Shown here: positions 1-27,344 of the stretch, piece after piece | How the letters are laid out: the number at the start of each line of letters is the position of its first letter | How positions within the stretch are numbered: position 1 is the stretch's first letter | Source of the DNA: a virus | DNA length: 27,344 bases | Reading direction: 5' to 3' (one strand) | Virus record (IMG/VR): IMGVR_UViG_3300035670_001055 | Coordinates: 1-27,344 of that record | The notes under the pieces: generated by a model | What the model was told of the DNA's origin: nothing | Database searches by the model: none | Seen by the model: the letters and a program-made list of their open reading frames with translations, nothing else | Translations under genes and position numbers: made by a program

Positions 1-2
1 TG

Positions 3-179
3 CGGCAGTATCACGGCCGGCTGAAGGCGCTGCTGCAGGGCCGCAGGCTGTCGGAGGTGATGCAACTGGGCCTGGGCCTGCAGGTGCCGGTCGTGGCGGT
101 GGAGCCGAAGCCCCGGGCGAAGCGCAGTAAGCGAGAGCTGGATGTGGCGGCGGTGCAGCTGGGGCTGTTGGTGGCGTGA
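3..179 (+). CDS. C-terminal end of a hypothetical protein (5' truncated)
   Basis: An open frame enters from the left edge and stops at TGA 177-179, giving the last 58 residues of a protein. The tail is basic in its middle (PKPRAKRSKREL) and ends in a hydrophobic stretch (VQLGLLVA). I do not recognise the family. A terminase or another DNA-packaging or DNA-handling protein would be usual this far upstream of a portal gene, but nothing in these residues shows it. The frame has normal GC-rich codon use and is followed 35 bases later by the next gene on the same strand. Confidence 0.5.
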   Translation, partial: RQYHGRLKALLQGRRLSEVMQLGLGLQVPVVAVEPKPRAKRSKRELDVAAVQLGLLVA

Positions 180-214
180 CCGGGATACGATTGTCTGCCA
201 TCTGTACGCACACC

Positions 215-430
215 ATGAAGACAGAGCGCCTGGCCCTGCGCGTGTCGGACGCGTTCCTGGAAGGCCTTGACGAGCTGGTGGAAACCGAAGACCTGAACCG
301 CGCCGAGGTGGTGCGTCGCGCCGTGGCGCTCTACGCCTTCGCCAGGAAGGAGGCCAGGGAAGGCAGGCGGATGGGGTTCTTCGTTGAGGAAGACGGCCGA
401 CCGACCATCAAGGAAGTGGTGGCCCTGTGA
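215..430 (+). CDS. Ribbon-helix-helix (CopG/Arc-type) DNA-binding protein, 71 aa
   Basis: The protein starts MKTERLALRVSDAFLEGLDE, a short beta strand (RLALRVS) followed by two helices (AFLEGLDELVETE and NRAEVVRRAVALYAFARKEA). This is the ribbon-helix-helix layout of small dimeric repressors, with the strand inserting into the major groove. I chose ATG 215 over the upstream GTG 176 because the fold begins right there. The C-terminal 20 residues (MGFFVEEDGRPTIKEVVAL) are like the tails of antitoxin-like RHH proteins. The stop overlaps the next gene's GTG start (GTGA, 427-430), so the two are probably translationally coupled. A local autorepressor or antitoxin-like role is inferred; no toxin partner is obvious next door. 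Confidence 0.7.
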   Translation: MKTERLALRVSDAFLEGLDELVETEDLNRAEVVRRAVALYAFARKEAREGRRMGFFVEEDGRPTIKEVVAL

Positions 431-699
431 GCCAGCTTCCTGATCCCCAGTCCCTGGATGCCCTGATTGACGCCTTCGAGCGGGTGCGGAGCCCGCGGGT
501 TGACCCGGCTGACGCAAGCCATCAGCGCAAGGTCGAGCTGATCCAGATCTGGTTTGCTGTCGTCGTGATGGGACTGCTCACGGCGGTGAGCGTGGTGCTG
601 ATCCTGTGGTCCGGCATGCCGGCTGACGAGGTGAAGGTGGCTTGCGGCTGGATCGGTGCGGTGCTGGGAGCTGCAGCAAACACGCTGCGTAAGCCCTGA
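427..699 (+). CDS. Small membrane protein, 90 aa
   Basis: GTG start overlapping the stop of the RHH gene. The N-terminal 40 residues are soluble and charged. A clear transmembrane helix spans about residues 41-61 (IWFAVVVMGLLTAVSVVLIL), and a second weaker hydrophobic stretch covers about 70-85 (KVACGWIGAVLGAAANTL), ending in a short basic tail (RKP). Size and two hydrophobic helices would suit a holin or a small phage membrane protein, but no endolysin is adjacent and I do not recognise the sequence. Coupled translation with the RHH gene suggests common control. Confidence 0.6.
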   Translation: MSQLPDPQSLDALIDAFERVRSPRVDPADASHQRKVELIQIWFAVVVMGLLTAVSVVLILWSGMPADEVKVACGWIGAVLGAAANTLRKP

Positions 700-702
700 G
701 CT

Positions 703-718
703 GTTGCGGTTCCGCAAC
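703..718. promoter_or_regulatory. Perfect 7-bp inverted repeat just after the membrane-protein gene
   Basis: GTTGCGG (703-709) and CCGCAAC (712-718) are exact reverse complements separated by TT, starting three bases after the TGA stop. The 2-base loop is too short for a good RNA hairpin and no T-run follows. A dyad operator for a dimeric repressor such as the neighbouring RHH protein is the more natural reading, but this is inference. Confidence 0.4.
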
Positions 719-821
719 GGGACCGGCTAGGGTCTGATCACGGGGCCCGGTAGTGTGCCTCGGCCGGGTCGGTCCCATCCGCAAGGACGGACGCGGTGGC
801 GGGATTGCTCGTGGTCCTGCC

Positions 822-848
822 TGAAACCGTACCGAAGGCCCGGTTTCA
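822..848. promoter_or_regulatory. 8-bp perfect inverted repeat, candidate operator or leader hairpin
   Basis: TGAAACCG (822-829) is matched exactly by CGGTTTCA (841-848) with an 11-base spacer. It lies in the 245-base gap between the membrane-protein gene and the 62-aa gene, nine bases upstream of a terminator-like hairpin. Together they could be an anti-terminator/terminator pair or an operator plus terminator. No promoter boxes can be named with confidence. Confidence 0.4.
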
Positions 849-856
849 CTCGGGTT

Positions 857-887
857 GGGGCTGGCCTATGGCTGGCCCCTTCTCATT
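857..887 (+). terminator. Terminator-like hairpin in the 700-944 gap
   Basis: GGGGCTGGCC (857-866) pairs with GGCTGGCCCC (870-879) across a TAT loop, giving ten consecutive pairs of which two are G-U. It is followed by TTCTCATT. The stem is strong but the T-tract is poor, so intrinsic termination is likely but not certain. It would separate the RHH/membrane transcript from the KilA-N block. Confidence 0.55.
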
Positions 888-944
888 GGGCTATGCTGTG
901 CATGTCCGGCAGAGGTGTCGGATGTACACGTGCAATAGCTACTG

Positions 945-1133
945 ATGAACACTTGTCTTCCGTCCCCTTCGTGGGATCGGGGCCCGTTCGCGGACGCGAT
1001 GGAGCGTGCGCTCTGGACCCTGGGCTATCCCAACGACTTCGACACGGTGGCCGAGGCCCGTGCCGCGGTTGAGCACGCGCTCAGCGTCTGGCCCGAGCTG
1101 CGCGGCCTGTCTGTGCGCTTCGAGGAGGCCTGA
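945..1133 (+). CDS. Hypothetical small protein, 62 aa
   Basis: A 62-residue acidic protein, mostly helical by eye (FADAMERALWTLGYP; TVAEARAAVEHALSVWP). The ATG has no Shine-Dalgarno sequence; it follows TGCAATAGCTACTG. The stop is followed three bases later by the KilA-N gene start, so the two are probably in one transcript. The family is not recognised. It could be a small DNA-mimic or adaptor, but nothing in the sequence shows a function. Confidence 0.55.
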   Translation: MNTCLPSPSWDRGPFADAMERALWTLGYPNDFDTVAEARAAVEHALSVWPELRGLSVRFEEA

Positions 1134-1136
1134 GCC

Positions 1137-1916
1137 ATGCGCACCACCTACAACCGCGTCTGTGACTGCTGCGGCGCCCCCTTCATCGCCTACCACCCGA
1201 ACGGCAAGTACTGCACCATCAACTGCAAGATCAACGCCAGCTACTACCGGCGCTCTGGTCGGCCCATCCCTGACCATTTGCGGGTTGTCACGAAAATGGT
1301 GCAGGCCGAGATCCTCGACGATCCCGACGAGCTGCCGCCCGCCTGGAGGGAAGCCGCGACCGAGACCCAGGGCCTGGAGTCCCGCACCTGGAACGGCACC
1401 GCCATTCAGCGGCGCTCTGACGGCTACGTCAACGCCACGGCCATGGCCAAAGCCAACGGCAAGCACCTGCCGCACTACCTGGCGAACGAGCGAACCCGTG
1501 AGTATCTGGATGCGCTGTCGGCCGTAGTCGGGATTCCGACTTCGGAGCTGGTGCAGTCAATCCGGGGCGGCATCCCCAGCCTGCAGGGCACCTGGGTGCA
1601 TCAGCGCGTCGCCGTCGACCTGGCCCGATGGGTGAGCCCCGCCTTTGCCGTATGGATGGACGGCTGGTTCCTGGAGGCGATGGCCACACCGCAGCGGCCT
1701 GCCCTGCCGCCAGCGACTGGACCAGCGCCGCCGGCTCTGCCGCGCTCCCACGGCGTCGTCGTCTACGCCCCTACCGAGGAGGCTGCCGCGAAGCTCTGGT
1801 GCAAGACCCTGCAGGCCAGCGCCAGCCTGGCGATCTGGGCGCAGTTCAGGCAGCCGCCGCCACCCGGCAACCGGCACGTCGAAGTCGACGGCTACACCTG
1901 GATCCAGAGCGCCTGA
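1137..1916 (+). CDS. KilA-N domain protein with N-terminal zinc ribbon, 259 aa
   Basis: The first 35 residues carry a zinc-ribbon pattern (C9-x2-C12 and C26-x3-C30). Residues about 85-182 form a KilA-N domain: it opens WNGTAIQRRSDGYVNATAMA, continues with a helical stretch, and closes with WVHQRVAVDLARWVSP and FAVWMDGWF, the family's signature end. KilA-N is a DNA-binding domain common in phages and large DNA viruses. The roughly 75-residue C-terminal part is proline-rich and then ends in a small domain that I cannot assign. The start is well supported by GAGGAGG eight bases upstream. A DNA-binding regulatory role is expected; its targets cannot be read from the sequence. Confidence 0.85.
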   Translation: MRTTYNRVCDCCGAPFIAYHPNGKYCTINCKINASYYRRSGRPIPDHLRVVTKMVQAEILDDPDELPPAWREAATETQGLESRTWNGTAIQRRSDGYVNATAMAKANGKHLPHYLANERTREYLDALSAVVGIPTSELVQSIRGGIPSLQGTWVHQRVAVDLARWVSPAFAVWMDGWFLEAMATPQRPALPPATGPAPPALPRSHGVVVYAPTEEAAAKLWCKTLQASASLAIWAQFRQPPPPGNRHVEVDGYTWIQSA

Positions 1917-1941
1917 GCCCCAACCACCACCACGACCACTC

Positions 1942-1984
1942 GCAGCGGCTGGCCTACCCTGAACCCAGGGCAGACAGCCGCTGC
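1942..1984 (+). promoter_or_regulatory. Nested hairpin between KilA-N and the membrane-anchored gene
   Basis: GCAGCGGCTG (1942-1951) is exactly complementary to CAGCCGCTGC (1975-1984). Inside the loop, CCCTG (1957-1961) pairs with CAGGG (1966-1970) around AACC. There is no downstream T-run; the stem is followed by a C/A-rich leader to ATG 2007. It could be a factor-dependent terminator, a processing site or a leader structure for the next gene. Confidence 0.5.
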
Positions 1985-2006
1985 CCAACTACCACCACCC
2001 ACCACC

Positions 2007-2465
2007 ATGAACCAGCCAGAGAACAAGCCTTACGGCTCGTCAACATTCAAGATCCTGATGCTCGTCTGCGGCATCGCTGGCATCTTCATCTTTGGCCGGG
2101 CGGCCAGTGACATCAACAGAATCAGTGAAGAGCAGGCGCGGAACCCGGCGCCAGTGGTTGTAGCGCAGCCGGTAGAACCTGCGGCGCCGCCTCCCTATGC
2201 GCCTCCCGGCGCCAGGCGAATCAACGGCGACAATCGCTTTGGATGTATCGATCGCGAATACTTCGAGCGGCTGGTCAAGATGAAAGCGCAAGGTGATGAC
2301 GCGGCAGTCACTGATGGCATCCGCGCTGGCTTCATCAGCGGGCAGTGCGTGTCGTTTCAGGCGAATGAGCCGGTCTTCCTTGATGAGCACAGCTGGGGAC
2401 TGATTAGGATCAGGCCGGCTGGCAAGCAAGTCTCCTACTGGACCTTCCTGGAGGCGGCAAGCTGA
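2007..2465 (+). CDS. Membrane-anchored hypothetical protein, 152 aa
   Basis: One transmembrane helix at about residues 14-31 (FKILMLVCGIAGIFIFG) follows a short polar N-terminus, with no clear signal-peptidase site, so it is probably an anchor. A proline/alanine-rich linker (47-68) leads to a compact C-terminal domain (about 70-152) with two cysteines (C80, C114) and a beta-rich, SH3-like look. The domain may lie in the periplasm, but that is inference. The leader is C/A-rich (ACCACCACCCACCACC) without a Shine-Dalgarno sequence. The family is not recognised; a superinfection-exclusion or envelope-related accessory role is possible but unproven. Confidence 0.6.
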   Translation: MNQPENKPYGSSTFKILMLVCGIAGIFIFGRAASDINRISEEQARNPAPVVVAQPVEPAAPPPYAPPGARRINGDNRFGCIDREYFERLVKMKAQGDDAAVTDGIRAGFISGQCVSFQANEPVFLDEHSWGLIRIRPAGKQVSYWTFLEAAS

Positions 2466-2474
2466 CCCGACAGC

Positions 2475-2502
2475 GCCCAGGCCCCTGCTTGCACGCCTGG
2501 GT
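2475..2502 (+). terminator. Hairpin after the membrane-anchored gene
   Basis: CCCAGGC (2476-2482) pairs exactly with GCCTGGG (2495-2501) over a 12-base loop, starting about ten bases after the stop. There is no T-run (CATCACCTCATC follows), so it may be a weak or factor-dependent terminator or an mRNA 3' end-stabilising stem. Confidence 0.35.
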
Positions 2503-2519
2503 CATCACCTCATCCCACC

Positions 2520-2693
2520 ATGGCCAGCACCAGCGCCACGCTCCGCGACCTGGGCAAGCATGAGCTGAGCTTCACGATCCGCCTGGCTCGGCCGCTGCGG
2601 CTGCGGCTGATGGTGGCTGCGGCCCTGCTGCGCGTCGCCGGCTGGCTGATGGGTGCTGAGACGGTGGTGGAGGTGCGGCAGTCGCTGCGCTGA
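2520..2693 (+). CDS. Small basic hypothetical protein, 57 aa
   Basis: ATG 2520 to TGA 2691-2693 encodes 57 residues beginning MASTSATLRDLGKHELSF. The middle is basic and aliphatic (RLARPLRLRLMVAAALLRVAGWLMG), so it may form an amphipathic or membrane-associated helix. The leader TCATCACCTCATCCCACC is C/A/T-rich with no Shine-Dalgarno sequence, like several other genes here. The stop is directly followed by the junction element at 2695 and then by the portal gene. No family is recognised. Confidence 0.5.
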   Translation: MASTSATLRDLGKHELSFTIRLARPLRLRLMVAAALLRVAGWLMGAETVVEVRQSLR

Positions 2694-2694
2694 C

Positions 2695-2709
2695 CCGGAA
2701 ACCTTCCAC
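2695..2709 (+). promoter_or_regulatory. Junction element copy 1 (upstream of portal)
   Basis: CCGGAAACCTT begins one base after the stop of the 57-aa gene. It is a copy of the repeated junction element, diverging in its 3' half. It lies about 15 bases before the portal's probable GTG start. Confidence 0.5.
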
Positions 2710-2724
2710 CAGAAGCCCTGCGGC

Positions 2725-4230
2725 GTGCTGGTGAAGACGGAACTCGATCACCCGACAGACGATCCATCCCTGCCCAGTTACCGGCATCCCATGCTGCGTG
2801 AGCTGGGCGAGGATCTGCAGCGCGCCTACGACGCCTACCACTGCCTGCGCGGCTGCAAGGATCGCTACCTGCCCCAGGAGCCGAAGGAGCCCGATGACGC
2901 CTACAAGGCCCGGCTCGGTCGCTCCACCTTCTCGGATTTCTACCGCAGCAGCATCACCGCCTTCGCTGGTGTGCTGTCGAAGTTCAGCCTGATCGAGCCA
3001 CCCGACAGCCTGGAGGACGCCAGCGACAACATCGACCTTGAGGGCAACAGCCTCACCGCCTGGTGGCAGCAGGTGGACTCCTGGATGCTGCGGGATGGCG
3101 GCGTGGCGCTCTGCGTCGAGATGCCCGATGGCCTGCCCGGCAGCGCTGCCGAGGAGGTGGCGATGGGTCGCCGGCCCTATCTGCTGGCGCGGCCCCGATC
3201 GAAGGTGCTCAACTGGCGCGTCAGCGTGACCGATGGTGTCGAGACGCTGGAGCGCTGCACCCTGCTGGAGCTGACCGAGGAGCCGGACGGTGACTTCGGC
3301 GTAAAGATGGTGCCCCGTTACCGGGTGATCGGCCGCGGCGAATGGATGCTGTTCGAGATCGAGCGCAACGCCTCGAACGATCTCACCGCCGTGATGGTGG
3401 ATCAGGGCCAGTACCTCGGCGCCAACGGCCAGCCGCTGCCGGTCGTACCGGTGGTCTGGTACGCCTCTGACCAGGCCGGCTTCGGGCAGGGCGAGCTGCC
3501 GCTGCGGCAGGTGGTGGAGCACAGCATCGAGCACTACCAGCAGCGCTCCGACCTGCGGGAGAAGACCCACCGCCTGGCCCTGCCGGTGCCGGTGCGGATC
3601 GGTGCCACGCCACCCGCCCCGGGTGAAGCTCGGCGGGCTGTGGTCCTTGGCCCCAACAGCATCATCGACCTGGATCCCGGCGGCAGCTTCAGCTTTGCCG
3701 AGCCCAGCTGCGCCAGCCTGGGTGAGCAGCGCGCGCAGATCGCTGAGGTTGAGAAGCTGATCAGCCGCCAGACCCTGGGCTTCCTCTACGGCGACCCGGG
3801 CGGCAACAAGACCGCGACGCAGGCGGGCCTGGAGTCGGCGCAGACCGAGAGCACGATCACCCGCATCGCGCAGCGCAAGGCCTCGGCCATGCAGTCGCTG
3901 ATGCAGATCTGGACGCTCTACACCGGCGAGGAACTGGAGCCCGGCGCTGGCCTGAGCATGGCGTCATCGCTGTTCGAGCGGCCCATGGAAGCCGCGGACG
4001 TGTCGCAGCTGCAGCAGCTGACCGGCGGCGACAAGCTGGTGAGCCGCCAGAGCGCGATCGAGGAACTGCAACGCCGCGGCAAGCTCACCGTCACCACCAG
4101 CCCGGAGGAGGAGCTGGAGCGGATCCGGGTGGAGGAGCCTGAGCCGGCTGATCCTGTGGGGCTGAACGACCTGGGCGGGCTGTCGCTGCCGCCCCGCAGG
4201 CCGGTAAAGCCGGACGAGCCGGAAACCTAA
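2725..4230 (+). CDS. Phage portal protein, DUF4055-like, 501 aa
   Basis: The portal is the dodecameric ring at the capsid vertex through which DNA is packaged and ejected. The assignment rests on length (about 500 aa), on position just before a MuF-type gene, and on DUF4055-like features: an N-terminal helical part ending in RYLPQEPKEPDDAYKARL, then FSDFYRSSITAFAGVLSKF near residue 90. A central beta-rich wing (GVALCVEMPDG, VVPVVWYASD) follows, then a long helical stem (VVEHSIEHYQQRSDLREKTHRLALP) and a late segment (KTATQAGLESAQTESTITRIAQRK). An upstream ATG at 2653 would overlap the previous gene by 41 bases; GTG 2725 fits the spacing after the junction element better, and GTG 2731 is also possible. 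The C-terminus PDEPET-stop is formed by the next junction element. Confidence 0.85.
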   Translation: MLVKTELDHPTDDPSLPSYRHPMLRELGEDLQRAYDAYHCLRGCKDRYLPQEPKEPDDAYKARLGRSTFSDFYRSSITAFAGVLSKFSLIEPPDSLEDASDNIDLEGNSLTAWWQQVDSWMLRDGGVALCVEMPDGLPGSAAEEVAMGRRPYLLARPRSKVLNWRVSVTDGVETLERCTLLELTEEPDGDFGVKMVPRYRVIGRGEWMLFEIERNASNDLTAVMVDQGQYLGANGQPLPVVPVVWYASDQAGFGQGELPLRQVVEHSIEHYQQRSDLREKTHRLALPVPVRIGATPPAPGEARRAVVLGPNSIIDLDPGGSFSFAEPSCASLGEQRAQIAEVEKLISRQTLGFLYGDPGGNKTATQAGLESAQTESTITRIAQRKASAMQSLMQIWTLYTGEELEPGAGLSMASSLFERPMEAADVSQLQQLTGGDKLVSRQSAIEELQRRGKLTVTTSPEEELERIRVEEPEPADPVGLNDLGGLSLPPRRPVKPDEPET

Positions 4231-4233
4231 GCC
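4219..4233 (+). promoter_or_regulatory. Junction element copy 2
   Basis: CCGGAAACCTAAGCC overlaps the portal stop codon (TAA 4228-4230). It is followed by the C/A-rich leader CAGACACCACCCACCC and ATG 4253, leaving 19 bases between element and start. This is one of the two best-matching copies. Confidence 0.6.
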
Positions 4234-4252
4234 GCCCAGACACCACCCACCC

Positions 4253-4429
4253 ATGTCTGCTGAGACCGTCTACGAAGCCCTGCGCGAGACCATCGCGGAT
4301 CAGACCGCGCTGGACGATGAGCTGAGCATGTTCGAGCTGATCGGCGTCGTGCGCCTGATCGAGGCTGAGCTGATCGAGGCCGCGATGTCCGATGACGACG
4401 ACGACGACGCGGAGCCCGGCCTGAACTGA
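4253..4429 (+). CDS. Small acidic protein, 58 aa
   Basis: The protein is strongly acidic and helical, with six aspartates in a row near the C-terminus (MSDDDDDDAEPGLN). It lies exactly between portal and MuF, and its TGA overlaps the MuF ATG by one base (TGATG, 4427-4431), implying coupled translation. Position suggests a small head-assembly factor, for example a portal or MuF partner. That is inference from context only. The C/A-rich leader lacks a Shine-Dalgarno sequence. Confidence 0.65.
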   Translation: MSAETVYEALRETIADQTALDDELSMFELIGVVRLIEAELIEAAMSDDDDDDAEPGLN

Positions 4430-6588
4430 TGACCCAGACCCCGGGGCCGCGGCGGCTCGTCGACGTTGCCGATGACTTCTCCAGGGCCCTGGACCAGCTG
4501 GAGCGCCGGGCCACCAAGAACACTGTGGCGATGCTGCGGCGTTCCCTGGCGAACGTGCTCGTCGACCTGAAGCGGCACTACGCCAGCTACATCGACGAGC
4601 TGGGCCCGCAGGGCTTCGACCCGGCACGCAACCCGATCCGCCGGCCCGGGGCCTACAGCGCGGCGGAGGCGACCGCGAAGTTCCGGGCGATCACCCTGGA
4701 CGCCCAGCGGTTCATGTCGGATGAGGAGATCCGCCAGTGGACCGCCAGCTACGAACGCGACCTGCGCGAGGCCGCCAGGCTCGGCGGTGAGCTGGGCTTG
4801 CAGCTGCAGACCCTGATGGGCCGCCCGCCCGATGCTGCGCCATTCGCTGGCGCTGATCCCCTGGCGGTGCGTGCTGCAGCAGCGACGACCAGCGCCTACA
4901 TCCAGGGCGAGACCGCCCGGTTCCGCGACCAGCTGGTGCAGATCGTCGGCGAAGGCGCCACCCGCGGCTGGGGCGCAAGCCGGCTGGAGACCAGCATCCG
5001 CCAGGCACTGCGCGGCGCGAAGGATCCGAACGGCATCACCCAGCGGCTGGGCCTGGAGCAGCGGGCAGCGCTGATCGCCCGGTCGGAGCTGGCGAACGCC
5101 TACGCCCAAGGCACCATCAACCGCAGTCGGCAGCAGGGCTACAGCTACGTCCGGGTGCTGGCCAGCAACGACGAGCGGACGTGCCCGACGTGTGCAGCAA
5201 GGAACGGCAGGGTATACCCAATCGACCGGGTGCCGGTGCCGTGGCATCCCCGTTGCGTCTTAGGCGAGACGAAGGTATCGCCCGGACTCCTCGCAGCGGC
5301 GTTCCGCTCCGTGTACCGCGGCGACGTCGTAACCGTACGACTTGCGAGCGGTGAGAGCCTGACAGTCACCGTCGATCATCCGGTGCTCACCCCTGCCGGA
5401 TGGGTCAAGGCGGAAGCTCTCCGCAAGGGCGATCAGGTGGTGGGCCACGGGTTCCACCGAGCGATTCCGCCGGCTGCCGAATCGCCAGACCTCCACGACG
5501 TGCCAGCCACGGCTGAGGAAGTATTCGCGGCGTTTGCCGATGCGTGTGCGATGCCTCCCGTGGCCATGCCAGTGACCCCCTTGGATCTCCACGGCGACGG
5601 GAAGTTCATCGAAGGCGATGTCAATGTTGTACGGGCCGACGGCCTTCTCCAGAGTCACTGGGTGACCGAGACCGGCGATGGCGTCGGCAATGAGAATGGC
5701 GTCAGGCGACGCATTGGATTTAGCCCGCTCGCGACCCTGTGCGATGCGGATGCGGCACTCCTCTGGCATGCGGCGGCCGCGAACGGCAGCGTGAGCCGCC
5801 TCCGTGATGCGCTGGCGCTCTTCCGGGGTGGCCTGAGCCATGCGGAGCAGCATCGCATCGCGGCGGCTGCGTGGCGTGATCCCATGCTTGCGCAGGAGGG
5901 TCGTGATGGTGTTGCGCTGTACCCCGAACTGCTCGGCCACGGCCTTGACGCTGCCGCCATCCAGAAAGGCTTGGATCGCGGCGTCCTCGTCGTAGATGGA
6001 GCGGTTGCCGGTGAGCTTGACGCCGAGCCGCTGGAAGTTCCGGTAGACAACGTTCCTGGACACTCCAAACCGCTCAGCGATCTGATCGACGGTCTGCCCG
6101 GCCTGATGCAGCTGCATCAGATCGTCGGCATTGAGATCAATGCGTTTCATGGATTCGTCTACACGTTCGAGACCTTCTCCGGCACCTATTCCATGGGCGC
6201 GGATGTAAGGATTCTAAGCCAAAACTGCCGGTGCGTGGTGGTGCCCGTCCCCGACGAAGCCGTCCAGGAGCGCGACCCCGACAGCCGCGCCGCCCTGCTC
6301 GACAACGAACGCTGGCAGGAGGAGCACGAGCGCGGCGTGGAGGCCTACGCCGAAGGGCGCCACCGTGAGCGGCTCGATGGCCTGCGCCGGCAACGCGACC
6401 GGCTGAAGGATCCAGGCCTGATCGACGCGATGGATGCGCGGATCGCCCGGCTGGAGCAGCAGGGTCCAGACATGGTGAAGGCCCGGCTCGAACTGAGCCA
6501 GGCCCTGCGGACGCCTACGGCATCGGAGAAGCGGCTGTATCCGCGGAACCCGAAGCCGCTCGGGGAGAGCGTGCCGCTGTTCCCCTAG
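4429..6588 (+). CDS. MuF-like head morphogenesis protein (SPP1 gp7 / Mu gpF type) interrupted by an intein
   Basis: The 719-aa frame holds a 395-aa host protein and a 324-aa insert. The N-extein (residues 1-275) is helical and ends with the family's zinc-like motif: DERTCPTCAARNG (C252, C255) and PWHPR (H273). The C-extein starts at residue 600 with CRCVVVPVP. Joining the two gives HPR-CRC-VVVPV, the conserved H-x-x-C-x-C end of MuF proteins, which shows where the insert sits. Residues 600-719 form a charged coiled-coil-like tail. MuF proteins are minor head proteins bound near the portal, assisting assembly and sometimes ejected with DNA. The start overlaps the stop of the 58-aa gene. Without splicing the motif would be broken, so the intein is probably active. 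Confidence 0.88.
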   Translation: MTQTPGPRRLVDVADDFSRALDQLERRATKNTVAMLRRSLANVLVDLKRHYASYIDELGPQGFDPARNPIRRPGAYSAAEATAKFRAITLDAQRFMSDEEIRQWTASYERDLREAARLGGELGLQLQTLMGRPPDAAPFAGADPLAVRAAAATTSAYIQGETARFRDQLVQIVGEGATRGWGASRLETSIRQALRGAKDPNGITQRLGLEQRAALIARSELANAYAQGTINRSRQQGYSYVRVLASNDERTCPTCAARNGRVYPIDRVPVPWHPRCVLGETKVSPGLLAAAFRSVYRGDVVTVRLASGESLTVTVDHPVLTPAGWVKAEALRKGDQVVGHGFHRAIPPAAESPDLHDVPATAEEVFAAFADACAMPPVAMPVTPLDLHGDGKFIEGDVNVVRADGLLQSHWVTETGDGVGNENGVRRRIGFSPLATLCDADAALLWHAAAANGSVSRLRDALALFRGGLSHAEQHRIAAAAWRDPMLAQEGRDGVALYPELLGHGLDAAAIQKGLDRGVLVVDGAVAGELDAEPLEVPVDNVPGHSKPLSDLIDGLPGLMQLHQIVGIEINAFHGFVYTFETFSGTYSMGADVRILSQNCRCVVVPVPDEAVQERDPDSRAALLDNERWQEEHERGVEAYAEGRHRERLDGLRRQRDRLKDPGLIDAMDARIARLEQQGPDMVKARLELSQALRTPTASEKRLYPRNPKPLGESVPLFP
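5254..6225 (+). mobile_element. Intein in MuF, 324 aa, with an antisense-nested endonuclease gene
   Basis: The intein runs from Cys276 to Asn599 of the precursor. Block A is CVLGETKVS at the N-junction. Block B is SLTVTVDHPVLTPAGW, with the T-x-x-H pattern (TVDH). Block F is HGFVYTFETFSGTYSM, and block G is DVRILSQN followed by Cys +1. Nucleophiles at both junctions (Cys1, Cys+1) and the terminal Asn are present. The usual penultimate His is Gln here, which some inteins tolerate. The sense core between B and F has no LAGLIDADG or HNH motif but contains LDLHGDGKFIEGDVNVVRA, which resembles sequence I associate with other phage inteins. The endonuclease lies on the opposite strand at 5260-6150. 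Confidence 0.88.
5260..6150 (-). CDS. Antisense Vsr-like homing endonuclease nested in the MuF intein, 296 aa
   Basis: Residues about 16-43 are a helix-turn-helix (TVDQIAERFGVSRNVVYRNF) and about 66-92 a second one (VKAVAEQFGVQRNTITTLLR). About 108-140 resemble a NUMOD-type DNA-binding segment (ITEAAHAAVRGRRMPEE). Residues about 148-245 match the Vsr/DUF559-type nuclease fold: YNIDIAFDELPVAVEIQGG, HWHGHGRH, then RREYFLSRGWHVVEVW. Likely catalytic residues are D177, E188, H193 and H195. The last 50 residues lie opposite the intein N-block and may be unconstrained. Vsr-like homing endonucleases are known near split inteins; placement antisense inside a contiguous intein is not something I know. 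Its codons align exactly with the sense codons. No good Shine-Dalgarno precedes ATG 6150 and no promoter is evident, so expression is unproven. GC-rich DNA gives many empty antisense frames; the domain content is what makes this one credible. Confidence 0.82.
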   Translation of the reverse strand: MKRIDLNADDLMQLHQAGQTVDQIAERFGVSRNVVYRNFQRLGVKLTGNRSIYDEDAAIQAFLDGGSVKAVAEQFGVQRNTITTLLRKHGITPRSRRDAMLLRMAQATPEERQRITEAAHAAVRGRRMPEECRIRIAQGRERAKSNASPDAILIADAIAGLGHPVTLEKAVGPYNIDIAFDELPVAVEIQGGHWHGHGRHRTRIGKRREYFLSRGWHVVEVWRFGSRRNRSVEPVAHHLIALAESFRLDPSGRGEHRMIDGDCQALTARKSYGYDVAAVHGAERRCEESGRYLRLA

Positions 6589-6941
6589 GGAGTCGGGTTC
6601 GTGCCCTCAAACTTTTGCTTCAGACGCTCATACTGCCAGCGTTCTCGGTTTTCTTGTTCAATCCGTTCGCGGTCCGCTTTCTTGGCGCGAAGCTCTTGCA
6701 GTTCTTCAGTCGTGAAGAATCCACTCTGAACTAGGAAGCCGTCATCGAACTCGGAAATGAGTTCAGATGTGTCGATGTCTTCTTCGCTTACGGACACAAA
6801 CTCGTCGTAGGCCCTGAGCCACAGCGATGAGTATTGATTGTCGTCTGCAAAAACAAATAGCAACTTGTCATTGTATCCCTTTGCCTCTGCGTAGCCGGTG
6901 AGCCTCTTGCCTATGGCATCGCTGAGCTTGATGTACTCCAT
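6585..6941 (-). CDS. Lower-GC accessory (moron-like) protein, 118 aa
   Basis: This is a minus-strand gene of visibly lower GC than all its neighbours. It encodes a soluble acidic protein: the N-terminal half has alternating hydrophobic strands (KLLFVFADDNQYSSLWLRAY) and acid clusters (EEDIDTSELISEFDDGF), and the C-terminal third is a charged coiled coil (TEELQELRAKKADRERIEQE). The family is not recognised. The stop lies within CCTAGG, the same palindrome that holds the MuF stop on the other strand, so the two genes converge with a four-base overlap. The upstream leader on its own strand is C/A-rich (CAACCACCACCGCACAAACCACC). Composition and orientation fit a recently gained cargo gene. Confidence 0.7.
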   Translation of the reverse strand: MEYIKLSDAIGKRLTGYAEAKGYNDKLLFVFADDNQYSSLWLRAYDEFVSVSEEDIDTSELISEFDDGFLVQSGFFTTEELQELRAKKADRERIEQENRERWQYERLKQKFEGTNPTP

Positions 6942-6966
6942 GGTGGTTTGTGCGGTGGTGGTTGAA

Positions 6967-6988
6967 GCCGGGAGCCGAAGCCCCCGGC
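6967..6988 (-). terminator. UUCG-tetraloop hairpin ending the cyAbrB transcript
   Basis: Read on the minus strand, GCCGGGGGC (6988-6980), loop TTCG and GCTCCCGGC (6975-6967) form nine pairs, one of them G-U, closed by a very stable C(UUCG)G tetraloop and followed by TTCAACC. It lies between the cyAbrB stop (7002) and the next minus-strand gene (start 6941). The T-tract is short, so termination strength is uncertain. Confidence 0.6.
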
Positions 6989-7001
6989 AGGCGATCTCAG
7001 A

Positions 7002-7457
7002 TCAGAATGGCGTGCGCTCGCCAGCGCCGACAAGCTCCCGCTCGGAAGTCGCCACCACCACGGGCGCCTCAGCCACCACCACAGGCGCCGCCTCAGCGAC
7101 GACGGCCGCAGCCTTGCGCAGGGTCAGCGTGCCGGTGGCGGCATCGTGGGCGATGTCCACCCGATCGCCGGGCTCCAGGCCCAGCAGGGTGCTGTAGCCG
7201 GCCGAGACGGGGATCACGCCGGTCTTGCTGACGGCGACATTCCAGGCCAGGGGCTTGCCTTTCTTCGGCTTGGCGGCCACCGGCGGCAGCACCAGGCCGT
7301 GGGCAGCGTTGAGGGCCTCAAAGAAGGCGGTGAAGGCGGGCTTGCCGTCCTTGCGGGTGTAGCCGCAGGCGATGGCGATCTGATCGCGCGGCGCCTGGCC
7401 GAGCTCCTTGACCTTCGCGAGCAGATCAGGGCCGGTGAGCATGGTGGATTGAGACAT
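7002..7457 (-). CDS. cyAbrB-type (cyanobacterial AbrB-like) transcription regulator, 151 aa
   Basis: The N-terminal region MLTGPDLLAKVKELG (6-20), then IAIACGYTRKDGKPAFTAFFEALNAAHG, is the signature of the cyanobacterial AbrB family. The AbrB-like DNA-binding part follows at about 71-115 (WNVAVSKTGVIPVSAGYSTLLGLEPGDRVDI), placed C-terminally as in cyAbrB rather than N-terminally as in Bacillus AbrB. A 35-residue Ala/Val-rich tail is extra. cyAbrB proteins are global regulators of carbon/nitrogen balance and other processes in cyanobacteria. A copy inside a phage structural region suggests control of phage genes or interference with host regulation. The gene is divergent from the 68-aa gene at 7499 across a dyad, and is followed by a UUCG terminator. 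ATG 7457 is used; ATG 7442 is an alternative. Confidence 0.85.
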   Translation of the reverse strand: MSQSTMLTGPDLLAKVKELGQAPRDQIAIACGYTRKDGKPAFTAFFEALNAAHGLVLPPVAAKPKKGKPLAWNVAVSKTGVIPVSAGYSTLLGLEPGDRVDIAHDAATGTLTLRKAAAVVAEAAPVVVAEAPVVVATSERELVGAGERTPF

Positions 7458-7474
7458 CAGGGCAGGAAAGCTGG

Positions 7475-7493
7475 CCTAAGCCGTTAGCTTAGG
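7475..7493. promoter_or_regulatory. 7-bp perfect dyad in the divergent cyAbrB / 68-aa gene gap
   Basis: CCTAAGC (7475-7481) and GCTTAGG (7487-7493) are exact reverse complements around CGTTA, in the 41-base gap between divergent genes. Each half contains CCTAAGC, also found in the junction element. The right half extends on the minus strand to GGAACCTAAGC (7497-7487). It is a good operator candidate, possibly for autoregulation by the adjacent cyAbrB protein (inference). Confidence 0.5.
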
Positions 7494-7498
7494 TTCCG

Positions 7499-7705
7499 AT
7501 GCGAACCAGCACCACCCTGCCGCCTGATCTGCGCAGCTTCCTGCTGCTGCATGCCTGCGTCTCCGCCCGCGATGAGGACGCCACCCGCCAGGCCCTGCGC
7601 GATGCCGCAGTGAGCCTGCCGCAGGGACAGGCCCACAAGGTCGCCTCAGTGCTGCATGCCTCGATCAGCGGCGGCGGGCGCCTGTGGCTGTCGCGGCTGG
7701 CTTGA
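7499..7705 (+). CDS. Hypothetical small protein, 68 aa
   Basis: ATG 7499 encodes a helical, alanine-rich 68-residue protein (PPDLRSFLLLHACVSARDED; ATRQALRDAAVSLPQGQAHK) without membrane segments. It diverges from cyAbrB and shares its 41-base regulatory gap. The family is not recognised. The 3' end lies ten bases from the end of the convergent minus-strand gene at 7716. Confidence 0.5.
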   Translation: MRTSTTLPPDLRSFLLLHACVSARDEDATRQALRDAAVSLPQGQAHKVASVLHASISGGGRLWLSRLA

Positions 7706-7715
7706 AGATGCCGGC

Positions 7716-7868
7716 TCAGGCTTTGACGGCCTTAGCGGAGAAGCCACCGCTGTTCTTGCCGCCTGGCTTCTTGGCCTTGGCCTTGCCCTTGCTCATGGCG
7801 CCGCCTTTCTTGCCACCGCCACCGCCTGCGAACTTGCCGTTGGAGTCTCGCTTATACGACCTGGCCAT
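7716..7868 (-). CDS. Small basic Gly/Lys-rich protein, 50 aa
   Basis: The protein starts MARSYKRDSNGKFAGGGGGK and continues with lysine/glycine/alanine repeats (KGKAKAKKPGGKNSGG). The opening (Y/S)KRD-x-(N/R)G-(K/R)FA is common in small phage proteins encoded near head genes. A longer frame reaches back to 7955, but the ATG at 7868 places this motif at the N-terminus and is preferred. The strongly basic, disordered composition suggests nucleic-acid binding or packing inside the head. That function is inferred, not shown. Confidence 0.6.
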   Translation of the reverse strand: MARSYKRDSNGKFAGGGGGKKGGAMSKGKAKAKKPGGKNSGGFSAKAVKA

Positions 7869-7953
7869 GATGAGTACCGGAGTTCCCCTAAGGGTTCCGG
7901 CCGCGGTTGTGCCGTAGAGCTTTCCGGCAACCTTCCCAAACCGCGGATGGCCC

Positions 7954-8205
7954 ATGTCCTGCCGTCAATGCGAGCGCTGCGGCGCCCGCTGGATCAATGG
8001 GGTGCATTACTGGGCGACCGGGAAGGTCGGCAGTGATCTTGATCTGGCGGGGCTGGTCTGCGATGTGGTTCGTGATCCCAGGTGCCAGAACCGGCTCAGA
8101 GGCATGGGCCACGAAGGCGACACCTGGGAGAAGCGCAGGGCCTTCATTGATGGCGCCGCCGATGCCATGCAGCGCACGGTGAAGCGACTGGGGTCGGAAA
8201 CCTGA
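7954..8205 (+). CDS. Cysteine-rich (zinc-binding-like) hypothetical protein, 83 aa
   Basis: The N-terminus MSCRQCERCGARWINGVHYWATGK has cysteines at 3, 6 and 9; C36 and C44 follow, and the C-terminal half contains GDTWEKRRAFIDGA. The layout (Cys cluster, W-x-NG, TGKVGSDLDLAGLVC, GDTWEKR) resembles a small conserved hypothetical protein I associate with cyanobacteria and cyanophages. A zinc-stabilised fold is likely, and the function is unknown. The last codons, SET-stop, are formed by the junction element at 8194. Confidence 0.65.
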   Translation: MSCRQCERCGARWINGVHYWATGKVGSDLDLAGLVCDVVRDPRCQNRLRGMGHEGDTWEKRRAFIDGAADAMQRTVKRLGSET

Positions 8206-8208
8206 GCC
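8194..8208 (+). promoter_or_regulatory. Junction element copy 3
   Basis: TCGGAAACCTGAGCC overlaps the stop codon of the 83-aa gene (TGA 8203-8205). It is followed by ATCACAGGCCCCGCC and ATG 8224, leaving 15 bases between element and start. Confidence 0.6.
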
Positions 8209-8223
8209 ATCACAGGCCCCGCC

Positions 8224-8724
8224 ATGCCAGCCCCGATCCCCACGCTCAACCCCCTGTGGCGGACCACCCCGCGGGATGACCGGGAGCTGATCCGCAGCTA
8301 TGCGCTGTGGCCGGTCTCGGCCTACAACCTCACCCAGCTCACCTCGGTGCTCAACCGGGCGGCCGACACCAGCGCCGCGACCGTGACGCAGGTGCAGGCG
8401 TGGATTGATGAGATCGAAGACCTCGAGCAGGACTGGGCCGACAAGGTGAGCGACGGCACCGCCCACCTGGGCAACGTGCAGAGCTACCAGGGCCCCGCGC
8501 CCGGCACCACACTCAGCCGCGAGGACCGGCAGAAGCGAGCCGATGTCCTGGAGTGGGATACGAGCCTGCTGCAGGTGAGCTACCAGGCCGGCACGCGCGC
8601 GGACTCCACCGCTGGTGGCGTGCTGCATGCCCGGGTGGCGAGCCTCAAGCACAAGGTGCTGCAGACGCTCGGGATCAAGGCCTACGACGGCGGCGACGGG
8701 GATGCGGCGCTGGTGAGGTGCTGA
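8224..8724 (+). CDS. Probable head-tail connector / neck protein, 166 aa
   Basis: A mostly helical protein with a N-terminal segment (DRELIRSYALWPVSAYNLTQL), a central coil (WIDEIEDLEQDWADKVS) and a C-terminal part (VASLKHKVLQTLGIKAYDG). It is not recognised by sequence. It opens a run of three tightly packed genes whose third member looks like an HK97 gp10-type protein, so an adaptor or connector role is inferred from position and size. It ends one base before the next GTG start. Confidence 0.5.
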   Translation: MPAPIPTLNPLWRTTPRDDRELIRSYALWPVSAYNLTQLTSVLNRAADTSAATVTQVQAWIDEIEDLEQDWADKVSDGTAHLGNVQSYQGPAPGTTLSREDRQKRADVLEWDTSLLQVSYQAGTRADSTAGGVLHARVASLKHKVLQTLGIKAYDGGDGDAALVRC

Positions 8725-8725
8725 C

Positions 8726-9199
8726 GTGGCGACCGACTTCGCCCCCTACGCCAACTTCCGGTTCCTGTGGACCCCGCCTGGCACCATCACGGACTTTCGC
8801 TCCGGCACGCCCGCGGCCGGGACGCCCATCGTGATCGAAGCGTTCCTGAAGGGTGAGACCGGCACGCCGATCCAGCTGCCATCGGTCGGTGCCGCCCCGC
8901 GCGTCCTGAACGGCTACATCACCGCCTACGCCACCCTGCCGGCGCAGACCAGCTGGCTGGCGGCCGGCTCTGCCTTCAGCTGGACTGACACCGGCCTGGC
9001 GCCTGATGGCCTGCTGCCTGGCGTCAGCGGCCGCGGGTTCCTCGGCAGCCTGCCGGGCCTGCCGACCCTGACCGGTGGGCAGCAGGGTGAGGCCACGGTG
9101 ATCAGCGTCGCCGGCGTGTTCGGTGTCGGCGGGATCGGCGCTGAGCTGCGGACCGCCCTGGGCGATGCGCTGTCGATCAGCCTGGAGGTGCCGGCATGA
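8726..9199 (+). CDS. Probable neck / head-closure-type protein, 157 aa
   Basis: GTG start directly after the previous stop; the stop TGA (9197-9199) overlaps the next ATG (9196). The protein is beta-rich and Gly/Pro/Thr-rich (YANFRFLWTPPGTITDFRS; SVGAAPRVLNGYITAYATLP), with few charges. Head-closure proteins of siphoviruses are small beta barrels in this position, and the tight overlaps with an HK97 gp10-like gene support a neck role. The sequence itself is not recognised. Confidence 0.5.
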   Translation: MATDFAPYANFRFLWTPPGTITDFRSGTPAAGTPIVIEAFLKGETGTPIQLPSVGAAPRVLNGYITAYATLPAQTSWLAAGSAFSWTDTGLAPDGLLPGVSGRGFLGSLPGLPTLTGGQQGEATVISVAGVFGVGGIGAELRTALGDALSISLEVPA

Positions 9200-9711
9200 G
9201 CATCAAGGTGCGCATTGACTCCGGCGACCTGAGCCGCAGGGCCGAGGCAGCAGCAGAGCGTGCGGTGGAGATCGTGATGGGGGAGCTCTACGGCGCCTTT
9301 CAGCAGTCCTTCACGGCCAAGGCCTGGGACTGGCCGCAGGATCTGCCGACCCGCAAGCTCAACGGCGCCACGCTGGCGGAGAAGGCCCGCAGCTACGACG
9401 CTGGCGAAGGCGTCAGGGCCGGCAGCCCGCGCAACCTGATCGACTTTGGGAACCTGCGCCAGACCGGCTCGTGGCAGATGAAGGGCCGCTACCAGGCCAC
9501 CTTCACCTGGAGCGCCAGCTACGCCACCGCCGTGCATGAAGGCGCTGCCATCTACCCATGGGGCAACCGTCAGGCCCGCCGGGTGATCCTGCCGCCCCGC
9601 CCATGGACCCGCGCTGTGCTCGGCACTGAGAACGTGAGCGCCATCAAGCCGTTCCCGTTCCAGAAGCGGCTCAAGGATGTCTGGCTGGCGAAGTTCAAGG
9701 CGGGGCGCTGA
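9196..9711 (+). CDS. HK97 gp10-like neck/tail-completion protein, 171 aa
   Basis: ATG overlaps the preceding stop (ATGA). The helical N-terminus (SRRAEAAAERAVEIVMGELY) is followed by the typical gp10-family stretch NLIDFGNLRQTGSW, the strand ATFTWSASYATAVHEGA and the loop PPRPWTRAV near the C-terminus. Proteins of this type sit at the head-tail interface or tail terminator. The order connector, closure, gp10-like agrees. The next gene follows a junction element at 9712. Confidence 0.7.
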   Translation: MSIKVRIDSGDLSRRAEAAAERAVEIVMGELYGAFQQSFTAKAWDWPQDLPTRKLNGATLAEKARSYDAGEGVRAGSPRNLIDFGNLRQTGSWQMKGRYQATFTWSASYATAVHEGAAIYPWGNRQARRVILPPRPWTRAVLGTENVSAIKPFPFQKRLKDVWLAKFKAGR

Positions 9712-9726
9712 CGGGAAACCTAAGCC
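9712..9726 (+). promoter_or_regulatory. Junction element copy 4
   Basis: CGGGAAACCTAAGCC begins just after the stop of the gp10-like gene (TGA 9709-9711). It is followed by the C/A-rich leader ACCCCACCACCGGCATCTG and ATG 9746, leaving 19 bases. Here the element is not part of a coding frame, so the conservation is not a protein effect. Confidence 0.6.
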
Positions 9727-9745
9727 ACCCCACCACCGGCATCTG

Positions 9746-10462
9746 ATGCCACAGCTTCCGTTCGTCGTTGCGCCGACGATCCGCACGCGCATGGTCTCGG
9801 CCACTGTTGATGGCCAGGACTGCAGCCTGGAGTTTCCGGTCTACCGGGCCCTGAAGGGCAAGGAGATCATCGCGATCCGTGAGCACGAATACCAGAGCGT
9901 CGTCTACCGCGAGAGCTCCCGCCTGGCTGATGCGCTGGTGGCCGAAGGCGTCGAAGAGACCGAAGCGCAGCGGATGGCGATCCGCATCATCTCCACCCGC
10001 ATGGGGATCCCGGTGGCTCTCGATGCTGCCGAGCAGCGGGCGATGCTGCGCCAGGCGCCACTGATCGCCGATCTGTCCTGCGCCCTGCAGGATGCGTTCG
10101 ATCAGCAGCGGCTGCGGACCATCACCGCCGTCATCACCCATCGGCTGCCCGGCTGCCAGGCCTGGACCGACGACGACAGCGGCGACCTGCCCGGGCCCCT
10201 GCAGGATGCGATCTTCGCGTTTGCATCCGAGGAGCAGGCCGGCGACAAGCCGCAGCGCAGCCCCGACGAGCTGGTGGAGGACATGGTTGAGACCCTGGGA
10301 AAGCTCGCGCCGGAGGCCTCCCCGAGCCCACCGACTGGGGAGCGCTCTACTGGCGATGCCGACAGCTCTGGCCAGCTGCTCCTGAGTTCGGCCCCGACCG
10401 TTTCGGAGACCTCACCCTCGACTACATCCTCCAGGCGATCGAAGAAGGCGAGCGCTGGCTGA
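9746..10462 (+). CDS. Tail assembly chaperone, G-like (unshifted product), 238 aa
   Basis: ATG 9746 gives MPQLPFVVAPTIRTRMVS, then a beta-rich N-terminal part, a helical middle (RMAIRIISTRMGIPVALDAAEQRAML) and EDMVETLGK at the slippery site. After the site this frame reads a 53-residue low-complexity Ser/Thr-rich tail ending SSRRSKKASAG, possibly of little function. It lies upstream of the tail tube and tape measure and carries a lambda-type -1 frameshift signal, as in siphovirus G/GT pairs, where G and GT chaperone the tape measure before the tube polymerises. The family match is from layout and signal rather than from sequence. Confidence 0.7.
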   Translation: MPQLPFVVAPTIRTRMVSATVDGQDCSLEFPVYRALKGKEIIAIREHEYQSVVYRESSRLADALVAEGVEETEAQRMAIRIISTRMGIPVALDAAEQRAMLRQAPLIADLSCALQDAFDQQRLRTITAVITHRLPGCQAWTDDDSGDLPGPLQDAIFAFASEEQAGDKPQRSPDELVEDMVETLGKLAPEASPSPPTGERSTGDADSSGQLLLSSAPTVSETSPSTTSSRRSKKASAG

Positions 10463-10983
10463 ACCAGCAGCTGCACTGGGCCGAGCTGCCGGTGGCAGCC
10501 CTGGCGAAGCTGACGCTCGAGATCCACGCCAAGGAAGGCGCCACGATCCCGCCGCTGGCGGACTTCTGCCTGTTCCGCAACCGCGAGCCCGGCGAGCAGC
10601 CACCTGCCGATGCCGGCGCCGCGATGCTGGCCCTGATCGCCGCGCGGCAGTTCCCGAGCTTCGCGCTCACGTTCTACGAGCCGCTGCTGCAGGCCGGCCA
10701 GGGACAGCCGGCGCCATCCCCGCTGGCCCTGGTGGCCGACGATGCGATCCTGCTGGCGCCGCGGCGGCAGGGCGAGGCCTGGTGCGGGTTCCTCATCGCC
10801 GAGCACTCGGCAGCGGATCAGGTGCGGGCGTTTCGCTGGCCTGGGGATCAGGAGCCGGTGGCGTGGCTTGCCGTTGCTCCGCCCGCTGGAGGAGCGGCTG
10901 CAGTGTGGGCGGAGGCAGCTGCATGTCTGCCCATTCGCGAATCTCCGAGCGCACCCGCGCCGCTGCCATCTCCGCCTCCGTGA
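9746..10983 (+). CDS. Tail assembly chaperone, GT-like frameshift fusion, about 412 aa
   Basis: A -1 shift at G GGA AAG (10297-10303) joins residues 1-186 of the G-like protein to a second frame that opens at 10291, just after its own stop at 10288-10290, and continues to TGA 10981-10983. The added 226 residues begin ARAGGLPEPTDWGALYWRC and include DRFGDLTLDYILQAIEEGER and LNQQLHWAELPVAALAKLTL. This looks like real protein, whereas the frame-0 tail does not. In lambda, the T part recruits the tail tube protein to the tape measure. The last 191 bases overlap the antisense AP2-like gene, and the C-terminus is proline-rich and probably disordered. Without frameshifting, this second frame has no good start before ATG 10492. 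Confidence 0.75.
10297..10303 (+). other. Programmed -1 ribosomal frameshift site, G GGA AAG
   Basis: The heptamer GGGAAAG is in the exact phase for X XXY YYZ slippage in the G-like frame (Gly GGA 10298-10300, Lys AAG 10301-10303). It is the same heptamer used in lambda G/GT. The -1 frame opens only 13 bases upstream of its last base, and it stays open for about 690 bases. Confidence 0.8.
10318..10342 (+). other. Candidate stimulatory hairpin for frameshifting
   Basis: CTCCCC (10318-10323) pairs exactly with GGGGAG (10337-10342) over a 13-base loop, starting 15 bases after the slippery heptamer. The distance is longer than the usual 5-9 bases, so its role is uncertain. Alternative pairings in this GC-rich segment are possible. 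Confidence 0.3.
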
Positions 10984-11095
10984 TGCTGCCGAAGTACCCG
11001 AGGCTCCAGTACCGGCCGGCCCACCAGACGCGGGCCTGGAACGGCCGGCGCTTGACGTGGGGGCAGTAGCAGACGCCCTTCGGGTAACAGGCCAC
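10793..11095 (-). CDS. AP2-like DNA-binding domain protein, 100 aa, antisense to the GT end
   Basis: GTG start (11093-11095) preceded in frame by a TAG stop. Residues about 15-50 (RRPFQARVWWAGRYWSLGYF, then TEAEMAAARVRSEI) match the AP2/integrase-DNA-binding pattern: three strands with aromatic and arginine contacts, then a helix. Such domains often occur in phage HNH homing endonucleases, but no HNH motif is seen; the remaining 50 residues are Pro/Ala-rich and lie opposite the GT C-terminus. An N-terminal C-x-C (CYC) precedes. A minus-strand copy of the junction element lies about 20 bases upstream of the start. It may be a free-standing regulator or a remnant of a mobile endonuclease. Confidence 0.65.
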   Translation of the reverse strand: MACYPKGVCYCPHVKRRPFQARVWWAGRYWSLGYFGSITEAEMAAARVRSEIREWADMQLPPPTLQPLLQRAEQRQATPPAPDPQASETPAPDPLPSARR

Positions 11096-11115
11096 GGACT
11101 ACAGGGTGGGGATAC

Positions 11116-11130
11116 GGCAAGGTTTCCGCC
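11116..11130 (-). promoter_or_regulatory. Junction element copy 5, minus strand
   Basis: Read on the minus strand this is GGCGGAAACCTTGCC, placed about 20 bases upstream of the AP2-like gene's GTG. Its inverted orientation, matching that of its gene, supports a directional function. Confidence 0.5.
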
Positions 11131-11201
11131 GGTTCTGTAAGCCGTGTGCGTGTCTTAGGCGGGATCGGATCACTGGCAGGGAAGCATTCCACATCTTCCC
11201 T

Positions 11202-12044
11202 GTGGCTCAGAATTACTCCCAGGCCTACGGCTACAAGTTCTATTTCGCGCCGGTGATCACCACCGAAGTGGATCTCACCGAGCTGGATCTTGGCGGTGTC
11301 GGCAGCGGTAAGTTCCTCGATGACACCAGCCTGCTCAGCAATGACGCGGTGATCAGCAAGAGCGGCACCGGCGCCACCTTCAAGCTGTTCGCCGACAAGG
11401 TGACGAAGACCATCACCAAGGCTGCAATCGCCACCAACGTGGCCACGCTGACCTTCGCCGCCGCCCATGGCTTTGCCCAGGGTGCGGTGATCTCCGTGGA
11501 TGGCCTGCCGGCTCCGTTCGCCGCGCTCAACGGCATCCACACCATCACCGGCGTCACCACCAGCACGCCGTTCACCCTGGCCTTCGCCTTCACCGCCGAC
11601 AACATCACCGAGGCCACGGTGGCGGCCGGCACCGCCTCAAGCGGTGTCATCGCCCTGGACGGCACCGCCAAGCCGATCCGCCTGCTGGGCCTGACCAATG
11701 CGGCCCCGGCCGAGACCGAAGGTGAAGAGACGATCATCACCTACGACGACGAGGCCAAGAGCTTCGAGACCAGCATCGCCACATCCAAGGGCTTCAGCTG
11801 GACGGTGGAAGGCGTCACCGATCACATGGATGCCGCCTACCAGCTGCTGCGCATCTGCTCGAAGGAGTCGGTCCGTGAACGGCTGATGATCAAGTACGCC
11901 CGCGTTGGCCCCACTGGCTTCAACGAGGCCACCTACGGCTACGGGCGCTTCACCGGCTTCAACGAAACCCCGCCCGCTGGCGGCATCGTGAAGTGGTCGA
12001 CGAACATCAAGGCCTATGGCCCGTATGAACTCGACCTGGCCTGA
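11202..12044 (+). CDS. Probable major tail (tube) protein with inserted beta domain, 280 aa
   Basis: The GTG at 11202 begins VAQNYSQAYGYKFYFAPV; the frame is open further upstream but that part is cysteine/arginine-rich and reads as non-coding. The protein has beta strands at both ends (GSGKFLDDTSLLSNDAVISK; FSWTVEGVTDHMDAAYQLLR) and a central Thr/Ala/Gly-rich domain (about 75-155) of the type ATLTFAAAHGFAQGAVISV followed by TITGV and TPFTLAF, a common decoration of phage structural proteins. Its place between the chaperone pair and the tail-completion gene supports tail tube. It is followed by a strong terminator. Confidence 0.65.
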   Translation: MAQNYSQAYGYKFYFAPVITTEVDLTELDLGGVGSGKFLDDTSLLSNDAVISKSGTGATFKLFADKVTKTITKAAIATNVATLTFAAAHGFAQGAVISVDGLPAPFAALNGIHTITGVTTSTPFTLAFAFTADNITEATVAAGTASSGVIALDGTAKPIRLLGLTNAAPAETEGEETIITYDDEAKSFETSIATSKGFSWTVEGVTDHMDAAYQLLRICSKESVRERLMIKYARVGPTGFNEATYGYGRFTGFNETPPAGGIVKWSTNIKAYGPYELDLA

Positions 12045-12062
12045 TCGCTGAGTTGATGGCTG

Positions 12063-12092
12063 GCCCCGGTGGCAACTAGCTGCCGGGGCTTT
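12063..12092 (+). terminator. Intrinsic terminator after the tail tube gene
   Basis: Bases 12063-12073 (GCCCCGGTGGC) pair with 12079-12089 (GCTGCCGGGGC) over the loop AACTA: eleven pairs with two G-U. TTTGCTG follows. It begins 18 bases after the tail tube stop, so it may let the tube be made in excess over the genes downstream. Confidence 0.65.
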
Positions 12093-12100
12093 GCTGTGGG

Positions 12101-12115
12101 CCGGAAACCTACGGC
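12101..12115 (+). promoter_or_regulatory. Junction element copy 6
   Basis: CCGGAAACCTACGGC lies between the terminator and ATG 12116, directly touching the start codon. It is outside any coding frame, so it is a nucleic-acid signal rather than a peptide end. Confidence 0.6.
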
Positions 12116-12565
12116 ATGACCGCTCCCACCACGGCCCAGGAGATCTACGACCTGCTGGTGGGCGATGACGCCATCAGCGATGAGCTCGGCGTCTACACCC
12201 TGGCCAGTGGCGCCACCCTGCCGGCGATCAGCGTGATGGCCCGTGGCGACAGCCTGCCGAGTGGCACCGTGACCAGCGGGCTGGAGGTGGTGATCACCGC
12301 GTCGCCGAACCAGGCCGAAGAAGTGCTGCTGAGCGATGAGGTGCTGCTGAACCCCACCTGGCGCATCTACGTCATCGCCTGGGGCGCGCTGGGCCAGCTG
12401 CAGGCGGTGCGCAACCGGATCGTGGCCCTGCTGCCCGGCGCCGTGAGTTCGCAGCTGCAGGGCAGTCAGTCCAGCGGCGGGCTCGATGTAGCCGGCGAAG
12501 GCCTCGGCGTCATGGAGCAGGTGGTGATCCGGTGGACCAATCCGGCCGTGGTGGTTGAAGCATGA
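12116..12565 (+). CDS. Probable tail terminator/completion protein, 149 aa
   Basis: The protein begins MTAPTTAQEIYDLLVGDDAI, with alternating short strands and helices (ISVMARGDSLPSGTVTSGLE; PTWRIYVIAWGALGQLQAVR) and a C-terminal strand VMEQVVIRWTNPAVVVEA. Size, alpha/beta character and position between tail tube and tape measure fit a gpU-like tail terminator. I do not recognise it directly. Its stop overlaps the tape measure ATG (ATGA, 12562-12565). Confidence 0.55.
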   Translation: MTAPTTAQEIYDLLVGDDAISDELGVYTLASGATLPAISVMARGDSLPSGTVTSGLEVVITASPNQAEEVLLSDEVLLNPTWRIYVIAWGALGQLQAVRNRIVALLPGAVSSQLQGSQSSGGLDVAGEGLGVMEQVVIRWTNPAVVVEA

Positions 12566-15500
12566 GCGACTTCTCAGTCACAGTCGGCGGTGACTTCTCC
12601 GAGCTGCTGCAAGGTTTCAAGCTGGTTGAGCGCAGCGCGCAGCAGTCGGGCCAGGCGGCCGGCCAGGCGCTCGGCGGCGGCATCCAGGGCGCCGTCAACC
12701 GCAGCATTGACGCCCTGCTGGCTGACCTGGGCCGACTGAAGGCGCAGAAGGCGGCCGTCAACGTTGATGGCGGGCAGGTCATCGTCCTGAACCAGCAGAT
12801 CAGCGCGGTTCAGAAGCAGATCGACACCCTGCGCAGCGCCCGGGTGGCGGTGCAGGCAGACCCGCGCAGCATCGAGGGCCTGAACGCCAAGCTGGCGGGC
12901 CTGCAGTCGGAGCTGGGCAAGGTCGCGATCGGCTCGCAGCGGTTCAGGGAGCTGCAGACGGCGATCGGCGCGACCGAGAAGGAGCTGGCGAAGGCTGGCC
13001 AGTCGACCGGCGGCCTGCGGGCGCTCGATGGAGTGGTGCAAGGCATCGCCTTCAGCCTGGCCAACACGCTGACGAACGCAGCCGCCGCGGCACTGCAGGG
13101 GCTGGCCGCAATTCCGCAGCAGGTGCGGCAGTTCGACAGCGCCAAGGCCGCGGTGCGCACCCTGGGGGTGGATGCCGACGACCTGGGCAACCGACTGCTC
13201 AAGCTGAGCGCATCGACCAAGGGCAACGTGTCGGCGGTGGACCTGCTCAAAGCCAGCTACGACGTCGCTTCATCCGGCTTCGCCAGTGCCGCTGATGCCA
13301 CCAACATCCTCTCGGCTGCGCAGGACGGCGCCGTTGGCGGCTTCACCGACATCAACACTGTCGCGGATGCTGCGACATCGGTGTTGAACGCCTACGGGCT
13401 GTCGTCCGACAAGGCCCGCAAGCTGATCGACGGCTTCATCCAGACCCAGAACGACGGCAAGATCACCGTTGGCCAGTACGCCACCGAGATCGGCCGCATC
13501 GCACCGGTCGCCGCAGCGTCTGGCGTCAGCATCGAGGAGCTGAACGCTGCGATCTCGGTCGCCACTGCGCAGGGCGTGCCGGTGGGCAGCACGTTCGCCG
13601 GTCTGCGGCAGGCGATCAGCTCGATCCTGAAGCCATCGGTGGAGGCGTCGACCTATGCCAAGCAGCTGGGCCTGGACTTCTCGGCCTCGGCGCTGAAGGC
13701 CAAGGGCTTCGGCGGACTGCTGACCGAGGTGGCGAAGAGGACCGGTGGTTCAGCGGACGCGATCATCAAGCTGACCGGATCGGTCGAGGCACAGGCCGCG
13801 ATCCAGCCGCTGGTGAATGATCAGCTGGCGAAGTACAACCAGTTCCTGAGAAACCAGGCTGGGGCTGCAGGCGTCGCCGCAAGATCGGCTGAACAAGCAA
13901 CGAACACGATTGACGGGTCGCTCAAGCGGCTTGGAAACACGTTCAGCAATCTTGCGGTTCAGGCGTTTGAGGGATTGGCGCCGCCGGTGACGGCGGTAAT
14001 CAACGCCTTCAATAATGTTGTCAATGTCGCGCTCAATCTTCCCGGCCCAGTCAGGGCCGTTGCAGGCGCACTGGTCGCTCTGACCAGTGCCTATGTTGGC
14101 GCCCGAACCGCTGCAGCTCTGTTTACCGCTGTGCTGCAAACGCAGCAAGTTCAGGAGCTGATCGGGTTCTTCAGGAGTATCGCAAGCACCATCAAACAGG
14201 ACTTCCAAAGAGCCATCGTTGCTGCAAAGGTTGAATGGCAGGTCTTCACGACCGCCGTGCGCAGCCAGGGCCTCCTGTCGGCCATCGGCGGAATCGGCAA
14301 GGCGCTGCTCGGGCTTGCTGGCCAAGTCGCCGTCGTCGCGCTTCGGTTCGCCTACATCGCTGCTGCAGTGGAGGCTTATCAGAAGATCACCGGTGCCGCG
14401 TCGGAAGCATCGGAAGGGTACAAGGAGCGGCTGCTGGAGACGCAGAAGGCGCTGGATGCCGTCTCTGGATCCACGGAGAACGCCAGCGAAGCGAACAAGG
14501 CCTTGGCCCAAAACAGCAATGGCGTGATCAAGTTCTTCGAGAACCTGCCCATTGCGCTGCGGCTGATCGCTGCGCCACTGGAAGGCGTGATCCGGCTGTT
14601 CTACTCAGCGGTTGACAACTTCTCAAAGGCAAATGCACTTGGCACGATCAGTGACCAATCGCAGCAGCTTCAAGCGAAGTTCACCGAGGTTCAGCAGGCA
14701 GCGCAAAAGACATTTGTTGAGCTAAAAAACGCCACAACGCTGACACCCGAGCAAGCCAAGAGCGTCCAGGAGCGCATCGCCAGCCTCCAGTCAATCAAGG
14801 AAGCAGCAACCGGGCAGGCGGCGGCATATCGAGAGCTGGCCGCATCGTATCGGGCGGCCGGCAATAACGACTTGGCGAAGATCGCCGAGCAGAACGCCAA
14901 GAATATGGAGGTGGAGGCGAGTGTCTCCGGCCGGCTGATCGTTGCGCTTCAGGGTGTCGCTGATCGGACTAACAAAACGACTGGCGCCAAGGTTGAAAAC
15001 ATCGCGAAGACCAAAGAGCAGGTCGATGCGATCGAGAAGCAGAAGAAAGCCGAAGACGAACTGAACAAGATCCTCGCCAGCGCCCCCGTCCGCAACCTGG
15101 AGGCCCAGCTGGCGGTGGGGCAGCAGCTGCTGGGGCTGACGAAGGCGGTCGGCGACCTGGAGCAGTCGCGCTTCAACGTGACCCGCTCGGCGCTCCAGTT
15201 CGAGCTGAAGGGCCTGGAGGAGCGCGGCGCTGGTGAGTCGGCGATCGCCGCGAAGAAAGCCGAGATCGACCGGGTGGACCGGGCGGCACTGTCGGCCCGC
15301 TACCAGGCGCTGGTGCAGCAGCAGGCCCTGGAGCGACAGATGCTGCTGCTGAGCCAGGAGAAGGCACGGACAGAGGCGAATCTGCAGATCCTGGAGCAGA
15401 AGGCCAAGATCCTCGAGGCGCAGGCGAACCTGGCGAAGGCCACCACCGCCGAGGAAAAGGCCGCGGCACAGGCCCAGGTGAACCTGCAGAACCAGATCCT

Positions 15501-16650
15501 CGGCGTGGTGGAGCAGAAGGCCGGCACGCTGGCGAAGACCCAGCCCATCGAACGGGCGATCGCTGCAGCCGCTGGTGAGACCGCTCGCAATGGCCTGCAG
15601 GCAGAAGCCGCCGCCAAGGGCTTCAAGATCGCCGCCGACGGCTCCCTGGTGGCGAGCCGCAACCTGAGCTCCGGCATGGAACGGGTCGCGGTGTTCAGTG
15701 GTCAGAGCGCGCAGGAGCAGGAGCGCTTCCGCGGCATCGCGCAGCAGGCGGGCCTGGCGATCGGCCGTGCGGCCGATGGCTCGCTGGTGCTTGGCCGGAA
15801 CCAGCAGGACGTGGCCCGGGCGGTGCAGAGCACGAATGCCGAGTTGGGCAAGACGAAGGGCGGTTACGACGCCGGCACCCGGGCCGCTGGTGGCACCAAG
15901 ACGGCGACGGATCAACTGCGCCAGTCCCTGGTTAATGCCGGCGTCGCCGCCGATGACGTGGCCGAGCTGATCGGCGACAGCGGCAGCAGCGCACGGGACG
16001 CCCGGGGATCCACCGACGCCCTGCGCAACAGCCTGGCTCAGGGCAAGACGCCGGCCGGCGACATCGCCAACGCCTTCGTGTCCACCGGCAAGAACGCCCC
16101 GGCGGCAGCGCAGGGTGCCCGGGACTTCGCGGCCTTCCTCAGTAGCGCGAAGGTGTTTGCCGAGCGGATCGCCAGCCTGAACCTCGCTGGCGGGATGACG
16201 GCCGTTCGCGATCGGACCAGGGAAGCGGCGGTTGAGGCGCAGCGGTTCTACGACTGGCTGCTTAAGGCCTCGAACCTCCCCGGCTCCCGCTGGACCGGTG
16301 GCCCGGTGGAGGCCGGCGCTGAGTACAAGATCAACGAGCTCGGCCAGGAGGCCTTCCTGTCGGCCGGCCGGCTGTCGCTGATCAACGCACCGCAGAACGC
16401 CATCTGGCGGGCGCCGTCGAGCGGTGTCGTCGTGCCGGCTGGTATCACCGCCCGGCTGCAGGATGCCGGCGCTCTGCCGTCTGCTGGTGGCATGGCGGCC
16501 CCGGGCGGCACTGCAGAACTGGCAGTCGAGATCGGAAAGCTCAGGCAGGAAGTGGGCGAGCTGGCGCGGCGTCAATGGAACATCAACGTCACGCAGCGAA
16601 CCGGGGTCAGTGGCAGCCAGGTGCTGCGGACGCTCCAGCAGCTGAGGTGA
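12562..16650 (+). CDS. Tail tape measure protein, TP901 type, 1362 aa
   Basis: Residues about 190-435 form the TP901-type core (AAVRTLGVDADDLGNRLL; SYDVASSGFASAADATNILS; GKITVGQYATEIGRIAPVAA; GVPVGSTFAGLRQAISSILK). N-terminal and central parts are long coiled coils (about 45-145 and 810-990). Two hydrophobic segments occur at about 497-527 and 571-606, typical of tape measures that enter the host membrane. The C-terminus has GGPVEAGAEYKINELGQEAF, a frequent tape-measure end motif. Tape-measure length sets tail length; at about 1.5 angstrom per residue this would give roughly 200 nm. From about residue 433 to 833 GC is lower and codon use differs, suggesting a recombinant block. Confidence 0.92.
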   Translation: MSDFSVTVGGDFSELLQGFKLVERSAQQSGQAAGQALGGGIQGAVNRSIDALLADLGRLKAQKAAVNVDGGQVIVLNQQISAVQKQIDTLRSARVAVQADPRSIEGLNAKLAGLQSELGKVAIGSQRFRELQTAIGATEKELAKAGQSTGGLRALDGVVQGIAFSLANTLTNAAAAALQGLAAIPQQVRQFDSAKAAVRTLGVDADDLGNRLLKLSASTKGNVSAVDLLKASYDVASSGFASAADATNILSAAQDGAVGGFTDINTVADAATSVLNAYGLSSDKARKLIDGFIQTQNDGKITVGQYATEIGRIAPVAAASGVSIEELNAAISVATAQGVPVGSTFAGLRQAISSILKPSVEASTYAKQLGLDFSASALKAKGFGGLLTEVAKRTGGSADAIIKLTGSVEAQAAIQPLVNDQLAKYNQFLRNQAGAAGVAARSAEQATNTIDGSLKRLGNTFSNLAVQAFEGLAPPVTAVINAFNNVVNVALNLPGPVRAVAGALVALTSAYVGARTAAALFTAVLQTQQVQELIGFFRSIASTIKQDFQRAIVAAKVEWQVFTTAVRSQGLLSAIGGIGKALLGLAGQVAVVALRFAYIAAAVEAYQKITGAASEASEGYKERLLETQKALDAVSGSTENASEANKALAQNSNGVIKFFENLPIALRLIAAPLEGVIRLFYSAVDNFSKANALGTISDQSQQLQAKFTEVQQAAQKTFVELKNATTLTPEQAKSVQERIASLQSIKEAATGQAAAYRELAASYRAAGNNDLAKIAEQNAKNMEVEASVSGRLIVALQGVADRTNKTTGAKVENIAKTKEQVDAIEKQKKAEDELNKILASAPVRNLEAQLAVGQQLLGLTKAVGDLEQSRFNVTRSALQFELKGLEERGAGESAIAAKKAEIDRVDRAALSARYQALVQQQALERQMLLLSQEKARTEANLQILEQKAKILEAQANLAKATTAEEKAAAQAQVNLQNQILGVVEQKAGTLAKTQPIERAIAAAAGETARNGLQAEAAAKGFKIAADGSLVASRNLSSGMERVAVFSGQSAQEQERFRGIAQQAGLAIGRAADGSLVLGRNQQDVARAVQSTNAELGKTKGGYDAGTRAAGGTKTATDQLRQSLVNAGVAADDVAELIGDSGSSARDARGSTDALRNSLAQGKTPAGDIANAFVSTGKNAPAAAQGARDFAAFLSSAKVFAERIASLNLAGGMTAVRDRTREAAVEAQRFYDWLLKASNLPGSRWTGGPVEAGAEYKINELGQEAFLSAGRLSLINAPQNAIWRAPSSGVVVPAGITARLQDAGALPSAGGMAAPGGTAELAVEIGKLRQEVGELARRQWNINVTQRTGVSGSQVLRTLQQLR

Positions 16651-16651
16651 C

Positions 16652-17398
16652 ATGAGCATCACCGTCGGCGGGCTCACGATCCGCGCCCTGAAAGGCCTGC
16701 CCTTCGCCCACAGCGGCGACAGCCTGTCGGGCCGCACGGCACGCCGCTGGCCGGTGGATTGCATCCTGACGCCTGCCGACTGGCTGACGCTCGACGGCAT
16801 CTACACCACCTGGCGCACCAACCGTTTGGCCGATCAGGACACGATGGTGTCCCTGGCGGTCGGCAGCACCGTCAGCACCAGCGGCCAGATCTGGGGCCTG
16901 AGCTGGAGCAACGTGCCGGCCTGGTTCTCGTCGCCGCCGATCCCCACCGCCGCCGGCGCCATGGTCGGCGTCAGCTTCGAGCTGGTGGATGCCACGCAGC
17001 AGCTGGCGGTGATGCTGCGGGAGCAGGAGATCGGCACGCAGGTGGCCGACAACGACAGCACCTACGGCACGCTCAGCGTCGGCGGGCTGACGCTGAACCT
17101 CACGGCCGAGGCGCCGGGCTTTGACGGCGGGCCGTCGATGGAGCTGGCCGCCACCGGCACGCATGTGATCCGCGGGCCGTTGCTGGCGACGAAGGTGCGG
17201 CGGGTGCAGGGCTGGACCCACACGGTCGGCGCGGATGACACGATCCGCAGCTGGTTTGAGACCACGATCGCCACCACCCCGGCAGTCGGCGACTGGTTCC
17301 CGGTGTCGCCGCCGCAGGTGGAGCAGACGCCGGTGATCGTCAACGGGGCCCGGGTGACGCGGTTCACGATCAGCCTGGAGCTGCGGCAGGTGCGATGA
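16652..17398 (+). CDS. Tail-tip protein with two related beta domains (Dit-like position), 248 aa
   Basis: The start is supported by GAGGTGA upstream of ATG. The protein begins MSITVGGLTIRALKGLPFAH, and a similar opening recurs at about residue 141 (GTLSVGGLTLNLTAEAPG). Each half ends in a strand rich in V/F/S/L (MVGVSFELVDA; TRFTISLELRQVR), so an internal duplication is likely. It is the first gene after the tape measure, where siphoviruses encode the distal tail protein. The family is not identified by sequence. The stop overlaps the next ATG. Confidence 0.6.
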   Translation: MSITVGGLTIRALKGLPFAHSGDSLSGRTARRWPVDCILTPADWLTLDGIYTTWRTNRLADQDTMVSLAVGSTVSTSGQIWGLSWSNVPAWFSSPPIPTAAGAMVGVSFELVDATQQLAVMLREQEIGTQVADNDSTYGTLSVGGLTLNLTAEAPGFDGGPSMELAATGTHVIRGPLLATKVRRVQGWTHTVGADDTIRSWFETTIATTPAVGDWFPVSPPQVEQTPVIVNGARVTRFTISLELRQVR

Positions 17399-18114
17399 CG
17401 GTTGACCTGCGCGCGATCGTCGCCACCGACCTGGGAGTCTGCGCCAGCGGTGACGTGGGCACGAACCACATCAGCGACCGCTCAGGGCTGGTGATGACCC
17501 AGGGCCGGCTGCAGTTCGATGGGTTCGTCACGCCGGCTCGCGGCACGCTGGTGAGCTTCCTGGTGGCCTGCCCGCAGACTGGCCGGGTGTCGCGGTTCCC
17601 GAAGCCGCTGCGGGTGATCCGCTCGATGGCCTACCCGCTGGAGCGCCGTTCCGAGGTGGAGGTGGGTTGCCGTCTGACGCTGATGAAGGACCGGAAGGAT
17701 CAGGACCAGTACTTCGCGGCGGCCAATGCCCCGTCGTGGTTCGCGGGACTGACCGATGCGGAGAAGGCGCTGGCGCCAGCGCCGATCTATGCGCAGCGGC
17801 TGCTGGAGTTCTGCTGCAGCCGGATCGGCCTGACCCTGGCACCCACCAGCCGTCGCCTGCGGTTCGCCTTCCTACGCGAAAGCATCGACCTGTCGGTGGG
17901 CTATGTGCAGCTGATCGGTGATCTGATCCGTTCGGAGTGCTGCTTCGGGCGGATCCTGCCGAATGAAACGCTCGAGGTGGTGCCGCTGCAGTTCACCACC
18001 GGCGGCACCGGGCCGATCCTGACGGCCGGCAACCTGGTGAGCATTGAGCCGATCACCGGCGGCACCGAGCCGGCAGACAACTACATCGTGCGGTACACGG
18101 CCGCGGTGAGGTGA
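17395..18114 (+). CDS. Probable tail hub/baseplate protein, 239 aa
   Basis: ATG overlaps the preceding stop (ATGA). It is a mixed alpha/beta protein: N-terminal beta strands (QGRLQFDGFVTPARGTLVSF), RFPKPLRVIRSMAYPLERRSEVEVGCRLTL, a helical middle (ADAEKALAPAPIYAQRLLEF-like region), and a C-terminal beta part (NETLEVVPLQFTTGG). The pattern of early strands, a helical middle with paired cysteines (EFCCSR) and a late beta domain suits tail hub (Tal/gp27-like) proteins. This is inferred from layout and position just upstream of the long fibre-like gene. Confidence 0.5.
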   Translation: MTVDLRAIVATDLGVCASGDVGTNHISDRSGLVMTQGRLQFDGFVTPARGTLVSFLVACPQTGRVSRFPKPLRVIRSMAYPLERRSEVEVGCRLTLMKDRKDQDQYFAAANAPSWFAGLTDAEKALAPAPIYAQRLLEFCCSRIGLTLAPTSRRLRFAFLRESIDLSVGYVQLIGDLIRSECCFGRILPNETLEVVPLQFTTGGTGPILTAGNLVSIEPITGGTEPADNYIVRYTAAVR

Positions 18115-18118
18115 GGCG

Positions 18119-20956
18119 ATGACGAATCTGTGGACCAAGAGCGAGACGACTGGGCCGTCAAGCAAGCTCGTCATTGAATACAAGACCACCAATAACCAGA
18201 ACCAGGTAGAGCAGAAGTCCGTCACGCTGACCAGCACAACCAACGGAACCAGTACCAGCACATACACGGCACTGTCCTACACCGATCGCGACGGCAAGCC
18301 GCAAAGCAGCGAAGTTCTGACGCGCAAGGTTGACCGGACGCGCAACACGATCGCAGCCGTGAACCCCGGCTATGTGGCGTGGCGGCTCGGGAAGAAACTT
18401 GGCCTGCCAAGTGGCGACGCGATCTCCGAGAACATCACCACCAGCGAGTACATCACCACGGTCGATGGACCGGTGCTGAAGACCGAGACGTCAGATCAGT
18501 ATGTGTCGATGGCGCAGTTCTCCGGCGGCCTGCAGCTGGAGGAGTGGGGTAACTTCAGGCCATCGGGCGGCGAGCTGATCCTGAGCCACCGCACCATCCG
18601 GCGGATGGACTACAGCAAGACATCCGACGGTCGTGATGTGACGCGCACGCGAACAGAGCGCTACATCGCAGCGGCGGAGTCATCGGAGTGGAAGAACTAC
18701 GCGGCGAAGCGCGGCAAGGAGATGAAGAGCGACGCGGTGAAGTTCCCAGAGATCGTTGAGCCGTTCGTTCGCGCAATGGTGCCCCTGGTCTACGAAGGCA
18801 CCGAAGTGCAGATCGAGACCGGCCGCATCCCGGTGCCGCAGAAGCCGCCGGATCAGGACATTGCGAGGGATAGCATCACGAACGGCAGCGGCGATCGTCC
18901 CAGCGACGCCACCCCGGCCGATGTCTACGGCAACGACAATGGGTGGACCAGCTACATCCCTGATGCTGGCACGGACGGCAACTGGCAGAACTACAACACC
19001 GACAGCAACAACGACGGTGTGCCGGATTGGAATGAGTACGTTCCGCAGTCCTGGGAGGACTACGACAGCGACAGCGACAGCGACGGAACCTTCGACTGGG
19101 AGCCGTACGTTCCGCAGGACTTCACGGACTACGACCGGGACAGCAACGGCGACGGTGTGCCGGACTGGGCGGATAGCGTGCCGACGACCTGGCCGGAGTT
19201 CGACGCCGACACCGACAATGATGGCGTGCCCGACTGGGCACCATTCGTGCCGGTGCAGTGGGAGGACTTCACTGGCGACAGCAGCGGCGACGGCGTGCCG
19301 GATTGGGCGCCCTATGTGCCGACTGGATGGGAGGACTTTGACCAGGACACTGATAGCGATGGCGTGCCGGATTGGGCGCCTTTCGTGCCTGATCCTGTCA
19401 ACTGGGAGAATTACGATCAGGACACAGACAACGACGGCATTCCCGACTGGGCGCCGTTCGTGCCGCAGACCTGGGAGGACTGGAACAAGGACACCGACAG
19501 CGATGGTGTTCCTGATTGGCAGCCTTACATTCCGACCACCTGGGAGGACTTCGATCAGGACAGCGACAACGACGGCATTCCTGATTGGCAGCCATACATC
19601 CCCACCGACTGGACCGACTACAACAAAGACACCGATGGCGATGGCGTCCCGGACTGGGCGCCGTATGTCCCGACCGGAACCGACTTTGACACTGACAGCG
19701 ACAGCGACGGCATTCCTGATTGGGCGCCTTTTGTGCCGACCGGGCCGGATGACTTCGACACCAGCGACAGCGACTACACCACCACCGAAACCGAGGTCAG
19801 CAACGACAAGGTGCTCACCGGCGTGGTGCTGTTCAACGGCTCCGCCTTCAACCCGGACGACACCACAGTCACGGCCAGTTACGACATGCCGTTTGCGCCG
19901 GATGACTACTTCGAGTACGTCAAGGGCATCCGCAAGCTGATTCCCGGTGGCGCCACGGCTGCCGCACAGGCCTTCGGCCGCACCGAGTCGGCGCTGGACG
20001 TGGGACACGCCTACGGCCAGAACATCGTCACCGGCTGGAACGAAGCGCCGACGCTGGACCTGTCGCCGGTCTATGTGCAGCTCGCCGGCATCGAGGGCGC
20101 GTTCCTGATGGACAGCAGCAGCTACGCCTGGGGCCCGGAGGGCATGGTGGTGAGCAGTGACCTGATGCTGCTGGGCGTCAGCGGCTGGTATGGCAGCAGT
20201 CAGCCGACCACCAGCTGGGTCAGGGTGCCGGTGCCGGTGTCTGGCCTGCAGCAGGTGGCGGCAGGCACCGCAGGCGTGGGCGTCAAGGCGAACAGCATCG
20301 TGCTGCCGGCTGACTTCAGCGCCCGCAACCCTGGCCCGGTGCTGGCGGCCCTGCCGAGCAATGGCAGCGACCGCTTCGCGCTCTATCGCGGCAGTCAGGG
20401 CCTGGTGGCACCGACGCTGGAGCTGGAGCAGATCCGCCTGGCAACTGGCCCGCTGCTGATCGTGCGGGAGTTCGAGTACGGGCTGACGCTGGAGCCGGAG
20501 ACGGCGGCGATCGCGACGGGACCGGTGGCAGAGCTGGAGGAGTTCACCGCAGTGTCGCCGCCGGTGGCCGTGATCAGCGTGGCAGGACAGGTGCCGGTGG
20601 TGCTGACCGGCGCCAGCGTGGCGGTGCCTGCCGCTGCGGTCGGCGTGGCAGCCGTGGCGCCTGTGGTGCAGACGGCCTTGGTGGTAGAGGTGCCCCTTGC
20701 GGCCGTGACGGTGGCGGCGCTGGTGCCCGAGCAGGTGGGCAGGCCGCGCATTGAAGTGGCTGTGCCGGTTGCGGTGATCGAGCTTGCGGGCCTGGCGCCG
20801 GTGGTGCTGACCGGCACGTTCCTGGAGGTGCCAGTGGCTCAGATCACGATCACGGCACTGCCGCCACGCATCGGTGGCGCAGACTTCTGGAGCAGCTGGG
20901 CCCAGCAGAACTACGGATGGTGGCCGGAAAGCTACGGGGAATGGTGGGCAACCTAG
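18119..20956 (+). CDS. Long tail fibre/tip protein with eleven 23-aa calcium-loop repeats, 945 aa
   Basis: Residues 1-250 are a beta-rich domain with DxDG-free sequence (TTNNQNQVEQKSVTLTSTT), probably attaching to the tail tip. Residues 292-545 hold eleven near-perfect repeats, nine of 23 aa plus one of 25 and one of 22. Each carries a D-x-D-x-D-x-D-G-V/I-P-D-W loop followed by APFVP and a W-E-D end. Such DxDxDG loops bind calcium in thrombospondin type-3 and dockerin-like repeats. A beta domain follows (about 570-800), then about five 22-residue Val/Pro/Ala repeats (about 805-920; VAVPVAVIELAGLAPVVLTG) and a tryptophan-rich end (WWPESYGEWWAT). A calcium-stiffened receptor-binding or spacer protein is inferred. 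Confidence 0.75.
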   Translation: MTNLWTKSETTGPSSKLVIEYKTTNNQNQVEQKSVTLTSTTNGTSTSTYTALSYTDRDGKPQSSEVLTRKVDRTRNTIAAVNPGYVAWRLGKKLGLPSGDAISENITTSEYITTVDGPVLKTETSDQYVSMAQFSGGLQLEEWGNFRPSGGELILSHRTIRRMDYSKTSDGRDVTRTRTERYIAAAESSEWKNYAAKRGKEMKSDAVKFPEIVEPFVRAMVPLVYEGTEVQIETGRIPVPQKPPDQDIARDSITNGSGDRPSDATPADVYGNDNGWTSYIPDAGTDGNWQNYNTDSNNDGVPDWNEYVPQSWEDYDSDSDSDGTFDWEPYVPQDFTDYDRDSNGDGVPDWADSVPTTWPEFDADTDNDGVPDWAPFVPVQWEDFTGDSSGDGVPDWAPYVPTGWEDFDQDTDSDGVPDWAPFVPDPVNWENYDQDTDNDGIPDWAPFVPQTWEDWNKDTDSDGVPDWQPYIPTTWEDFDQDSDNDGIPDWQPYIPTDWTDYNKDTDGDGVPDWAPYVPTGTDFDTDSDSDGIPDWAPFVPTGPDDFDTSDSDYTTTETEVSNDKVLTGVVLFNGSAFNPDDTTVTASYDMPFAPDDYFEYVKGIRKLIPGGATAAAQAFGRTESALDVGHAYGQNIVTGWNEAPTLDLSPVYVQLAGIEGAFLMDSSSYAWGPEGMVVSSDLMLLGVSGWYGSSQPTTSWVRVPVPVSGLQQVAAGTAGVGVKANSIVLPADFSARNPGPVLAALPSNGSDRFALYRGSQGLVAPTLELEQIRLATGPLLIVREFEYGLTLEPETAAIATGPVAELEEFTAVSPPVAVISVAGQVPVVLTGASVAVPAAAVGVAAVAPVVQTALVVEVPLAAVTVAALVPEQVGRPRIEVAVPVAVIELAGLAPVVLTGTFLEVPVAQITITALPPRIGGADFWSSWAQQNYGWWPESYGEWWAT
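18992..19753 (+). repeat. Eleven tandem 69-bp coding repeats (DxDxDG loops)
   Basis: 762 bases encode eleven units; the usual unit is 69 bases. The best conserved core is GACGG(C/T)(G/A)T(G/T)CC(G/T)GA(C/T)TGG, encoding DGVPDW or DGIPDW. Unit 6 has a two-residue insertion and unit 10 lacks one residue. Third-codon-position differences between units show they are not a very recent expansion. Confidence 0.9.
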
Positions 20957-20959
20957 GCC
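20946..20959 (+). promoter_or_regulatory. Junction element, degenerate copy
   Basis: GGGCAACCTAGGCC overlaps the stop of the fibre gene (TAG 20954-20956) and touches ATG 20960. It matches the 3' half of the element (ACCTA-G-GCC) but has GGCAA in place of GGAAA. Confidence 0.4.
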
Positions 20960-21319
20960 ATGGCAGCACCCAACCTCAAAGAGCCGACAACCGTCACCGG
21001 CAAGACCGACGGCTACGCCGTGACCGACACCCTGGCGGCAGCTCTCAGCAACAGCGCCAGCTCGGGCAAGGTGCTCAAGGTGAACTCGGTTTACTGCGCA
21101 AACGTGGACGGCACCGCAGCTGCTGACATTGACCTGACGTACTACAACGGCACGACGGATTTCTATCTGGCCAAGACAATCGCGGTGCCGGCGGATGCGA
21201 CGCAGGTGCTGGTGACGCGAGAGGCACCGATCTACCTGGAGGAAGGCGACAGCCTGCGAGCCAAGGCCAGCGCTGCAGGGGATCTGGAGCTGGTGATTTC
21301 GTACGAGGATATTTCGTGA
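20960..21319 (+). CDS. Small beta-rich structural protein (cyanophage-type), 119 aa
   Basis: MAAPNLKEPTTVTGKTDGYA, then SNSASSGKVLKVNSVYCANV, YYNGTTDFYLAKTIAVPADA and PIYLEEGDSLRAKASAAGDL. This set of short phrases, especially SSGKVxKVNSxYxANVDG and IYLEEGDSxRA, is familiar to me from small virion-associated proteins of cyanophages. The fold is probably a beta sandwich. It lies between the fibre gene and an adhesin-like gene, so a tail-tip or fibre-associated role is likely. Its stop overlaps the next ATG (TGATG, 21317-21321). Confidence 0.65.
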   Translation: MAAPNLKEPTTVTGKTDGYAVTDTLAAALSNSASSGKVLKVNSVYCANVDGTAAADIDLTYYNGTTDFYLAKTIAVPADATQVLVTREAPIYLEEGDSLRAKASAAGDLELVISYEDIS

Positions 21320-22089
21320 TGTTGGGGTTTAATGGGGGGCTGCTGGGTAAGCGCAGGGTGCCAACTACTAACGCAGCGACTGGGCTGTGGTTTCCAAATG
21401 AGCAGAGCATTGCGCAGCAGGCGCAAATCTGGCCGCCATTCCAGATAAGCGACCTGAGCCCTGTTCTCTGGTATGACTTTTCTGATGCTGCAACGGTAAC
21501 AGTTGCAAGCTCTCAGATCACAAGCATCACAGACAAAGGCAGCCGGGGATGGACTCTCACAAAATCCACCACTGGCCCAGCGCAGGCAACATGGACAAAC
21601 AACGCGCTGACCTGCTGCGACTGGGGAAGCGCCCCCCATAGTAACTATTTGCGCAATACAAGCACCACGTCAACCGCTATCGCAGATGTTTTTATTGTCC
21701 TTGATGCGGCGTTTGGATCAACATTTCCAAGTTATAATGGCTTGATCGGCGGCACAAATGAGCCTGTGAATCTCACCGGCTCCTTTGGCGCGGCTGGCAT
21801 GTATGCGGGATCTTTCAATCAAGTATTCCTGAACGGCAGCGCTACGAACAGCTTTTCTGCCGTGCTGCCAACAATCAACAGCCCGGCGCTAATGCGCGTC
21901 AAGAATAGCAACGGCTCAGCGGTTACGCTTACCAATGGCTTTCAGATTGGAATGGACCGTGCATACAGCGGTCGCGGCTGGTATGGCTTGATTGCTGAGG
22001 TTGCGTGCTTTTCCAGCGTCTTGAGCGATGTAGACGCCAACAACGTGAAGTATGCGCTCGCTTCCAAGTGGTCACTCACGGTAACCTGA
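21319..22089 (+). CDS. LamG/concanavalin-like adhesin-type protein, 256 aa
   Basis: The opening MLGFNGGLLGKRRVPTT, followed by GLWFPNEQSIAQQAQIWP, is a linker I associate with cyanophage and cyanobacterial prophage tail proteins. Residues about 45-256 look like a LamG-type sandwich (LSPVLWYDFSDAATVTVASS; ITSITDKGSRGWTLTKSTTG; GRGWYGLIAEVACFSSVLSD). Such domains bind sugars and often decide host range. GC is lower than in neighbouring genes, consistent with exchange by recombination. ATG 21319 is preferred to GTG 21316 because of the TGATG overlap with the previous stop. Confidence 0.7.
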   Translation: MLGFNGGLLGKRRVPTTNAATGLWFPNEQSIAQQAQIWPPFQISDLSPVLWYDFSDAATVTVASSQITSITDKGSRGWTLTKSTTGPAQATWTNNALTCCDWGSAPHSNYLRNTSTTSTAIADVFIVLDAAFGSTFPSYNGLIGGTNEPVNLTGSFGAAGMYAGSFNQVFLNGSATNSFSAVLPTINSPALMRVKNSNGSAVTLTNGFQIGMDRAYSGRGWYGLIAEVACFSSVLSDVDANNVKYALASKWSLTVT

Positions 22090-22092
22090 CGC

Positions 22093-22191
22093 ATGATGCT
22101 CTACTCCCACCACGCCACCACCCCCCGCACCCCTGTCGCACCGGATCCGCTTCCCGGACGGCATTCCCTGACGCCTAAACCGGAAACCTAG
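22093..22191 (+). CDS. Possible 32-aa peptide between adhesin and beta-rich genes
   Basis: Two adjacent ATG codons (22093, 22096) start a short proline/histidine-rich frame ending LTPKPET-stop, with the stop inside a junction element. Three other genes here end (P/S)ET-stop for the same reason. It may be a remnant 3' end of a lost gene or a real small gene; composition alone cannot decide. Confidence 0.25.
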   Translation: MMLYSHHATTPRTPVAPDPLPGRHSLTPKPET

Positions 22192-22195
22192 GGCC
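22180..22195 (+). promoter_or_regulatory. Junction element copy 7
   Basis: CCGGAAACCTAGGGCC is followed by the C/A-rich leader ACACCCCTAGTCACCG and ATG 22212, leaving 16 bases. Confidence 0.6.
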
Positions 22196-22211
22196 ACACC
22201 CCTAGTCACCG

Positions 22212-22640
22212 ATGGCCGTCACGATCAGCCTCTACAACCACACGGCGCAACGGTTCGCCTCCGGCGCCAATGCGGCGGGCGACACCTACAAGGTGAAGCT
22301 GCTCACGGCGGCCACCTTCGACGCCACGCACACCACCCTGGCAGCCACCGGCGGGACTGAGGTCAGCAACACCGGCTACACCGCTGGTGGTGCCACTCTG
22401 GCCAATGTCGCGGTGACCACGGTCACCACCAACGACGCGAAGTTCGACGCGGACGACGTGACCTGGACCGCCACCGGCGCTGCGCTGGAGGCGGCCTACG
22501 CGATCATCTACAACGACACCGATGCGAACGATCCGCCGGTCGCCTTCATTGACTTCGGCGGCAGCGAGTCTGCCGGCACCGGCACCGATTTCAAGCTGGT
22601 GTGGAACGCCAGCGGCATCTTCACCTTCACGGTGGCCTGA
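22212..22640 (+). CDS. Small beta-rich structural protein, 142 aa
   Basis: The protein is Thr/Ala/Gly-rich with regular short strands: MAVTISLYNHTAQRFASGAN, YKVKLLTAATFDATHTTLAA, then NTGYTAGGATLANVAV and AAYAIIYNDTDANDPPVAFI, ending FKLVWNASGIFTFTVA. The pattern (KVxLL, TGYTAGGxxL, DDVTWT, IIYND) recurs in small virion proteins of many siphoviruses and cyanophages. It has no enzymatic motif. A decoration or fibre-accessory role is inferred from composition and from its position among adhesin-like genes. Confidence 0.6.
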   Translation: MAVTISLYNHTAQRFASGANAAGDTYKVKLLTAATFDATHTTLAATGGTEVSNTGYTAGGATLANVAVTTVTTNDAKFDADDVTWTATGAALEAAYAIIYNDTDANDPPVAFIDFGGSESAGTGTDFKLVWNASGIFTFTVA

Positions 22641-22642
22641 TC

Positions 22643-23035
22643 ATGCCGTTCGTCATCACCCAAGGTGAGCTCACCTACGAAGCCGGCCTGATCCTGACCG
22701 GCGCCTACAAGGTGTTCCTCGCCACCAAGGGCAGCCTCACGATTGCCAGCAGCCTGTCGGCATGGGAGGCGGCTGAGCTGGCCAGCAGCAACGGCTACGC
22801 CGCCGTGACCGGCACTGTCGGCACGGCCGTCTTCAACAGCACCACCGGCCGGATGGAGGCGCCGGTGCTCACTGGGCAGTTCTCCGCCACCGGCGCGGGC
22901 TACACGTTCGACGCGATGGTGGTGAAGCTCGCCAGCCGCACGGCGCCCTATGCAGTGAACCTGTACGACGTGCCGATCGTGCTGTCGGCCGGCCAGTCGC
23001 GTGGGTTCAACATCACCCTCGGCATCAAGCCATGA
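22643..23035 (+). CDS. Small structural protein, 130 aa
   Basis: ATG 22643 follows the previous stop by two bases. The sequence MPFVITQGELTYEAGLILTG, YKVFLATKGSLTIASSLSAW, YAAVTGTVGTAVFNSTTGRM and VVKLASRTAPYAVNLYDVP resembles the preceding protein in layout (VFLATKG; tandem strands), so the two may be distant paralogues. It is beta-rich, without membrane segments. Its stop overlaps the next ATG (ATGA, 23032-23035). Confidence 0.6.
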   Translation: MPFVITQGELTYEAGLILTGAYKVFLATKGSLTIASSLSAWEAAELASSNGYAAVTGTVGTAVFNSTTGRMEAPVLTGQFSATGAGYTFDAMVVKLASRTAPYAVNLYDVPIVLSAGQSRGFNITLGIKP

Positions 23036-24129
23036 GCCCTGAGGTCAACCTGGACCTGGAGGATGTGCCGTTCGCCATCCTGGAGGTAGTGAAGGCCAGG
23101 ATCCTGGCGAACCGTCGCCGGCTGGGGCTGAGCCAGGAGCAGGCGAAGCCACGGCCATCCACCAGGCCGCGCGCGCAGTTCAGGAAGGCCGGGGCCAGCA
23201 GCAGGGGCTGGCGGAAGCCGCAGCATGGGGCGGGGGTGTTGGGGGATGATCTGAGGTTTGGGATTACTTCATATAGCTGGGGAAGCAACGCGTTTGCAAC
23301 CGGCACATTTAATCCAACAAGTCAATGGACAGGCGAAGTATGGTGCGGCGATTATTCGCGCTCGCTGAAGACTGATCCTGTTACCTTTTCTCAAGATCCT
23401 GGCGGTCGACCGGCCACGCCAGTCTTCGTCTTGCCAGTTGACAATGATACAGGTATCGTGGTCACCTTTTTTTATGGAAAGCAATTCTTTCCCGGTGCAC
23501 CAGGCTTCAATGAAGTAAGAGACCGAGCAGCATTTGTTGTAAATAGAAACAGAATACGGCGAATATCGGTCCCATCAATCGTTAATAGCTGCATTAATAC
23601 GTGGGAAACGGGGTCGCCGCCGGCGGTCCTCCCTGCAGATATTTTCGGCACTTTAATAGAAGCAAGCGAAGGAATGACAGAGTATTCTCTTTGGCTTAAC
23701 TATACGCCAACAATCTTTAACAGGCTTAACATTCTAAATACTTTTACATCGCAGATCAAGCCATTCCCGACAGGCAAGAACTTAGTTACCAGAGATCCTC
23801 GTCAGGGCATCTATGCTAATAGCAAAACTAACGTCACAAAGGCAGACGCACGATTCTGCTTTGCTGAGTGGCTTGGTACTGTAGAAGACTGGGAGGCTAA
23901 CCCGTTCAACGACTCGCTTCTCGTTCGCCAGCCCGAAGAGGACATTGACGCGCCGAGCTATTATAAAGCCATAGAAGATAGTGGTAACTTTGCAGAGCTA
24001 GGCTATTACTGGGATATCAACAGCCGACCCGGCCCTGGAGACATCTTCTTCTGGGACTGGGACGACCCCGACTACTGCCGCGCCATGTGCCTGGCCTTGG
24101 GCTTCAGTGAAGCTGACCTAACCCCATGA
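23032..24129 (+). CDS. Hypothetical chimeric tail-region protein, 365 aa
   Basis: Residues 1-75 are GC-rich in coding and basic (FAILEVVKARILANRRRLGL; RPSTRPRAQFRKAGASSRG). From about residue 76 the coding DNA is clearly lower in GC and the protein becomes aromatic and polar (RFGITSYSWGSNAFATGTFN; YGKQFFPGAPGFNEVRDRAA). The last 25 residues (DIFFWDWDDPDYCRAMCLALG) return to GC-rich codons. No family is recognised. The gene is coupled to the 130-aa gene by ATGA. The composition break suggests a variable host-interaction domain placed between conserved ends. Confidence 0.55.
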   Translation: MSPEVNLDLEDVPFAILEVVKARILANRRRLGLSQEQAKPRPSTRPRAQFRKAGASSRGWRKPQHGAGVLGDDLRFGITSYSWGSNAFATGTFNPTSQWTGEVWCGDYSRSLKTDPVTFSQDPGGRPATPVFVLPVDNDTGIVVTFFYGKQFFPGAPGFNEVRDRAAFVVNRNRIRRISVPSIVNSCINTWETGSPPAVLPADIFGTLIEASEGMTEYSLWLNYTPTIFNRLNILNTFTSQIKPFPTGKNLVTRDPRQGIYANSKTNVTKADARFCFAEWLGTVEDWEANPFNDSLLVRQPEEDIDAPSYYKAIEDSGNFAELGYYWDINSRPGPGDIFFWDWDDPDYCRAMCLALGFSEADLTP

Positions 24130-24254
24130 CCACCCAGCAACAGCAGCCCCTCACCGACGCACAGGCCGCACTGGTGGAAGCCGCGCAGCTCCGCATCGCT
24201 ATGCAGCGGCTGAAGCTGGCCCAGCAGCAGGACCGGAAAGCTACGGGGCACTGA
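24126..24254 (+). CDS. Small Gln-rich helical protein, 42 aa
   Basis: ATG overlaps the previous stop (ATGA, 24126-24129). The 42 residues are almost all helix-forming (TDAQAALVEAAQLRIAMQRL) with glutamine runs at both ends. It precedes the scaffold-like gene by 16 bases. It may be a small scaffold or assembly helper; the function is not shown. Confidence 0.5.
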   Translation: MTTQQQQPLTDAQAALVEAAQLRIAMQRLKLAQQQDRKATGH

Positions 24255-24255
24255 G

Positions 24256-24265
24256 GCGTGATGCC
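24256..24265 (+). repeat. GCGTGATGCC repeat, copy a
   Basis: GCGTGATGCC lies five bases upstream of the scaffold ATG. The same 10-mer occurs twice just downstream of the scaffold gene (25058 and 25078). Confidence 0.4.
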
Positions 24266-24270
24266 CGAGC

Positions 24271-25026
24271 ATGTCCGATCAAGATCCCACCCAGACCGCT
24301 GAGCTCCAGCAGCAGGCCACCGACCAGCAAGACACCACCACCGGCGAGCCCAGCGATGACATCGCCCGCCTGAAGAAAGCGCTTGAGGCCGAGCGGCAGC
24401 AACGCAAGCAGGAAGCCGCCCGCGCCGCCCAGCTGGATGCCCAGCTTCGCGAAGTCGGCCAGGTGGACCCGAAGCTGCTCGACGAAGCCCGCCAGCGGGC
24501 CCGTGAAGCCGAACAGCAGCGGCTGATGGTGGAGCAGCAGACCACCCTGCGCCTGCAGGAGCAGGAGCGGAAGTATCAGGAGCAGCTGGCCCGGATCACC
24601 GGCGAGCTGCAGCAGCAGAAGACCGCCGCCGAACGCGAGGCGCTGCGGATCAAGACAGAGCGCGAGTTCCTCAAGGCCAAGGGTGCCACCGAGGCCAGCA
24701 GCATCGACGGCCGCACGCCATTCGACTACATCTGGCAGCTCTACGGCAACGACTTCGCCGAAGACAAGGGCGGCCTGTACCTGGTGGATGCCGACGGCTC
24801 GCCCCGGCTCGATGAGGAGACCGGCAAGCGGATCACGCCGACCGAGTTCTTCGCGAAGCTCCGCAAGGATCCCGTGCATGGGATGCACTTTCAGCCCGAG
24901 TACGGCAGCGGCAGCGGCGCCCGCTCCGGCCGTGACGGCCGCGTCAGCAACAGCGCCGATCTGACGAAGGTGCCGACCGGCCAACTGTTCCGCGAGAGCT
25001 TCGGTGCACGCCGCCGGACGGCTTAA
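24271..25026 (+). CDS. Capsid scaffolding protein (probable), 251 aa
   Basis: Residues about 30-135 are a continuous highly charged Gln/Glu/Arg coiled coil (IARLKKALEAERQQRKQEAA; RLMVEQQTTLRLQEQERKYQ). The rest is a smaller compact part (KGATEASSIDGRTPFDYIWQ) and a Gly/Ser-rich basic tail ending FGARRRTA. Position directly before the major capsid gene, length and coiled-coil build are those of phage scaffolding proteins, which organise capsid subunits and are later removed. No protease is visible nearby. Confidence 0.8.
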   Translation: MSDQDPTQTAELQQQATDQQDTTTGEPSDDIARLKKALEAERQQRKQEAARAAQLDAQLREVGQVDPKLLDEARQRAREAEQQRLMVEQQTTLRLQEQERKYQEQLARITGELQQQKTAAEREALRIKTEREFLKAKGATEASSIDGRTPFDYIWQLYGNDFAEDKGGLYLVDADGSPRLDEETGKRITPTEFFAKLRKDPVHGMHFQPEYGSGSGARSGRDGRVSNSADLTKVPTGQLFRESFGARRRTA

Positions 25027-25057
25027 CAGCTACCGGCACTCTCAGGCAATGCGGGAA

Positions 25058-25087
25058 GCGTGATGCCTCCCACCCCGGCGTGATGCC
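25058..25087 (+). repeat. GCGTGATGCC repeat, copies b and c
   Basis: Two copies at 25058-25067 and 25078-25087, exactly 20 bases apart, lie in the 91-base gap between scaffold and capsid genes. Together with copy a they bracket the scaffold gene. No T-rich terminator or clear promoter is seen in this gap. Confidence 0.4.
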
Positions 25088-25117
25088 ACAACCCGTCGTT
25101 CATTCAACAGTTCTCCC

Positions 25118-26038
25118 ATGGGCTTGACCCTTCTGGAGGCGGCCAAATCTGAAAGGGATCCGGCCCGCCTCGCCGTTATTCGTGAACTCGCCGAAGGCGA
25201 ACTCATGCGCGTCATCCCCTTCCAGGATGTGGAAGGTGAAGGCGTCTTCTACGACGTCGAGCAGGAACTGCCGTCCGTCGGCTTCCGTGGCATCAACGAA
25301 ACCCTTGACGCCTCCTATGGCGTGCTCAACCCCCAGTCGGAGCGGCTGAAGGTGCTGGGCGCTGAGGTGGACGTCGACACCAGCATCATTGACATGCGCG
25401 GCCCTGATGCCGTGGGTGATCAGGTGCGGATGAAGGTCACCTCCATGCGGATGACCTTCGAGGACCAGTTCATCAACGGTGATGAGTCGGTCAATCCTCG
25501 CTCGTTCGATGGCCTGAAGCGCCGGATCAATGCCGGCAGCTCCCAGGCAATCAACATGAACGGCGCCCTGTCGCTCTCTGCTCTCGATGAGCTGATCGAC
25601 GCCTGCGACGCCATGGGCGGCCAGAAGGTGCTGATCATGAACAAGAAGATGCGCCGCCGGCTCAACACCGCCAGCCGTGCCACCAACATCGGTGGGTTCA
25701 TCAACTATGAGCTCGACAGCTTCGGCCGTCGGGTGACGCAGTACGGGGACGTGCCGATCATCGTGACCGACACCAACGCGCAGAATCTGCCGGTTCAGCC
25801 GTTCACCGAGGCCAGCTCCAGCACCAGCATCTACTGCGTGGCCATGGGTGATCTGCTCACCACTGCCATCCAGGGCCGCTGCCGCGGGCAGTTCGGCATC
25901 TCGGTGCGGGCCATGGGTGAGGTGCCTGATGCTCCCGTCGACCGTACGCGGATCGAGTGGTATTGCGGCATGGCGATCTACAACGGTCGCTCCGCCGCCC
26001 GCCTCTATGGCGTGACCGATGCGGCCGTGGTGGCCTGA
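25118..26038 (+). CDS. Major capsid protein (HK97-fold type), 306 aa
   Basis: The protein begins MGLTLLEAAKSERDPARLAV and carries LMRVIPFQDVEGEGVFYDV, LPSVGFRGINETLDASYG, VTSMRMTFEDQFINGDESV and FDGLKRRINAG in order, then a central helix with LDELIDACDAMGG and a beta part (FGRRVTQYGDVPIIVTDTNA). These phrases (FxDQFINGD...FxGLKRRI) are typical of HK97-like major capsid proteins of about 300-330 aa. The place immediately after a scaffold gene agrees. There is no obvious N-terminal delta domain of HK97 size, which fits a separate scaffold protein. Confidence 0.88.
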   Translation: MGLTLLEAAKSERDPARLAVIRELAEGELMRVIPFQDVEGEGVFYDVEQELPSVGFRGINETLDASYGVLNPQSERLKVLGAEVDVDTSIIDMRGPDAVGDQVRMKVTSMRMTFEDQFINGDESVNPRSFDGLKRRINAGSSQAINMNGALSLSALDELIDACDAMGGQKVLIMNKKMRRRLNTASRATNIGGFINYELDSFGRRVTQYGDVPIIVTDTNAQNLPVQPFTEASSSTSIYCVAMGDLLTTAIQGRCRGQFGISVRAMGEVPDAPVDRTRIEWYCGMAIYNGRSAARLYGVTDAAVVA

Positions 26039-26070
26039 TCTCTTCCCCTGTTCATCTGAGGTAACGCCCT

Positions 26071-26745
26071 ATGGCACGCTCCACTGGTCTCGCCCCGCGC
26101 AGGGGCTATACGCTCGACGCCGCCACCGTTCTGGTGGGCCCCGTCGCTGCTGGCGCCCGAGGCCGCGCCGCTACCACTCGCACGGGTGCTGAGCAGCTGC
26201 TGAACACCCGCCTGGAGGCCCAGGACGTGTTCAAGCTGGTGGCTCACGGCCAATCCAGCACTTCCGCCGGCGGCTACATCGTCCAGGCGGCTCACGTTCC
26301 CGAAGGTTCGACCACCCCGTCGACCTACGCCACCCTCGGCACGGTGACCCTTGCCCCCGGCATCCAGGAGATTCCCTTCTCTGGTGCTGTGGTGGGCGAT
26401 CTGTGCCGCAAGGCGCCGACTCCTGATGTCACCGGCGATGTGCGCGTGACGGCCGTTCGCCTGATCCCCGGCAGCGGCACCCTGACGGTCACGAATGTCG
26501 CTCTGACCGACAACGTAGCCACCGTTACCGTTGGCACCCACTCGCTTCTGGTGGGTGAGGTTGTGACGGTCTTCTGCAGCAACGCTGTCTTCGATGGCGT
26601 CTTCACGATCACCGCGAAGACCGCCACCACGATCAGCTTCGCGAAGACCAACGACAACGTGACCAGCGCTTCGGCGACTGGCACCGTCACCAACGGGCTT
26701 GCCGTTCCGGCCGGCACCAACACGATCAGCCTTCAGTACGCCTGA
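26071..26745 (+). CDS. Capsid-associated protein with inserted beta domain, 224 aa
   Basis: GAGGTAACGCCCT precedes the ATG. The N-terminus is basic (MARSTGLAPRRGYTLDAATV); the middle is beta-rich with conserved-looking YIVQAAHVPEGSTTPSTYAT. Residues about 150-205 form the same kind of decoration domain seen in the tail tube gene (ATVTVGTHSLLVGEVVTV, FDGVFTITAKTATTISF). It directly follows the major capsid gene and is ended by a UACG-loop terminator. A head decoration or head-stabilising role is inferred. Confidence 0.6.
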   Translation: MARSTGLAPRRGYTLDAATVLVGPVAAGARGRAATTRTGAEQLLNTRLEAQDVFKLVAHGQSSTSAGGYIVQAAHVPEGSTTPSTYATLGTVTLAPGIQEIPFSGAVVGDLCRKAPTPDVTGDVRVTAVRLIPGSGTLTVTNVALTDNVATVTVGTHSLLVGEVVTVFCSNAVFDGVFTITAKTATTISFAKTNDNVTSASATGTVTNGLAVPAGTNTISLQYA

Positions 26746-26762
26746 GCCTGATCGCTCTCTCT

Positions 26763-26794
26763 GGGCTGTCCTACGGGGCAGCCCTTCAATCTTT
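26763..26794 (+). terminator. Intrinsic terminator with a UACG tetraloop after the capsid genes
   Basis: GGGCTGTCC (26763-26771) pairs with GGGCAGCCC (26776-26784), nine pairs with one G-U, closed by C(TACG)G, a stable UNCG-class loop. TTCAATCTTT follows. It lies 18 bases after the stop of the capsid-associated gene. Confidence 0.75.
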
Positions 26795-26805
26795 GAGGCG
26801 CAGCC

Positions 26806-26967
26806 ATGAGTATCGCAACGATGCCCGGCATGACACCGGAGCAGCTGCAGCGGGTGATGGGCGATCGCCCGGCTGTGCCCGCCCCGCCGCTGGAGCTGCA
26901 GCAGGAGACCGAGCATCGGCCGGTGGTGAAGAAGCTGCGGCCGAAGGGCGACAAGCCGGAAACCTGA
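26806..26967 (+). CDS. Small basic hypothetical protein, 53 aa
   Basis: The frame begins MSIATMPGMTPEQLQRVMGD, runs through a Pro/Glu-rich middle and ends KKLRPKGDKPET-stop, the end being formed by a junction element. It follows the capsid terminator closely and precedes the next head gene directly. The family is not recognised; it may be a small head-completion accessory. Confidence 0.5.
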   Translation: MSIATMPGMTPEQLQRVMGDRPAVPAPPLELQQETEHRPVVKKLRPKGDKPET

Positions 26968-26970
26968 GGC
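26956..26970 (+). promoter_or_regulatory. Junction element copy 8
   Basis: CCGGAAACCTGAGGC overlaps the stop of the 53-aa gene (TGA 26965-26967) and directly touches ATG 26971. Confidence 0.6.
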
Positions 26971-27330
26971 ATGGCATGGGTCGAAGGCCACGTCTGGGAG
27001 ATGGAGCAGGGCCTCGATGCCCTGCTGGAGCTGCGGCTGTTCAGCAACAGCGCCGCCACCACTCCGTGGCCGTTCACCGGCTGGGACGTGAATGCGACCG
27101 TCAGCGATGAGAAGGGTCGCACGCTCTACCCGGTGACGGTGGACCTGAACCCGTCTGGCGGGATCGTCCGCCTGATCTTCCCCGAGGCACTGGTCAACAG
27201 CCTCAGGGTCGGCAAGGCCTACCGCTACGACTGCCTGATGGTGGCGCCTGGCGCCGCTGCAGCCGATGACCACTGTCTGGCGACTGGTCCCGTGACCGTG
27301 GCGCTGCGCACAACCCGGAGGGATCCATGA
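26971..27330 (+). CDS. Hypothetical structural protein, 119 aa
   Basis: The protein begins MAWVEGHVWEMEQGLDALLE and continues with beta strands (FTGWDVNATVSDEKGRTLYP; GGIVRLIFPEALVNSLRVGK; KAYRYDCLMVAPG), a compact beta-rich build. It ends TTRRDP. The neighbours are the capsid block upstream and a gene overlapping by ATGA downstream, so a head or neck accessory role is plausible but not shown by motif. The family is not recognised. Confidence 0.55.
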   Translation: MAWVEGHVWEMEQGLDALLELRLFSNSAATTPWPFTGWDVNATVSDEKGRTLYPVTVDLNPSGGIVRLIFPEALVNSLRVGKAYRYDCLMVAPGAAAADDHCLATGPVTVALRTTRRDP

Positions 27331-27344
27331 CCTGCCCGCAGGTG
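27327..27344 (+). CDS. Start of a further gene (truncated by window end)
   Basis: ATG 27327 overlaps the TGA of the previous gene (ATGA) and reads MTCPQV before the window ends. The overlap style matches other coupled genes here. Nothing can be said of the product. Confidence 0.4.

Follow-up and report, generated by a model that had tools for sequence, protein, structure and literature searches.

The window analysed here, meaning the whole stretch of DNA, is a linear IMG/VR record of 27,344 bases from a virus that very likely infects cyanobacteria, and almost certainly it encodes a genuine full-length homologue of cyAbrB, with an N-terminal CGY domain and an AbrB-type domain. cyAbrB proteins are DNA-binding regulators typical of cyanobacteria and have been proposed to act as nucleoid-associated proteins that regulate genes for carbon metabolism, hydrogenase and stress. 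The window protein is a new phage variant of this known family and a cyanobacterial parallel to the silencer homologues borne by other phages. Phage cyAbrB genes occur in several virus lineages, where they take recurring places among the head and packaging genes, and they are missing at the same junction in other viruses. Many uncultured picocyanobacterial viruses have such an altered copy and probably use it to steer expression during infection.

Virus and host

The portal protein of the window is 39-40% identical to those of the cyanophages PSS2, S-CRES1 to S-CRES3 and S-CBS2, and the next phages among the portal matches listed fall below 30% identity; by this gene, the nearest cultured relatives are all cyanophages. 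No close DNA relative of the window was found among the phage records. Judging from the portal sequence, this viral contig is a distant relative of PSS2, S-CBS2 and S-CRES1, which have cyanobacterial hosts but in which no full-length cyAbrB was found. The family PF14250, to which cyAbrB belongs, was detected in one of 14 control genomes, namely Synechococcus elongatus. Because of the portal relatives and this near restriction of PF14250 to cyanobacteria among the control genomes, a cyanobacterial host is very likely, as the earlier reading made from the sequence alone (hereafter, the sequence-only reading) had supposed. In a sample of the phylum, most genomes with PF14250 have two matches, and five Cyanobiaceae genomes (G001-G005) have 4-13 each.

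Identification of the cyAbrB homologue

The minus-strand ORF at 7002-7457 encodes 151 amino acids, of which residues 44-103 match the AbrB-like Pfam family PF14250 with an E-value of 2.9e-7; the score of 30.9 bits exceeds the curated cut-off, which is 25 bits. The NCBIfam and PHROGs profiles gave no match to this ORF, and a sequence search of the PDB returned exosporium matches alone, which were discarded as spurious. Alignment to the six closest relatives begins at the internal Met6, which makes 7442 the probable translation start and gives a protein of 146 amino acids. When a profile of the window-type proteins was compared with a profile of 95 host cyAbrBs using hhalign, the two aligned over 110 columns with an E-value of 1e-31. 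Together with the Pfam score, this match bears out the cyAbrB identity proposed in the sequence-only reading; of the two outcomes that the reading had named as refuting, a failed profile search and a non-cyanobacterial host, neither came about. Like cyAbrB1 and cyAbrB2 of cyanobacteria, the window protein thus has about 110 homologous columns, the N-terminal domain with CGY and the AbrB-type domain; unlike them, it lacks an acidic tail, ends in an Ala/Val/Pro tail with a REL-type tip, lies on a long branch and is borne by a phage.

The first 52 residues alone matched a host copy with an E-value of 6.7e-12 (computed with a search space of one million), all 95 host sequences being reported, whereas the C-terminal part alone reached 0.0088. 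The PF14250 scores of relatives were 31.5, 41.5 and 36.1 bits, and a phage type of about 105 amino acids, described below, scored 77.6 bits. By comparison with that last value, the AbrB half of the window protein (30.9 bits) is strongly diverged, and for this reason its DNA targets may differ from those of the host protein.

In the AlphaFold2 model, confidence was limited to the N-terminal domain (pLDDT about 93 over residues 1-40). AbrB, SpoVT and MazE formed the sole coherent group among the Foldseek matches of the model, with probabilities up to 1.00, yet with E-values of 0.08 and worse, none reaching 0.05. By Pfam and by this fold match, the AbrB-type domain is still recognisable. Bacillus AbrB and SpoVT and E. 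coli MazE have a SpoVT-AbrB type fold like that of the DNA-binding domain of the window protein, at about 15-21% identity over the aligned part, and are not known to have the cyAbrB N-terminal domain. We infer a role for the window protein in infection and, with the fold match as basis, DNA binding and oligomerization.

The cysteine of the CGY motif (codon at 7365-7367) is kept in all 60 distinct phage cyAbrB sequences, the window's included. In Synechocystis AbrB2, a single conserved cysteine is glutathionylated, affecting oligomerization and DNA binding (PMC4264147); on the basis of that report and of the alignment, the CGY cysteine is probably the same residue. An acidic tail, defined as at least four acidic residues among the last 12 and counted over distinct sequences, is present in none of 29 phage tails compared with 81 of 119 host tails. 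The Ala/Val-rich tail that the sequence-only reading had described is real.

Table 1. Positions of the window cyAbrB gene, its parts and its surroundings
Feature	Position	Strand	Remarks
Portal	2653..4230	+	phrog_145, E 6e-80; used for phage placement
MuF-type head gene with intein	4429..6588	+	context
118-aa ORF between MuF and cyAbrB	6585..6941	-	G+C 0.50, surroundings about 0.70
Hairpin after the cyAbrB stop	6967..6988	-	GCCGGGGGC-TTCG-GCTCCCGGC, without a U-run
cyAbrB homologue	7005..7442	-	146 aa from the conserved start Met6 (probable); the listed ORF 7002-7457 includes the stop and an upstream ATG
Ala/Val/Pro-rich tail	7005..7118	-	predicted disordered; REL-type tip at the end, seen in relatives
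PF14250 AbrB-like stretch	7149..7328	-	Pfam residues 44-103 and fold match
N-terminal cyAbrB domain	7293..7442	-	about 50 aa, three predicted helices, contains the CGY cysteine
Divergent spacer between cyAbrB and the 68-aa ORF	7443..7498	.	likely place of a promoter; window-only palindrome at 7475-7493
Conserved 68-aa divergent neighbour	7499..7705	+	76-96% identical in L002, L005, L006, L007 and L209

Phylogeny and selection

A phylogeny set against host cyAbrB1 and cyAbrB2, suggested in the sequence-only reading, placed the window-type proteins in one clade on a long branch, with a support of 99 in a quick tree and of 100/100 in a second tree. The copy is as divergent from the host proteins as had been claimed, and its clade lies outside both main host clades, which are presumably cyAbrB1 and cyAbrB2, no reference sequence having named them. 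In the quick tree, the type of about 105 amino acids grouped with host copies of Cyanobiaceae. The two independent phage captures read from that tree were withdrawn: a tree with all phage sequences in one clade was 43.95 log units higher, with an AU p of 0.907. Since the latter tree is better and is not rejected by the AU test, both one capture and several captures are compatible with the data. Between window-type genes, dN/dS over the core is 0.19-0.52 (NG86), and the core of the phage cyAbrB is under purifying selection.

Genomic setting of the window-type gene

The cyAbrB gene of the window follows MuF and the 118-aa ORF and is divergent from the 68-aa ORF. It runs antisense to the structural genes, a point that the sequence-only reading had not made. 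It lies upstream of an ORF at 8224-8724 (+), which we take to be the neck gene of the sequence-only reading; the position between MuF and this ORF stands, but the ORF had no family match for a neck role. The check, proposed in the sequence-only reading, of whether other cyanophages carry the gene at the same place was positive for five relatives (L002, L005, L006, L007 and the more distant L209, with a portal 58% identical), in which cyAbrB follows MuF in antisense orientation and diverges from the 68-aa gene, and a second group of carriers has it at another recurring place. In L005 and L007, MuF and cyAbrB are adjacent genes with ends within 1-4 bases, relative to which the low-G+C 118-aa ORF is extra in the window. 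The distant relative L208 has a different antisense gene at the cyAbrB place. The 68-aa ORF had no PHROG match and was assigned to no family, and tblastn found the gene in none of the other collected loci, the second group included.

The closest other cyAbrBs (L003 and L004) are located before TerS and TerL. A third arrangement, with an antisense cyAbrB after the portal and before the scaffold and MCP genes, was found in contig L193, whose genome comes from the family group of a Cyanobium. A similar portal is present in 51 of 300 Cyanobiaceae genomes; among the 20 neighbourhoods read, L193 alone contains cyAbrB, and the idea that prophages with a similar portal are regular carriers was dropped.

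The sequence-only reading had also assigned the gene its own dyad and terminator. The spacer does contain an exact palindrome, CCTAAGC-N5-GCTTAGG, which is its sole one, but this palindrome is absent from every other locus compared (L001 being the window itself), including the nearest relative, L002. It was therefore rejected as a conserved operator, and autoregulation of cyAbrB through it is unlikely, since the dyad is not conserved. A promoter scan of the spacer called none. The hairpin after the stop codon is strong, folding of 47 nt giving -20.2 kcal/mol (z -2.4), and is recognisable in L002, but no canonical terminator was called there. Both regulatory signals are weaker than the sequence-only reading had it.

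A second group of carriers at the packaging genes

A broader scan yielded 129 viral contigs carrying relatives; 80 of these were kept, 74 of them new. On 68 of the 74, a cyAbrB of about 105 amino acids is found next to TerL and/or portal, in the same orientation. Six further contigs (L092, L096, L106, L114, L136 and L146) make up the rest of the 74 and resemble host fragments, with a host-type cyAbrB and no surrounding phage genes. The TerL, portal, MuF, TerS and MCP genes of this group were identified from their resemblance to known types and to their counterparts in the window, and MuF was checked by PHROGs. Where cyAbrB lies between TerL and portal, the gaps are about 20-40 bases. This type is like the window copy in being borne by phages near packaging genes, in the absence of the acidic tail and in the kept CGY; it differs in its grouping with Cyanobiaceae in the quick tree, in being co-directional within the packaging operon and in having no long tail.

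In a TerL-anchored sample with 77 readable junctions, cyAbrB was present in 31, as a rule starting some 22 bases after TerL, a fraction that may be biased upwards in a sample ranked by similarity to the TerL of a cyAbrB-carrying phage. The remaining 46 junctions are empty or hold other small genes, and many close phages have no cyAbrB. As 31 of the 77 junctions hold the gene, cyAbrB is accessory cargo at a preferred slot and no structural necessity. The small genes often seen at the cyAbrB-free TerL-portal junctions (L223-L280) encode, for example, a short protein that includes a hydrophobic segment, a protein that is PP-loop-like by eye (L247) and a basic protein (L263).

The N-terminal domain in cultured cyanophages

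No full-length cyAbrB was found in cultured phages in INPHARED. The N-terminal domain is present in three of them (E-values of a profile of this domain, with a search space of one million): alone, as a 52-aa protein of Prochlorococcus phage P-TIM68 (1.9e-14; L360, 869-1027); in Synechococcus phage B23, as a fusion with other sequence (8.5e-9; L361, 854-1282); and likewise fused in a protein annotated as anti-restriction in Synechococcus phage WH11-B (4.9e-8; L362, 880-1440). Two of these carriers are Kyanoviridae phages and one is an Autographiviridae phage. The phage cyAbrB seems to have been overlooked, because no full-length copy turned up among cultured phages and the protein matches no PHROG profile. 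In the literature on cyAbrB, on AbrB of cyanophages and prophages and on phage-encoded AbrB, covered incompletely and mostly as titles and abstracts, we recognised no report of a phage cyAbrB.

Proposed function and alternative explanations

The explanation that we favour, and to which we would give roughly an even chance, is that the phages have acquired a nucleoid-associated-type regulator that modulates the expression of host and phage genes, either as a partner or as a competitor of host cyAbrB. It is proposed because of the parallel with H-NS and Lsr2, homologues of which are carried by phages of other bacteria, such as Lsr2 of mycobacteriophages, CgpS of CGP3 and H-NS of phage EPV1 (PMC7074111, PMC8612146). 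In those cases a phage has a copy of a nucleoid-associated or silencer protein of the host, as it would here if cyAbrB is such a protein in the host, but they concern other protein families and host phyla, and the effect was tested for some, whereas the phage cyAbrB is known by sequence. In Synechocystis, cyAbrB2 binds broadly to AT-rich regions and represses, and it has been proposed to be nucleoid-associated and functionally like H-NS and Lsr2, with a preference for AT that is not fully shown in vitro (PMC11368403). That silencer-type role was proposed for Synechocystis, whereas the host of the window is presumed to be a picocyanobacterium.

If phages have indeed acquired such a regulator, a cyAbrB gene would have been captured by cyanophages and retained as accessory cargo. 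In the window lineage, the protein would be made during infection from a divergent transcription unit of its own; in the second group, its gene would be expressed along with the packaging genes. The protein would form an AbrB-type oligomer and bind DNA broadly, like its host relatives, and could then join, displace or replace host cyAbrB on host and phage DNA, shifting the balance between silencing and expression as proposed for the phage Lsr2 and H-NS homologues. Through the kept cysteine, its activity might be open to the redox state of the cell, and it would be distinguished from the host protein by its new tail and by the lack of the acidic one. That the phage cyAbrB interacts with host cyAbrB is a guess. 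The roles named in the sequence-only reading, which are resetting host metabolism, controlling late genes and maintaining lysogeny, are conjectural.

Alternatively, the protein could be a local regulator that acts mainly on phage promoters, as a late-gene repressor or in prophage maintenance, with no general role in the host. We see this as a real but minor possibility: it agrees with the separate divergent transcription unit of the window lineage and with the tyrosine integrases of two records, one over the cut-off (L122) and one with a PHROG integrase match at 2.8e-9 and a Pfam score of 22 bits, below the cut-off (L006), from which some carriers may be temperate. Against it, the sole palindrome of the spacer is not conserved, a co-directional gene inside a packaging operon, as in the second group, is odd for a lysogeny repressor, and 13 of 15 tested records, which may be incomplete, have no integrase of the tyrosine type, the one sought. 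With two positive records of 15, a tyrosine integrase was rejected as a general feature of carriers, and the case for their lysogeny is thin. We consider it unlikely that the protein is a counter-silencer, forming dominant-negative mixed oligomers that remove host cyAbrB from DNA and free phage genes from silencing. Truncated H-NS acts as a dominant negative by this route (PMC7074111), the N-terminal domain is better kept than the AbrB half, and proteins with this domain alone or fused exist in cultured cyanophages; but the window protein retains its AbrB-type domain, and oligomerization through the N-terminal domain is an assumption, that of cyAbrB2 being expected but biochemically unproven (PMC11368403).

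The slot between TerL and portal in the second group, and that just before TerS in L003 and L004, would suit a packaging or virion DNA-binding protein that condenses DNA or serves as an accessory of terminase or portal. This is very unlikely, as 46 of 77 TerL junctions work without cyAbrB and the window-lineage gene is antisense and outside the operon. The 68-aa ORF adjoins cyAbrB in the window and its five relatives, and AbrB and MazE have a common fold, so the two genes might be thought an antitoxin-like pair; with a divergent arrangement, no operon and a neighbour that is not found in the other loci, we hold this to be highly improbable. The prospect that host DNA was mis-assembled or mis-binned into viral contigs, and is meaningless for the phage, is practically nil. 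It would account for the six contigs with a host-type cyAbrB but is already contradicted for the window copy by a position that is common to independent contigs; moreover, this copy is surrounded by phage genes, differs from every host copy and is under selection.

A wider reading, against which we lean while thinking it conceivable, is that cyanophages repeatedly use a cyAbrB toolkit and that, in a cyanobacterial equivalent of the H-NS/Lsr2 arms race, their proteins would rewire or poison host cyAbrB through the N-terminal domain. Its parts would be, in siphovirus-like packaging regions, full-length proteins that have the redox cysteine but no acidic tail, and, elsewhere, the N-terminal domain alone or fused. 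A phage copy that is retained at recurring places in several lineages would offer a direct way to study how cyanophages cope with the chromatin and the redox state of the host. The natural variants without an acidic tail are ready-made tools for testing the roles of the cyAbrB domains, and the theme of phage-borne host silencers, known from H-NS and Lsr2, is extended to cyanobacteria and to an unrelated protein family.

Other features of the window

The intein in the window MuF comprises about 324 amino acids (5254-6225, +); MuF of L002, L005, L006, L007, L208, L209 and L210 has no intein. On the opposite strand, a 296-aa ORF (5260-6150, -) with matches to HTH and to Vsr/MTES_1575-type nucleases covers nearly the whole intein, an arrangement suggestive of a homing endonuclease gene that lies antisense within it. 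In the tail region, an antisense ORF of 100 amino acids (10793-11095, -) is 73-93% identical in L002, L006 and L007; it has weak PHROG matches to parts of HNH endonucleases and is AP2-like by eye. Within an ORF of 365 amino acids, the G+C content at 23250-23750 is 0.43-0.49, compared with 0.65 for the window overall.
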